Part shown: positions 1 through 64,000 of the stretch, one piece after another
Layout: each line of letters begins with the position of its first letter
How positions within the stretch are numbered: the first letter of the stretch is position 1
Origin: Chrysophaeum taylorii
Taxonomy: Eukaryota; Sar; Pelagophyceae; Pelagomonadales; Pelagomonadaceae
Assembly: GCA_029834535.1 (NCBI GenBank)
Contig: JAQMWT010000009.1
Coordinates: 248,001 to 312,000 of the forward strand
DNA: 64,000 bases
Reading direction: 5' to 3'
The notes under the pieces: generated by a model
Database searches by the model: none
What the model saw: only the letters and a program-made list of their open reading frames with translations
Told to the model about the DNA's origin: nothing
Position numbers and translations under genes: made by a program

Positions 1-1426
1 CATCTGTTGAGAACTTTGCGAATACGCCAATGTCACTAACCATATGGACAAGGCGCATCCGTTCTCGATTTGACGTCACACACTTTCCAGATTATTGGAT
101 CTGTCGCAGCGGTTGGTTCGCGAATGCGCTCCCGTCGCAGATGCTGGCCCAGTTCAGCAGCACGCAGCCGCACAACTGTATACCTTCTGCTGTCGACAGG
201 GACGTTGCGAGACTCCAGCTCATATATATCAACTTCGCGCCGGCTTTCTGGAAACAAACACTTGGATGCGCCAACGTCTCCATTCGCTGATGCTAGGACA
301 ACGACGACATTTGCTCGAGGGAACCAATTAGCCGATAGGTCTCATCACGCTCCATCTGTGCTCGTTGCTTTTGGGAAACAACGACGTCGGCAACGTGAAA
401 TTCATCACGAGGTTGCGAATGCTGCTTCTGAGAGGCTTTGCGACGGTCTAAATTTCTGGCCGCGGCTGCTATCAAGCTCCGTCGCGCGAAAAATAGGTCA
501 TTCACGGCTTTTGATTTCAACGACGTCACGCGAGCTGCAGTTTCTGGTAGAAGGTCGCCCAACAACGAATTTTGCTGGTCCCGACATGGAGGTTCGCTGC
601 CGCCACAAACAGCGACGTGCGTCACTCTCTCGTTTCCGACAGCTCGCACGGTGGAAAAAAGACGTCGTTGGCGAGAGAGTGACTGCGCCGCATCGCTGAC
701 ACAACTTCACCTCGGTTGACTCCCGATCGATCCGCGATGCTCCCCAAGGGCAAATATCGCCTATACCAAGCTTCTGAAGAGTTGCGTAATCCAGGACAGA
801 TCCGTCGTCGTCGCGTCGCAAATCACGCACTTCTCTTCACCGCGGGCGCTGCGCGCCGTAAAGACGACGAATCGGCGGCATATTTCTGTCGATCACTGTT
901 GTTTTACGGGGTGCTCGAACTCGCGCGCGAGGCGCACGGCAAGACGACGCGTTTGCGCGCGCTGGACTCATGCGTCGTTCCAAGAGTTCGGCCTGTCACA
1001 ACGACGTTTTTGGATTAGGGTTTCGTCGACCTTTGATCTCGAGTTTTGTGCCCCACGAGAGGGGCCCTGACTCGTGGGGCCGTGACCCACAAGGAGTGGG
1101 GGGGATGTCGGTCTCCCGACCTGCGCGTGCTCGATACCGAAGACTGGAGCCACGCGACAGACGCGAGAAGGTGGGTCGCGTCCTCTCGGGCGAGACGACG
1201 TCGGCGACTCGCAAAACGAGAAGGGGGAGTGCCCGAGCAGGGAGCAGTTCTCGGCGCAGAGCTGCTGCTTCTTCTTCTTCTTCTTCTCCTGGGGGTGACG
1301 CACGCCAAGCGCGGAAGCGAAGGTCGGTCCCCAGTCGCTCTGGTCGGAGGCAAAAAGAACGGCCTCGGGTCGGAAATTTTGATTAAATCCGAGATGACGA
1401 GGACGACGACGGACCCGAGTCGTCGT
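1..1426. other. Gene-poor left edge
   Basis: I see no convincing gene here. Short reading frames occur on both strands with frequent stops and no family signature. One minus-strand open stretch (about 830 to 498, GTG first codon, no good ATG) carries a C-x2-C ... H-x3-C pattern (CQRCG followed by FFHRASC) that could be the remnant of a zinc-knuckle protein, perhaps from a transposon. A CTT/GAA-rich tract lies at about 1268-1290. The right end is the 3' flank of the sulfatase gene. Confidence 0.5.
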
Positions 1427-3364
1427 CTATCGCATCTCCTGCACATAGCGCGGGAGTCGGTCGGTGGGCCTCCGGCCTTGAGGATACCAGTCGAGCATCG
1501 CCGGGCCGTGGAGGTTGTCGTAAGCGCGGAACGGGTACTTTCCGAGGGCTTGGATGTGCCGGCGCCTCGCTTTTTGGCGGAGCCAGGTGAGGTGATGGTT
1601 GGCGACGTCGCGGTGGGTTTTGGAAGCAGCAGCAGCAGCAGCATCTAGTAGATTCACGTGGTCCCAGTCGTCCACGCGAAGGTCGGGGGGCCGATGGTCG
1701 TAGAGCTCCTCGGCGACCGGGAGCTGCGACCAGTCGACGGCGTCGAGGGTCTTGTTGAACGGCATCCAGGCGACGTAGCGCCAGCCGGCGGATCGGGCCG
1801 CGAAGCCGAGGAGCGCGTCGGAGCCCCAGGCGTACGACTTTCCCTGACACGAAAAGGGGACGCCGTACTCTCGCCGGCACTTTGGGATGATCGTGATAGC
1901 GATCTTCCGGTCGGCGTTCCACTTGTCGTCCGGAAGTTTTCGGTCGACGATGCGCTTCCACGACCTCCCGTCGAACACGTCGTACATGCCCGGGCCGTAC
2001 GGAAGTTCGGCGAGGTCTATGATCGAGCGCGTCAAGTCGACCAGTTCCACCAAGGCCTTGGAGACGCCGCCGCGCGACTCGGGAGATCGAGGATCGCGGA
2101 CGTAGAGCGGCACTCTAGCGTCAATTTCGTAGAGCGAGGACTTGCCCCAGTGGCCGCGTTCGCCCAGCCCGTAGCCGTGGTCCGACGTGAAGATAACAAT
2201 CGCGTCGTCCTCCCAGAGCTCAAGTTTCACCAACGCCTCGAGGAGTCGGCCCAGTTGCTCGTCCATAAACGACACGGCGGCTAGATACCCTCCGCGGAGC
2301 TCGCGCTGGACGCGGTCCGGCATACGCGGAAGGTTATGGCGCGTGGGCCTCTCCCTGTACCAGAGCGCGCTGTCGACGACCGTCTCGTCCAGCAGCTTGA
2401 GATCGCCGGACTGCGGCGAGCCAACGGCGATGTCGCCGTGCGCGAACCACGGCGCTCCTATTGGCGGCAGATGATCCTTCGCGACCGACGCGTTTCTGGC
2501 GACGTCGTAGAGTCGGCCCGGGACGTACCACTTGAGGTGCGGGTGGTGGTAGCCCACCCCCAGAACGAACGGCGTCTTGGTGGCGTCATCAAAATAATCC
2601 CGGGCGCCGACCTCGAGATATTCGAGAGATCGCTCGGTAACCTTCGAGTCGAAGAGTTCAGTTTCGTCGTCCGCCAGAAAGACGTCCGCGCGATGACAAT
2701 CGTTACTTTTGCGCCGCCGCCCCCGCGAGGAACACTCGCGCGGCATGTATTCCATGTCGCCCCACTCCTGATTGTATGTTGATGGAAAGTAGGAGTTGTC
2801 GGAAAACGGCCGACCGAACGGTTCCCAGTGGTAGAGCTTGCCGACGCCGAACGACTGGTAACCGTGTGACCGGAGGACCGAGAAAAAACTCGTTTCTCCC
2901 CGGGCCCCCAGCGTCTCGCTGGTCGTCGCCTCGAACCCGAATACCTTGGAGACGTCGGGCATGACGCCCGTCAGGAACGAGTTACGCGAAGGGTTGCACG
3001 CGGGCGCCTGGCAGTAGGCGCGCGAGAAGCTCAAAGCCTCGCGCTTCAGGAAGGCGAGATTCGGTGCGCGCGCTTCGATGAGGGTTTCGTCGTCCCCGCG
3101 AAGGTCGTCGGCCACCACAAAAATCACAGGTCTCGGGCTTTTTTTTTTGATTCTTCTTCTGCTCACCATCATCATCATCTTCATCTTCTTCTCGGGCTCG
3201 GGGGGGACAACAGCGAGCGTCGTCTCTTTTTTTTGTGGGGGCAGCAGCAGCTCCGGCCCGGGGGTGGTCATGATCCATCGCAGCAGCAGCAGCACCATCG
3301 CCCCCAACAAGAATCCGCCGGCGCAGGCCGCCACCTTGCCGCCCACGAGGCGGCGGCGGCCCAT
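1427..3364 (-). CDS. Membrane-anchored sulfatase, iduronate-2-sulfatase-like
   Basis: A 645-aa arylsulfatase-superfamily protein that should hydrolyse sulfate esters, probably on glycans in the secretory pathway or at the surface. The ATG at 3364 is used; the open frame extends to a GTG four codons upstream. A hydrophobic segment at residues about 12-29 followed by basic residues fits a type II membrane anchor. The sulfatase signature is clear: metal-binding VADD (about 84-87), the C-x-P-S-R motif CNPSR (about 123-127) whose cysteine becomes formylglycine, YHHPH (about 272-276), and SDHGYGLGERGHWGKSS (about 394-410) with the DH metal ligands and lysine. This layout is typical of iduronate-2-sulfatase-like (S1_7) enzymes. 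A methionine-lysine-rich linker (about 58-75) separates anchor from enzyme. It is divergently transcribed from the gene at 3470 across 105 bp. Substrate is not determinable. Confidence 0.9.
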   Translation of the reverse strand: MGRRRLVGGKVAACAGGFLLGAMVLLLLRWIMTTPGPELLLPPQKKETTLAVVPPEPEKKMKMMMMVSRRRIKKKSPRPVIFVVADDLRGDDETLIEARAPNLAFLKREALSFSRAYCQAPACNPSRNSFLTGVMPDVSKVFGFEATTSETLGARGETSFFSVLRSHGYQSFGVGKLYHWEPFGRPFSDNSYFPSTYNQEWGDMEYMPRECSSRGRRRKSNDCHRADVFLADDETELFDSKVTERSLEYLEVGARDYFDDATKTPFVLGVGYHHPHLKWYVPGRLYDVARNASVAKDHLPPIGAPWFAHGDIAVGSPQSGDLKLLDETVVDSALWYRERPTRHNLPRMPDRVQRELRGGYLAAVSFMDEQLGRLLEALVKLELWEDDAIVIFTSDHGYGLGERGHWGKSSLYEIDARVPLYVRDPRSPESRGGVSKALVELVDLTRSIIDLAELPYGPGMYDVFDGRSWKRIVDRKLPDDKWNADRKIAITIIPKCRREYGVPFSCQGKSYAWGSDALLGFAARSAGWRYVAWMPFNKTLDAVDWSQLPVAEELYDHRPPDLRVDDWDHVNLLDAAAAAASKTHRDVANHHLTWLRQKARRRHIQALGKYPFRAYDNLHGPAMLDWYPQGRRPTDRLPRYVQEMR

Positions 3365-3469
3365 CCTTTTTGCCACTACGTTGGATAGGAAGATACGACG
3401 TATCTTCTTCTTCTTTCTGACAGAGAGAGAGAGACTGGCAGCGCCTCATTATTATTACAACAACACATC
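3365..3469. promoter_or_regulatory. Divergent promoter, 105 bp
   Basis: Start-to-start interval between the sulfatase (minus) and the EF-hand-like gene (plus). It contains a GA/CT dinucleotide run (about 3420-3434) and an AT-rich ATTATTATTACAA stretch just before the plus-strand ATG. No canonical TATA box is evident. Confidence 0.45.
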
Positions 3470-5005
3470 ATGGGCGGGGGGCGTCGCCAGGCGGTGTCGA
3501 CAAACGACAAGATCCAGGCGATCCTCGACAACGCTCTGCGGGCGACGATTCCCGAGCCGGACAAGCGGCGCGAAGCCAAGCTGCGACGGCGGCTGAGGCT
3601 GTACTGCGCCGGGACCGGGGCACCCCTCCCCAAAGTTGGAGGAGTGGCGCGCGAAGCGCCATCCTCGGAGGTTGTGGTTGCGAGGTCCTACGAGCACGAC
3701 GCGTGGTACCGCTTGTGGTGCGAGGGGGAGCGGCAGGTCGTGTTGAGCGCCGGGTATCGAGGGCGCCGCGAGCCGTGGTACGGCGGGCGTTGCCCGAGCG
3801 GGATCGTCTCGACGTCGACGTTCGCCGACGCGGTCCGGTACGGGTTCCGGGGGACCGCCAACGAGCGGCGGTACCGGAGGTACCCGAACAGCGCCCCCGA
3901 CCTCAGAGACGAGTGGACGCCCGCGCTCCGGGGGTCCGCGCCCGCGCCCGGCAGCACCGTCCTCTTCGCGCCTCGCCTCTGGCCGGAGAACTCGCAATAC
4001 GTATCTGGCTTTCGAGCAACCCACTCGGACCAGCGGCCGACGAGCTCGTGGTACGCAACCCAGACGACGACGGCGGCGGCGGCCGAGGAGGACGAAGAGA
4101 TCTCGTTGCCCCCGAGGCTCCGGAGAATCCGGCTTCTTCGAGTCGAGGAATCGCTCAGGCTCGAACGGTCAATCGCGGCCGACCGCCGCGTCGCGCGAGG
4201 ACCCGCACCGCGCCCGCGAACGGTCGAAAAGCGCCGCACCGTCCGCTACTCGGGACCGCAGACCTTCGTATTATCCGGCGCGCCCGAGAAACCGCGAGCC
4301 AACGACGACGACGAAAACAACCACAAAGAGCTTCGGTGGCGAGAAACGGCGCGTTTTTACAAAACGATGCTCGTCGACCCACCCGTCGTCCAGCTCCGCG
4401 ACCTCGCGGCCGCCTTGAGCGAAAGCGCCGACCCACCGGGTCTTGTCAGCAGGCACCTCTTCGCCTCGGCCCTCGAGAAGGTCCTCGACGCTCGTAACTT
4501 TTCGCTCGGCCGCGCGAACCTCCTCTTCTCGCTTTTCGCCGGGACCACCACCCAACTCCTGGAATACGTTCGTCTTTTGGCCTGCTTGGTCGTCTTATCG
4601 AGGCCAGACTGGGCTCCCGAAGATCTCGCGCTCGCCCTCTGGCGACTAAGCCGAGACCACGGGAAGCCAGCAACATCCACGCCGCGCCGCCTCGAGGCCA
4701 TCCTCGAGACTTGTGCCCAGTCCGCCGACGACCTCCTCCATATCAGACACGTCCTCCCCGACCTCCAGGCGGCCTTGACGCGCACCGTCGTCCTCAGACC
4801 ACCACATTATTCGGGAGAAGAAGGACCAAAGAAGAAGAAGGACCAACGACACAAGGAGGGCGGGGTCTTTGGGCTCGCGGCGCCCATCACGGACGAGGAC
4901 CTTCGACGGGCGCTCGAAGAGGTGCCAGCGGCCGTGGCGACCTTTGATCACCAGCTCCAGGCTGTCTGCGCCAAGTTCGGGGTTATTTATGAAAAACATA
5001 AATAA
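3470..5005 (+). CDS. Hypothetical 511-aa protein with degenerate EF-hand-like region
   Basis: I do not recognise a family with certainty. The N-terminal half is basic, rich in Arg, Tyr, Gly and Trp, and holds a patch with short Y/W-rich segments (about residues 70-160). Residues about 290-385 are helical; the stretch around LLFSLFAGTTTQLLEYVRL followed by LACLVVLSR resembles the helix-loop-helix pairing of neuronal-calcium-sensor EF hands but lacks the acidic calcium loop, so any calcium binding is doubtful. A lysine-rich linker (about 455-465) precedes a final helical segment. No signal peptide or membrane segment. The gene ends only 16 bp before the ATG of the V-ATPase d gene on the same strand. 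Confidence 0.6.
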   Translation: MGGGRRQAVSTNDKIQAILDNALRATIPEPDKRREAKLRRRLRLYCAGTGAPLPKVGGVAREAPSSEVVVARSYEHDAWYRLWCEGERQVVLSAGYRGRREPWYGGRCPSGIVSTSTFADAVRYGFRGTANERRYRRYPNSAPDLRDEWTPALRGSAPAPGSTVLFAPRLWPENSQYVSGFRATHSDQRPTSSWYATQTTTAAAAEEDEEISLPPRLRRIRLLRVEESLRLERSIAADRRVARGPAPRPRTVEKRRTVRYSGPQTFVLSGAPEKPRANDDDENNHKELRWRETARFYKTMLVDPPVVQLRDLAAALSESADPPGLVSRHLFASALEKVLDARNFSLGRANLLFSLFAGTTTQLLEYVRLLACLVVLSRPDWAPEDLALALWRLSRDHGKPATSTPRRLEAILETCAQSADDLLHIRHVLPDLQAALTRTVVLRPPHYSGEEGPKKKKDQRHKEGGVFGLAAPITDEDLRRALEEVPAAVATFDHQLQAVCAKFGVIYEKHK

Positions 5006-5021
5006 ATAACCCTTGAGCGAG

Positions 5022-6173
5022 ATGGTGGCTTCACTGTGCGTCCACAATCGGGACTTTGGGTTCACCGAGGCGCTGTGCCGCGGGTTCCGAACGGGTTTCC
5101 TGACTGACGCGGACTACCACCACTTGACGCAGGCCGAGACCCTCGATGACGTCAAGGCAAATCTCCAGGAGACGGACTACGACCAGTTTCTGGCGAACGA
5201 GTCCGTCGTGACCCCGGCGGTCATCCTCGAGTGCGCGACCCGCAAGATGGTCGACGAGTTCAAGTTCCTGAGGGCTCAGGCGGTCGAGCCTCTGGCGACC
5301 TTCCTCGACTACATCACCTACGAGTACATGATCGACAACGTCATGCTGCTGCTCAAAGGTACGATCTCTGGCCGGGACGTGAACGAGCTGATCGAACAGT
5401 GCCATCCTTTGGGAATGTTCCGGGACTCGACGATGCGCAGCATCCCGACCTTTGAGAACTCCCCCAAGGGCTACGCGGACCTCTATCAAACGGTCCTCGT
5501 CGACACTCCGGTCGGTCCCTACTTTTCTCGGTTCCTCAAGGAATCATCCGAAAGCCTCTCGACGGCCGCCGAGGTCAGGAACATTCTCGAAGAGGTCGAG
5601 ATGGAAATCATTAAAAATTCGCTCATCAAACTTTATTTGGAAGACTTTTACAATTTCTGCTGCGACGTCGGCGACGACACCGCCGAGATCATGGGAGAGA
5701 TTTTGAAAGCGAGGGCCGACCAGCGCGCCATCAACATTACCCTCAACTCCTTCGGCACGCCCTTGAACGAACCCTCGATGCGAGCCACCGACCGTAAGCG
5801 CCTCTATCCCTCGATCGGTTTCCTTTACCCCGCCGGAACCGCCGCGCTTTCCGCGGCTTCGGACGAGCAAGCTCTGGGCGGGGCTATCGCCCCCTTTCCC
5901 GTCTACCGCGAGATCTGGGCCGTCCACCAGAACGAGTCCATAGACGACCGCTCCATCGACGACGCCTTTTATGAAAGAGAGGTCCAGATGCTCGAGCTTG
6001 CCTTCGAAGGTCAAATGCACTTTGGCATCTACTACGCGTACGTCAAGCTCAAGGAGCAGGAAATTCGTAATTTGGTGTGGATCTCGGAGTGCATCGTCCA
6101 GCAGCAAAAGGACGAAATCAACAAGTTCGTTCCCTGCTTCTCAAAGGCTGCCCCTTGGCGCTCCTCCAACTGA
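5022..6173 (+). CDS. V-type H+-ATPase subunit d (V0 sector)
   Basis: A 383-aa protein matching V-ATPase subunit d (Vma6/ATP6V0D), the peripheral V0 subunit that couples the c-ring to the central stalk in acidic endomembranes. Diagnostic segments run colinearly with the family: ETLDDVKANLQETDY, LATFLDYITYEYMIDNV, ELIEQCHPLGMF, LVDTPVGPYF, KLYLEDFYNFC, INITLNSFGTPL, and near the C-terminus YYAYVKLKEQEIRNLVWISE. Length is slightly above the usual 350, with a small insertion around ESSESLSTAAEVRN. The ATG at 5022 is chosen; the frame opens 9 bp upstream at a TTG. Alignment shows the N-terminus is complete from this ATG. The upstream gene stops at 5005, leaving 16 bp, so the promoter probably lies within that gene or the two share a transcript. 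Confidence 0.97.
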   Translation: MVASLCVHNRDFGFTEALCRGFRTGFLTDADYHHLTQAETLDDVKANLQETDYDQFLANESVVTPAVILECATRKMVDEFKFLRAQAVEPLATFLDYITYEYMIDNVMLLLKGTISGRDVNELIEQCHPLGMFRDSTMRSIPTFENSPKGYADLYQTVLVDTPVGPYFSRFLKESSESLSTAAEVRNILEEVEMEIIKNSLIKLYLEDFYNFCCDVGDDTAEIMGEILKARADQRAINITLNSFGTPLNEPSMRATDRKRLYPSIGFLYPAGTAALSAASDEQALGGAIAPFPVYREIWAVHQNESIDDRSIDDAFYEREVQMLELAFEGQMHFGIYYAYVKLKEQEIRNLVWISECIVQQQKDEINKFVPCFSKAAPWRSSN

Positions 6174-9100
6174 TTTTATCTATCCGAGTGATCTGCCTTT
6201 TCTTATTCCACGCACCACAAGTCCCTCTTCCTCTTTTGTCTGTGTGGATGGATGTCCAGACACGTGCACCCGTCGCCGAGGGCCCTCCTTTTCCTTCCTT
6301 TCATCGACGCTTCCTCGGTTTGCTACGCGCATAGTGTCGTGTGTAGTGTAGTGTAGTGTAGCGTGGTGGCCCTCTATATGGTGCCTTACTATCACTACTA
6401 CCGACCGATCATGCTGTGCCCGGGGCGACCGACAGGCTCCTGCTGCGACCAGCTTTCCTCTTCTTCTTCTTCTTCTTCTTCTTCTTCGACATGTCGGTGC
6501 TGGATTTTTTTTGCGAGCTTTTCTCTCTCCCGGCGGCAATCTTCTCGACCTCGAAGCCGGCGATTTGATGAAAGCACGAAGGAACGATCCCATTCTCCGT
6601 ACCGTCTGGATCAGATCGGATCCGATCGGATCGGATCATCCCGGGTTGTCTGGCCATGGGGCTCAGCCACGTGCAGGTCCTCTTGCAGCTCGAGGTGGTG
6701 GAGACCCCCACTGGGGGTGGGCGCAAATAACGCCCATAAGTGGGAAAGTATGAGGAGCGCCAGGGCCGCTGAGAACGATCACTTTTGTAACAAAATCCAT
6801 TACATAGAGGAAAAAAACATGGCACAATTGGCTGATCCGGAGAGGCCGTCCCACTACTTTCGCCGCAACCACGTCCACGAGGCCCCAAGTAAGCAGCACT
6901 GAAATGAAGTGCCATACTCTCCAGGAGCAATGGAGGAAAACTGCGAGCTTTCGAGATATATCTTCTTCGCATTAATACTCTGGAGCACGGGTGCCCGTGG
7001 GACCCCAAAGGATCTCGCGTACGACTCCTGAATCGTGAGACGCGTGCTCGACTCCAAGATAAAGCTGAGACGGACTCGGAGGCGCTGTTCTTTAGACAAC
7101 AACAAGACCCCCTTTGGTCTCCCTGGCGTCTGCGGGTACGTCTTGCCTATCGATCGCACTCGACAGTCCAAGGTGAGTGCCAAAAATTATCGGACGAGAT
7201 CCTCGGAATCTTTTGTCGAAGCCACTGCGTTGAAGCGAATGTTTGGCTTCGAAATGATCCTTATTCAACGGCGCAAGTGAGTGACGCTTGCGGTGGATAC
7301 TGAACGGCGCCAGTAGATACGAATCGCACAGAAGATGATGGGGTCTAAGCGACCCCAATCACAAAAAAAAAAATCGTTGTCGGTAAGGCACCCGTCGTTG
7401 TCGACGCGAGCGCCTCCTCTTTTTCCATTGGGTAGTGAAAGATCGGGAGCAAGAATGGTGCCGGTTCGAGTCAATTATTCAAGCTGGTGGCGCAACCAAA
7501 CGAGCCCCCGCCCCGTCTGACATTCGCCACAATATTTTACTCCGCCGGTTCGCGATAAGACAACCATCTCCGTTCTCTCGTAGACACTCTTCTCGTAGAG
7601 TTCATAACCTGGAAGAAGCACGTCTTCCGGTCTCGGCGACCGTCACTGATTCGCGGCGCCACGCGATTCTTCTTCGACTTAATTTTTCTTCTTGTTCGTC
7701 GTCGGTAAAGAAAGTTATAATTGTACAAGTTCCGATGAGATGTGTGCGTAATCGTCAGCATCACGACGTCGAAACAAAAGCGAGCAACTGGACTTAAACT
7801 TAGGTCTTCTTCTCCTTAAAAGACATGCTCAAACCCACCGAACACGTGGTGCGCCTCGAAAACGTTCTCGTCCATATCATTTTATTCTTCGACGAGACCT
7901 CGCATCAGACGCTCTGGCTCAGAATTCGGTATTATTTTTCGAAAGAAGTGACTGGGACTAAGTTTTATGCCACGGCGCGGCGACGGTTCGCGTCGAGTGC
8001 AGTGTCATCCAACACACGTAACAAGGCTCCTCGCTGCCACAATTCGCGCTGTTCCAAAGGGGAAAAGAAGACAGCAACGCTACGATACGTTTGATAAGGC
8101 CTTGCGCCCCGCTAGAGTTCGAGGGGTCGGTACCTTTCGCATCTTGGACAGTACCAACGGTAGGGCTGACAGCGGAACGTTCTCGGTGGTTGGGGATGGC
8201 CGGAAAAAGAGTACGAAGGCTTTGAAGTCCACGTCGACCATCGACCCAAAACACAAGAATGTCCGTTGCCCCAAAAGCGATGGAGGAGTTTTTGGTCCGT
8301 ATGTGGCGGAGCGATGCGGACGCAGCGGCGTCACAGGAGACACGGAGTTGGGTAAACGTGACGCTGGATGGCGGTGGATACGCCATCGTCGGTTCCAGTT
8401 TAGACGATGCTCGGAATGTGCTCGTGGTGCTGTCATCATTAGCTCTCCGTCATCAGCTGTTCTGTTGCACAAGCACGGCAGGAAACGCGACATCGATCTT
8501 GTGCTGGTGAGTGCTTACGTACCCATCGTCGCCGCCTCCGAGAGTGCCAAGTTTCTCTAGAAACACGAAGCCTGACACTGCGGCGACAACATCATCAGTC
8601 AATGCATCGTCAAGCCCCTGTCGGCGACGGTGGTGGATGAGGTGGATCTGGGTAGGCCCTATATAACGCAGCGAAGGCGGTGACGATGGACTTCGGCTAG
8701 GGGGCGACCTTCGTCGTCGTCCGATGTAGTAGACCTTCGTCGTCGTCCGATGTAGTAGTGAGTTGGTCCAAGAGATTGAGAAAATAAATTCTTCAACAAT
8801 TTTTTTTTCTTTCTTTCTTTCTTTCTTTCTTTCGAACTTTCGAAAACGTGCACACAATAGAGATGCACAAGCACTTGAGGAGGTGCTGCGCGCAATCAAA
8901 GCCAAGTCGACTAGCGCTTGGATGCAGTCGGTTTTAGTTTCAGTTCAAACTTCCAACCAGGAAACGTGACGCATAAAATGAAGCGTGTCCGAAGCAATAT
9001 ATATCCCTGCCTCGAAGGGATGCTCGCGTAGGTCCGCGTTCACACACACATCTCGGGTGAAATAGTTCCTTCTGGCAATTCGAGCGACGACGGCTAATTT

Positions 9101-10096
9101 AACACTAGGCTCGCGGCCTATTCGCTCGTCTCGGGTGTTGTCGAGCTGGATGATACGTTTGAATTCGCGCAATTGCTGGTGCAAGAGAGATGAATGGCGT
9201 CGTTCCTGATACCGCTGAACGGAGCATTGTCGCTAGAAGTCGATTCGACTGCAAGCGTTGCGATGATATGTCCCCCGCAAGGTGTCTTCCCGCTGTATAT
9301 ATAATGTGCGGAGATTCGGTAGTACCAAAAGAGCAATAATCGTTAGCTCGCTTCAACTTGCCGCCACAGTGTCGCAGGGCCGTGAGCGCTTGGAACGTCG
9401 CGACGTCATTATGCAGCACAATTTCAAGTGGCACGCACGGCTTGGACCAAATCAAGTCACTATATGACGCTGCTCGGCGCGTTCCATAGGGCGTCATTCT
9501 CGTGCCAGTTCTCGTAATAAAACCGAGGTTCCCCCCATACTTCAGCTACTAATAATAAGACTTGGGGCGATTGTCAGTTCGCAAAATTTAAGCTCGAAGT
9601 CGATATCGCCGCCTATCTCCACGCCGAGTGTGCGGATGAGAGTGCGAAGCAGGCCCCGCGAGATCGCGCCTTACGACTGGACCACGTGACTCCTTCCTTT
9701 AACCGAGATATGCTGCATTGGCGCGCTCGACTGCCAGGTTTCAACGAAAAGTCCAAGCCAAGATGTCCGCGCACGCGGGGCGGGTGGGTGCACCCGTCGA
9801 AAGAAAGAACGAAGAAAGGAGCCTACGCCTCTTTGAGATCGCACGCCACATTCCGAACTCCGTAGAGCCCACCACCTACAGAAGTTTCCCGGTGCATGAA
9901 TGGACGAACCGCCCTCCCCCGGGTCAGTCGATGTGTTAACGACGTGGTACCAGAGCTAGAGACCAGAATAGTGGAATTCGCGTGGGGCTTCATGATACGA
10001 GGGCGGCGAACGCATGGTGTGCGCACGAGGAGGATGGTCACCTCGCCCTCCGCTCGCTCGCTCGCTCGCTCGCTCGAGTGGCGCAAAACAAAAAAT
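6174..10096. other. Gene-poor 3.9-kb interval
   Basis: No gene can be supported. Frames are short, broken and lack recognisable domains. Recognisable pieces: a TTC tract (about 6452-6486); a cluster of overlapping GGATC/CGGATC units (about 6608-6640); a TTTC tetranucleotide tract (about 8806-8835); two copies of an approximately 20-base GTAGACCTTCGTCGTCGTCC-type unit (about 8706-8755); and GCTCGCTC repeats (about 10057-10075). Base composition is visibly lower in GC than the flanking genes, consistent with decayed mobile DNA, but no transposase or reverse transcriptase motif was identified. Confidence 0.5.
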
Positions 10097-10157
10097 TCAG
10101 GGGGTGTGAAGGCGAGGGAGGTGTTGTTTTTGTCGCCGGTCATTGTCTTTGGTATTA

Positions 10158-10195
<38 letters not shown>

Positions 10196-11548
10196 CTGGC
10201 GATGCCGGCGGGGCGGATGGGCGTGGAATGCCGCCGACGGTCCCCACGTCGCGAGAGCGGCGGCGTTTGTGGTGTTTAGCGAGCCCGGCGCCGCCGTCGT
10301 GGTGTTTTCCACGTTGGCGGCGGCCGGAGGGCGAGCGTCGACGATCGGGAGATGGTAGTATAGGGCGGGACTCGGTCCGTCGGTATGGGCTCCGAGGTTC
10401 GCGCTGGGGTCTTGGTAGGGGTCGTCGGCGTAGGGCGGCGGGACGATAGTCGTCGGCTGGGGCGGAAGCGGCGGCGGCGGAAAGAGCGCGGCGATGGCGT
10501 CGGCGACGGCCGAAATAGTAACCGTGTCGCGCGGCGCGAGCTTGACCTGAGAGGCGACCTTGCGGCGGGCCCAGAGGAGAAAGGCGGCTCTGGTGATGTG
10601 ATCGACCATCGCCGCCTCGTGATCGGAGGCGGCGCGGTGGGCCACCCTCGCGCAGGCCTTTATCGCTCGCGCGACCTCGCGCATCGCGGCGAGCGAGTCG
10701 CGGTAGAAGGGAAACGGAAGCTTTGCGACGACGTCGGGATCGTCGCCGTGGCGCTCTGCGAGATCGCGAAACTTGAGGGACCATCGCTCGAAAGTACACG
10801 ACTCGTAGTGGAGAATGACGGCGCACGAGGCCGGGATGTCGAGGGTGGCAGCGCCGGGCGTCGGATCGGCGCGAAAATGGTGCGGACCGTGAGCTCGAAG
10901 ACCCGGCCGCGACACTCTGCCGAAGCTTTTGCCGTTCGTGTATGACGTGTACTTGGAGGTCGACACGATGAAGGTGACGCACGAGGCGAAGGGCGCCGCG
11001 CACGCCGCGTCCGGCGCGAGGGCTTCGATATTCTGCGCGTGCAGGTCGCAAGCCGTTTGAGGCGCGGCCCTCAGCGCCGCCCATAACGCCCCCGGACCGT
11101 GCGGGCAAAAGACGAGCTCGTCGTCGTCGATGTGGAGGAGCCACTCGACCCCGGCCGCGCGCGCCCGCGGCACGGCGCTCGCGATGTGCGTCGCTTGGCG
11201 GTCCATTTGAACGAAATAGTCGCGCTGCGTCTTGGCCACGAAAGTAGCCTCCACGCACTCGGACCACGGCGGGAAACACAGCAGCCGCGCCAGCTCGGGC
11301 GTGTCCTCGCACTGCACGAAGAACCGCACGATACCAACCACCTGCCGGTGGTACGCGAGCCAGTGCTCGAAGTCGATCGGCCTCTTTGTCATCACCACAA
11401 TCCCCACCCTCGGCGCCACGTCGCTCACCACCTTCACGCGCGGCTCCTCCAGAGATATCACCGACGCGTCGCTCGGCTTCATGTAGTAGCTCTGCTGCGA
11501 CGTCTGGTGGTAGAACTTGTTCCGGGCCTTGTGCTTCGAGTCTAACAT
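10097..11548 (-). CDS. Glycosyltransferase, GT2/GT92 (DUF23)-like
   Basis: A predicted glycosyltransferase of about 483 aa from the first good ATG; the open frame continues upstream to a GTG near 11812, so the N-terminus is uncertain. The catalytic region has the hallmarks of the GT92/Glyco_tranf_2_4 group: GIVVMTKRPIDFEHWLAYHR at its start, then WLLHIDDDELVF (about 137-148) whose DDDE supplies the metal-binding DxD-type site, and a downstream FGRVSRPGLRAHGPHHF region with histidines typical of the family. Such enzymes transfer sugars, often galactose, to glycans in the Golgi. No strong membrane anchor is visible in the modelled protein, so an unrecognised 5' exon or start may supply it. The C-terminus is low complexity (Pro/Ala-rich) ending in a run of about 12 aspartates encoded by a GTC/GAC microsatellite. 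Confidence 0.72.
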
Positions 11549-12819
11549 CCTCTCGCTTTGGGAGACGTCCGTTGACCGGCCCGAAAGTATCGACTCCTTC
11601 GAATTACCACTTCTTTTCGAAGAAGAAGAACGGCCTCGAACTTCCTTCCGTTGAGGGATGGAACGACGCCGAGTGCCTATGATGATGATGATGATGATGA
11701 CTCCGCACGGTTTTCTTTTCTTCGACGTGTCTGTCCCAAACACACACTCCGCGAGACTCCTCCTCCCATCGCAAGCGCGGTCGATTCCGCCGCTGCGCGT
11801 TGGTCGCCGCACTCCGAACCGTGGCTGCTGCTTTTTTTATTCCCCCCCAACGGAACTTATTTCAAATTCGAACTCGTTCCAAACTGCCGGAAAAAAATAC
11901 TATAGCCACGTCTGGTGGTGTGTGGTACTACTAACATGACTAGCCGCTAATGATGCGGCGAAAAACGGTCTTTGTCGAGAAGAAGAAGTGCACTGGCGTA
12001 TATCACAAAGGCGAATGGCATGGCTATCCGCCCCCTCGGACTGTTTTCTTCTTTCCTTCCTTGTGGGACGGTGTTCTATTCATATTACCACCACCACGTT
12101 TTTCTGGGAGAGAGCCTACGCTAGACAATTTCCACCTTTCGCCGCCGCCGCCAGAAGTTCAAACCTCTTATCCTTACTACTACTATTCTCCGATCTACTT
12201 GCTTAGCCGATCATGTTTGGCGACGGAGGAGGAGGACGGGTGCTTGGAACGTCGCCGATACAGACTCTGCAACGCGCCTCTTCCGCAGGAGCATCACCAT
12301 CCATCGCGGACGCGCCCTCCTCGATTCCATGATTCGCCCCATTGCTGATGGCACTCGCCGGAGTGTCCTCGATGGGGACTTTGCGCCGCGCATACTGAAC
12401 CGGCTTTCTATGGGGCCTGCTGCACTTTGGTCCGCGGTCTGGTGATGGGCTCTAAGCCACTGGCTCCCACAATGGTTCTCTTTCATCCTGCCTTCTTCTT
12501 CCTTGAGCTCTTTCCTCGTTTTCAGCTCCTGGCCTCTTCCATTTTGCGTATCCTCGCCCCTGTTTGTGCTTGTTTCGTCACATTCCCGGACCCGAAGGAA
12601 GAGAAAGGCGAAAGTAGAGGAATCGAAGGGACTTGGTTCGTAGGCACTGCCGCCGCGACCGCCGCCGCAAACCGCCCTTCGAGTACGGGGCAATCCAAAC
12701 CCGCCGCGCGGGAGTAACCGACCTCGCGCAACGCACGTTGCGGCGTTAAGCGGACAGAATATTAATACGACGAACCAAGAAATACAGAACGAGCGCATTT
12801 TTTGGACATGACGAAAAAA
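11549..12819. other. Interval between glycosyltransferase and Cys-rich protein genes
   Basis: Holds the possible N-terminal extension of the minus-strand glycosyltransferase (open to about 11812, including an ATC/GAT repeat at about 11679-11701). Beyond it are short frames on both strands with no family signature. The 195-aa minus-strand frame at 12211-12798 is low complexity and not convincing. A GC-rich stretch at about 12210-12440 is open for some distance on both strands and could hide a small spliced gene, but no product was recognised. Confidence 0.4.
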
Positions 12820-13593
12820 CTATGCGTTGTTGTCGCGCACGTTAAGGAGAGGCAGGGTGTAAGGGATGGTGAGGTCGACGGGTTTCGGGTGGTTCGAACC
12901 TCGTGCATATTGGAGGGGGGATGATTGGAGCTTAGACGCGGGTCGAACGTCGAGATCATAGTGGTGCGCCCGGTCGCCCGAGAAGTGCTGCGCCACGACC
13001 TCCCACGTGCACTGCCAGCCGCGGTACCCCTCGGGGCACGACTGGCATTCGGTGGGCGTCGTGAGCGCCCAGACGCTGGAGTATTTACCGGCGGGACAAT
13101 CGCCCGAGCAATCTCTGGTAGTGAGGCCTTTGCGGTTACCATACTTCCCCGGCGGACACGAGAGGCAATCATCGCTACTTTTCGCGCCAGTCCTGTCTCT
13201 GTAGGTGCCGAGCGGGCATTCGGCCGTGCACGACTGCGAGGCGAGACCTTCCGACTCGCCGTATCGTCCTCTCGGGCAATCCTCGCATCCCTCGATCCGG
13301 AACCCGACGTCCCTGTGGTAGTTGGTGTCCGACGAGGAGGTTGGCCGGTACTTGCCCACGGGGCATGTGATCGACGGCACCGTCCCTAGATTCGTCTCGA
13401 GGTTCTCTCCCGTAAACCAGGACACGTGTTCCTGGTACCCAGCGATCAGGAGCTTGCGTCTGTTGTGGGGCTCGATGCGGAGGAGCAATACAGTCACACC
13501 AACAAGGATGCACGTCGCGATCGCGAACTCCCGCTTCCTCTTCAACGAAGAAGAGCACGGTCTTCTTCTTCTTCTTCTCATCATCATCATCAT
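12820..13593 (-). CDS. Single-pass membrane protein with GCC2/GCC3 (ephrin-receptor-like) Cys repeats
   Basis: A 257-aa protein starting at a run of five ATG codons (first at 13593). A basic Arg-rich N-terminus is followed by a membrane segment (about 20-40, IATCILVGVTVLLL), giving a type II or signal-anchor orientation. The outside part carries tandem cysteine modules of the form C-P-x-G-x-Y/F ... C-x2-C (CPVGKYRP, CPRGRYGESEG, CPLGTYRDRTG, CPPGKYGNRKG, CPAGKYSS, ending CPEGYRGWQC). This is the pattern of GCC2_GCC3/ephrin-receptor-like repeats, common in secreted and surface proteins of protists. A Ser/Pro-rich tail closes the protein. Function is unknown; a surface adhesion or sensing role is inference. 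Divergent from the exostosin-like gene at 13702. Confidence 0.72.
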   Translation of the reverse strand: MMMMMRRRRRRPCSSSLKRKREFAIATCILVGVTVLLLRIEPHNRRKLLIAGYQEHVSWFTGENLETNLGTVPSITCPVGKYRPTSSSDTNYHRDVGFRIEGCEDCPRGRYGESEGLASQSCTAECPLGTYRDRTGAKSSDDCLSCPPGKYGNRKGLTTRDCSGDCPAGKYSSVWALTTPTECQSCPEGYRGWQCTWEVVAQHFSGDRAHHYDLDVRPASKLQSSPLQYARGSNHPKPVDLTIPYTLPLLNVRDNNA

Positions 13594-13701
13594 CGCCAGA
13601 TGTTTTGGATACGTATCTTCTTTGATCCAGGGTAAGGCTATAAAATACACACGTCTTAATAAATAAATAGGGCCCGCCGAAAATAACAACAACAACAACC
13701 A
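13594..13701. promoter_or_regulatory. Divergent promoter, 108 bp
   Basis: Intergenic interval between the minus-strand Cys-repeat protein and the plus-strand exostosin-like gene. It is AT-richer than both genes (TATAAAATAC near 13639, AATAAATAAATAG near 13659), so either AT block could act as a core promoter in one direction. An AACAACAACAACAACC leader precedes the plus ATG. Confidence 0.45.
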
Positions 13702-15054
13702 ATGCTCTCCTTGGCGGCGGCGGCGGCGCTGGTGTGCTTTGCAGCGGCTACATCGCCCCACGACGACCTCTCGACGCAGCAGTGCTTGACCGAGTGGAGT
13801 GACTGCGAGGAGTTGGCGTGCAGTGGCAAGTTTTCACGGCAGTGTCTGGAGAGTTTCGTGCCGTGGCGCGTCGCCTACTCCCGCGTCCGCTGCTGCCTGC
13901 GATGCTGCCTCACGTACTGGCTCCAAACTCTCGGTCTCGCCGAAAACTTTGCGTTCAACATCGCCAACGCTTCATGGTTGTTCGGCCACCCGCGGATCGA
14001 CGAAATGCTCGTCGGCTTCGACGCCGAGGCGACGATGATCTTCGCAGACTACAGAGTTTCGATCAAAGGAATGAAGCAGGTTTTTGTGAAGGATCGCTCG
14101 TTTGAGTGGGACGACAGAACAAGAGCAGGCGAAAGGAGAGGAGGGCCGGTTCTCGTGGAAGCGAGTTTCGGCGACGGCTGCGGAAGGTATTCTGGTTACG
14201 ATTTCGGCGCGCAACGACAGACGGCGTTGCGGGCGCTCGAACGTGACGTTCTGCCAAAGCATCATCGAGTTGTCCTCGTTTCGAGCGACGACTGCGACGC
14301 GGGTCACGATCGTCTCATGGAGGATCCGCGGCTGGTGGCGTGGTTCGCCACGAACCCCGTAGACTGGCGCTCGAAGAGGCATCCAAAATTGAGAGCATTT
14401 CCTATTGGCGTTCACGAGAAAAGACGCTTGATTCCGTTCCTGACGGGCGACGAGGCCAAGGACCGCTCGAACCTTTTGATGTGTTGCTGCATGACGCACG
14501 CTCCGCCACCTTCGGTGGACGACGAGAAATACAAAAACGCGAATCCTCGATTGAAAGCACTGTTTGACGACGCGGATTTGCTGTTGAACCGTTCTTCGTA
14601 CGACGCATTGTTTGTGCCAAAGAAACTCCTCCACGTCTCTGTGGAGGCCCTCGTCAAGCGCGTCAGAAGATTTCACGTCGTGAAGCAGCTAGCGACGCAC
14701 TTTGGAGATCGTTGCGAAACCAGAACCCGCAAGTTTGAAGACTATGCCAGTGCGCTCGTGGACGCCAAGTTCGTGGCGTCCCCCCACGGTAACGGTAGGG
14801 CGTGTCACCGGGAGTGGGAGGCGCTCGCCGCCGGCGCAATTCCATTGGTTGACTACGACGACTCCGAGGCGATGGCGTCGTTATACGACGGCCTTCCCAT
14901 CATCCGGGTCAAGGACTGGCGCGAGGTGACCCCTCGATTTCTCGACGACGCCTACGAGAGCCTCCTTAGAGATGCCAAACGCCGCAAAGTCGGCCTTACC
15001 AAGCTCTTCGTGCCGTACTGGATCAAGCAGTACACAGACCCATTATTCCTTTAG
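13702..15054 (+). CDS. Exostosin-like (GT47-type) glycosyltransferase, secreted or lumenal
   Basis: A 450-aa protein with an N-terminal signal peptide or anchor (MLSLAAAAALVCFAAATS) followed by a cysteine-rich segment (about 27-75, several C-x2/3-C pairs). The C-terminal half carries the exostosin-type sugar-nucleotide-binding signature: FVASPHGNGRACHREWEALA then GAIPLVDY (about 355-385), equivalent to the family pattern S-P-x-G-x-x-x-D/C-x-R-x-W-E-A-L-x-x-G-x-x-P-V. A preceding segment LRAFPIGVHEK also fits. Such enzymes act in the Golgi on cell-surface polysaccharides. The first third does not resemble animal exostosins, so substrate cannot be named. A second, divergent exostosin-like gene lies at 52673. 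Confidence 0.78.
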   Translation: MLSLAAAAALVCFAAATSPHDDLSTQQCLTEWSDCEELACSGKFSRQCLESFVPWRVAYSRVRCCLRCCLTYWLQTLGLAENFAFNIANASWLFGHPRIDEMLVGFDAEATMIFADYRVSIKGMKQVFVKDRSFEWDDRTRAGERRGGPVLVEASFGDGCGRYSGYDFGAQRQTALRALERDVLPKHHRVVLVSSDDCDAGHDRLMEDPRLVAWFATNPVDWRSKRHPKLRAFPIGVHEKRRLIPFLTGDEAKDRSNLLMCCCMTHAPPPSVDDEKYKNANPRLKALFDDADLLLNRSSYDALFVPKKLLHVSVEALVKRVRRFHVVKQLATHFGDRCETRTRKFEDYASALVDAKFVASPHGNGRACHREWEALAAGAIPLVDYDDSEAMASLYDGLPIIRVKDWREVTPRFLDDAYESLLRDAKRRKVGLTKLFVPYWIKQYTDPLFL

Positions 15055-16852
15055 AGGCCTTCGCCGGAATTTTTATTTATTTATTTATTTAATTATATTG
15101 ACGCGGCAATCGTGCCACAGCGTGCCACAGCGAAGCCACTAGGGACGATCTGCGCGGCAAGAGAGGCCGTCAAGCAAGGTCCATCATCGCTTGGTAGTAG
15201 TAGAAAAAGCCAAGGTGCATGAAGTGGGTGCAGAAAGATTATGCGCCCGTGCGCGCGACTAGAAGTGGCACTGGATTACGGAGACCTTTTCGCAGGTGGC
15301 AGCTAGCCGAGTTTTTAGTCTCCGTTTGTTATTGGAAGGAATGTGGCTGTTAGTGGTCGCGAGCTCGCGGGCGGATCACGACCGAAGCTGCCCGTCTTGG
15401 TGGCAGCCTTCAACCAGTCACAGGCTGAAAAGAAGACTAGCGTCGCCGAGCCGACAACATGCTGACACCGCGGAAGGCCGAGAGTTGGCGTGTTGAATAA
15501 TGTCCCGTGGGACTTCGTTCGAGACGCGACGATGCGACCAAGAGGACGCTCGGTGGGTCGCGGCCGACGAACTTTGAATGAAAAGACCTGAGGATAACGC
15601 GAAGCCGCTCCATCGACGATGCGCGAGATGCCTCTACTAACGGTCGCGAGGACGACGTGGACAATCTCCACCGGCTGAGCGAGGAGCACGCGTGGAATTG
15701 GACGCGAAGGATGAGGCCCCAGAAAATAGATTAGGAAGAGAGCGACGAGCGTTCCGCCCGCCCTGGGGCGACAAGCGATAGTTTCCACCAAAATCTTCTG
15801 CGTTGCCGAGAAAGGGTGGTCGCTGTAAAAACACACGTAGAAAAAGCCAAAACGCGAAAGTTTGGCGGCGCAAACCAAGCTACGCGACAAGGAATGAATT
15901 CTGCTACCATCACGTCGACAACGACTCCTAAATGCGGGCACCTGAGAGCGGATAATAATAAGACTTCGTCTTTGACTATCACTGGGCAACTGCCACCAGA
16001 AGCCCGAGGAGGGCGACGCGAAAGAGGAAAGAAGGAGAAGACCGAGACTACGAGGGGCAGCAGCGATGCTGCGAAGTGCCCCCCTCGAGGTGGACGCTAC
16101 GGACGTGACGACTCTGGAAGAGGCGACGCCTCAGCCAACCCGACGTCTGCTTTGTGGCGGCGCCATTAGTGTCGTCGCCGCCTGGCCGTTCGCGACACCG
16201 ACGACGCCCCGCGTGGAAAACTGTTGTGTACGCGATCTTCCAAGGCGCTACCTCGAAGGGAGCTCTTCGAGTAGCCAACACGGAGTCGCTCCCGACGACG
16301 ACCTTTTTTAGTCTACACCGGTTGACAATCTCTCGACGAGGCGTCGCATGTTCGGTGTCCGCTCGGCTTTGAGCACTAATATGTGGGCAGCAACGACGGG
16401 TGGGCGGTTCCTCGAAGATTGTTGTTCAAAAAAGGTATTTTGGCTCAGATCTTCTACACACTCAGAGCAAGCCCAGACCACGATGTCTGCGCTTCCGTGG
16501 CGTCGTACCACCACCGTACCAAAGCTAGAGTTGTATTTAAGGAAAAGGAACGAACGATTTTTTTTTTTCTGCCAGGTACAATGTATCTCTGGTACTAACT
16601 ACTACGGCGGTGGAATCTTACTCTTACCCTCTTCCTCCCGGCGCTGAACAGAGTGCTTGTAGTAAGTAACAACAACAAGAAAATTGAACAAAACGAGAGA
16701 GAGAGAGAGAGAGAGGAGGAGGACCGTTGAGAAGAAAGGGGTTTGAAAATTCCATAAAAAAGGAGGAATGAATAGAAAGGCGAGGACGTCGCGTGTTGGT
16801 TGTTGTTTGTTTGTTTTTTGTGCGATGGGCTGAGCAGCGGCGTAGCGAGCAT
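15055..16852. other. Gene-poor 1.8-kb interval upstream of the myosin gene
   Basis: No gene is supported. The first 60 bases hold a TTTATTTATTTATTTA tract, probably part of the 3' end region of the preceding gene. A 224-aa minus-strand frame (15315-15989) lacks any family features. A (GA)n tract at about 16702-16722 and T-rich segments just before 16850 belong to the myosin promoter or 5' leader. Confidence 0.5.
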
Positions 16853-19800
16853 ATGGAGGCGGGGGCGTGCGTGTGGGTGCGCGACGAGGCCGAGGGATGG
16901 GTGGCGGGTGTGTTGGTGGAGAAGCGGGGGGATTCGCTGGTGATCGACGTGGAGGGATGCGTGCGGCACGTGAAGACGAGGTCGGAGTCGGAGGAGGTTG
17001 AGACAGAGGACGTGAAACCGCGCGAAGAGGACTCGGAGACGCCGACGGATTTGATAAGTCTGCCCGTGCTTCACGAGCCGGCCATTCTGCACGCGTTGGA
17101 GCGGCGGTACGAAGGGGGTGCGATCTACACGTTCAACGGGGCCATATTGATAGCGGTAAATCCGTTCCAGAAGCTAGATTTATATACGGACGAGATTCTC
17201 GAGTCGTACTACAACAACGGTCTGATGAAATCCCAGGGTATCGAGTCTGGGGCCATGGAGCCGCACGTGTACACGATCGCGGACGCGGCGTACCGGGACA
17301 TGGCGACGTGCATCGCGCGGCGGGTGGACGCGTCGCAGAGCATTTTGATTTCGGGCGAGTCTGGCGCCGGGAAGACGGAGTCGACGAAGATATGCATGCG
17401 ATATCTGACGGTGGCCGGGGCGTCGAACGAGACCTCGGTGATGGACCGCGTGCTGCAGTCGAATCCGATATTGGAGGCGTTTGGGAACGCGCGAACGGTT
17501 CGGAACGACAACAGCTCGAGGTTTGGTAAGTATATAGACCTCAAATTCGATCCGCGCGGCACGATGCGCGGCGCGGCGATCGAGACGTATCTGCTGGAGA
17601 AGATTCGGTTGCCGCGGCACGCTCCGGGGGAGCGAAACTTTCACATATTTTATCAGCTGCACGCGGCGAGGACGCGATCGACCGACGACGCGGTAGGGCT
17701 CGCGACGGCCGACCTGATGAAGGAGCCGTGGGCTTTGGACGAGGCGTGCGGGGCGTACTACCAGTACACCAAGCAGGGCGGCGTGCTGGAACTCGAGCAC
17801 TTGGACGACGGCGTCGAGTTCGTGAAGCTGGCCAAGGCGCTCAAGACGCTGGGGTTTGTCGGCGAGGACGCGGCCAAGGCGCTCGCTTTGGTCGCGAGCT
17901 TGCTGCATCTCGGGGACGTGCAGTTCGACTTTGACGCCGGGAGCGACGGAGGCGGGTCGGTCGTTGCGCCGTCGGGGGAGCTGGGACACGCGGCGCGGTT
18001 GTCGGGGCTTCCGGAAGACGCTTTGCTTCAGGCGCTGACGCGGCGGACGGTCAAAACGCGCGCTGAGGAGTACGTCGTGCGGCTGGTGCCCGACGACGCG
18101 GCGTCGGCGAGGGACGCGGTGGCCAAGGCGTTGTACGGGCGATTGTTCGAGTGGTTGGTGGAAAAGATCAACCAGGGCGTGAACAACACGACCGAGACGA
18201 CCATCGCGTCGATCGGAGTGCTGGACATTTTCGGGTTCGAGTGTTTCGCATCGAATTCGTTCGAGCAGCTTTGCATCAACTACACGAACGAGACGCTCCA
18301 GCAACAGTTCAACCGGTACGTGTTCAAGCTCGAGCAGGAGGAGTACGCGCGGGAGGCGATCACCTGGTCCTTCATCGAGTTTCCCGACAACCAGGACTGC
18401 CTGGACCTGATCGAAGGGACGCGCCGCCAGATGCCGCCCGACGGCGGGTTGCTGGCGATGCTCGACGACGAGTGTCGCCTGCCGCGCGGCTCGGACGCCA
18501 ACTACGCCGCGCGCGTCTCGAAATCCCTCGGTGCCGCCTCGAAGCGGCTGAGCGTGTCGAAGAAACAGGTGGTCGAGGGCATTTTCGCCGTCTCGCACTA
18601 CGCGGGCCTCGTTCCGTACGCGGTCAAGGGGTTTTTAGAGAAAAACAAGGACGAGCTTCCGCGCGCCGCGGGCCAGCTCTTCGACGAGGCGCGTTCGAGC
18701 GAGCCGCTGATCGGGGCCATCTGCGACAGCCATTTCCGCGCGGCCGAGCGCGCGGCGCAGGCGGCCGCCTCCGCTTCGGCCCGGCGCGGCAGCAGCGGCC
18801 GGAGCGCGTCGGTCAAGCCGACGGCCGGCACCATCACGGTCGGGACGCAGTTCAAGACGCAGCTCGCGTCGCTCATGCGCGCCGTCGGCCAGACCAAGCC
18901 CCACTACATCCGGTGCCTCAAGCCCAACGACAAGAACGTCCCAAACCAGTTCTGGCGCGCGAGGGTCACCGAGCAGCTCCGGTACGGCGGCGTCCTCGAG
19001 GCGGTGCGCGTCGCGCGCTCGGGCTTTCCCGTGCGCATGTCTCACGTCGAGTTCTCGAGTTACTACGCCGTGCTCGGCCCGTCGACGAGGTTCGAGGACG
19101 ACAAGAAGAAGCACTGCGAGGCAATTATCGCCGCGGCGAGCGCGGCGTGCGGGTTCGCGGCCGACCAAGCTCAGCTCGGAAAGACGAAGGTCTTCCTCCG
19201 CAAGTCGGCGCACGACGCCATGGAAGCCGCGAGGACGCACGCGCGCCGCGCCGCCGCCACGGTCCTCACGAGCGTCGCCAGGACCTTCATGTGCTCGTCG
19301 TCGCTCTCCCGGCGCCTCGCCGCGGCCCGGCGCCTGGCCCGCATCGCCCGCGGCGCGATCGCCCGAGCGCGCGCCAGAACGGCGCGCAGACGCCGCGCGT
19401 CGATCGCGATCCAGAAGACGGCGCGCTCGGCGCGTTCGTTGTCGACCTACGTCGCCGCGCGCCGCGGCGCGTGCCTCCTCGCGGCCCTCGCGAGGGGCGC
19501 CCGGGGCCGCGTCCAGGCCGAGACCCTGCGGCGGCTGCGCGCCGTGTCTCTCATCGCGCGCACCGTCGGCCGCGGCGCCCCCAAGCGGCTCGCTTTCCTG
19601 CGCTCGCGGTCGGCTTTGGTCTCGTTCCAGTGTCGCGCGCGCGCGCGCATGGCGAAGAAGGCCCTCCGAGCGCTCCGCTTGGCCGAGCGCGACGTGGGAC
19701 GCCTCCGCCAGGAACAGGCCAAGATGAAGGAGGAGATCCTGCGGCTCCGCCAGCAGGCGGCCGCGGCCGCCCTCGAGCGCGAGGCGGCCGCCGCCAAGGC

Positions 19801-21374
19801 CTCGAGCGAGGAGGTCGCGCGCCTCAAGGACGCGATGGAGCGCGAAAAGCACCAGTGGCTCGACGAGCAGAAGCTCGCGCGCCAAAAGGCGAGCGACGAG
19901 CTTCTTCTGGTCAAGGAGTCGGCCGAGGCCCAGGTCGCGAGGCTCCGAGCGGCCCTCGACGCCGAGTCGGCGGAGCGCCTCCGCGCGGAGGAGGCGCTTC
20001 GCGTCGCGCACTCGGAGCGCGACGCCGCGAGGGCAGAGTCGCGCGACCTCAAGTCCCGTCTCGCCGCCGCCGCCGCTGCCGCCGTCAAGGAGAATCCGCA
20101 ACCATTATTAGAGAGCGTTGTTCCTTCGCAACAACAACAGCAGCAGCAGCAACAGAAGACTCCCGAGAAACAACCGCCGCCGCAGCAGGCCGCCGCCGCG
20201 GCGCAGCAGCTGCAAGAGCGCGACAACGCCATCTCGCGGCTCCGCGCCGAACTCGAGGCCGAGAGGGCGGCGCGCGCCGAGGCCGAAAGGGCCGCGCGCG
20301 CCGAGGCCGAGAGGGCGGCGGCCTCGGTGGCGGCCGCCGCGCAAACGACGCGTCGGTCCGACGCGCCCCGAACGTCTTACGAAAGGCCGTCGTCGATATC
20401 GGTGGACGAAGACGCGGACGGCTTCAACGACGCGGGCGACGACGAGGACGAGGTCTTCCGCGAGAAGGCGCGCTCGGGCGTGCTAGTCGCCGTGTGGGAA
20501 GAGGACGTCGTCGCGGGCGAGCCGGTGTCGCTCGTCGTCGTAGAGGACAAGGACGACAAGTTCGCGCTCTCGTTCCAGTCGCGCTCCCGCAACCTCTTCC
20601 GCCGCAAGAAGCCACCCCACGCCGTCACCTCGGACGACGTCTACGCCGTCCGCCCCGGCCACTCGTCCCTCTGCGGCCTGAGCGGCGACGACGACGACTC
20701 GGCCTTCATCACGCTCGTCGCAGAACAGCCCGACGACGCCGCCGCCGCGGGAGGCATTCGTCGGGAAATCGTCATACAGTTCGCCTCGGTCGAGGCGCGC
20801 AAGGAGGCCCTCGCGGGCCTGCGCCATCTCCTCGCCAAGCGCGGCCTCGCCGCCCCCGTCCCGGCGGTCGCGAAAGCCACGCCCACGCCCAAGGGCAAGA
20901 CCCTCCCTCCCTCGCCCGCGCCTCCAAAGCACCAGCCGACGCCGCCCCCCAAGCAGCTGCCCCCCGCGCCGACGCCCACCGACGACGCCGTCGCCGAGCT
21001 CGAGAAGCAGCTCTTGCTCGAGCGCGCCAACAACCAGAAAATGATGCTCCAGATGCTCGAGATGCAGAACGACGTCAACCGCTCTTCTGCCAAGATCGTC
21101 GAGCTCAAGCAGGAGGCGGCCGGCCTTCGCGCGCAGCTCGTCAGCCGCGACAGGATGCATGCCGACGACGCTCGCATGCGCCTCCAGCTCGGCAAGAGGT
21201 GCGTGCGTCCGTTTTTCTTTCTCGCCACCATCCTTTCCTCAGGCTCCAACAGCTCGTCTTCGACAACGCCGCGCTCCGCCGCGAATGCGTGCGTCCGCCC
21301 TGCATCTTCGTCTCTGATCATCTCTGTCGTATGCACAGGACGACCTCAACGCGCAATTGGCGAAGAAGTACTAG
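16853..21374 (+). CDS. Myosin heavy chain with coiled coil and PH-like C-terminal domain (three exons)
   Basis: An actin motor of 1,475 aa by my reconstruction: exons 16853-21198, 21243-21288 and 21339-21374, with GT-AG introns of 44 and 50 bp whose removal keeps the frame and ends in a coiled-coil-like tail. ATG at 16853 is preferred; the frame opens upstream at GTG. Motor landmarks: GESGAGKT P-loop (168-175), switch I NDNSSRFGKYI (218-228), switch II LDIFGFE (about 456-462), HYIRCLKPN (about 683-691). The neck (about 800-930) is Arg/Ala-rich with only degenerate IQ motifs. A predicted coiled coil follows (about 940-1080), then polyglutamine, an Ala/Arg/Glu-rich stretch, and a globular segment (about 1200-1330) ending IVIQFASVEARKEALAGLR that looks PH-like. 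Class is uncertain; probably a stramenopile-specific unconventional myosin for vesicle or organelle transport. Confidence 0.95.
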
Positions 21375-22095
21375 GCTCCGCGTTCCCCCTACGCTCTCGA
21401 TCGATGATCAGAACAGATCAGAATCACGATCGAGGGGCGCACACCAGCGCGCCCAGCCCACCACAAAGAGTTACTTAGACGCACACACGCAGAGAGAGTG
21501 AGAGTGAGAGAGTGAGGGAGAGAGTGATGAATGAGAGCGGGCCTCACCTTCCTTCTTCTTCTTCTTTGCACGTAATTATTACTTAATTTTTAAAGTCAGC
21601 ACGTTCTGAAAAGTAAGCGGTTCCCTACCTTTCCCTCAAAAACCTGACGTGGAGCATCGCGTATTCGTAACCAAGTGCTGACTCACTCACACCTGTAAGT
21701 TGCAAAGCCCTGACAGTAGCCTGCCTGACTGACACACAGGTGCAGTAAAGCTCTGACGTGGAGCATCACGTAGCGCTGACTCACGTGTGTATGTATAAAA
21801 GCGGAGGGGGTATTTAAAAGTGTCCAAAAGATGACAGACAAAAAAAAAGGCGCGCGAGTAGGGTAAGGATTATAGATATGTTCGGGGCTTCAAGTTATTA
21901 CGATATTACGATGAGTACGACGACGACTGGCTTCAAGTTATGACGCGACTGGCTTCAAGTTATGACGACGCGACTGTTTTCAGCTTCAAGCACCTTGCAA
22001 CACCTGCGGCTTTCCGTTAGTCAATGATAATTAATCCGTTTCTTTCTTTTTCACCCCCTCGCCTGTGTTGGTCTGACCGAACACGCGCTGGGATT

Positions 22096-22168
22096 CATTT
22101 CATTTCATTTCATTTCATTTCATTTCATTTCATTTCATTTCATTTCATTTCATTTCATTTCATTCATT
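22096..22168 (+). repeat. (CATTT)n microsatellite
   Basis: Thirteen perfect CATTT units in a row, then a degenerate CATTCATT end. Its reading frame is an artefact of the repeat. Confidence 0.95.
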
Positions 22169-22230
22169 CGGCTACGCCCCGCGGCGCATTGGGCTGGCCT
22201 CTAGTCAGCCAGTGAGTCGGCGTTCGGTAT

Positions 22231-22261
22231 CCAAGCAAGCAAGCAAGCAAGCAAGCAAGAG
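22231..22261 (+). repeat. (CAAG)n microsatellite
   Basis: About seven CAAG units in tandem, in the intergenic region upstream of the gene at 22556. Confidence 0.9.
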
Positions 22262-22555
22262 GGTCATTCGTATACATACCATATACCATGCCACAGCTTG
22301 ATGGCTGGGCAGAGTGCGTCGCTGAAAGAAAGTAAAGATCGGTTGGCGTGTGTGTCGTTCGTGTTGATTCTCGGGGCAAGGATTGTAAGGAGGTTGAAAT
22401 AAAGATTTCAAGCTCAAGGACATGACGCACACAGGTGTTGCCGTTGGGTCGTGTCAAGGTTGAAGACAAATGTTGCAGTGTTCCCTGATTCCAGGCGTTT
22501 CCTAGCAAAGCAAAACAATTATTGTGTGGTCGGGCAGGTTGGGGGCATCAAGCAG

Positions 22556-23530
22556 ATGACAGACACCAAGAAAGGCTACTTCCGGTGGTTCTCGGACCCC
22601 CGGGACGAGTCGTCGGCCAAGAAGCGCGTGTACCGCGAGCTGCTGGAGGCGGTGACCCGGCCGATCACCGAGACGGTGGGAAGTTCGCTCGGAGGATGCT
22701 TCGCTTACAATGAGATAGTCGCGCGGTCGGGGGCCAAGGCCCCCTTTGACGACCAGACGCTCCGGGACCGGTTGTTCGGGTCGAGCGAGCCGACGATCGC
22801 CTCGCAGTTGAGCGAGCTGGACGATACGGCGACGGCTCTCGCTCGAGACGCGGACAAAAGATTGGCCAAACTGTCGGCCGTAATCTCGAGCGACGCGTGG
22901 AATCTCGTGGAGTTGGCGGTCGAGAAAATCTTGGCGGGCGACGCGACGGCGGCGAAGCTGATCGCGCGCCTGGTGGCGCGCGACGAGCCCCGGCGCGACG
23001 TCCACGCCTTGCTCGTCGTGGCGGCCGCCGTCAAGACCCTCGACGCGACGACCGCGGGAACGATCGCGGTTCTGGCGAAGATGACCTTCGACGAGAACAG
23101 CACCAAGCGCCGGGCGCGGCGGCGGCTCCTCGTCCAGCTGGGGACGGCGAGCGACCTCTGCAAGTCGATGCTTTACTGTCCGCTGACCAATTTTTGCTCG
23201 CTCGCCGTCTGGCTTCGCGAGACTCTCGAGAACGAGGACGTCGAGCCCCTCAAACTCTACACCGACTACATCAACCGCGAGAACGAACTCAAGATGGAAC
23301 GCGGCGGGAGTCGTCCCTCCCGCCGGGACGACGGCTCGGTGAGCCGCCGCGACGAAAACACTGAACCTCCATCGCCCCCGCAACACCTCGTCGTTCCCCC
23401 GACGAGGACCGTTAGCGACGCGACCACTTCCTCCCGGGGCTCGGCTGCCTCGACGCCCCTCTCTGGCGGCTTCTGGGGCGACGCCTTCTTCAACGACTTT
23501 GTCGAGGACGAGGGGCCCATCTTCATCTGA
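22556..23530 (+). CDS. Hypothetical alpha-helical protein, 324 aa
   Basis: I do not recognise this protein. Start is set at the ATG at 22556 (MTDTKKGYFRWF); the open frame extends upstream only through a GTG. Residues about 15-240 appear almost entirely helical with alternating Ala/Leu/Arg, arranged as several antiparallel helices (for example YRELLEAVTRPITETV, SQLSELDDTATALARDADKR, LLVVAAAVKTLDATTAGTIA), like a helical-repeat scaffold. A charged Ser/Pro-rich linker (about 245-300) leads to an acidic aromatic C-terminal peptide GFWGDAFFNDFVEDEGP (about 305-320), reminiscent of short binding peptides used by trafficking adaptors, which is only inference. There is no signal peptide or membrane span. 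Confidence 0.62.
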   Translation: MTDTKKGYFRWFSDPRDESSAKKRVYRELLEAVTRPITETVGSSLGGCFAYNEIVARSGAKAPFDDQTLRDRLFGSSEPTIASQLSELDDTATALARDADKRLAKLSAVISSDAWNLVELAVEKILAGDATAAKLIARLVARDEPRRDVHALLVVAAAVKTLDATTAGTIAVLAKMTFDENSTKRRARRRLLVQLGTASDLCKSMLYCPLTNFCSLAVWLRETLENEDVEPLKLYTDYINRENELKMERGGSRPSRRDDGSVSRRDENTEPPSPPQHLVVPPTRTVSDATTSSRGSAASTPLSGGFWGDAFFNDFVEDEGPIFI

Positions 23531-24329
23531 CGATGTCGTTTACGCGGCCGCCGGGCGGGCGCTCTCTCTCGAGAAGGCCGTATCTTCGCTACGATTGGAC
23601 AATTTGGAAAAAAAGAACGAAAAAACCGCCGCCGGGAGCCGAAAACTCCCGAGAGAGCCTCTCCCCATCCATCCCTGCACGCGCGCGTGCCTGAGCGAAC
23701 CCGCTCTGTGTCGCGCGGCGCGCCAGCTGCTCCCACCCAATGTGCACAACGCGCCCCCTTGCCAACCACGCCTGCTCTCAAGATGTTCTGCTGCCGCCGC
23801 TACGGACCCTCTCGATGCTTATCTTTTTTTTTTTGGCCAAAGCAAAAGCCCCCATCTCGCTCAGCATCTGCCGAGCGCGTGCGCGCGTGTCAAGACGCCC
23901 CCGCTGGTTGGTTGTTCTACGAGACGACCGACCCCACGCTGCATTTCGCCCACTTCTTTTTTGTTGTGTGTTTTTTTGATCGACCCGACCCGACCCAACC
24001 CGACCCAACCCTCGAGAGAGAGAGAGAGAGAGAGAGTAGTAATAAATAAATAATAACAACAACAAGAGTTATTATTACTGCCGCGCGATCCGAATCGTGG
24101 AGTGGATTCAATTTCAATTCATTCAAGTGCTGACTCTTCGTTGAACTCCTCCATGGAAGGATATCTTGAGTCAAAAAAAATTAATACTGTTGATAGGAGC
24201 AGCTGCTATGTTCTTCAACGGAAAAATGCCACGTCAGCAACGCCGAACGGGTCGAAGATACTCGACGACGAAGATCTGGTGGGAATATGGTTGTACCGCA
24301 TTCAAGGCCCTAGACTAATAATAATCTAA
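23531..24329. other. Intergenic region before the mastigoneme-like gene
   Basis: No supported gene. Contains a T-run (about 23822-23832), clustered CGACCCAACC units (about 23981-24010), a (GA)n tract (about 24014-24035), AATAAATAAATAATAACAAC and other AT-rich stretches near 24040-24075, and AATAATAATCTAA immediately before the ATG at 24330. Confidence 0.5.
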
Positions 24330-26396
24330 ATGATGGCCTCCTCGTTGTTGTTGTTGTTGTTGTTGCTGCTGGTCCCGCGACGGGGCTCGTCGCAGACGAC
24401 GGAGGAACTCCTCTCGATGCCCTGCCCCAATCTCTGCTCGAACCACGGATGGTGCGACAACCACGATCGACGATGCGAATGCTTCATCGGGTTCGCTGGC
24501 GCCGACTGCTCGCTGCGGACGTGCCCGAGGGGCCCCGCGTGGGCCGACCATCCCGACAACATTCTGGCCGACGACGAGGCGCACAACTCGGCCGAGTGCT
24601 CGAGGCGCGGCCTCTGCGACGCGGCCACGGGCGAATGCCTGTGCGACGACGGGTTCGAGGGAGCCGCCTGCGAGCGCAAGAGCTGCAGCAAAGCCTGCAG
24701 CGGGAACGGCAAGTGCTTGTCGATGGAATATTTTGCCACGCTCAAGGACCCCGGCGAGGGCACGGTGTACGCGTACGAGAACGTCTGGGACGCGGCCGCG
24801 ATGTACGGCTGCGCTTGCGACGACGGTTTCGAGGGACACGACTGCAGCTCGCGCAAGTGCCCCACGGGAGACGACCCGGGAACTGACGGCGTGACGGAAA
24901 TCCAAGCAGTAGTGTGCACCGCCGACGGCGGCACGGTCGTGTTCGGCTTTGGCGGCGAATGGACGACGGCGATAAGCAACGGCGCGACCGCCGCGACGCT
25001 CGAGGCCGCGCTCGAGGCGCTCGGGACCGTCAACACGCCTGGAGAGGAGGACGGCATTTCGGTGACCTTTTCGGCGCCGGCCACGACGATGTGCGACGAG
25101 GACGGCGAAACCACGACCTACATCGAGTTTCTGCAGAATTTTGGTTCGCTTCCGCTGCTGCAGGTTCGAACCCGAGGCCTCGAGCTCGCTTCTGGCAGCA
25201 CCGCCGCGTCTGTCGCCGTGACGCGGTACCAGACCGCGACGAAAGAGGACGTGGTGTGCTCGAACAGGGGGACCTGCGACACCACCACTGGTACCTGCGA
25301 TTGTTCGATCACGTCGACCTGCGCCGAAGCGTGCTTCGCGACGAGCGACGGCTACGGCAACGAGGGCGCGCGCGGAGACTGCGGCGCCGCCGTCGTAAAT
25401 ATCGACACCTGCCCCGGCGAGGTCGAGTGCTCGTCGCACGGCGTCTGCGACGAGACGACGCTCTCGTGCGAGTGTCAAGGCGGGTATACGGGCGGCGACT
25501 GCTCGCTCATGACGTGTCCACTCGGAAAATCGTGGTTCTCGCGCCCGACGGCGGACGACGTCGCACACCAAGATCTCGTCGAGTGCAGCAACGCCGGGAT
25601 CTGCGATCGCGACTTTGGGGAATGCGAGTGCGACGCCAACTTCGAGGGCTCCGCATGTCAATACCTCGTGTGCCCCGGCGACGGCGACTGCGGCGGCCGC
25701 GGAGAGTGTCTCTCGATGTCTTTGCTCGCCGAAGCTTCCAAAGTCAACGGCGTCGCCAACCCGCGCACCTACGGCGCAACCCCAAACGACGCGCTGCGGT
25801 GGGATTGGGACTCGGTCCGAGGCTGCAAGTGCAACGACGGCTACGTTTATCACGATTGCAGTGGTCTCGCCTGTCCCTTTGGCGACGATCCGCTCTCCGT
25901 CAACCAGTTTAACGAAGTCCAGCTCCTCAACTGCGACCTCGACTCCACCACCACCGGCACCATCACGTTCACCTTTCGTGAGGAAACGGCGAGCGTCACC
26001 GCGAAGACGGCCACGATTTCCGACCTCGAGGAGGCCCTCGAGAGCATGGACACCATCGACGACGTCAAGCTCTACTTTGAAATAGCGCACGACCAACGCG
26101 ACGGTGGCACGATCTGCTCGACCGCAGGCACCGACCTTTACGTTGAGTTCCTGCGACCGACGGGCGACGTTCCCCTCATCACGACCGACCGACCGTCCAT
26201 CGTCAGCATTGGCGAGTACACCAAGGGCACAAAGGAATGGGATGAGTGCTCGGGTCGCGGCCTCTGCAATCGCGACGATGGCACCTGCACCTGCTTTTCT
26301 GGTTACGGCTCGAGCGACGGTCAGGGCTCCCCGGGTCCCTACGGAGACTGCGGCTCGCCCTTCCCGGTGATCGAAGAGCTCCTCGAGACAGCATAG
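24330..26396 (+). CDS. Secreted EGF-repeat protein, mastigoneme/SIG1-like, with duplicated module
   Basis: A 688-aa secreted protein: signal peptide (residues 1-20, leucine run) then two tandem copies of one module. Module 1 (about 31-350) and module 2 (about 360-688) each hold three EGF-like units (for example C-x3-C-x3-G-x-C ... C-x-C-x2-G-F-x-G-x2-C), then CPTGDDPGTDG or CPFGDDPLSVN, then a non-cysteine beta-rich domain with LEAALEAL/LEEALESM and YIEFLQNFGSLPLL/YVEFLRPTGDVPLI, closed by a further EGF-like unit. This EGF plus CP-x-GDDP plus beta-domain arrangement resembles, from family knowledge, stramenopile mastigoneme (tripartite flagellar hair) and diatom SIG1 proteins. That assignment is probable, not proven. 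AATAAA occurs just after the stop (26402-26407). Confidence 0.8.
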   Translation: MMASSLLLLLLLLLVPRRGSSQTTEELLSMPCPNLCSNHGWCDNHDRRCECFIGFAGADCSLRTCPRGPAWADHPDNILADDEAHNSAECSRRGLCDAATGECLCDDGFEGAACERKSCSKACSGNGKCLSMEYFATLKDPGEGTVYAYENVWDAAAMYGCACDDGFEGHDCSSRKCPTGDDPGTDGVTEIQAVVCTADGGTVVFGFGGEWTTAISNGATAATLEAALEALGTVNTPGEEDGISVTFSAPATTMCDEDGETTTYIEFLQNFGSLPLLQVRTRGLELASGSTAASVAVTRYQTATKEDVVCSNRGTCDTTTGTCDCSITSTCAEACFATSDGYGNEGARGDCGAAVVNIDTCPGEVECSSHGVCDETTLSCECQGGYTGGDCSLMTCPLGKSWFSRPTADDVAHQDLVECSNAGICDRDFGECECDANFEGSACQYLVCPGDGDCGGRGECLSMSLLAEASKVNGVANPRTYGATPNDALRWDWDSVRGCKCNDGYVYHDCSGLACPFGDDPLSVNQFNEVQLLNCDLDSTTTGTITFTFREETASVTAKTATISDLEEALESMDTIDDVKLYFEIAHDQRDGGTICSTAGTDLYVEFLRPTGDVPLITTDRPSIVSIGEYTKGTKEWDECSGRGLCNRDDGTCTCFSGYGSSDGQGSPGPYGDCGSPFPVIEELLETA

Positions 26397-27176
26397 CACG
26401 CAATAAAATGAAAAAAGGGCGCACGATATTATATATATGATGGCGGAACAGGACCTGGATCTGGATCTGGATCTGGGAGGGAAAGAAAGGTACCGTACAC
26501 GGTGGTCGTGGTCCGGTGTTTCCTTTGAGGAGTCAGCCGAAGAACGACGTCCATGCAGCAGCAGCAGGGGCGAGGGGCGAGGGGCGAGGGGCGAGGGGCA
26601 GGGCCAGCACATTGGTCCTCCTACCTTCTGATTCTCTGGGGGTGTGGCTGTGCAATTGCGGTACCCGGAGGAAAGGTATGAGGAATGGTGAGATTCACAC
26701 ACATCTTGGGGTGTTTTTCGTTTGCCGTCCGCGCGCGCGGGCCGTGTGTATGTGAGTGGCGGCGAGACAGTGATGCGCAGGATAACCAAGTGGGGACGGT
26801 GGTCTTTCCTACTTTGGAGTCGGAGGTTCTTCAACAAGGCGAGGTGCGCTGCTGGATCGCACACTACGGATGTGGAGGAGGAGGAGCGCTCTCGCGACAT
26901 ATAGGGGGTGGTTTGTCGTCGCGGAGCAGCGTTCCAACTAGGGACACTTGAAAGAGGGGTCTTTTCTTCAAGAAAGAAAGAAAGAAAGGAAGAAAGAAAG
27001 AAAGAAAGGAAGAAAGAGAAAAGGTAAGCCTCGGCGGCTCGAAGAAGAAGAAGAAGAAGAAGAAGAAGACGGGGGAGTAGGAGACTTTGTACCTCATCAG
27101 TCTCAAGGGGGAGAGGCATGACACCATCCGGCGTTTCGTTTTGTTTTGTTTTGTTTTGTTTTGTTTGTTTTTGTTT
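26397..27176. other. Intergenic simple-sequence region between convergent genes
   Basis: No gene. Contains GGATCTGGATCTGG units (about 26456-26478), a GGGGCGAGGG minisatellite (about 26569-26600), GAAA-type tetranucleotide runs (about 26970-27010), a (GAA)n tract (about 27042-27069) and a (GTTTT)n tract (about 27138-27175) abutting the stop of the methyltransferase gene. Long minus-strand open frames across this interval are products of these repeats and of the antisense of the EGF gene. Confidence 0.65.
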
Positions 27177-28319
27177 TTACGAGAAGAGGAGGTGACGCCT
27201 GGAGGAAGAAGGCTCGACGTCGTCGTGTGCGAGGTACTTTAAGACGGAGATTGCCCAAACGTGCCAGGGCAAAGCGTGGGCTATGGCGGAGTGGTCGGCG
27301 CTAGGGGCGCGGGGGGCGCGGGCGGCACGATAGAGGATAGCGACGAGGAGTTTGAACTGCGGCGGGAAGAGGTCGGGCGAGTCGATGCCCCAGCTCGGGC
27401 CCTTGAGGACGAGCTTGGGTCCGTCGTCGTCCCTGGCGAGAGGGGTGAACTGGACGGGCATGATCTGGTCGACGCGGAGATCGTCGGGGGCTACGAGGGT
27501 GGCGCGAACGAGACTTTGGGGATGGCCGTGACGGAAGCGGCGGCGGCGTAGGTCATCGTCTTCGGCCTCGAAAGGCCCGACGAGGATACCGCCGACCTTG
27601 AGGAAGCGGGCGAGGAAGCGGGCGTCGGCGGAGAGCGCGCCGGCTCCGCAGTAGACGCGATCGTATCGCATCGATCCAGTCTCGTCTAGGTCAAAGACCG
27701 AGGCCGAGTGGACGGTGACGTGGCGCATGGCCGGAATCATGGCGAGGGTAGCCCTCGAGCGCGCGGCGAGGCGAGGGCAGCGTTCGATGCAGTGGTGGAC
27801 GGCGGACGGCGAGAGGATCGACGCGGCCAAAGCAGAAAAATACCCAGAGCCCGAGCCGACGTTGAGGAAGGAGAGGCCCTGCGCGAGCTCGAGGGTCTCG
27901 ATGGCCGTCGCGTAGATACTCGGTGCCGACAAGTGCACGACCTAAAACCTCTCTCACGAAAGGATGGACGGCGAACCTCACGCAAGGGCCGTCGCGCGCT
28001 CTCATCGGCGCGTCGTCGAAGGCGCTCTCGCGACACCTGGCGGGAACGAACTCGGACCTGTCGATCTGGCCTATGGGCGGCTGCTTTCTTTACGCCAGGA
28101 CGACGACGACGACGACGCACGAAAGGCCGCGGCGACGGCGGCGGAGCGGATCGAACCGCGGCTCTCGAGGAGGTCGGCCAGCACTTGTGGCGAATCGACC
28201 TGCTGCCCCGCCGCCTCGAACTCTTCGGACTCGGTGTCGTCGTCGTCGTCTTCCGACCAGCTCGCGGTGCTCCCGATCTCGACTACCACCCTCTCCGAGA
28301 GCGTGATGCCAACCTCCAT
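27177..28319 (-). CDS. PCMTD-like protein (protein-L-isoaspartate O-methyltransferase family), three exons
   Basis: Reconstructed 350-aa protein from exons 28319-28121, 28070-27982 and 27941-27177; the GT-AG introns are 50 and 40 bp. Splicing restores the family sequence: AAFRQIDRSEFVP across intron 1 (animal PCMTD1 has QAFRAIDRGDYY) and GPCVVHLSAPSIYATAIETL across intron 2. Motif I FLNVGSGSGYFSALA follows, then IERCPRLA. These are features of the PCMT fold that binds S-adenosylmethionine. PCMTD proteins are divergent from classical isoaspartyl repair enzymes and in animals act as ubiquitin-ligase substrate receptors; I cannot tell which role applies. An acidic stretch of five aspartates lies in exon 1. 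Length matches PCMTD (about 355 aa). Divergent from DUF389 gene with 54 bp between ATGs. Confidence 0.85.
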
Positions 28320-28373
28320 AAGAAGCTTCAATCCTGACGTCACAAATTCGGTTGGGGCTGCCGTTATGCACTG
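28320..28373. promoter_or_regulatory. 54-bp bidirectional promoter with palindromic CRE site
   Basis: The whole start-to-start interval between the PCMTD-like gene and the DUF389 gene. It contains one perfect TGACGTCA (28335-28342), the palindromic binding site of CREB/ATF-type bZIP factors, which reads the same in both directions and so could serve both genes. No TATA box. The regulatory role is inference. Confidence 0.55.
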
Positions 28374-29600
28374 ATGATGCGGCGGCTCGTGGTCGTGAGC
28401 GTTCACGATGGACTTCGCTGCGCCGCGACCGAAACAATCCTCGCGCTCCCGTGGGCCTCGAGCCTCGAGGTCCAGAGCGCCTCGCGGGGGGACGGCGTGG
28501 GGTTGGCGAGGCTCGCATTCAAGGTTCGGGCGACCCACGTGGGCGCGACGCTCAAGGCCCTCAAGGAAGTCCTGGGGGCGAAGGGTACCGTGGACGTCAT
28601 GGACGTGCGCGTCTCGACGGAAGCGCTGCCGCCTTCCCGGTCCACGCGGACCTGTTGCCGCTCCATCGCCGACCGCCTCAGCACCTTGGAGATTCACGAG
28701 TCGATAAGCTCGGCTTCGCACCTCCACTCGGACCACGTCTCGTGCGTAGTCCTCGCGTCCTTCATCGCCTCGATCGGCCTCCTGTCCGACGGCTCCTCGG
28801 TTGTCCTCGCCGCTTTCTTCATCTCCCCCCTCATGACGATGTTGCTGGGGTTGACTTGGGGTTGCTGCGTATCGGACGGCCCTCTCGCGCGACGATCGCT
28901 CAGAAACCTCGTCGTCGACGCGGTCTTGTGCTTCGCGATCGGCTTGCTCGTGGGCGGTGTCCTGGGGCAGTCGATGCCCCACGATCCCGTCGCCCTCGTC
29001 ACCCCGCCCAATTCGGAAGACGACAACAAAGGCGTCTGGTCGCCGCTTTCGGTTTCTTCTTCCGAAATTCTCAACCGCGGACCCCCCGCCTCCAATATCG
29101 TCCTCGCGGCCTGCGTCGCTGCCTTTTCGGGCATCGCGGTTGCCCTCGGACACACGGGGGGCATGCTCTCGGTCTTCGCGGGCGTCGCGCTCTCCACCTC
29201 CCTTCTCCCGCCCCTCGTAAACGCCGGTCTCATGGTCGGTTTGGCGGCGACCTACCCGCGCGTCAAGACGACGCGCGGCGACCGTTTGGTCAAGGTCGCC
29301 TACTATAGCGCGGCGATCTACCTCGTCAACATCATCGCCGTCTTCCTCTTCTGCTACGTCACCCTCAGGCTCAAGCGCGTCGGCGGCCGCACGCTTCGCG
29401 CGGCCCAGCGCGATTTCAGCATGACAACCACCAGCATGACCGAAGCCGCCGCCGACGACGAGGGAGATGGTGGCGTTGCTCCGACTCGCGGGGACGTCGT
29501 CCTGGGCGAGCCCCCCCAACAAGTTTTGGAGTACCGTGCCCTCGAGGAGGATAGTGATAGTGATAGTGATAGTGATAGTGATAATGAGGGGGTTTGTTAA
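28374..29600 (+). CDS. DUF389 family multi-pass membrane protein
   Basis: A 408-aa protein of the DUF389 family (cyanobacterial and archaeal relatives carry the TIGR00341 hydrophobic domain). The soluble N-terminal part (about 1-85) resembles the family's regulatory domain. The membrane part starts after SISSASHLHSDHVSCVVLASFIASIGLLSD (here the family has the conserved tract leading to helix 1), followed by VVLAAFFISPLMTMLLGLTWG, a hallmark ISPLM-x-P-like motif, then four further hydrophobic segments including LSTSLLPPLVNAGLMVGL and YYSAAIYLVNIIAVFLFC. Function of the family is unknown. The C-terminal tail ends in an acidic Ser-Asp repeat encoded by an AGTGAT hexamer array (about 29551-29582). 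Confidence 0.85.
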   Translation: MMRRLVVVSVHDGLRCAATETILALPWASSLEVQSASRGDGVGLARLAFKVRATHVGATLKALKEVLGAKGTVDVMDVRVSTEALPPSRSTRTCCRSIADRLSTLEIHESISSASHLHSDHVSCVVLASFIASIGLLSDGSSVVLAAFFISPLMTMLLGLTWGCCVSDGPLARRSLRNLVVDAVLCFAIGLLVGGVLGQSMPHDPVALVTPPNSEDDNKGVWSPLSVSSSEILNRGPPASNIVLAACVAAFSGIAVALGHTGGMLSVFAGVALSTSLLPPLVNAGLMVGLAATYPRVKTTRGDRLVKVAYYSAAIYLVNIIAVFLFCYVTLRLKRVGGRTLRAAQRDFSMTTTSMTEAAADDEGDGGVAPTRGDVVLGEPPQQVLEYRALEEDSDSDSDSDSDNEGVC

Positions 29601-29767
29601 ATAAGGAACCGGGGACGACCTACCGTTCGTTCCCCAATCAAAGTTCAAAATCGAGGCGCGTTGAACCCCGACGACAACAACAACCACTTGGCGAAATATA
29701 TAAACGACACCCGCGTTGTTGTTGTTGTTGTAGTAGTTGTTGTTGTTGTTGCCGAGCGCCGCCGTTG

Positions 29768-30229
29768 ATGAGCTCACCACCACCACCACCACCACCACCA
29801 CCACAACCAAAGGATGAAGATGAAAGGGACGTCGACGACGCTGTTGCGGATGATGACGTTGAGGAGGGCGACGAGGCCGCCGGTGCCGCCGCGGACGAGA
29901 ACGACGACGATGACGAGGAAGACGACGACGATGATGATGATGATGACGAGGACGACGAGGAAGACGACGACGAAGATGATGATGACGAGGACGAGGACGA
30001 CGAGGAGTTTGGGGTGAAGCGGAAGCGCGACGAGGACGAGGCCGAGGAGGTTCCGATCGACAAGGACGAGCTGAGGGACATCGGAGGGAGCGCCGTCGTT
30101 CCACGAACGAAGCGCCGCGCCGCCATCGCCTCGGGGCTCGTTCCCACGAAAGCCACCGCGGGCCCAAAGACCCGCTCCAAACCGAAAAACGCCGCCTCTG
30201 ACGACGACGAAGCCGAGTTTGAATTTTGA
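29768..30229 (+). CDS. Highly acidic small protein, nuclear type
   Basis: A 153-aa protein from the ATG at 29768. It begins MSSPPPPPPPPPQPKDEDE, continues with about 70 residues that are mostly Asp and Glu, then a basic patch VKRKRDEDEAEEVP, a non-repetitive segment DELRDIGGSAVVPRTKRRAA, and a Lys-rich then acidic C-terminus. Long acidic runs next to KRKR-type signals are usual in nucleosome-assembly or histone-binding proteins, but no family could be named and low complexity makes similarity unreliable. The frame opens further upstream (29594), overlapping the DUF389 stop codon, but that extension is a repeat translation. The gene ends 138 bp from the convergent FAD monooxygenase. Confidence 0.55.
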   Translation: MSSPPPPPPPPPQPKDEDERDVDDAVADDDVEEGDEAAGAAADENDDDDEEDDDDDDDDDEDDEEDDDEDDDDEDEDDEEFGVKRKRDEDEAEEVPIDKDELRDIGGSAVVPRTKRRAAIASGLVPTKATAGPKTRSKPKNAASDDDEAEFEF

Positions 30230-30367
30230 GGGGCTAGTGAGTGATTAATTTATTTTTGCGACGACGACGACGACGACGTGGTTTTGATCCTTTACAACCA
30301 ATCAGGTGGTGGTGCTGTTTTGATCCTCCCTCCCTAGTCACGCGAGGGTAGGTAGTCTTGTAGTCTT

Positions 30368-31987
30368 TTACTCGGGGGGCTGCTTGTCTATTTTGAGAGA
30401 CTCGGAGCCGGCTTCCGTGATCTTCTGCGCAGATCTCGCGAGGAGGTCGGCGGGATCCCGGGGGGGCGGGCGGCCCTGGCCCAAAAAGACGTAGCGGAAG
30501 GCCAAATACAGGACGGCCGCGAGGCAAATCGGCTCGGTGACGGGCGCTTGGCGGACGAGGTAGTGGGTCGCTCGCCCGAGGGCGGGCGCCATCGCGGAGA
30601 AGAGCGGCTTGAGGAGGGCAAAAACCCCCAAAAGCAGGGCCACCTGGACCGCGCGGTCGAGCCTTTTGCGTCTCCGGACGCCCTGGAAGGTGACGTCGAG
30701 TCGCTGCATCATCGCGATCGCGTTCGTCGCGAAGAGCTTGGGAAAGAGCTTGTGGAAGTAGCCGTCCAAGATGATGGGAAAGATGAAGCTGAAGAGGCCG
30801 GCGATTCCAGGTCTGTCGAGACTCCTCGATATCTGGACGATCGCCTTGGCCTCGGGGGCCCTCGCTCGCGTGAAATTCGCGAGAGCCAAATCCCCCGTCT
30901 CCGACTCGTTCAACGCGCGATCCAACTCCACGACGTCCTGAAATGCCGTGTTGGCGCCGAGACCAAAGTAGGGCTTGACCGTGTGGGCGGCGTCGCCCAA
31001 TATCACGACCTTGTCCTCGTGATGCAGGGCCTTGTCGACAAACCGGAAGCGGGGAAGCGGGTTGGCCGGGCTCCGAGCGACGGCGTACAAGGTCTCGTCG
31101 GAGACGAGCGGCGAAAATTGCGGCAAATTCTGATCCAGAAGCGCCCGCAGCTCGTAGGGGTCGCCGTCCTTCTGGGCGACGGGGTCGCGGGCCCGCAGCA
31201 ACAAGACCCCGTTGTAATCGCCGGTCCGCGTCGCCGGAAGGGCGTCGAAGTTGACGCGGCCGTCGCGCGACCTCGCCGAGTAGTTGAGCGTTCGCTTCCA
31301 CGCGGGCGGCAGCGACAGCGGTACGGTCTTAAATACGCGCTCGTTGTCGTCGCGATACCTCACCACCTTGCAAGACCCGAGCTTTTCGATTTCCGTCGCG
31401 ATCGTTCGCGCGGCGCCGTCGGCGGCAACCACGAACCGCGCCTCGAGCGGGCCTCGGTTCGTGTCGAGAAAAACGCCGGACTCGGTTACGCGCGCCCCCT
31501 CGACCGACGTCTCGAACCCGAAATCGATATCCGGAAACTTTTCGCGCGCGAGGCGGTACAGGACCCCCGCGAGCCGATCGCGCGCGATCACCTGGGTCTT
31601 GTAGGGCCGTTCGTAGTAGATTCGCTCGACGCCCTCGGCGCCGGGCGCCCAATCCTTTCTGCCTACGACGATCGACGAATACCTTTCGACCGAGTCCCAC
31701 GCATCGAGCGCTGCGAGCGACAGCTGTCCGCGGCCCCCGAGCCCTATCAGGTAGTGCCGGCTCGCGTCCAGCCACACGCTCTCGTCCTCGACGTCCTCGG
31801 GAGGTGGGCGCCGGTCGATCACGCGTACCTGTTTCCACCCGCGACGCGCAGCGACGATCGCGCTCGCGAGCCCCGCGGGACCCGCGCCAACGATGATCGT
31901 CGACGCCGGGCCCTCCTTGGTCGACCACGATTGGGGGGGGACCACCAGCGCCCTCGCAACCACCACCACCAGAAAGAAGATAACCAT
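30368..31987 (-). CDS. FAD-dependent monooxygenase, kynurenine-3-monooxygenase/PHBH-type
   Basis: A 539-aa flavoprotein hydroxylase. The N-terminus MVIFFLVVVVARALVVPP is a signal peptide or anchor, suggesting ER entry or, less surely, a plastid presequence. FAD-binding GAGPAGLASAI (34-44) is followed by an acidic/basic strand end VRVIDRRP. The second motif ARFVVAADGAARTI corresponds to the DG motif, and VVILGDAAHTVKPYFGLGANTAFQD (about 325-349) to the GD motif; its aromatic plus G-x-N-x-F-x-D layout resembles kynurenine 3-monooxygenase. Two hydrophobic segments near the C-terminus (VQVALLLGVFALLKPL and ICLAAVLYLAFRYVFL) also fit the membrane tail of that enzyme. Substrate remains unproven. 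The start ATG lies 37 bp from the opposite-strand transporter's preferred ATG. Confidence 0.82.
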   Translation of the reverse strand: MVIFFLVVVVARALVVPPQSWSTKEGPASTIIVGAGPAGLASAIVAARRGWKQVRVIDRRPPPEDVEDESVWLDASRHYLIGLGGRGQLSLAALDAWDSVERYSSIVVGRKDWAPGAEGVERIYYERPYKTQVIARDRLAGVLYRLAREKFPDIDFGFETSVEGARVTESGVFLDTNRGPLEARFVVAADGAARTIATEIEKLGSCKVVRYRDDNERVFKTVPLSLPPAWKRTLNYSARSRDGRVNFDALPATRTGDYNGVLLLRARDPVAQKDGDPYELRALLDQNLPQFSPLVSDETLYAVARSPANPLPRFRFVDKALHHEDKVVILGDAAHTVKPYFGLGANTAFQDVVELDRALNESETGDLALANFTRARAPEAKAIVQISRSLDRPGIAGLFSFIFPIILDGYFHKLFPKLFATNAIAMMQRLDVTFQGVRRRKRLDRAVQVALLLGVFALLKPLFSAMAPALGRATHYLVRQAPVTEPICLAAVLYLAFRYVFLGQGRPPPRDPADLLARSAQKITEAGSESLKIDKQPPE

Positions 31988-32024
31988 GCTTCTTCAACTC
32001 AACAAAAGAGGACTACTATATATA
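31988..32024. promoter_or_regulatory. 37-bp divergent interval with TATATATAA
   Basis: Start-to-start gap between the monooxygenase (minus) and the folate-biopterin-type transporter (plus, using the ATG at 32025). A TATATATAA tract (32017-32025) sits about 30 bp upstream of the minus-strand ATG, a suitable TATA distance for that gene, but touches the plus-strand ATG. Promoter elements must extend into one or both coding regions. Confidence 0.4.
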
Positions 32025-33533
32025 ATGAACCTCCGTTTTATTTTCGCGGCGCGCGTGGTCGAGGTGGTGGGCGCGCGCGACCTCGTAGTATTGGTCGCCG
32101 TGCGGGGCCTGTTCGAGGGCGTGGTGCGCATCTGGACCGCCGCGGCCTGGCCCTACTGGCTAAACGCCCACGGCGGCGTCGGGGCGCGGCGCCGCGAGGT
32201 ACTGTTCATGATGGTCGTCGTACCCTGGGGGTTCCGGTCGCTCGCGACGGTGGCGCTGGGTCCGCTGCGCAGGTGGCGCGCCGGACGCGCGGCGTGCCTC
32301 GCAACGCTCCAAACAGCGATGATCTGCGCGGCGCTAGTTATGGGCCGCGCGCCCGCGCCGCGCCTTTCCCCGGAGTTAGCGATGCTGTGCTCGATAGTCT
32401 TCGAGCTCGCGCGCATGAGCCACGTCGTCGTGCAGGACGGAATCCTGGCGGCGGCGGTCCGCGAACACCCGAACGACGCGCCTTCCGTCACGTCGGTCTT
32501 CGTCTTAACAAAAAACGCGTTTTCGATTCTCGGACTCCCGACGATTGGCCTCGCGCTCGCCAACTGGCCCGTGCAGTTCTCCTATTCGCCGTGCCTCGTC
32601 TTCTTAGCCGCGACGATCCTCGTGCTCGTCGCCCCCGCTCTCAGGGACGACGACCCCCACCAAAAAGACTACGCTCTAGCGAGACGAGAGGAGAACGCCG
32701 AGGATGCGTCCATCGTCGACGCGCGACGCCTCGTCCTCGCGGCCATATTCTGCGCTGCCGGATCGACGGCCACCTCGGCGCTCTCGCTGCTGGGCGTCGA
32801 CCCCGTGTGGGGCCTCCTCCTCTCGGCGGCCGTCGCGGCCGCCGGCTCCGCTTTGGTCGCGTTCGCCGTAGGATCGAAACCAGCCAGAGTCAACTTCTAT
32901 GTCGTCGTCGTCAGAATGTTCGCCGTCGACCTCAACGCGGCGCGCTGGCTCTACCTCACCGACGATCCGGTGGCCTTCCCGCGTGGACCCCATCTCCGAC
33001 CCTTCTTTTTCACGACCGTCCTCGCCTACGTCGGCAACGCCTGCACCTTTCTCGCCGTGCTCCTCTACAAACGTTGTTTCGGCACCTGGCGCTGGCGCAC
33101 CTTCTTCCGCTTCACGGCCACCCTCGCCTTTTTCGGACAGCTCCTGAGCCTGCCCGTCTTTCTTCGCGTCTTCGCCTCGCGACCTTCGCTCGACGCCGCC
33201 TTCGTCCTGGCTGAGGAGTCTTTTAACATGGTCGTCGAGCACTTGGCAGATATTCCGTGGTATCTCCTCGTTGCCTCCAGCGCCCCCCCCGGCGCGGACT
33301 TCCACGTCATGGGCTTATGCGGGGCCGCGCGCCACCTCGCCGACCCCGTCCAGCTCTACGGCGGCGTCATCCTGCTCCGCATTTTCGGGGTCAACCCCGA
33401 CGCCACCGACGACGCGAGAGACCTCCACCGCTACTGGCAAGTCCACCTCGCGCGAGCCTCCGTCGCCTTCGTGGCGGCCTGGTGTGCTGTCAACCTTACG
33501 ATTCCCACCGGCGTTCCCCCCGGGAAGCGATAG
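32025..33533 (+). CDS. Folate-biopterin transporter (FBT/BT1) family, MFS
   Basis: A 502-aa polytopic membrane protein (about 12 hydrophobic segments) of the FBT family, which imports folates, pterins or related compounds in trypanosomatids, plants and cyanobacteria. The clearest match is LYLTDDPVAFPRGPHLRPFF then FTTVLAYVGNACTFLAVLLY (about 305-345), the family's conserved YLTD-x-P ... G-P-x-x-x-P-F-F ... G segment before the eighth helix. FFRFTATLAFFGQLLSLPVF and a helix ending at the LADIPWYLL block (where the family has IPG/LP) follow. Start choice: ATG 32025 (MNLRFIF); an upstream in-frame ATG at 31986 overlaps the opposite gene's start codon. Substrate is not determinable; pteridine transport is the family norm. 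Confidence 0.83.
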   Translation: MNLRFIFAARVVEVVGARDLVVLVAVRGLFEGVVRIWTAAAWPYWLNAHGGVGARRREVLFMMVVVPWGFRSLATVALGPLRRWRAGRAACLATLQTAMICAALVMGRAPAPRLSPELAMLCSIVFELARMSHVVVQDGILAAAVREHPNDAPSVTSVFVLTKNAFSILGLPTIGLALANWPVQFSYSPCLVFLAATILVLVAPALRDDDPHQKDYALARREENAEDASIVDARRLVLAAIFCAAGSTATSALSLLGVDPVWGLLLSAAVAAAGSALVAFAVGSKPARVNFYVVVVRMFAVDLNAARWLYLTDDPVAFPRGPHLRPFFFTTVLAYVGNACTFLAVLLYKRCFGTWRWRTFFRFTATLAFFGQLLSLPVFLRVFASRPSLDAAFVLAEESFNMVVEHLADIPWYLLVASSAPPGADFHVMGLCGAARHLADPVQLYGGVILLRIFGVNPDATDDARDLHRYWQVHLARASVAFVAAWCAVNLTIPTGVPPGKR

Positions 33534-33650
33534 GCAGGCAGCACACAAAAACGGGTATCGTCCGTCGTCCTCCATCTCCATCGGGGGTATTCGTTCGTTA
33601 GTTCCGTCCTCCCGCCTCCGTCCGTTCGTTTCGACTTCTCGTTCGTTCGC

Positions 33651-34442
33651 ATGGCCGTTAAAAGTCCGGCCCTCCTTGCCGCCCAGCTCCAGCGGCGGCT
33701 CGTGCTGCGGTCCGAAAGAAAGAAGAAAGCGCAGGATTCGAGGGAGTGGGCGATCGTCGAGGCGTCGTTCTCGAAACGCTCCGAGTTCCGGTGTCCGATC
33801 TGCCTCGAGAAGTTTGGCGGCGGGAGCGCGGTGTTGCTGAGCTGCTCGCACTGCTTTCACGCCGAATGCCTCGCCGCGGCCGAGCGGTGCCTGGGAAAAT
33901 CGTGCCCGATTTGCCGCAAGACAAAGTTCCAGAGCCGAAGCGCCGAGGCGGCGGTGAGGTCGGCGGCCGCCTCGATCATCGAGGCCGCGTGGCGTTCGAA
34001 AGTAGCGAGATCCGAGCGCGCCAAACGCCGCCGGGAACTGTATGCCAAGGGACGAGGGGACCCTGCGCGCCGCCGCGACTATCTCGCGTCGGCGGTGGTC
34101 GAGTACGCGGAGAGGATCGAGAGGAGAGTAGAGGAGCGCGCCGTTGGCTTGGAAGCCCTCTTCGCCGAGTCCGACGCGGCACTCCTCGAGTCTAGCGCCT
34201 TGTTCGGCCCGACGGAGGCCGAGTGGAAGGCCGCCGAGGCCCGGGCCCGCCGACGGGCAGAGCCTAATTGCGCGATCTGCGTTGGTCCGCTCGTCGGGGA
34301 CGGCAGGCCGCTCGTCCTCCTCAGCTGCTCCCACGAGTACCACCGCCAGTGCCTTACCGCCCTCGAGGCCTTTAACGTCGGCTCGACCAGACCGACATGT
34401 CCTTACTGCCGCGCCCCCTACCACGCCAGGCCGCCGCTCTGA
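33651..34442 (+). CDS. RING-IQ-RING protein, RNF32-like
   Basis: A 263-aa protein with two RING fingers flanking an IQ-like helix. RING 1 spans 48-89 (CPIC ... CSHCFHAEC ... CPIC), the IQ-like motif 106-126 (SIIEAAWRSKVARSERAKR), RING 2 spans 207-253 (CAIC ... CSHEYHRQC ... CPYC). All eight metal ligands are present in each. This architecture is that of animal RNF32, a probable E3 ubiquitin ligase expressed during sperm formation, whose relatives track with flagellated organisms; that link is family knowledge, not shown here. The start ATG follows a CGTTCGTTCG-type leader. Its stop lies 14 bp from that of the convergent MFS transporter. Confidence 0.85.
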   Translation: MAVKSPALLAAQLQRRLVLRSERKKKAQDSREWAIVEASFSKRSEFRCPICLEKFGGGSAVLLSCSHCFHAECLAAAERCLGKSCPICRKTKFQSRSAEAAVRSAAASIIEAAWRSKVARSERAKRRRELYAKGRGDPARRRDYLASAVVEYAERIERRVEERAVGLEALFAESDAALLESSALFGPTEAEWKAAEARARRRAEPNCAICVGPLVGDGRPLVLLSCSHEYHRQCLTALEAFNVGSTRPTCPYCRAPYHARPPL

Positions 34443-34456
34443 GACGTGGTCTTCTC

Positions 34457-36232
34457 TCAAGTAGCGTCCATATTTACTTGCTTGTGCCCCCTAATGGCAA
34501 CGGCGGCCTCATCCAGCGGCGGGGGGGCTCCTCCTCCTCCTCCTCCTCCTCCTCCTTCGTGGTGGTGGTGGTGGTGGTGGTGGCCGCGAAACTGGTGGTC
34601 GAGAAGGGGCGCGTCGAAGACGGGGGAGGGCGTCCTAGAGGAGGAGGTTTGTTGAACGGGGTTGACGACGGCGTGGACCACGGGTCTCATGCGCCGCTGG
34701 AGATTGGGGTTGTTCCTCCTCGCGAGCATGGCGGCCTTGAAGTAGGCTATAAAAAAGGCGAGGAGGCTCCACAAGAGCCAGGCCGCGCAGGCGAGGGCGA
34801 TCGAGCGAAGACGGCCGCGCTGGGACGGGCAGTCGTCGCCGAGAGAATCGTGCGCCCCCCGAGGTGTGCAGGCCGGGGCGAGCTTGTCCTTGAGAGCGCC
34901 GACGATGATGGGCGTCGGAACATCGCCGAGGGCGTGCATGATAAGCACGCCGAGGGCCTGGCCGAGGGCGCGGTTTTCGCGGGGTACGCTCTCGAACATC
35001 GCGACGTTCATCGGCGCCGTCGCCGCGAAGAGTGGAAGCGTCCCAACGAAAAGTCGGCCCAAAAAGGTCGCTCGGTCGGTGGCGAGGCAGGCGTAGGCGA
35101 CCACCACGAAGCCGCTGGCCACAAAGCCGAGCGCGAGCTCGAGAGCGGCGACGATGCGCGTCGTCGTCGACCGACGACGCTCGGTCCACTTGTCCAGCAG
35201 CGCGCCCCCCAACGGGGTCCCGAGAATGCCCGAGACCGCGATGGTCGCCGAGAAGGAGATGCTCGCGCCCGACTGCGAACCCCACAACCCCAGGCCCACC
35301 GCGATCGAGGGCGCGAAGGTCGAGAAACCGATGATCGAACCCGCGTAGCCCGCGTAGCCCAAGCCTACCCACGGGAAGCACGGCTGCCGCAAGCACAACA
35401 GAGCTTCCGCGACAAAGGAAAGCGGCTTGCGGCGGTGCTCGGGAACCGGCCTGTCGAACCCCATCGCGCCGCGGATCTCGTCCCAATCCACGCTCTCCGA
35501 GCTCTCGAGCGAGCGGCGATCGTCGTCCTCCGAGTCGTCCTCGTCTTCCGCGTCGTCCATCTTCTTAAACGCCGCCGCGCCGTCGTCGCGACTCACGAAG
35601 AACGCCGCCGCGAGCGGCGCCATCAAAAGCGCCTCCACAAAAAAACAGTAGCTCCAGTTCCAGGTGTCCGCGACCAACGTCCCGTACCCGTATCCCAAAG
35701 CCGTTCCCGTCGGGACCATCGCGTAGAACGCGCCCAGCCACTTTCCCTGGGCCGCCCCCCCGCTGTCCTGGATGTACGGCCCGCCGACCGTCACGAACCC
35801 CGCTTCCCCGACCCCCGACACGCACCGCGCGACGAATAATAGGGTATACGAACCCGCGCTCCTCGCGGCGCCGGCACCGCACGCGGCCGCGCACCACGTC
35901 GCGAGCCCTGCCGACGACAGCCAGAACGGCGAATACGCGTGAACGGCGTGGCCGATCGCCACCGATCCCAGCGAAAACCCGACAATAAAAGCCGACTGGA
36001 GGGCCCCCAGCAGCATGTTCGCGCCCCCGGGAACACCCTGCCCGCTCTTCGCGATGAAATCCGTAAATCGATCCGCGGCGCCGGGAATGATTCCGCGGTC
36101 GACGTAATTCACGAGATTCGTCAGGCACAGCACCACCATCATCGTCCTCGACGACATCGACACCCGCGGCACGCAGGTCAAATCCACGGGACGCCGTCCC
36201 CCAGACACTTCTTCTTCGCCTTGCTCCATCAT
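34457..36232 (-). CDS. MFS transporter, spinster (SPNS)-like
   Basis: A 591-aa, 12-helix major facilitator. ATG 36232 (MMEQGEEEV) is used; an in-frame extension to 36394 is a translated TTTG repeat. Helix 1 has LTNLVNYVDRGIIPGA, the N-Y-x-D-R signature of spinster-like transporters (sphingolipid, lysophospholipid or glycerophospho-type substrates), and the loop after helix 2 has the MFS motif region around GFSLGSVAIGHAVH. The inter-domain loop is acidic (MDDAEDEDDSEDDDRR). DKWTERRRSTTTR matches the cytosolic D-x-x-x-x-R-R loop of the second half. The C-terminus is low complexity with a His8 run and poly-Gly encoded by GTG/CCT repeats. Substrate is unknown. Convergent with RNF32-like gene (14-bp gap). 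Confidence 0.85.
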   Translation of the reverse strand: MMEQGEEEVSGGRRPVDLTCVPRVSMSSRTMMVVLCLTNLVNYVDRGIIPGAADRFTDFIAKSGQGVPGGANMLLGALQSAFIVGFSLGSVAIGHAVHAYSPFWLSSAGLATWCAAACGAGAARSAGSYTLLFVARCVSGVGEAGFVTVGGPYIQDSGGAAQGKWLGAFYAMVPTGTALGYGYGTLVADTWNWSYCFFVEALLMAPLAAAFFVSRDDGAAAFKKMDDAEDEDDSEDDDRRSLESSESVDWDEIRGAMGFDRPVPEHRRKPLSFVAEALLCLRQPCFPWVGLGYAGYAGSIIGFSTFAPSIAVGLGLWGSQSGASISFSATIAVSGILGTPLGGALLDKWTERRRSTTTRIVAALELALGFVASGFVVVAYACLATDRATFLGRLFVGTLPLFAATAPMNVAMFESVPRENRALGQALGVLIMHALGDVPTPIIVGALKDKLAPACTPRGAHDSLGDDCPSQRGRLRSIALACAAWLLWSLLAFFIAYFKAAMLARRNNPNLQRRMRPVVHAVVNPVQQTSSSRTPSPVFDAPLLDHQFRGHHHHHHHHEGGGGGGGGGAPPPLDEAAVAIRGHKQVNMDAT

Positions 36233-36807
36233 CTGTGTGTTCTGGGGGCTTTTTTTTTCCTTCCCCCACAAGGGGGGATGGTGCCTTGCCTCTTGAAGTG
36301 CAGAACAACGGCTTCTGCCACGCTCAACAGACACAAGATTCCTTTTGTTTGTTTGTTTGTTTGTTTGTTTGTTTGTGTAGGGATTGGTCGTCACGTCAAG
36401 CGATAATGCGCATGAATCCGGATGCCTTGCTTACTTCCCCCCCCCACGAGAATGAATGAATGAATGAAAATGAATGCCGACATATTTCGCGCACACTTAT
36501 TTTGTTGGACGTCAATCTTGTTTCGACGCAGGAATCGTCGTGACTCATCATCGAGGATGTTTATCGTACAGCCGCCACTTCGCTGTGAACTTGGAGTTAT
36601 TATACAGTTGGATGACGAAATCAGGCGCGGGAGCTTAGTAGTCTATCTACCAGGTGCGATGATATTCCGGACGCTCACTGGTCGTCAAAACAGGTTCGGG
36701 ATTCAGGCAGTAATGAGTTCTGGTCGTTCGATTAACAACCGGAGAAAAAGGGATATCTGCCCTCTCGGCATATATAACCGAAGGAAGGTGGCTTTATGCT
36801 CGCGCGT
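36233..36807. other. Upstream flank of the MFS gene and gene-free DNA
   Basis: Contains a T9 run, a (TTTG)n tract (about 36346-36377) and a GAATGAATGAATG repeat (about 36450-36475). Beyond that the sequence drops in GC and holds only short broken frames. It leads directly into the decayed reverse-transcriptase stretch, so may be part of the same dead element. Confidence 0.5.
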
Positions 36808-37581
36808 AACTATCGAGATATCGTGATGCTCGAAGTTGCACAAAAAAAACCCGATTGGCTCCAGCCAGCATTGTCTTGGTGTCATTTCCGCTGAGCTCGG
36901 CCATCGAGTCTCTGTGCGACTACCGAAGTGACCTTCATTCACCCTGAAAATCGCACGGAAGCAGCGTGGCATGACATAAGTCCATTTTATAGAATTCGTC
37001 GTCAAGGCTTTCGACAGAGTCCAGCGGGAACTACTGTGACCAGTGCTATCGAAGTTGGGCGTTCCACAACTCGTACACCTCATCCATCCACCGGTCCATT
37101 CGCCATAAGCGGGGTGATGTCCTCTCGGTCCTATTCGTTCTGTACGTGGCGGCCTTGACCATCTCATGGCGACGACGTGAAGTTCGCGAGCCAACACGCG
37201 TTTTCAAGACGAAGCACGATGATGTACACGCTGGACGTCGCGACAACGCAATCGCGGCGGCGCCGAGGATATGGCGCCCCAAAAAGGAGGCAGCGTAGCA
37301 GGTGGTGTGGCGTTTTCGTTTCCCGACCGTCTGTCTCACTGTGAGTGAGGAGACGGCACGTTCTCATAAAGCACATTGCCGAATCCGGTATGGAAGGCCA
37401 ACCACCAAGCCGGGTTCTAAAGAGTCGGAGTAAAGTACGTTTCGTTGCCGAGCCAGACATTCCTTCCGGTATCGACCTCTCCGACTTATGTTAGGTGACG
37501 GACGTCATATTCCGGTCTTGGCGGAGTTCAAATACCTGTCCCTCGCAATTGTCTGGCGTAGAAGGCAGCGACGGCTTTAGT
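36808..37581 (+). pseudogene. Decayed LINE-type reverse transcriptase fragment
   Basis: No intact frame, but reading across frames gives reverse-transcriptase landmarks in the right order on the plus strand: NYRDIVMLEVAQK (starting 36808; family N-Y-R-x-I-x-L), FVVKAFDRVQRELL then PVLSKLGVPQLVHLI (about 36978-37085; family D-x-x-K-A-F-D-x-V ... L-x-x-x-G-V), KRGDVLSVLFVLYVAA (about 37110-37157; family Q-G-D-x-L-S-P-x-L-F-x-L-Y), and AEFKYLSLAI (about 37523-37552; family F-K-Y-L-G). Frame changes and stops lie between them, so it is dead. The order and spacing fit non-LTR retrotransposons. The catalytic YADD box was not found in an obvious position; the region between the third and fourth landmarks is heavily changed. 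Confidence 0.6.
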
Positions 37582-38253
37582 TAGGTGACTGACTCCGTTT
37601 TTTTTGCTTACAGGTATGTCACCGCTCGAGCCAAGCGACCTGTTCTCGCCATCCTCCTCCTTGACGTCACGAAATTACGGTGCCTTCATAACTGACTGGG
37701 GTCGGCTTTTCCCCTCCACGATGCTGTCACGTAGAGTGCGCACTCGCGGTACACAATAGTGCCGGACCTGGAAACACCATATGAAGTCTTGAACCCTCCT
37801 GATTGACTGATTGACTGATTGATTGATTGATTGATTGATTGGTTTCAGGCCTGAGGGAGTATCGAAATCAAATCCGCTGGGTAGGCCACGTTGCCTGCAC
37901 ATATGGCCTGGAACCCACCGTCTTCTTCGGAAGATAAGATAAGATAAGATACGATACGATACGATACGATCCTCCTGGTGCGCCTCTGGAGAAAGGCCCG
38001 CGGGCGTGTCCCCTCCCTTCCCTCCCCTTCCCTCCCCTTCCCTCCCCTTCCCTTCCCTTCCCTTCCCTCCCCACAGCTCACGTGGGGTCGGGCAATATTC
38101 CGCAGATCCCCCATATCAACGAAGGAAGCACGTCCTCCTCCTCGCTCAAGAAGGTGGCAAATGGTGGCAGGCAAATAGCAGCGGCAGGGTATCAACTTCC
38201 CTCCTTACTGCACCCCTCCACTTGTCGCCTCCTATGATCCCATTATTATTATT
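37582..38253. repeat. Simple-sequence cluster left of element B
   Basis: A gene-free stretch with a (TGAT)n run at about 37802-37842, a GATAA-to-GATAC pentanucleotide run at about 37932-37970 and a CCCTTCCCT pyrimidine tract at about 38009-38073. The strong strand asymmetry of the last tract produces spurious frames. It ends in ATTATTATTATT, the left flank of element B copy 1. Confidence 0.75.
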
Positions 38254-41200
38254 AGGGATCGGTCAAGTTTGGTCAAAAAGTTTGGTGAATTTCTTTCATG
38301 TTTGCTCGATTTTGATGTATGATTAAGGAAAAACAAGTGCAGGCCAGTAAGTTCACCTAGTCCCAATCTCTAACCCCAGTAAGTTCACCTGGTCCCAGTA
38401 AGTTTCATATAAGTTCACCTGGTCAGTAAGTTCACCTAGCTCACACCAACTCCTTTGAGCTCGTCGCTCTCGCCTCCGCCAATCTAAGCTGCTTCGATCC
38501 GCACGCGCCGCCTACCTTTGAGTGAGTTTACTCTAAAAACCCTTTGCTCTAAAACCCCAGTATGTTCACCTGGTCCCAGTAAGTTCACCTGGTCACTATA
38601 TTCACCTATCCCAATCTCAAACCCCAGTTAGTTCACCTGGTCCCAGTAAGTTCACCTACAGTGCGCGTGTAGACGCCGGGAGGGGGCTTATCGGTATTGC
38701 GGAGCACGTGTGAGGTAGGGTGGAGTCGTCGACTCAGAAGAGCATATTCTCGGGGTTGCCGATCGACAGAGAGCCACGTAGAGCTGGACGTGACAGAAGA
38801 CGGGCTTGTGGTCAAGAGGACGCCGACCTCGCGGGGCGTCTGGCCCTGGCTCTTGGTGATCGTTTGGCGTCGGCGGGCCTTACGGGATACAGGTTGGAGG
38901 AGCCTCGGTGACAACGACACGATCGATCATGTATCTGGTACCGTTGCAGTGGCCGTGCGACGGGTCGAGGTTGCGAAGACCTTAAGCTCGCGATCAAAGT
39001 CAGCATGCCATTGGTTGTCAGGGAGTTCAAAACTCGACTGTAAAGAGCGAGGCGTCGGCTTCCGACCCAACCTAGTCGGCCGAAAAGAACTCCGACGCCT
39101 CGTCTTCGGGAAAAAAAGGCCGCGGTCATGCGCGCGTTGTCAGCATCGACAACATCGTTTCGACGGGGCGTGAGAATGGCGCGCTGAAAGAGCCGCCGCG
39201 GGCCGTGGAAATAGTCTGCGAGGTCGCCGTAGACGGCTTGGAGGATCACTGTCTGGCTCTCGCGCCTACCTGATCCTTACTCTCGCACCTACCTGATCCT
39301 TACCCTAAATCGATGGACAAACAAACAAACAGACAGACAAACATCTGTCGATTAGTAGTTAAGACTCACAAGTGTGGTCACTTTCCATAGAAGTTTTGTC
39401 AGTTAAGTTTGGTCACTCCGAAGTTGCATTAAGTTTGATCAATCAACTCTTCAAGTTTGATTAATTTCCTTGTAAGTTTGGTCAACAAGTTTGATCACTA
39501 CTCCTCAAACATCCACAGTATTGACCAAACTTCGGCTTTTTAAATAAAACTTAAGAAGGCTTTTCAAGGGGGCGCGTGAGCGCTTTTTGTGCGAAAATGC
39601 TTTAAAAACGAGAGCTAGGTGCTGCAGCCACGCAGAATCTACCGTCGCGTTACACGCGCGGCATGGGCACCCTCCCATGACCGCCTTAGAAGGAGGTCCA
39701 TCCTAAGACAGCGCGGCGATACGCAAGGAGAGCGGGTAGCGAAGCGCGGCCTCGAGAGCAGATTCCCACGGCTTGGCGTATTTAAGCTGGGCCCATTCTC
39801 GTACCTTCCATCGTTCGTAGAAGCCACCCAAACCGCGACTCTCCATGGTGGTGTTGCCGTGGTCGTGCGTCATTCTTCAGCAACAAGCGGACATCGGACA
39901 CCAGACTTACTGCGTGAGACGGATCACCGCATTCTGCATCCCAAAATCCGAGAGGGAGCGTCTTTGATAATCGACTCGGGGTCGAGAACGCGAAACTCGA
40001 CGACCTCGAGAAACTGCGCGAGCAACGCCCCTCGAGAACCCAAAGATTGTAGTCCCACACTTGTGCGGGACCGTACAGGACCACGTTCAGGAGTTCCTCA
40101 CCGTCGCGTACCCGATCCGGAGTTAGCTGTCCAGCTTGATCATGGGACGGCAACGCGAGCACGTGCCGTTACGCCAGCATAAACAACTCGCACGACCGTA
40201 AGAGAACACCTCCTTATCCTCCTCCTCCTCGCGCATCTCGACAACCCCGCCCTGCCGCAAGATCTCCCCGGGAGCTGCTGCCGCACCGTCGAGCACTGTA
40301 CGAGAAAGTCGGCAAATACAAGCTGCGGCGCGAAGGGATGTCAAGACGTCGACAGCCTCGTTCCGGAAGATCGCCGACACCATCCCTGTAATTCTAACCC
40401 AGTCATTAGTACGAGTCTAAAATATGACAAGTTTGATGTGATTGTTCGAAATTTGATCACACCAAATTGAATGCCTCCAAGTTTGACCATACACGCGCAT
40501 CAACATGCGAACACTAGCAGAGCAACATATACAAGCAAGGCCTGCGCAAGGCAACGCTGATACCACGCTGTTTCGTCGCCCAAGATTATTCGGATGCGCC
40601 TTGTTAGTTCGATGTTTATGACAGACTACAGCGAACGATCCCGGTTCGTCATCTCGTGCTTTTAGCGGATGACATTGTTGCAGATGTCTATCAAACGCAT
40701 ATGCCGAGAAGAGCCGCCTGACTGACTAACTAACTAACTAACTTCAGACCTCTCCCGAGCATGGGAGCCAGGCCGGAGCGGCAGGAGCCGGTACGGAATC
40801 ACGGAGGAAAATCACGCAGTTGGGGCAGAGGCGAGGGACGAGGACGGACTTGTTGATGGTGGACCGCCACTGCGCGGTCTTGTGCGAGGTCGTGCAAAAG
40901 CGTCGCAGGCCGCGGACGTGTTGGTCCACGAACAATCGACCTGTCCGTCGCGCTCTGCCCAACCGAGCGAACCCCATCCCAGCGCGGACTTTCCGGGTGC
41001 TAACCGGTCACCGAGCCGCCTGACTTGCCCTCCATAAAGCCCTTGATGAGGACCGACACGGCCTCGCAGAAGTGCTTCGCGCGATAGCTGGATCTTTGTC
41101 GGCAAGCAGGTTCGGAGCAGGTGTGCCTTTTCGCACACGTGACGGTATTGTCTACTTGCACATCACAACGACCAGCACGCACATAAAAGCTGCATCTTGC

Positions 41201-41751
41201 ATATAGCACTTGAACGACAGCGCTGTCGCGCTGTAGACCATGTTGTACATGCCATCAACTTGCCGCCCGTGTCGAACATCATCTGCTGCAAGTCGGCCTC
41301 GAGAACACACATGCTGAACTTGGCATCTTGGTTAGATCGAGTAAAGTGGAGCCTCGCATTTGCGCGCTCTGAGCTGCGACAGCGTATTCGGCGATCTCTC
41401 ATAGTCGTTTACCTTCGTCTGGGCACGCGATTTCTTGTTTTCTTTCTCGGCGTCGTGGTCAACCGACGTCGGCGTGTTACCACCACGCTCCCGCTCGACC
41501 TGAGCGACGAAACCCGCATCGATACCGTGTTCGTTTCGAAGTCGAAGGACGCTCCGGAGTCTCAGTGCCACGCGCAGAACCGCTGAAAGCTTGATCACGG
41601 CGGGCCTTGTTTTGTCAGCGAACAGTATGTTTGCTCTATAAGAGTACAAGTTTAGTCAACCAAGAGACGGATTGACCAAACTTAAGTGACCAACTTGTTG
41701 AAGGTTTACGGTGACCAAACTTATATGGTGGTTGGAAACTTGACTTTTCCC
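38254..41751. mobile_element. DNA transposon, element B copy 1 (interrupted by element A)
   Basis: Starts AGGGATCGGTCAAGTTT and ends AAACTTGACTTTTCCC, imperfect terminal inverted repeats of about 16-17 bp. The flanks are ATT-rich on both sides and compatible with an 8-bp duplication TTATTATT (38246-38253 and 41752-41759), though simple sequence makes this copy ambiguous. Both ends carry many subterminal AAGTTTGGTCA-type motifs, direct on the left (39370-39530) and inverted on the right (41650-41735), as expected for transposase-binding arrays. About 2.47 kb remain after removing the nested A copy (38333-39361). The interior has only broken frames, best on the minus strand, including a cysteine-rich segment. 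Termini and duplication size resemble the hAT superfamily, but no transposase domain was identified. Confidence 0.78.
38333..39361 (+). repeat. Element A copy 1, nested in element B
   Basis: A roughly 1.03-kb unit starting CAAGTGCAGGCCAGTAAG and ending CTGTCGATTAGTAGTTA. It interrupts B copy 1 where B copy 2 is continuous (AAGGAAAAATTCACAAG). The first third consists of repeats built on CCAGTAAGTTCACCTGG, itself an imperfect inverted repeat. The rest (about 38658-39300) is unique sequence conserved between copies. Near the 3' end a variable ACAAACAGACAG tract leads into a hairpin GACAGA-CAAACA-TCTGTC (39332-39349), 12 bases from the end. Frames are not conserved between copies. Confidence 0.8.
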
Positions 41752-41787
41752 TTATTATTATTATACGCCGGGCAGTTATTTATTTAT

Positions 41788-44700
41788 TCACAGAGTAGAC
41801 GGCGCAAGTTTCCGCCATTCGAGCAGGGCCTTCGAAGGCACTATGACGCGAGCTGGGTCTGCCGGATCGAAATCTAAACGAAAGTGGTAGTCGCGGCGGA
41901 GGAGGTCGACGATGGCCTTCCTGAGGCTGCCCTTTCGGGAGCGCCTGTTGTGACCGGTGATAATAACGAGGTCGTGGCGAGGGTCGTGGAAGGGACGATC
42001 TCGAGGCCTCCGAAGCGTGTCCTGGATGGTGAGTCTGACCAAGGTGCGCGCGACAGGAATGCCGCGCTCGAGGAGGTTAAGCGGGTCTGCGCTGGAGTCC
42101 TTCCAGCAGTGCGGAAAGAGGCCCGCGGTGCGAGCCCTCAGGATCGCGGCCTCCGCCCTCCGAAAGTCCCCGGCTATCTCGCAGACCGAGATGGCGGCGT
42201 TGTAGGCCGCGGAGATCGGGAAGTGTTCGAGGACCTCGATCGCGTCCTCCCAGCGGTCTCCCCGTTGGCACGCCGAGAAGAGGGATGCGTAGGCGAAGGC
42301 GTCGAGCTCGAGAGATCGCGCGCGCATCTCGGCGACGAGGTCGAGCGCGAGGCCGGCGTTGGCCGCGTCGTCGCAGGCCGCGAGCAGCGCGTCGTAGGTC
42401 GCCGGCGGGCCGAGCCAGGCGCGCGCGGCGTCCCAGCGGCGGGCGTTGGCGAGCGCGGAGACGACGGCGGTTCGAGCGCCGACGGTCGGAACGAGGCCGC
42501 GGTCGCACGCCACTTCGAGGAGCGCGAGGGCCTCGTCCCGGCGGCCGGCCTTGTCGCAGGCGGCGACGGCCGCGGCGTAAGAGTCGGTCGTCGGGACGAG
42601 GCCCTCGCGCCGTCGCATCTCGTCCAAAAACTCGAGGGCTTTCTCCCAGCGGTCGTCGCAGGCCGATATGAGAGCGTCGTAGGTCGCGACGGTCGGTCGG
42701 ACACCCCGCGCGCGCATCTCGTCGACGAGCGCGCGCGCCTCGCGGTAGCGAGAGGCGCGCGCGCACGCGGCTATGGCGGCGTCGTACTCGCGAGTTCCGA
42801 CGTCAAAGTCGAGCGCCCGCATCTCCTCCAGAAGCGAGAGCGCCTCGTCCCAGCGGCCAACCTTCTCGCACGCCGACAAAACCGCGTTGAAGGTTATCAC
42901 GTTCGGCTCGACGCGCATATCGGCGAAGATTGCGAGGGCCTGGTCGGCGCGACGCGCCTCGTCGAGCGCGGATATGATCGTGTTGTAGGTAACGACCGTC
43001 GGGTCGAGGTCGCGACGATCGCGGCCGCGGCGGCACAAGTCGTCGAGGAGCGAAAGGGCCTCGGGCCACCGCTTGGCCTTGCAGCATGCCGATATGGCCA
43101 TGTTGTAGGCGATTACGGTCGGTCTTTTCATTTCTTCGAGCAACGCGATCGCCACTCGCCAATCTCCGGCCTTTTGGCACGCCGAGATCGAGGCCAAGTA
43201 GGTCGCCGCGTCGGGGGCGAGGCCGGCGCGGCGCATATCGTCGAGCAGCGACAAAGCGAGATCGGGGTCGTCCTCCGCGCCTTGGAGGATGGTGTTGTAG
43301 GTGACGACGGACGGTTCGACGTTGCTGTCGTCCGAACGCATTTCCGCCAATATCTCGAGCGCCGCGTCCCACTCGCGGGCCTGGACGCACGCCGAGACGA
43401 CCGCGTCGTACGAGATTACGGAGGGGGCCATCCCGCGGTCGCGCATCTCGGCGAGCAGCCCCCGCGCCCTCTCCCACTGCCCGCCCTTTCGGCACGCCGA
43501 GATGGCGGCCGTCAGCGTGACGGCCGTCGGTGCTAATCCCCGCTCTCGAATTTCGTCGAGAAAATTCAACGCGTCTTCCCAACGGTTCGCCCGTTCGGAG
43601 GCCGAGATGAGCGTGTTGAAGGTGACGACGTTCGGGGGGGGGACCCGGTGGCATCGTCGCATCTCGTCGACGAGGTCGGCCGCCTCGCTCGCCCTGCCCG
43701 CCTTGACGAGAACCGCGACGACCATGTTGGCGGCGACTACCGTCGGCATCAGGCCGCGACGCTTCATCTCGTCCAGAAGCTCGACCGCGGCCTCCCAGCG
43801 GTTCGTCTTGTGGCACGCCGAGATCGCGGCCGCGTAGGTGACGACGTTGGGTTGGTTCGTCGTACTCTTTTTCATTTTTTCGAGGACCGCGAGCGCCGTC
43901 GTCGCGTCGCCGGCCTCGTCGCAGGCCGCGACGGCGGCGTTCGAGGCGACGAGGTTTGGCTCGACCCCGCGGTCGCGCATCTCGTCGAGCATCGCGACGG
44001 CCTTGTCGGGCTGCCTGGCCCTGCCGTAGGCCGTGATGATCGCGTCGTAGAGGAGGAGGTCTGGCGTCGTCGTCGTCGTCGAGAAGCGCGATCGCGCGTC
44101 GTCGACGAGCGCGTCTAACGAGCTTTCGCGCCGCTCGCTCCTGCCGCAGGCCTTGATCACGACCGCCGAGGTCGCGAGATTGGGTTCGAAACCCTTCTCC
44201 CGCATCTCGTCGTGGAGCGCGAGGACCCGGTCCCATTGCTTTCCCCTCTCGCAGGCGGCGATGGCGACCGCGTACGTAACACGGTTCGGCTCTACGTCGT
44301 CGTCTCCCCGCATTTCGTCGACGAGTCGGACGGCCGCGTCCCAGCGGCCGCTCCTCTCGCAGGCGGCGATGACCCCGTTGTAGGTGGACACGTCCGGGCG
44401 GTGCTGGTCGCGCCGCATCTCGTCCAGAACATCGAGCGCCTCGCGCCAACGGCCGCCCTTGGCGCACGCGGCGACGACCGCCGAATAGGTAACGGAATCG
44501 GGCGGATTCTCCGTCTTCCGCCGCCGCGATTCCTTCAAGAGGGAGAGAGCAAGTTTCCACTTGTTCGCCTTCTCGCACGCGGCGATCGCGGTGCTGTAGG
44601 TGACCGCGTTCGGCGCGACCCCTCTGTCGCGCATCTCGTCGACGAGGGCGAGCGCGCGATCGTATTCTCGCGCGCGACCGAGCCGCGCGACGAGCGCGTT

Positions 44701-45441
44701 AAAAAGTCGCGCGTCGGGCTCCATCCCGTCGCGCGCCAGGTCGTCCCACAACTCCCAGACCCGAGTCCACTGGCTCGCTGCGCCGCACGCCGCCATCGCG
44801 GCGCCGTAGGTCGCGATCGATGGCCGGATGCCGCGGAGCCGCATCTCTTTCAAGAGCGAGAGCGCGGATTCCCAGCGGTCTCCCGCCGCCGAGATCGCCG
44901 CGGCGTAGGAGACCGCGTTCGGCAACGGGATCTCCCCCAAGACCTCCAACACGAGCTCCCACTGGCCGCCCTTTCCGAGCGCGGTGATGACGGTGTTGAA
45001 GCTGAGGACGTCGGGCACGACACCGTCCTCTCGCATTTCGTCTAGAAGAGCGACCGCCTTCCGCCAGTTTCCCGCGCGCGCGCACGCGCCGACCGCCGCG
45101 TTGTAGGATAGGAGGTCGGGGGCACCCCCGCGACGGAGCTCGTCCAACAGCAAAAACGCCTTGGCCGGCTGCCGCGTGCGGCCAAAGGCGCGGATGAACA
45201 ACGAGGTCTCGCGGCCCGGCTTGAGGGGCTTGAGGAGCGCGAGCAGTTCGTCGAGCTCGCCGCGCTCGTCGGTCTTCGCGACGCGGGAAAGCAAGTCGCG
45301 CCGCCGCCGCCCGAAGCAACACGGACGACATCGTCGCGCCCGCTGCTGCGGTGGTGGTGGGACCACCACCACCACCTTGAAAGCGGTGGTGGTGGTGGTC
45401 GCCGCGGCGGCCAGCAACCATAATAATAACACTCCGAACAT
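41788..45441 (-). CDS. PPR-SMR protein with about 30 PPR motifs, probably plastid-targeted
   Basis: A 1,217-aa pentatricopeptide-repeat protein. ATG 45441 is chosen because it gives a clean bipartite presequence: signal peptide MFGVLLLWLLAAAATT then TTTAFKVVVVV, where A-F resembles the ASAFAP cleavage junction for secondary plastids. The frame is open upstream to 45696 but that overlaps the VPS9 gene. From about residue 75 to 1,110 there are about 30 consecutive PPR motifs of roughly 35 residues (for example PNAVTYSTAIAACEKANKW, PTVVTYNTIISALDEARRA). The C-terminal 90 residues resemble an SMR domain (VIITGHNRRSRKGSLRKAIV). PPR-SMR proteins bind organelle RNA or regulate plastid expression (GUN1, SVR7, pTAC2 in plants). 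Target RNA could be approached through the repeat code. Divergent from VPS9 gene by 45 bp. Confidence 0.92.
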   Translation of the reverse strand: MFGVLLLWLLAAAATTTTTAFKVVVVVPPPPQQRARRCRPCCFGRRRRDLLSRVAKTDERGELDELLALLKPLKPGRETSLFIRAFGRTRQPAKAFLLLDELRRGGAPDLLSYNAAVGACARAGNWRKAVALLDEMREDGVVPDVLSFNTVITALGKGGQWELVLEVLGEIPLPNAVSYAAAISAAGDRWESALSLLKEMRLRGIRPSIATYGAAMAACGAASQWTRVWELWDDLARDGMEPDARLFNALVARLGRAREYDRALALVDEMRDRGVAPNAVTYSTAIAACEKANKWKLALSLLKESRRRKTENPPDSVTYSAVVAACAKGGRWREALDVLDEMRRDQHRPDVSTYNGVIAACERSGRWDAAVRLVDEMRGDDDVEPNRVTYAVAIAACERGKQWDRVLALHDEMREKGFEPNLATSAVVIKACGRSERRESSLDALVDDARSRFSTTTTTPDLLLYDAIITAYGRARQPDKAVAMLDEMRDRGVEPNLVASNAAVAACDEAGDATTALAVLEKMKKSTTNQPNVVTYAAAISACHKTNRWEAAVELLDEMKRRGLMPTVVAANMVVAVLVKAGRASEAADLVDEMRRCHRVPPPNVVTFNTLISASERANRWEDALNFLDEIRERGLAPTAVTLTAAISACRKGGQWERARGLLAEMRDRGMAPSVISYDAVVSACVQAREWDAALEILAEMRSDDSNVEPSVVTYNTILQGAEDDPDLALSLLDDMRRAGLAPDAATYLASISACQKAGDWRVAIALLEEMKRPTVIAYNMAISACCKAKRWPEALSLLDDLCRRGRDRRDLDPTVVTYNTIISALDEARRADQALAIFADMRVEPNVITFNAVLSACEKVGRWDEALSLLEEMRALDFDVGTREYDAAIAACARASRYREARALVDEMRARGVRPTVATYDALISACDDRWEKALEFLDEMRRREGLVPTTDSYAAAVAACDKAGRRDEALALLEVACDRGLVPTVGARTAVVSALANARRWDAARAWLGPPATYDALLAACDDAANAGLALDLVAEMRARSLELDAFAYASLFSACQRGDRWEDAIEVLEHFPISAAYNAAISVCEIAGDFRRAEAAILRARTAGLFPHCWKDSSADPLNLLERGIPVARTLVRLTIQDTLRRPRDRPFHDPRHDLVIITGHNRRSRKGSLRKAIVDLLRRDYHFRLDFDPADPARVIVPSKALLEWRKLAPSTL

Positions 45442-45486
45442 AATAATAAACCCTCCAGCACCAGCTTCTCGTCTCGTACCCCACCA
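45442..45486. promoter_or_regulatory. 45-bp divergent promoter
   Basis: Start-to-start interval between the PPR-SMR gene (minus) and the VPS9 gene (plus). An AT block AATAATAAA abuts the PPR ATG and a pyrimidine-rich CTTCTCGTCTCG stretch precedes the VPS9 ATG. No known motif is seen. Confidence 0.4.
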
Positions 45487-46926
45487 ATGGAGGATGAGGA
45501 CCTCGCGGCGGACCTCGCCTCGATGCGCGAGTTCCTCGAGGAGGAGGAGGAGGAGGAGGAGGATGGGGGCGAGGAAAAGGCCTCCTGGGAGACGAAGGAG
45601 GTGCCGTGGGACGCGCAGACCGAGTTCGCCGCGGCGGCCGAGCTGGGCGTCCCCGCCGACACCACCACAACTACGACCACCGAAGAGGCCCAACACTTTT
45701 TGCTCCGGCGGGGGGGCTTCGACCTGGACGAGTCAGATCTCGAGCACGTGCGGCGCGAACTCGAGAATCTCGAGGACGCGCCAGAAGCCGAGGCGCCCGA
45801 GGACGCGCTGCCGCGAGGCCGGATCTCGGAGCTCGACGACATCGCGAATTCGGCCGGTTTTCTGCACAAGGGAAGCGGCAAGCCCACCAAGACGGCGGCA
45901 AGCGCCGGGCTCTACGAAGCAGCAGCCGCCGCCGAAGACGTCTTAACGCCGCGGAAGAAGGACGTCTACGAGGACGAGGGCACGCCGCTGACTTACAAAG
46001 AATTTCTCGCGCGCCTCATGCTCCCGCACTCGCACGAGCTCGTCGCCCACGTCAAGGCTTTTGTGGTCCGCGCCCTCGACGAGGCGAGGAGCCTCGACGA
46101 CGGCGTCCGCGCCCGGAAACCGGGGGCGCGCGAACGCCGCGACCAAGTCCTCAGACGTCTCCCCGAACGCTGCGGCAAATTCTTCGACGCGGCCGAGGCT
46201 CACCTCGAGCGCCACCCCGAGTGGAAAAAAATCGGTCGCATCGGCATCGCCTCGAGCCGCGCCGCCCTCGAAAAGTACGTCATGAACAAAATCGGCGCCT
46301 TTGCCTTCGAGAGCTGTCGCGACGACGAGACCGACGACCGTCTCCGCGCCCGCTGCCGCGCGCTCGCTTCGTTCCTAACCCCCGACCACCTCGACATCAA
46401 GCCCGGACTCTGCAACGAGGTCGTCCTCCACATCGCCCGCGACGAGCTCCGCCGGATGGACTCCTGCCGCGCCCCGGCCGACAAGGTCGACTGCGTCGTC
46501 AAGTGCGCCAGCATCATCTTCTCCGCGCTCAACCTATCGCGCGCGGAGACTTCATCCAAAAGGGGCGGCGGCGTCGCCAACGAGAGCCGCGCGGGCGCCG
46601 ACGACTTCCTCCCCGTCTTTATCTACGTCGTCCTCCACGCCGACGCCCCCCGCCTCTACTCCAACTGCGACTACGTCCAAGCCTATCACAACCCCGCCCA
46701 GCTCATGAGCAAGGCGGGCTACTGCTTCGTCAACCTCCGCTCCGCCGTCGAATTCCTCCTCAACTTATCCCACGACCAAATCGGCATGGACCAGAATGAC
46801 TTCAACGCCAAGCTCCAGCGCGCTCTCGACGACCAGAACCACCACCAGCAACAGCAGCAGCAGCAAAAGGCTGGTATTGGCGTTGCAGAGGGGCTATCAT
46901 CATCATCGTCGTCGTCGTCGTCATAA
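45487..46926 (+). CDS. VPS9-domain protein, putative Rab5-type guanine nucleotide exchange factor
   Basis: A 479-aa cytosolic protein. The N-terminus is acidic (poly-Glu at 19-26). A helical segment around residues 160-300 precedes a VPS9 domain (about 305-435) recognisable from LTPDHLDIKPGLCNEVV, KVDCVVKCASIIFSAL, the core GADDFLPVFIYVVLHA with the catalytic aspartate, then YVQAYHNPAQLMSKAGYCFV where the family has the conserved tyrosine, and NLRSAVEFLLNL. In Rabex-5 and Vps9 this domain activates Rab5-family GTPases on early endosomes, with the preceding helical bundle as a stabiliser. The C-terminus is low complexity (poly-Gln then nine Ser). AATAAA occurs at 46982-46987 in the 3' flank. 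Confidence 0.9.
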   Translation: MEDEDLAADLASMREFLEEEEEEEEDGGEEKASWETKEVPWDAQTEFAAAAELGVPADTTTTTTTEEAQHFLLRRGGFDLDESDLEHVRRELENLEDAPEAEAPEDALPRGRISELDDIANSAGFLHKGSGKPTKTAASAGLYEAAAAAEDVLTPRKKDVYEDEGTPLTYKEFLARLMLPHSHELVAHVKAFVVRALDEARSLDDGVRARKPGARERRDQVLRRLPERCGKFFDAAEAHLERHPEWKKIGRIGIASSRAALEKYVMNKIGAFAFESCRDDETDDRLRARCRALASFLTPDHLDIKPGLCNEVVLHIARDELRRMDSCRAPADKVDCVVKCASIIFSALNLSRAETSSKRGGGVANESRAGADDFLPVFIYVVLHADAPRLYSNCDYVQAYHNPAQLMSKAGYCFVNLRSAVEFLLNLSHDQIGMDQNDFNAKLQRALDDQNHHQQQQQQQKAGIGVAEGLSSSSSSSSS

Positions 46927-47029
46927 TAATAGTAGATGGTTCTTTTTTGTGCGTAGTGGTCTTAGTTTCTTATTTTAAATCAATAAAAAGGAGAGGCGTG
47001 CGTGTTGTTTATCCACAGCAACAACCTTC

Positions 47030-47545
47030 CTAGATCTCGCCGCGGAGAACCTTGAGGCGAAGCTTGGCACCTCCCGTGAGGTACGCCTCCTTTCCGTCGG
47101 CGATCTGCTTGCGCTCGAGTATGGTAAGGCCGTCGTCAAAGTACAGCCCGGCGCCGTAGTTGTTGAGGTCGGGGCGCGCGCGCGCGAGGAACGAATCGGA
47201 CCATTCCCACTTAGCGAGGCGCTCGGCGCGGCGAGCCGCCAAGGCTTCGGGTTTTCCAAACGCAAATTGGAACTTGAGGGGCGTCGGCACGAGCGCATCC
47301 TTCGTGGTCTCGTCCTTCACGATGCGCCCTGCGCGGCGAGCCTCGAGGGCCGCCTAAAGAACAAGAGACTCTCAAGTCACACCTGGCACACACAGCACAC
47401 TCACAAAAGCCCCCTCCCCAAACGCAGGCTTCCAGCGGTCGGGGGTCGACACGAGCCCGTCAGACGCGGTGGTCTTCTTGGGAGTCGGCTTGGCGCCGAA
47501 GTTGAACGCGACGGCAGGCACGAGGAGGGCGGCGAGCAGCATCAT
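47030..47545 (-). CDS. Small plastid-targeted protein, unknown function (two exons)
   Basis: Reconstructed 154-aa protein: exon 47545-47405, a 51-bp GT-AG intron (47404-47354), exon 47353-47030. Phase is 0 and the frame stays open. The N-terminus MMLLAALLVPAVAFNFGAKP is a textbook bipartite presequence: short signal peptide, then A-F at the junction followed by a Lys/Thr-rich transit-like region. The mature part alternates charged helices (ALEARRAGRIVKDETT, PEALAARRAERLAKWEWSD) with conserved-looking elements RPDLNNYGAGLYFDDGLTI and GAKLRLKVLRGEI. I do not recognise the family; it could be a lineage-specific thylakoid or stromal protein. Without the intron model only the last 96 residues form an open frame, so automatic annotation may miss the presequence. 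Confidence 0.8.
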
Positions 47546-47678
47546 GACGATCCTTGAAGATGAGATCGCTTACTTCTTCTTTTGAACCAAGAGGGGGGTT
47601 TCGCAACAGGTCCGTTGGTGCGGTACTAAAACATTCGAAGCAATAATAAATAGGGTTAAGGATTTAGGTTAACGGCCG

Positions 47679-48671
47679 ATGATCGAGTTTCGGAGCAATG
47701 GGAGCACCTACGCCTCGAGCACGTTGAATGTGACCGCGCAGCCTCGCGAGGAGGAGGAGGAGGAGGAGGAGGAAGAGAGCGAGTTTGATGATGACGATGG
47801 TGATGAGATGCCCGTGGTGAAAGATGATGAATCCGAGCTGCGAGTGGCGCTGCGGCAGAAGAAGGACCAACTGAAGCGGATGGGCATCATGCTGGAAGCG
47901 TTGGCGCCTTTGCCGGGCGTGAGCGCCGAAAAGATTCTGAACGTCCTCGAGAACGAGGGCCCGGCAGACGTTCGCGATCAGAAAATAGTTCAGCTCGCGC
48001 GCAAAGCTCGTAATCTCAGCGTCGCGCTCCAGCGCGAACGCGACGAGGTGCGGCGGCTGCGCGAGGCTCTCAAGGAAAAGCCCCCACCACCCGTAGCGCC
48101 TCCTCCAAAGAAAGACAACCCGAAGCGCGAGCAGCAGTTGGGGAAGATGGTCGGGGAACTGAGAGCTCAACTTCGTTCGGCGAGGGACGAAGCCGCCCAG
48201 CTCAAAAGAGCTCTCGTCAAGGAAGTTGGCGAGGTCCCGAACCAAGAGGGCTGGCGCGGGCGCGCCCAGCAGATCGTGATGCTCAAGGCGCGCGTCAAGG
48301 AGCTCGAGAAGGGCAGGAGACCCCCCGACGTCGACGACCGAGCGCGCGCCGACCTCTACGACATGGAGCGGGAGCGCCAACGCGCTGTCGAGGACCTCAC
48401 CGAGCGGCATGCGACGATGGCGGCCGACCTCGACGAGGCTCGCCGAAAGGTCGACGCCGGAAAGGCCCGCATCGAGAGTCTCTCGACCGAGTGTGCGCGG
48501 GCCAAAGACCAAGTCAAAATTCTCCTCGACAAAACCCAGGGCGACGACGACCTCATCGACGCCCTCCGCGTCGAGATCGCCGCCTTGCAGGACCAACTCC
48601 GCAGAGCCCACCGACATCCAGACGGGCCTCCGCGGGTCCTGGCTGGTAATAAAAACCGGCGATCACCGTAA
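47679..48671 (+). CDS. Coiled-coil protein, CCDC13-like
   Basis: A 330-aa protein, mostly coiled coil. After an acidic N-terminus (nine Glu, then DDDDGDE) come helices with heptad patterns at about 52-75, 100-130, 145-185 and 205-320. The segments RDQKIVQLARKARNLSVALQ (about 98-117) and VKEVGEVPNQEGWRGRAQQI then VMLKARVKELE (about 180-210) resemble those of CCDC13, a centriolar-satellite protein needed for cilium formation in animals. That assignment comes from memory of the family pattern and is moderate. CCDC13 in animals is about twice as long, so this may be a shorter homologue or have further exons; the last 25 residues after RRAHRH look non-helical. Confidence 0.65.
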   Translation: MIEFRSNGSTYASSTLNVTAQPREEEEEEEEEESEFDDDDGDEMPVVKDDESELRVALRQKKDQLKRMGIMLEALAPLPGVSAEKILNVLENEGPADVRDQKIVQLARKARNLSVALQRERDEVRRLREALKEKPPPPVAPPPKKDNPKREQQLGKMVGELRAQLRSARDEAAQLKRALVKEVGEVPNQEGWRGRAQQIVMLKARVKELEKGRRPPDVDDRARADLYDMERERQRAVEDLTERHATMAADLDEARRKVDAGKARIESLSTECARAKDQVKILLDKTQGDDDLIDALRVEIAALQDQLRRAHRHPDGPPRVLAGNKNRRSP

Positions 48672-49022
48672 AAACAACAACCAGCCCGTCTTTCGTTTCA
48701 TCATGGTGTGCTACTAACTCCAGAATGGATGACCGTAGAGCTAGAGGAGAAAGAGAGAAAGAAATAAAAGGTCGCAGACAGACTACCGCGGTGGAGCAGG
48801 AATGTGCGAATGGGGGGAGGCGGGAGGGGGGGCATTGCAAGCAGACCACGTAGATAGGGAGGGGGCCGGAACGAGTGTTTTTTGGGTGGAAGATTAGGTT
48901 CAAAGACCCATGTTATGATGATGATGATGATGATGATGATGATGGGGCAATCCTCAAAGTCCGCCGCTTGTACCTACTCGGCGCGATCCAGGTTGTTGAA
49001 CGAATGCTGCGGATTTATGGAA
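48672..49022. other. Flank between CCDC13-like gene and element B copy 2
   Basis: No gene. GAAATAAAAGG near 48761 may be a polyadenylation signal of the preceding gene. An (ATG)n/(GAT)n tract lies at about 48913-48943. The last eight bases (49015-49022, TTATGGAA) are the left target-site duplication of element B copy 2. Confidence 0.6.
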
Positions 49023-50397
49023 AGGGATCGGTCAAGTTTGGCCAATAAGTTTGGTCAATTTCTTTCAAGTTTTCTTGATTTTGATGTATGATTAAGGAAA
49101 AATTCACAAGTTTGGTCACTTTCAATAGAAGTTTGATCAGTTAAGTTTGGTCACTCCTCTGAAGTTGCATTAAGTTTGATCAATTAACCCTTCGAGTTTG
49201 ATTAATAACCTTGTAAGTTTGGTCAACAAGCGCGTGAGCGCTTTTGGTGCGAAAATGCTGTAAAAACGAGTGCTAGGTGTGGCTGCAGCCACGCAGAGTC
49301 TACCGTGGCGTTACACGCGCGGCATGGGCACCCCCCCATGACCGCCTTAGAAGGAGATCCATCCTAAGACAGCGCGGCGATACGCGAGGAGAGCGGGCAG
49401 CGACGCGCGGCCTCGAGAGAAGATTCCCACGGCTTGGCGTATTTAAGCTGGGCCCATTCTCGTACCTTCCATCGTTCGTAGAAGCCACCCAAACCGCGAC
49501 TCACCACGGTGGTGTTGCCGTGGTCGTACGTGATTCTTCAGCAACAAGCGGACATCGGACACCAGACTTATTACATGGTCTGCGTGAGACGGATCACCCC
49601 ATTCCCAAAATCTCTCCGAGAGGGAGCGCGTCTTTGATAATCGACTCGGGGTCGAGTTAAAACGCGAAACTCGACAACCTCGAGAAACTGCGCGAGCAAC
49701 GCCCCTCGAGCACCCAAAGATTGTAGTCCCACACTTGTGCGGGACAGTACAGGACCACGTTCAGGAGTTCCTCACCGTCGCGTACCCGATCCGGAGATAG
49801 CTGTCCAGCTTGATCATGGGACGGTAACGCGAGCACGTGCCGTTACGCCAGCATAAACAACTCGCACGACCGTAAGTGAACACCTCCTTATCCTCCTCCT
49901 CCTCGCGCATCTCGACAACCCCTCCCTGCCGCAAGATCTCCCCGGGAGCTGCTGCTGCACCGTCGAGCACTGTACGAGAAAGTCGGCAAATACAAGCTGC
50001 GGCGCGAAGGGATGTCAAGACGTCGACAGCCTCGCTCTGGAAACACCACCCCTGTAATTCTAACCCAGTCACTAGTACGAGTCTAAAATATGACGAGTTT
50101 GATGTGATTGTTCGAAATTTGATCACAACAAATGAATGCCTCCAAGTTTGACCATACACACGCATCAACATGCGAATACTCCAAGAACAACATCCACAAA
50201 CAAGGCCTGCGTAAGACAACGCTGATACCACGCTGTTTCGTCGCCCAAGATTATTCGGATGCGCCTTATTAGTTCGATGTTCATGACAGACTACAGCGAA
50301 CGATCCCGGTTCGTCATCTCGTGCCTTTAGCGGATGACATTGTTGCAGATGTCTATCAAACGCATATGCCGAGAAGAGCCGCCTGACTGACTGACTG

Positions 50398-50433
<36 letters not shown>

Positions 50434-51466
50434 CCTTAATAACTAACTAACTTCAGACCCCTCCCGAGTATGGGAGCCAGGCCGGACCGGCAGGAGCCGG
50501 TACGGAATCACAGAGGAAAATCACGCAGTTGGGGCAGAGGCGAGGGACGAGGACGGACTTGTTGATGGTGGACCGCCACTGCGCGGTCTTGTGCGAGGTC
50601 GTGCAACAGCGTCGCAGGCCGCAGACGTGTTGGTCCACGAACAATCGACCTGTCCGTCGCGCTCTGCCCAACCGAGCGAACCCCATCCCAACGCGGACTT
50701 TCTGGGTGCTAACCGGCCAGCGAGCCGCCTGACTTGCCCTCCATAAAGCCCTTGATGAGGACCGACACGGCCTCGCAGAAGTGCTTCGCGCGATAGCTGG
50801 ATCTTTGTCGGCAAGAAGGTTCGGAGCAGGTGTGCCTTTTAGCACACGTGACGGTATTGTCTACTTGCACATCACAACGAGCAGCACGCACATAAACGCT
50901 GCATCTTGCATATAGCACTTGAACGACAGAGCTGTCGCGCTGTAGACCATGTTGTACACGCCGTCAACTTGCCGCCCGCGTCGAACATCATCTGCTGCAA
51001 GTCGGCCTCGAGAACACACATGCTGAACTTGGCATCTTGGTTAGATCGAGTAAAGTGGACTACCCTCGTATTTTTTGCGCGCTCCGAGCTGCGACAGCGT
51101 ACTCGGCGATCTCTCATAGTCGTTTACCTTCGTCTGGGCACGCGACTTACTTCTTGTTTTCTTTCTCGGCGTCGTGGTCAACCGACGTCGGCGTGTTACC
51201 ACCACGCGACTTGAGCGACGAAACCCGCATCGATACCGAGTTCGTTTTGAAGTCGAAGGACGATCCGGAGTCGCAGCGCGACATGAAGAACCGCTGAAAG
51301 CTTGATCACGGCGGGCCTTGTTTTGTCAGCGAACCGTATGTTTGCTCTCTAAGAGTACAAGTTTAGTCAACCAAGAGACGGGTTGACCAAACTTAAGAAG
51401 TGACTAAACTTGTTGAAGGTTTACGGTGACCAAACTTATATGGTGGTTGGAAACTTGACTTTTCCC
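49023..51466. mobile_element. DNA transposon, element B copy 2 (uninterrupted)
   Basis: A 2,444-bp element with ends AGGGATCGGTCAAGTTT and AAACTTGACTTTTCCC, flanked by a perfect 8-bp duplication TTATGGAA (49015-49022 and 51467-51474). Subterminal AAGTTTGGTCA motifs cluster at both ends in opposite orientation (about 49030-49230 and 51357-51445), plus internal ones near 50095-50155. It is closely similar to copy 1 throughout, with small indels such as an expanded (CTAA)n tract (about 50396-50450). Minus-strand frames include a Cys/His-containing stretch (near 50840-50760, YRAKHFCEAVSVLIKGFMEG) and FYERWKVREWAQLKYAKPW near 49480-49430, probably transposase remnants, but all are broken. An 8-bp duplication and an AGGG start fit hAT-type elements; superfamily not proven. 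Confidence 0.85.
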
Positions 51467-51474
51467 TTATGGAA

Positions 51475-52544
51475 GGACAAGTGCAGGCAAGTAAGTTCAC
51501 CTATCTCTAACCCCAGTAAGTTCACCTAATCCCAGTAAGTTTCATATAAGGTCACCTGGTCAGTAAGTTCACCTAGCTCTAACCAACTCCTTTGAGCTCG
51601 TCGCTCTCGCCTCCGCCAATCTAAGCTGCTTTGGTCCGCACGCGCCGCCAACCTTTGAGTTTACTCTAAAAACCCTTTACTCTGAAAACCCCAGTATGTT
51701 CACCTGGTCCCAGTTTCACCTGGTCACTCAGCCCACCTAGTCCCAATCTTTAACCCCAGTAAGTTCACGTGGTCCCAGTAAGTTCACCTATAGTGCGCGT
51801 GTAGACGCCGGGAGGGGGCTTATCGGCATTGCGCAGCACGTGTGGGGTAGGGCGGAGTCGTCGACCCAGAAGAGGATATCCTCGGGGTTGCCGATCGACA
51901 GAGAGCCACGTCGAGCTGGACGTGGCAGAAGACGGGCTTCGCCAAGAGGACGCCGACCTTGCGGGACGTCTGGCCCTGGCTCTTGTTGATCGTTTGGCGT
52001 AGGCGGGCCTTAAGCGATACAGGTTGGAGGAGCCTCGGTGACAACGACACGATCGATCATGTATCTGGAGGAGCCTCGGTGACAACGACACGATCGATCA
52101 TGTATCTGGTACCGTTGCAGTGGCCGTGCGACGGGTCGAGGTTGCGAAGACATTAAGCTCGCGATCAAAGTAAGCATGCCGTTGGTTGTCAGGGAGTTGA
52201 AAACTCTACTGTAAAGAGCGAGGCGTCGTCTTCCGACCCAGCCTAGTCAGCCGAAAAGAACTCCGACGCCTCGTCTCCGGGAAAAAAAGGCCGCGGTCAT
52301 GCGCGCGTTGTTAGCATCGACGACATCGTTTCGACGGGGCGTGAGAATGGCGCGTGGAAAGAGCCGCCGCGGGTCGTGGAAATAGTCTGCGAGGTCGCCG
52401 TAGACGGCTTGGAGGATCACTGTCTGGCTCTCGCGCCTACCTGATCATTACTCTCGCGCCTACCTGATCCTTACCCTAAATCGAGGGACAAACAAACAGA
52501 CAAACAGACAGACAGACAGACAAACATCTGTCGATTAGTAGTTA
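51475..52544 (+). repeat. Element A copy 2, abutting element B copy 2
   Basis: A unit of about 1.07 kb starting immediately after the right 8-bp duplication of element B copy 2 (GGACAAGTGCAGG) and ending CTGTCGATTAGTAGTTA. Same internal plan as copy 1. It carries a private tandem duplication of about 43 bases (GGAGGAGCCTCGGTGACAAC and following, about 52026-52110). The terminal hairpin GACAGA-CAAACA-TCTGTC is at 52515-52532, then 12 bases to the end. Confidence 0.82.
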
Positions 52545-52672
52545 GGAAAAAGAACCCACTGAAATGGAGAAGGAAATGGGGCACAATCCTTGATTGTGGG
52601 GGTGTAATATGTGAACCCGCTTAGCTCGTGTTGAATCAATAATTATTAGTTTTTTGCCTCAAGAAGGAAAAG

Positions 52673-53980
52673 ATGCGCCCTCTGTTGTTGTTAGTGGTGG
52701 TGGTAGTTTGCGCCGTATCGCTTGATGGGGCTCGCGCCAGCGATTTGGTCCTCGCCGACCTCGGGCTCATGCCGCAGCTCCCTGCCTCGCATCGCACGGC
52801 GGTTGTCGAGTGGCTCGCATCACAAATCTGGAAAGACGAGAGAGCGAACGCCAGTGAGTGGCGCGCCTATCAAGTCCGCGTGCTCGAGGAATGCGAGCCG
52901 TGGTGGACCATGTCGCAAGAAACGACGTCGAGCCTCGAGTTGTACGAGTTGTGGCGCGACGAACTGCCGTACGTTGGGGGATTCGTTTACGTTCCGCTTC
53001 CGTGGCACGCGATCGTCGAGTCGTGGATCAAGCGTCGGGAGTGCGACAAGGTCGATGAACTTAACTCGATGTTCGAGGGGTTCGAGTGGAACAAGTACCG
53101 TCATTTTGTGACGTATGGCCAGGCGAGCATCTGGCAGTTCAACATGTGCGGGAAGTCACTCGAGAGAGAAAAGTCACTCTCCGTTATTTTTGATTCGAGA
53201 TTAGAGAATCTGCGGTACTACGTCAACAGAGGTCCGGACGGGCTTGACCCGCGGCGCGTGGGCATTCCGTTACTACACAGTTCTCTGCACGAGATCGCAA
53301 GGTCGTCGTCAAACAAGACGCGAGCCGCGTTCTTCGCGGGCACGTGTACCCACTCCGTCAGGACCAAGCTGCACGCCTTGCTGTCAAACTCGACCGAGTA
53401 CGACATGCGAGGCGTCAACCCCTGCCACATGGGGTTCCACTTCAAAGAGGCCGAGCAATACGAACGCGGGAAGAGGGCGATGCCCTTCGAGCAGTTTACG
53501 GCGGGTCTCCAGAATCATACGTGGGTCTTGTCCGCTCCCGGGACCTTTCCCGCGGCTTACATGCTGTACGAGACTTTGCAAGCGGGCTCGCTGCCCGTTC
53601 TTGTGGACCCCTCGCTGAAACCGCCGACCCTCCGCATTTTGCCCTACGTTGATTTGGGACTCGACTGGAACTCGGATCTTGGCCTTGTTGTCGGATCAAT
53701 CCCGAGGTTACCGAGAGACCTCGCGGCCCTCGAGGACGATGTTCCCCGTCGTCTCGAAAATCTCCAGTGGCTCCGGCCCCTCTTCACCGTGGATGGTGTT
53801 TTTGTGTATATCAAGGTCGTTTTGTCAGTGCTGGCGCGACAGGATAGGGGGAACAACACGAGTCTTCTCCTCCAACTCTACGAAAAAAGTGACCACCACC
53901 ACCAGAAAAAAAAGTCATCATCATCATCATCATCATCATCCGAAGAAGAAGAAGAAGCAGCAGCAGCAGCAGCAACGTGA
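52673..53980 (+). CDS. Exostosin-like glycosyltransferase, second copy type
   Basis: A 435-aa secretory protein with signal peptide MRPLLLLVVVVVCAVSLDGA. Exostosin-like features: KTRAAFFAGTCTHSVRTKLH (about 224-243; the family has a Phe-x-Gly segment after a basic stretch), then FTAGLQNHTWVLSAPGTFPA then AYMLYETLQAGSLPVLVD (about 275-312), matching the pattern P-G ... R/Y-x-x-E-x-x-x-x-G-x-x-P-V of GT47 and fungal/algal exostosin-like transferases. Several N-x-S/T sites are present. The C-terminus is low complexity: His, Lys, nine Ser, five Glu, seven Ala, encoded by ATC and GAA/GCA repeats. Donor and acceptor sugars cannot be named. Its stop is 14 bp from that of the convergent SH3 gene. The preceding 128 bp hold the promoter, with an AATAATTATTAG block at about 52641. 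Confidence 0.75.
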   Translation: MRPLLLLVVVVVCAVSLDGARASDLVLADLGLMPQLPASHRTAVVEWLASQIWKDERANASEWRAYQVRVLEECEPWWTMSQETTSSLELYELWRDELPYVGGFVYVPLPWHAIVESWIKRRECDKVDELNSMFEGFEWNKYRHFVTYGQASIWQFNMCGKSLEREKSLSVIFDSRLENLRYYVNRGPDGLDPRRVGIPLLHSSLHEIARSSSNKTRAAFFAGTCTHSVRTKLHALLSNSTEYDMRGVNPCHMGFHFKEAEQYERGKRAMPFEQFTAGLQNHTWVLSAPGTFPAAYMLYETLQAGSLPVLVDPSLKPPTLRILPYVDLGLDWNSDLGLVVGSIPRLPRDLAALEDDVPRRLENLQWLRPLFTVDGVFVYIKVVLSVLARQDRGNNTSLLLQLYEKSDHHHQKKKSSSSSSSSSEEEEEAAAAAAT

Positions 53981-53994
53981 TAAAACAACAAATA

Positions 53995-56229
53995 TCACGG
54001 CGGCGGTCGAGTGGTGGTGTCGACGAGGCCGCCCGTCGAGGCGACGTGGACGTTGTGGGTGTTCCCGTCGTCGAGGCACTTGACGGTGACGATGCCGCAC
54101 TGGACGGTACAGGATTCGTCGAGGTCCAAAAGCACGGCGAGTTGGGTGCAGACGTTGCAGGATGTGATGAGGCTGCTCTCTTCTTCTTCTTCTTCTTCTT
54201 CTACGACAGCAGCGGGGCGGACGCGCCACCATGTCGCGCGATGGTCGACGGCAAGACCCCCCCCCGAACAGAGCTCGGGGTTGTCGAGGGGGTCGATCTC
54301 GGAGACGACGTCGACTCCCGGGATTCCCTCGGGGAGGGAGTTGTCCTTGGCGAGGAGTTTGGCGAGGGTTTGGGCCGGGACGTTGAGGGCGTCGGCGAGG
54401 ACGCAGCTGCTGGGGAGTGGATGGTACTGGACGCGATGGTCGCGGGTGGTCACGACAACTCTCGGGTGCGGGGGCGGGTCGACGCAGAAGTAGCGCGCCG
54501 CGCCGACGACGGGCGTCGCGCAAGCGAGAACGGCGCGCAGGTGATTAATCCGGTCTAAAAATGCTGATTTCGAGAGGTTGAGAACCCAGGTTGTCGCAAG
54601 CTCGGCCGTTTCGTCGTCGGGGACGTTTCGCGCGCGAATCGGCAGCAAGAGTACGTCCTGGGCGTACCTCAAGACGGCGACGCGGAGGAGCCACGCGTCC
54701 CAGGCGAGACACAAGAGCTTGTCGTGCATGCGCGCGACGACGCGATACTGCTTTCTCGCGGCGATCGTCCTGAGAGCGTCGGGCTTGGGTGGCTCGGGGA
54801 TAGTCTTCTTTTTCGTCCTCAACGCCTCGACGGCGGCTCGTTTGCGGCGAAACGACGCCGACTTGTAGGGAGTCGTCTTCTCGGGGATTTCCGATGATGA
54901 AAATACGACGCCACCCCGCCACAGTTCGTCGTACTCGTCCCGCGCGATCACCCGCCACTGCGCGCACTGCGCGCCCATCCGACGTTGCCACCCGTCGTCG
55001 TCGTCGTCGTCAAAGTCAAAGCTGCCCGCGGGCCACGCGCGATTTTGCTCGTGGAGCTGTCGCCTGAGATGGTCGATCTGGTAATTTTGAGACTTTCTCG
55101 ACTCTTGGAGCTCGCGCTTCAAGGTTTCGACCTCCTTCTTGTAGCGCGCGATCTCGTCGTCCTCCTCGTCAGCCGCCGGAGCGTCGACCTCCGAATCGAT
55201 TAGGCGCTTCACCGCCTCGAGCTCGTCGCGGAACTTTCCGAGGGTCAGATCGAGGTCGCGGCGCAGCGTGTCGCCCTCGACAGCCCTCTTGTCCAGGGCG
55301 CGGCGCAGGGCCTCGATTTCGCGGCGATGGGTCCGAAGCTCGTCGGCCCGAGCCTCGAAAATCGCCTCCTCGAATCGTCTATCTTCGTCGCTCGTTCGAT
55401 TCTCCAGGGCGTCTCTCAACTTGTCGACTTCGGCCTGTGACTTGAGGAGCTCGTCGATCTCGGCGCGGTACTTTGACCGCACGAACTGCTCGATTTCCTT
55501 CTTGTAAGAAGCCATTTCCGCGTCGAGGTCGACGCGTCGATCGCGCTCTTCGGCCTCGCGTTCCCGGAGCGATAAGCGCAACGCTTCCACCTCGGCCTTG
55601 AGGTCCTCGTCCTCGTCGAACGACTGCACGGGGTCCCGTCGCTTTTTCCCACCACCAAGCCGCACGACAGATGTGCGCTTCGCCTCGTGAGACGCTCGGT
55701 TCTCCAGCTCGTGATGCATCACCACCTCCTCCTCCTCGACGATCAGGAGGTCCTCCTCCTCCTTGGCCGCATGCGGCGGGTGCCACTGCGACACCCCCGA
55801 CGCCTTGTGGTGGTAGTACGCGTGGCCCGACGCCTCGTCGTGGCACTGCTCCCACCCCTCCGGCAGCTCCGAATCGTCTACGACCCTCGCGTAGTTCGAA
55901 GGAAACGTGCCGACGGTTCCATCCACCTCGCCCGTCCACCAGTCGTCGTGGTCCGAGTGGGTGTCGAGGATCACGATGCGGTCCCCCTTGCGAAACTCCA
56001 ACTCGTCCTCCTCGTCGGCCACGCAGTCGAACAGCGCGATCCCAAAATGTCGGGGTTCCTCGACAAAGTACCGCGCGAACACCCCGACGTGTCCGTTGCA
56101 TTCCCCCGTCCACCACGTCAAGTCAGACTTGTCGTCAACGATCGCGATCAGGTCGCCCTTCTCGAACGACAGCTTGCCAGGGTGCCGCGCTCGGTGCGAG
56201 TAGAGCGCTTCCACGACACGCTGTGGCAT
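53995..56229 (-). CDS. SH3-SH3-WW coiled-coil protein
   Basis: A 744-aa cytoplasmic adaptor. Domains in order: SH3-1 (about 3-57; ALYSH ... LSFEKGDLI ... WWTGECNGHVGVFARYFV), SH3-2 (about 62-117; ALFDCVADEEDELEFRKGD, WWTGEVDGTVGTFPSNYARV), WW (about 121-151; LPEGWEQCHDEASGHAYYHH then SQWHPP), then acidic linker, a coiled coil (about 215-395), and a C-terminal region of about 330 residues with Trp/Tyr-rich helices (KLLCLAWDAWLLRVAVLRYA) of no known family. The SH3 and WW domains should bind proline-rich partners, which suggests actin or endocytic scaffolding. SH3 next to WW before a coiled coil is an uncommon order. An acidic poly-Glu run lies near the C-terminus. Confidence 0.85.
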   Translation of the reverse strand: MPQRVVEALYSHRARHPGKLSFEKGDLIAIVDDKSDLTWWTGECNGHVGVFARYFVEEPRHFGIALFDCVADEEDELEFRKGDRIVILDTHSDHDDWWTGEVDGTVGTFPSNYARVVDDSELPEGWEQCHDEASGHAYYHHKASGVSQWHPPHAAKEEEDLLIVEEEEVVMHHELENRASHEAKRTSVVRLGGGKKRRDPVQSFDEDEDLKAEVEALRLSLREREAEERDRRVDLDAEMASYKKEIEQFVRSKYRAEIDELLKSQAEVDKLRDALENRTSDEDRRFEEAIFEARADELRTHRREIEALRRALDKRAVEGDTLRRDLDLTLGKFRDELEAVKRLIDSEVDAPAADEEDDEIARYKKEVETLKRELQESRKSQNYQIDHLRRQLHEQNRAWPAGSFDFDDDDDDGWQRRMGAQCAQWRVIARDEYDELWRGGVVFSSSEIPEKTTPYKSASFRRKRAAVEALRTKKKTIPEPPKPDALRTIAARKQYRVVARMHDKLLCLAWDAWLLRVAVLRYAQDVLLLPIRARNVPDDETAELATTWVLNLSKSAFLDRINHLRAVLACATPVVGAARYFCVDPPPHPRVVVTTRDHRVQYHPLPSSCVLADALNVPAQTLAKLLAKDNSLPEGIPGVDVVSEIDPLDNPELCSGGGLAVDHRATWWRVRPAAVVEEEEEEEESSLITSCNVCTQLAVLLDLDESCTVQCGIVTVKCLDDGNTHNVHVASTGGLVDTTTRPPP

Positions 56230-59163
56230 GCCGCAGCAGCCTTCAAAATTCGCTTAACCCTATGCGTACTTGAAAATCTATGTCAACGCCTTTTTTTTTT
56301 TCGGCCGTGCTAGCTATAGCTCTCGTAAGGTTCATCATTATTACCGTCTTGCCCAAATACCGATGTGAAGGGATGGTGCTCTCGGGCGTTTCTCTAGTCG
56401 GTCTTGGGTCCGAGGTCGTCGCTGTGTTTGATCCGGGCCGCCCCAACGAAATTCGTGTTTCTTCTTGAGCAACAGACGGCCCAGCTTGTCCCCCGGATGC
56501 GCACCCATAATAAAGTGGGCAAGAGGCTTGGTCCTCTGCCGCGTGCCTTTCTTGGAGTCTCTCGTCACCTTCAGGCGCTTCCAGCACGGAATACTTCCCA
56601 CACCAGTATACCTCGTACTTCATAAGAGGGACGTACGGCAATGCCCCTGCCGACGTCCTCTACAATGCAAACCAACTGGCCGTCGCTTTACGAAACGGCG
56701 CAACTCAGCTTTTCTTCGGCCTTGGTGAGCTCATTGAAGACGAAGAAGAATTAGAAGAAGAAGAAGAAGAAGAAGAACGCGCAAAGGCCAATGTGGTGGC
56801 GGTCAACAAGACTTAGTTGTGTGTGATCCAACTCAATAAGACCAACGCGCCTATGACTAGATCAAGAGAGCCGCCATCATCATCTCGGATTTCTGGTCCC
56901 GGGGCCCGACTTGGCACGTTTGGACACTGTCACCATCATTCTCTTTCACCCGAGATCTGCTTCCGCAACAAGTCCGGCATTCAACAACTTTGCGCACCGT
57001 TCTGATATCTTCGGAAGGAGGTCGACTGGGAGCGCCGGCCTCTACCGCCGCGAAAATAGCCTCGCGACGCACCCCGAGGTCCTCCAATTCCATCCTCTGG
57101 ATAGACAGACAGACTGGCCCATATTGGTGCTGCCTTCTTCTTCGCTGACGACGGGGAAACAATCTTCGGCCCATCAGTGCCGTCTTCCGCGAATTCCAAA
57201 CCTACTCAGCCGCAACCACCCCCGTCGGTGAAACCACCCTCTGCGTCCTCGAGTGCAAGCAATGCCTTCGGCCTTGGCGCCAACATCACCCACCCTTGCT
57301 CTCATCACTACTCTATGAATGGTGTCTAACCAGACGGTGGTATGTTCCCGGCTTGACACCCGAGAAGACACCTTACGCAGAACACCATGTCTCGACAGTC
57401 AACTCCTCCGCAGCACGAACAACATGACCCACAAGCACTGCATGTATTTGATCAAGCGTGCGCTTCCAAACCCAGCCTGTTTTTTCGCCTCCTTTGACAT
57501 GCTTATCCGTCCGACACCCAAATCGCCGCCTGTACTTTTCTTTAACAGTCTAATGCTCGACCTTACTTGCACACACGGCTTTCGGCTTCCACTTTCCTCT
57601 GGCCTACTCCTCCTCTCTCGCCTCCGCCGCTCAAAGGCATACACGGGGTGGCGGGTCCTAGCTCGCGTGAAGACCTTAGGCATGCTGCCTGTCTTCGAGC
57701 CCTCTGCTTTTGCTGCCCCTTCCATTATCCCACAACAAGCTCGCAATGGCGCCGTCTTCCCCCCAACCTCACCGCATCTCTTGGCCTCGGAGCTATGATT
57801 AAGAACAATGATAGCCGACGACATTCTACGACCCTTTTTAACGGCGGCTCTCGCTTTGGAGCTGAGCTTCGCTCCTCCTGGCACCACGTTGCCACAAGCC
57901 TCACTTCTGCCACCCAACGACCTGCCCAGCCTCCTATCCAAGTCACCACTTTGCCCCTCGCAGTCCCCGCTGTCGCGGCGGCCGGGACGACCTTTAGCAC
58001 GCCATCACTGCCCAAATCGAGTCATTCCATCTAAGCGCACTTGTACTCCCCCTTCCAACAGATCCCACCCTCGCATCCTCGTCGCGCCGCCTTCTTAGCC
58101 TGGGACCTCTGCAGCACAAACCGAATTTCCTGCATCCCCAACCCAATCCCTTGCCTTGGGACTCAGGAGGAGTGGACGGGCGCCATTTGCATCTACTTAG
58201 GGGCTCTTAAACAAACAAACAAACAAAAAAACTATCGCCGATTTCGCTGGTGTACAGGTCAACGACCATCCGCCGCCTAACGCGATCAGCCCCTATGGAC
58301 GTATCCTGATGCGCAAATCCGCCCTTGTCAGCCTCAAAGCTCGTCACAATCGCGGCGTTTATCAACGGCACGAGCCGGTTCTATACACAAAAGCCGTCCT
58401 CTTCTTCTCGGAGGCGCGCATCCCGTATGACCTCGAGCCGTCTTTTCTTCGGGAGGACTTTCGCCCACCGCCTCGCTAATCAGAGTTGCTTGGCCATCGC
58501 AGTTACATCCACAGTTGGTTGGAGACGCTCAAAGCTCCCCGATTTTCTCTACGCGCACCCCACTTGCAATGAACGCCGAATTTCGGATCTCGAGATCCTC
58601 AACTTGTCTCCGAGCAACTACCCCGGCGGCCTCCTACCAACACAACGGACTCCGCGCTGTGGTCCCTCGTTGCGCCCCAATAGCACCCCTGAGCCTATCT
58701 AACTGCGCCTTCAAGGCCACGGCGAATGTCAAGGCCTTGTTGTTGGCAACTTCGGCGAATGTAGCACCGTCGTCCTCGATCTTGACTTATTCTCGTTGCT
58801 CGTCGCGTAGTTGATCATGATTGGCGCAGGATGGCTCACCGATGCATACACCGCGCAAGGACTAACCGCGACTTACCTCTTCCGCACGCTCAGCACCGCC
58901 ACCCATCGCGGCCGTGCATGCGCACTCCTCGATAAGCATCCAAAAACTTGCATTCTCGTTGTCTACTTCGTCGCCGTCGTTGCCTTCTCTAAGGCGACAG
59001 AGGACCACGACGGAGCATCTTTTGTTTCTTACAACCATATTATCACTCACCACAGGTTCCCTTCTGAACCCAAGTTTCCGCCGCCCTCTAGGCAAAGCTT
59101 ATTAATTTGCGACCTTTAAAACCCTAGACATGTTTAAGAAGTCGAGAACCTAACGATTATAAT
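56230..59163. other. Gene-poor 2.9-kb interval with decayed frames
   Basis: No intact gene. Two open stretches without a good start suggest old coding sequence on the plus strand: about 56545-56814, with YFIRGTYGNAPADVLYNANQ followed by an acidic GAA-repeat tail, and about 58227-58481, with VNDHPPPNAISPYGRILMRK and later RIPYDLEPSFLREDF. Neither matches a family I know. The plus strand from about 57,000 to 58,800 is strikingly pyrimidine-rich, giving many spurious frames. A CAAA tetranucleotide run is at about 58210-58228. The final 40 bases are the leader of the FMC1-like gene. Confidence 0.45.
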
Positions 59164-59445
59164 ATGGCCTTCGCTGCCGACCTGAGAACAATTCTGAGGC
59201 ACCTTCGACGCCTCCCGACCCACGGCCGCGACTCGGCGGCCTGGCGCTTCGTCCTGGCTGAGTACCGACGTGGGGAAGGCCCCGAGGCGGCCCGCCGCAG
59301 CCGCGACTACGCGGCCGTGCTCTCGAACGTCGCCGAATACAACCGCCTCCGCGCCCTCGACACGGGGGCCGAAAACATCGCCGATTCCCAGGAAGTCGTC
59401 CGCAAGGCGGCCGCGCGCGCGGGCCTCGCCTCGGTTCCTAGTTAA
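59164..59445 (+). CDS. FMC1-like LYR protein (ATP synthase assembly factor)
   Basis: A 93-aa small helical protein starting MAFAADLRTILRHLRRLP. Residues 8-40 (LRTILRHLRRL ... RDSAAWRFVLAEYRR) fit the LYR-like family of FMC1, a mitochondrial factor assisting F1 ATPase assembly at elevated temperature in yeast and complex V assembly in humans. The LYR triplet itself is replaced (LRR/LRHL), as in FMC1 proteins, and the second helix is followed by YAAVLSNVAEYNRLRALDTG. Size agrees (about 95-115 aa). The 3' end overlaps the antiparallel PDCD2-like coding sequence by 8 bp. Confidence 0.62.
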   Translation: MAFAADLRTILRHLRRLPTHGRDSAAWRFVLAEYRRGEGPEAARRSRDYAAVLSNVAEYNRLRALDTGAENIADSQEVVRKAAARAGLASVPS

Positions 59446-60313
59446 TAACTTGCACCCGCCCGATCTCCTCCTCAGATCTGTCGCACGACAGGTCGCAAGA
59501 ATAGATCGCGAGGCTCGCAAAGTCCTCCATACGTGAGGAGCCGAGGGCGTAGATGAGGGTCGGGAGCACCTCGACCTCGAATCGTCGCGGTGTACCGCAG
59601 GAGCACGCGGGGATGGGGGTCCTTGACGGATCGACAGCGAGCGGTCTCTCGCCGTAAGCATACCTGAAAACCTGTCGCGGGCACCGACCCACTCGCGTCG
59701 CGAGCGCGACGCTGGCGCTCACCGCGTCGGGGGGGCGCTCGTAGGCCTCGTCGCTCGCGTCGAGGATGACCGCGGGCCGTCTGCGCTCTATCGCGTCGAC
59801 GAGAACACGCCTGCTCGACGCCGCGAGCTCTTCGTCGGCAGCGAGGTAGGCCCGCGCCCTCGACACCATCGCCTCGTCCGTCTCCGGCTCTGATTCCGAG
59901 TCTCCGTCTCGCGTCTCGTCGGCGACCCACGCTATCTCTGACCTCCGGAAGCCAAACCCGGAAGACGCGACCGGAGCGGACCGCTCCTCGACCGTCGCGT
60001 CGTCGTCCTCGTCCTCTTCGTCATCCTCCCAGGCGTCGGCGCTTGCCCAGGCGGCAGCAGCAGCCTTGGGGGGCGGCTTAGGTCGCTGGGTGCGGAGAAC
60101 GCGCCAGCCGTTGTCCGACGCTGCGTGGGCCTCGCAGACGTAGATGTGCAGCGCGCGCTCGAGGTCTCGCACGGGAGCGAGCACCTGCGCGACGAACTTG
60201 AGGGGCCCTTCGCACGCACCGCAGCGAGGGACGACCTGGGGTTCATCGCCGAGCCACCCGGGAGCTCCACCGATGTACGATCCATCGCCCCTCGCCGCAA
60301 TCACCCCAAGCAT
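59438..60313 (-). CDS. PDCD2/TSR4-like protein
   Basis: A 291-aa member of the PDCD2 family. The N-terminal part has SYIGGAPGWLGDE, then CGACEGPLKFVAQVLAPV (about 32-49) with a zinc-binding C-x2-C, RALHIYVCE and GWRVLRTQRPK. The C-terminal PDCD2_C part has CSCGTPRRFEVEVLPTLIYA (about 238-257), then DFASLAIYSCDLSC, also cysteine-bearing. An acidic linker (WEDDEEDEDDDATVEE, about 95-110) joins them. Yeast Tsr4 and animal PDCD2/PDCD2L are co-translational chaperones for ribosomal protein uS5 (Rps2) during 40S assembly, so a role in ribosome biogenesis in cytosol and nucleus is expected. Tail-to-tail overlap of 8 bp with the FMC1-like gene. Confidence 0.87.
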   Translation of the reverse strand: MLGVIAARGDGSYIGGAPGWLGDEPQVVPRCGACEGPLKFVAQVLAPVRDLERALHIYVCEAHAASDNGWRVLRTQRPKPPPKAAAAAWASADAWEDDEEDEDDDATVEERSAPVASSGFGFRRSEIAWVADETRDGDSESEPETDEAMVSRARAYLAADEELAASSRRVLVDAIERRRPAVILDASDEAYERPPDAVSASVALATRVGRCPRQVFRYAYGERPLAVDPSRTPIPACSCGTPRRFEVEVLPTLIYALGSSRMEDFASLAIYSCDLSCDRSEEEIGRVQVIN

Positions 60314-60454
60314 CTTCCTGGAAGGAGCAAAACCAGGGAGGGATCGTCTTTAACTACTAATCGACAGATTTGTCCCTATGACTCAGCTAATAAATCGCGC
60401 CACGTCGTAACGGTCGTCGCACCTTAAAACAACTCTTCTTCTTCACGCAGCGCC

Positions 60455-60934
60455 ATGGATGTCGTCACCTCGTACCTCTTCCCGACCGAGGTGCCGACGC
60501 CCCACGAGGCCCCTGCCGAATCCCTCGTCATCATCGTGAGTCCCATCTTCGGTGCCCAGGGCGACGAAGAGATTAGCTTTTGGGGCCGTGACTGGAGCGA
60601 GACATTCAGCGGCAACGAGCGCATCTGCGACGTCACCAAAGTCCTCGCCGAGGCCTGCGGCCTGCCGAGAGGCCGCGACATTAACATCAAGACCCTCGCC
60701 TCGGCCGTTCCCTGGCGCAAGAGGGCCAAGCTCTCTGACTTTTGTTCGGGCGCCTTCTACATCTCCGCGATCGTTCCGGCCGTCCGCCTCCGCGGTGGCG
60801 AGGACATCGATTTCCCGGCCCCCTACGTCTTCGAGGATGCGTACGTCTACGACGGCTGTCTCCCGTGCTACCAGAAGGATGCGTGGCGCCGGTCTCCGAA
60901 GAGTTCTTCCTCCAATACTATCTGCTTCTTCTAG
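60455..60934 (+). CDS. Hypothetical protein, 159 aa
   Basis: I do not recognise this protein. The frame has coding-like composition (GC-rich third positions) from MDVVTSYLFPTEVPTPHEAP to about YVFEDAYVYDGCLPCYQKDA, with alternating beta-like and helical segments (SLVIIVSPIFGA, GAFYISAIVPAVRL). The last 15 residues (RRSPKSSSSNTICFF) look less like a globular end, so a short 3' intron is possible: another frame stays open past 60900. No targeting signal or membrane span. Divergent from the PDCD2-like gene, with 141 bp between starts. Confidence 0.55.
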   Translation: MDVVTSYLFPTEVPTPHEAPAESLVIIVSPIFGAQGDEEISFWGRDWSETFSGNERICDVTKVLAEACGLPRGRDINIKTLASAVPWRKRAKLSDFCSGAFYISAIVPAVRLRGGEDIDFPAPYVFEDAYVYDGCLPCYQKDAWRRSPKSSSSNTICFF

Positions 60935-61200
60935 CCAGGGCTGCGTCCTCACATGGCTCCCCGAGATCCTCCCTCCTCCGAAGTCCACGCCGTATCGCTA
61001 TTGTGAATGTGTGTGCCAGGCGACAAGATAATAACTATTCATCATTCGCACACTGATATGAAACAGGTCTTTTGAGAGTGTACAGTAAGTAGTGCACCCT
61101 GTGGGTGAGCTGTCAGCAGAAAATTTTTGCAAGCTGCAAAAAAATGGGCGAGTATTTTTTGCCATAGTCCGGCAATTTGTGGTGGAGCCTTTTATTAGAG
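60935..61200. other. Flank between hypothetical gene and tandem A array
   Basis: No gene. AT-richer DNA, with GCAAGCTGCAAAAAAATG near 61128, separates the last gene from the first A unit. Confidence 0.5.
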
Positions 61201-61201
61201 T

Positions 61202-62327
61202 ACAAGTGCAGGCCAGTAAGTTCACCTAGTCCCAATCTCTAACCCCAGTAAGTTCACCTGGTCCCAGTTAGTTTCTTGAAAATTTATTGAATAAGTTCAC
61301 CTGGTCAGTAAGTTCACCTAGTCCAAATCTCTAACCCCAGTAAGTTCGGCGTAAACCCACTCGTGCTCACACCCACTCCTTCGAGCTCGTCGCTTTCGCC
61401 TCCGCCAATCTAAGCTGCTTCGATCCGCACGCGCCGCCTACCTTTGAGTGAGTTTACTCTAAAAACCCTTTGCTCTAAAACCCCAGTATGTTCACCTGGT
61501 CCCAGTAAGTTCACCTGGTCACTAAGTTCACCTAGTCCCAATCTCAAACCCCAGTAAGTTCACCTGGTCCCAGTAAGTTCACCTACAGTGCGCGTGTAGA
61601 CGCCGGGAGGGGGCTTATCGGTATTGCGGAGCACGTGTGGCAGGGTGGAGTCGTCGACTCAGAAGAGCATATTCTCGGGGTTGCCGATCGACAGAGAGGC
61701 ACGTAGAGCTGGACGTGACAGAAGACGGGCTTGTGGGCAAGAGGACGCCGACCTCGCGGGGCGTCTGGCCCTGGCTCTTGGTGATCGTTTGGCGTCGGCG
61801 GGCCTTACGGGATACAGGTTGGAGGAGCCTCGGTGACAACGACACGATCGATCATGTATCTGGTACCGTTGCAGTGGCCGTGCGACGGGTCGAGGTTGCG
61901 AAGACTTTAAGCTCGCGATCAAAGTCAGCATGCCGTTGGTTGTCAGGGAGTTCAAAACTCGACTGTAAAGAGCGAGGCGTCGGCTTCCGACCCAACCTAG
62001 TCGGCCGAAAAGAACTCCGACGCCTCGTCTCCGGGAAAAAAAGGCCGCGGTCATGCGCGCGTTGTCAGCATCGTCTTCGGGAAAAAAAGGCCGCGGTCAT
62101 GCGCGCGTTGTCAGCATCGACAACATCGTTTCGACGGGGCGTGAGAATGGCGCGCTGAAAGAGCCGCCGCGGGTCGTGGAAATAGTCTGCGAGGTCGCCG
62201 TAGACGGCTTGGAGGATCACTGTCTGGCTCTCGCGCCTACCTGATCCTTACTCTCGCGCCAATCTGATCCTTACCCTAAATCGAGGGACAAACAGACAGA
62301 CAGACAAACATCTGTCGATTAGTAGTT
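61202..62327 (+). repeat. Element A copy 3 (first of tandem array)
   Basis: A unit of about 1.13 kb beginning ACAAGTGCAGGCCAGTAAG. It is longer than the others partly because it has a private tandem duplication of about 45 bases (GGGAAAAAAAGGCCGCGGTC repeated at about 62033 and 62079). The terminal hairpin GACAGA-CAAACA-TCTGTC is at 62299-62316. The 3' end AGTAGTTA runs directly into the next unit's CAAGTGC with no spacer. Confidence 0.85.
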
Positions 62328-63407
62328 ACAAGTGCAGGCCAGTAAGTTCACCTAGTCCCAATCTCTAACCCCAGCAAGTTCACCTGTTTCTGTTAAGTTC
62401 ACCTAGTCCCAATCTCTAATCCCAGCAAATTCGGCGTAAACCCAATCTCTAACCCCAGCAAGTTCGGCGTAAACTCAAACCCTCTCTCCTTTGAGCTCGT
62501 CGCTCTCACCCCCGCCAATCTAAGCTGCTTTGATCCGCACACGCCGCTAACCTTTTAGTTTACTCTAAAAGCCCCAGTAAGTTCACACTTGGTCTCAGTA
62601 AGTTCACCCTGGTCAAGTTTCACCTAGTCCCAATCTCTAACCCCAGTAAGTTCACCTGGTTCCAGTAAGTTCACCTGGTCCCAGTAAGTTCACCTATAGT
62701 GCGCGTGTAGACGCCGGGAGGGGGCTTATCGGTATTGCGCAGCACGTGTGGGGTAGGGTGGAGTCGTCGACCCAGAAGAGGATATCCTCGGGGTTGCCGA
62801 TCGACAGAGAGCCACGTAGAGCTGGACGTGGCAGAAGACGGGCTTCGCCAAGAGGACGCCGACCTCGCGGGGCGTCTGGCCCTGGCTCTTGGTGATCGTT
62901 TGGCGTCGGCGGGCCTTAAGGGATACAGGTTGGAGGAGCCTCGGTGACAACGACACGATCGATCATGTATCTGGTACCGTTGCAGTGGCCGTGCGACGGG
63001 TCGAGGTTGCGAAGACTTTAAGCTCGCGATCAAAGTCAGCATGCCGTTGGTTGTCAGGGAGTTCAAAACTCGACTGTAAAGAGCGAGGCGTCGGCTTCCG
63101 ACCCAACCTAGTCGGCCGAAAAGAACTCCGACGCCTCGTCTCCGGGAAAAAAAGGCCGCGGTCATGCGCGCGTTGTCAGCATCGACAACATCGTTTCGAC
63201 GGGGCGTGAGAATGGCGCGCTGAAAGAGCCGCCGCGGGTCGTGGAAATAGTCTGCGAGGTCGCCGTAGACGGCTTGGAGGATCACTGTCTGGCTCTCGCG
63301 CCTACCTGATCCTTACTCTCGCGCCTACCTGATCCTTACCCTAAATCGAGGGACAGACAAACAGACAAACAGACAAACAGACAAACATCTGTCGATTAGT
63401 AGTTAGG
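62328..63407 (+). repeat. Element A copy 4 (tandem)
   Basis: A unit of about 1.08 kb. The repeated CCAGTAAGTTCACCTGG region is followed by the conserved body, which is antisense-open for 204 codons (63285-62671) but from a GTG and not conserved in other copies. The tract before the 3' hairpin is expanded (CAAACAGA units). The hairpin here (63377-63392) has a 5-bp stem because one base of the outer pair is changed. A GGA triplet separates its end from copy 5. Confidence 0.85.
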
Positions 63408-64000
63408 ACAAGTGCAGGCCAGTAAGTTCACCTAGTCCCAATCTCTAACCCCAGTAAGTTTGGTGTAAGCCCACTCGTGCTCACACCCGCTCACCCCACT
63501 CTCCTTCGAGCTCGTCGCTCTCACCTCCGCCAATCTAAGCTGCTTTGATCCGTACACGCCGCTAGCCTTTGCGTCCACTCTAAAAACCCCAGTAAGTTCA
63601 CTTGGTCCCAGTAAGTTCACCTGGTCACTAAGTTCACCTAGTCCCAATCTCAAACCCCAGTAAGTTCACCTGGTCCCAGTAAGTTCACCTACAGTGCGCG
63701 TGTAGACGCCGGGAGGGGGCTTATCGGTATTGCGCAGCACGTGTGGGGTAGGGTGGAGTCGTCGACTCAGAAGAGGATATCCTCGGGGTTGCCGATCGAC
63801 AGAGAGCCACGTAGAGCTGGACGTGGCAGAAGACGGGCTTCGCCAAGAGGACGCCGACCTCGCGGGGCGTCTGGCCCTGGCTCTTGTTGATCGTTTGGCG
63901 TAGGCGGGCCTTAAGGGATACAGGTTGGAGGAGCCTCGGTGACAACGACACGATCGATCATGTATCTGGTACCGTTGCAGTGGCCGTGCGACGGGTCGAG
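63408..64000 (+). repeat. Element A copy 5 (tandem, cut by window end)
   Basis: The 5' part of a further A unit, directly following copy 4 and matching it to the last base of the window. The array therefore continues beyond 64,000; its full copy number is unknown. Confidence 0.85.

Follow-up and report, generated by a model that had tools for sequence, protein, structure and literature searches.

Canonical Helitrons (Helitron1, with Helraiser/Helibat of bats) encode a protein that combines a Rep domain of the HUH type with a PIF1-type helicase. These elements begin with TC, end with CTRR shortly after a hairpin, and enter A/T targets without target duplication, with a T after the 3' end (a slash marks an insertion point or a junction throughout). 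Helitron2 elements, or Helentrons, have asymmetric terminal inverted repeats and carry an endonuclease domain after the helicase.

Excerpts of several papers bear on Helitrons that lie side by side. Tandem arrays and head-to-tail junctions are cited there in support of rolling-circle transposition (PMC5876387); perfect head-to-tail junctions are reported for bats (PMC2267711, citing the bat case), and Helraiser is described as using an AT target and forming circles (PMC4778049). An adjacent head-to-tail pair in maize is explained by consecutive insertion at a site composed of the host A and the element T (PMC2267711). The tandem Helitrons of plant centromeres (Xiong et al. 2016) are said to be truncated copies in which several 5' ends often accompany a single 3' end, and are attributed to rolling-circle amplification (PMC12628747). 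For the FoHeli elements of Fusarium oxysporum, extra short 5' termini are ascribed to self-insertion, and one FoHeli4 is located 2 bp before the 5' end of another (PMC5148889). Internal blocks of tandem repeats are described in a non-autonomous Helitron of rice (PMC4683698).

Herein, we analysed a window, that is, a whole stretch of 64,000 nucleotides of Chrysophaeum taylorii (C9:248001-312000 in an assembly of 70.8 Mb and 697 contigs), at the end of which a repeat, element A, lies in a row. The initial annotation had described at least three head-to-tail copies with two junction forms and two single copies at 38.3 and 51.5 kb, and all of these were recovered as real (Table 1). Read on the plus strand, the junction at 62328/62329 is AGTAGTTA/CAAGTGC and that at 63405-63409 is AGTAGTTA-GGA-CAAGTGC. 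In the first unit of the row, A0, the TCC before TAAC is absent, and the motif repeated in its 3' region resembles the sequence immediately preceding the 3' end of A. In the contig, the row consists of four units and extends to about C9:313234; the 5' end of A2 is broken there, with the CTTG of its neighbour fused to TGTTTGTCTG (C9:312379-312406), and the 3' end of the fourth unit lies at C9:312389. The length of the A unit ranged from 843 to 1198 bp with a median of 1046 bp (41 units from 26 sources, retained from 46 after dropping two L044 duplicates of the window array and three units outside 800-1300 bp).

Table 1. Positions of element A units, their junctions and the helicase remnants in the window
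Feature	Position	Strand	Details
Dispersed A copy within a copy of element B	38334..39364	(-)	5' TCT 39362-39364
Dispersed A copy adjoining the second element B copy	51478..52547	(-)	5' TCC 52545-52547
Unit A0	61203..62328	(-)	5' TAACTACT at 62328, 3' CTTG at 61203, then flank T
A0 3' region	61203..61590	(-)	nine copies of a motif like CCAGGTGAACTTACTGG
Helicase remnant, A0	61762..62211	(-)	QAVYGDL to SQGQT, three frames
Junction A1/A0	62325..62332	(-)	CTTG/TAAC, without TCC
Unit A1, complete	62329..63408	(-)	5' TCC 63406-63408, 3' CTTG 62329
Decayed PIF1/Helitron helicase C-terminal stretch, A1	62806..63276	(-)	motifs across all three frames
Junction A2/A1	63402..63412	(-)	CTTG-TCC-TAAC; this form exact 355 times genome-wide
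Unit A2, truncated by the window edge	63409..64000	(-)	

Two internal tandem duplications, of 41 bp (52025-52109) and 46 bp (62025-62119), each lie within a single A unit. A lone A-like 5' end (TAACTACTAATCGACAGATTTGTC) was seen at 60351 on the plus strand, oriented oppositely to the A units, with a small coding-like stretch beginning about 100 bp further on; no 3' end matching it was found on the plus strand of the window.

The whole assembly was searched with the ends of A. The 3' end CTTACTGGCCTGCACTTG was found 3073 times with at most two mismatches and 2508 times exactly, and the reversed control of this 18-nt motif gave 0 matches genome-wide, so the repeat greatly exceeds chance. The 5' end was found 2923 times with at most three mismatches and 2134 times exactly (TCYTAACTACTAATCGACAG, beginning with TC). 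With about 3,000 ends per side, we estimate about 3,000 copies of some 1.05 kb each, or roughly 4-5% of the assembly. On contigs C1-C10, 50 of the 91 exact 3' ends were single, and the other 41 lay in same-strand clusters of two to four. A T directly followed 2456 of the 2508 exact 3' ends. The base before the exact 5' end was G in 1060 cases, at least 355 of which stem from array junctions, A in 648, and C or T in 426.

Empty sites were sought by joining the flanks of 28 insertions and searching the fetched loci. Among the matches listed, the copy at 38 kb and a copy at locus L047 had empty sites that indicate insertion without target-site duplication. The 38-kb copy had entered element B at CTTGTGAG/TTTTTCC; its empty site was present in L030/L031 (98% over 98 bp) and, with GTGAA, in the other B copy of the window (49023-49184, 91%). 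The L047 copy separates the TCT from the TAAC of a further A copy; this T/T site is uninterrupted in L029 (99.4% over 155 bp). Two further cases were seen: the L006 copy was inserted at G/T in the TTTGTCTG leader of another copy, and L002 contains two units 4 bp apart, apparently at GTTGG/TATG/TCTTAG, with a slightly different left flank.

Element B itself is a 2.4-kb repeat present at 38254-41755 and 49023-51467, the first copy being enlarged by the inserted A. Its ends are inverted (GGGA...GTCAAGTTT), and an 8-bp flank duplication, TTATGGAA, was seen by eye around the second copy; B resembles a non-autonomous DNA transposon of the MULE type. In the stretch separating its two copies, the minus strand encodes a protein of 1302 aa consisting mostly of PPR repeats (41788-45696, 16 PPR_2 stretches). 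The genes of the window include PPR, myosin head, VPS9, BT1, SH3/WW and PDCD2_C.

The initial annotation had stated that none of the copies encodes a conserved protein, which proved wrong in detail, as the minus strand carries a decayed, frame-broken helicase C-terminus. The best solved-structure match of a 78-aa frame at 62726-62962 was Helraiser (7lcc, E 1.8e-5), and PIF1 helicases followed at about 0.035. Pfam searches of five A translations gave nothing convincing, with sub-threshold matches in two. In each of four A copies the helicase motifs are split over two or three frames; since the motifs lie in different frames, these four copies do not encode a helicase.

A Rep-Hel Helitron of this genome, at locus L032, has the domains Helitron_like_N (1.2e-58), PIF1 (2e-43) and Pif1_2B (6.7e-21), spread over two frames that are separated by a break. 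By eye, this locus also contains PHAHIL and KYIHKY, which we take to be HUH-like motifs. L032 combines the Rep (HUH, two-tyrosine) and the PIF1/SF1 helicase of an autonomous partner. The helicase pieces of A were 50% identical to the helicase end of L032; this partner and the solved-structure match, not Pfam, established the helicase link. Positions 387-1031 of A aligned at 70-82% (DNA) with the terminal part of seven Rep-Hel copies (L030-L035, L042). Five of these seven terminate precisely in AAACTTACTGGCCTGCACTTG; the 3' end of L032 has a variant last base, after which the end motif is repeated, and that of L033 is one base short. Judged by sequence, A thus has a 3' end in common with Rep-Hel Helitrons of its own genome, and a Rep-Hel Helitron having this 3' end is most likely what moves A. 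The partner copies L030 and L031 both carry a similar leader, but the 5' end motif of A was found in neither. The partner would probably have the 5' end of A too, as suggested by the junction at C105:48013-48050 directly before L032. Matches to Helitron_like_N numbered 40 in the genome, some of them pieces of one copy.

Taken together, the partner protein, the 5' TC, the lack of target duplication and the T target place A with the Helitron-type elements. The likeness to canonical Helitrons covers the Rep HUH plus PIF1-type helicase of the partner, the 5' TC, the insertion without target duplication, the T after the 3' end and head-to-tail junctions like the perfect ones reported for bats. However, A and its partner end in CTTG instead of CTRR, and the target seems to be purine/T rather than A/T, with G commoner than A before the 5' end. 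The canonical hairpin was not found either: four folded 70-nt 3' ends of A and the partner were no better than shuffles (z of -0.24, 0.88, 1.41 and 2.10). Given the 3' CTTG and the failure to find a hairpin, A was not classed as a canonical Helitron. Membership in the Helentrons was likewise rejected. In four A copies, the longest match between inverted ends was 5-6 nt (shuffle mean 5.6-6.0), revealing no terminal inverted repeats, and no endonuclease domain was detected in the two L032 frames scanned.

The exact CTTG/TCC/TAAC junction accounted for 355 of the 2508 exact 3' ends, against an expectation of about 0.045% for random purine/T insertion (assuming 3,000 copies and the dinucleotide counts of the window), indicating that borders are hit far above chance. 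On C1-C10, an exact 5' end lay within 30 nt of 29 of the 91 exact 3' ends. Longer rows, known by end coordinates alone beyond the fetched loci, were seen at C11:27704-34651 (eight exact 3' ends) and C20:32117-47108 (15 kb, at least 13 5' ends). Within the fetched loci, 28 neighbours lying within 35 nt were head-to-tail, the two window junctions being counted twice, and no head-to-head or tail-to-tail neighbours were seen at this distance.

Some resident copies were split close to their 5' end. A full 5' end preceded by a 21-nt 5' stub occurred 52 times, and the complementary broken junction CTTG/TGTTTGTCTG occurred 71 times (at most one mismatch each). For 25 of the 52 stubs, a matching junction lay no more than 3.6 kb downstream on the same strand (in 19 cases 900-1250 bp away), and the controls gave 0 on the opposite strand and 1 on the wrong side. 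The other 27 stubs had no matching junction within 3.6 kb, and L044 has the broken junction without the expected stub. Stubs displaced in this way show that new copies entered resident ones.

The rows also include members of a second Rep-Hel family, F2, with about 66% identity in the pieces that could be aligned. Its ends are TCCACAATAATTAATTGGG (5') and CTTGGCCTTACTAG (3', ending in CTAG), and it was found at L029, L034, L036, L038, L039, L040, L042 and L048. Its 3' region has an 8-bp GC stem, yet the hairpin scored z of only -1.24 and -0.36. We counted what follows each 3' end in the fetched loci, omitting the window array (present in L044) and ends with less than 30 nt of flank; as the loci were selected for A or Rep matches, the fractions are not genome-wide. 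All ten F2 3' ends run straight into a Helitron 5' end, seven into that of F2 and three into that of A, so Helitron borders may be a near-exclusive target of F2. Among 62 A-type 3' ends, 24 were followed by an A 5' end, two by an F2 5' end (one with TCTTCT in between), six by a leader and 30 by other sequence. One of the seven partner-type 3' ends led into an A 5' end and six led elsewhere, among them that of L032, where an A 5' end is reached past a 14-nt repeat.

Neighbouring units in rows were hardly more alike than units from different places. With gaps ignored, 16 adjacent pairs had a mean identity of 95.6%, compared with 95.1% for 780 different-locus pairs; the excess was weak (P about 0.05 for the 16 pairs, 0.02 for the nine pairs without A0-like units). 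The median rank of a neighbour was 15 of 40, against an expected rank of about 20, and the neighbour was the nearest relative in one of 32 directed comparisons. Dimers transposed as a block, sought as shared ordered pairs, numbered 0. Moreover, A0 and five units more than 99% identical to it (C498, C359, C398, C374 and C673) occupy six loci with no shared neighbours, and the seven other neighbours of the A0-like units are 93-97% identical among themselves. These loci were picked for their similarity to A0, with 40 of 2503 first-look candidates scored. The rows are mosaics whose neighbours are hardly sisters, which favours serial insertion.

As the simplest account, we propose that A, which leaves no target duplication, mostly enters where a purine (G or A) precedes T. 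An inserted copy has a T at its 5' edge and a G at its 3' edge, with flanks that are usually a purine and T, so both borders of the resident are usually purine/T targets again. Later copies, of A or of the other Helitron family, would enter at these borders as well as within the 5' leader of the resident. The G/T border would be a one-way target, since the opposite strand reads A/C, without T, and independent insertions would therefore build head-to-tail rows. The border preference and the polarity would presumably come from the transposase. In the window row, the other units may have entered between TCT and TAAC of A0; the CTTG/TAAC junction between A1 and A0 and the outermost 5' flank, which reads TTGG-TCT-TCC-TAAC in L044, are as expected from such an entry. 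Several observations speak against this account: the 426 of 2134 exact 5' ends that follow C or T, the T/T empty site of L047/L029, the slight excess of similarity between neighbours, the 27 unpaired stubs, the stubless broken junction of L044, the 5' end motif of A not found in L030 and L031, and the likeness of a precise same-family junction to a joined-end circle.

On this evidence, element A is quite probably a non-autonomous Helitron-type rolling-circle transposon, with the minus strand as the informative one, whose rows arose by serial insertion at resident Helitron ends. The suggestion of the initial annotation that A is a rolling-circle-type element holds for the element type, given the 3' end common to A and the Rep-Hel Helitrons. 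The further idea that such an element leaves tandem copies fits poorly with dissimilar neighbours, two-family junctions and stubs. In its explicit form, this idea makes each row a multimer produced in one event, by rolling-circle replication past the 3' end or from joined-end circles, and inserted as a block. The 355 precise CTTG/TCC junctions are what a joined-end circle gives, Helraiser produces such circles according to excerpts of PMC4778049, and neighbours are slightly more alike than chance. However, multimers would not lead one to expect neighbours that differ as much as copies from separate loci do, rows mixing two families, displaced 21-nt stubs with the broken junction one unit further, or A0-like units with different neighbours at every locus, and we consider this origin of the rows unlikely. 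Multimers may still add a share to the rows, since a precise same-family join is indistinguishable from that of a circle with joined ends, and the weakly raised similarity between neighbours leaves room for them.

A satellite seeded by a mobile element had also been suggested. In favour of such a satellite, enlarged by unequal crossing-over, the tandem units of about 1.05 kb, the at least 13 5' ends over 15 kb on C20 and the same weak similarity excess could be adduced. Neighbours were not clearly more alike than distant units as in a satellite, and this lack of homogenisation leaves the suggestion unsupported. The variable junctions located at transposon ends and the predominance of single 3' ends on C1-C10, with the others in clusters of two to four, also run against it, making a satellite very improbable. 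That the row is an assembly artefact, with a single A unit at this place, is barely credible: the units differ from one another (84% identity by BLAST and 93.3% without gaps for the first two of the window), the same junction type recurs exactly at hundreds of sites, and the row lies inside a 530-kb contig. Mosaic rows, two-family junctions, stubs paired with broken junctions and the excess of border hits thus point to serial insertion at the ends of resident Helitrons rather than to rolling-circle multimers or satellite amplification. A stronger version, in which the transposases home actively on resident Helitron ends of their own and the other family and the rows reflect end-directed insertion, not rolling-circle multimers, is put forward only tentatively.

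As far as the excerpted accounts go, the maize pair resembles these rows in its dissimilar neighbours and G/T junction, but it is one pair, whereas Chrysophaeum taylorii has exact junctions by the hundred, rows in which two families are mixed, and internal stubs. The plant-centromere tandems are likewise rows of non-autonomous Helitron copies; unlike them, each whole A unit has both ends, and neighbours are dissimilar. The FoHelis are Helitron2-type elements with asymmetric terminal inverted repeats, which were not found in A. Among the literature matches listed, no title dealt with this Helitron family or with Helitron rows in algae or other protists. Tandem Helitrons are already known; what is new here is the scale, the genome-wide evidence and the three distinct lines that point to serial insertion.

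Because this genome holds two families, about 3,000 copies and junctions in the hundreds, the rolling-circle and the consecutive-insertion readings can be separated from sequence; for the most part, the evidence points to consecutive insertion directed at ends. The genome also contains a family of Helitron type whose 3' ends, thousands in number, do not have the canonical CTRR; those of the copies folded showed no hairpin either. A simple polarity rule is suggested, in which the G/T border is a one-way target. Active end homing, if true, would remove a commonly cited argument for the rolling-circle model.
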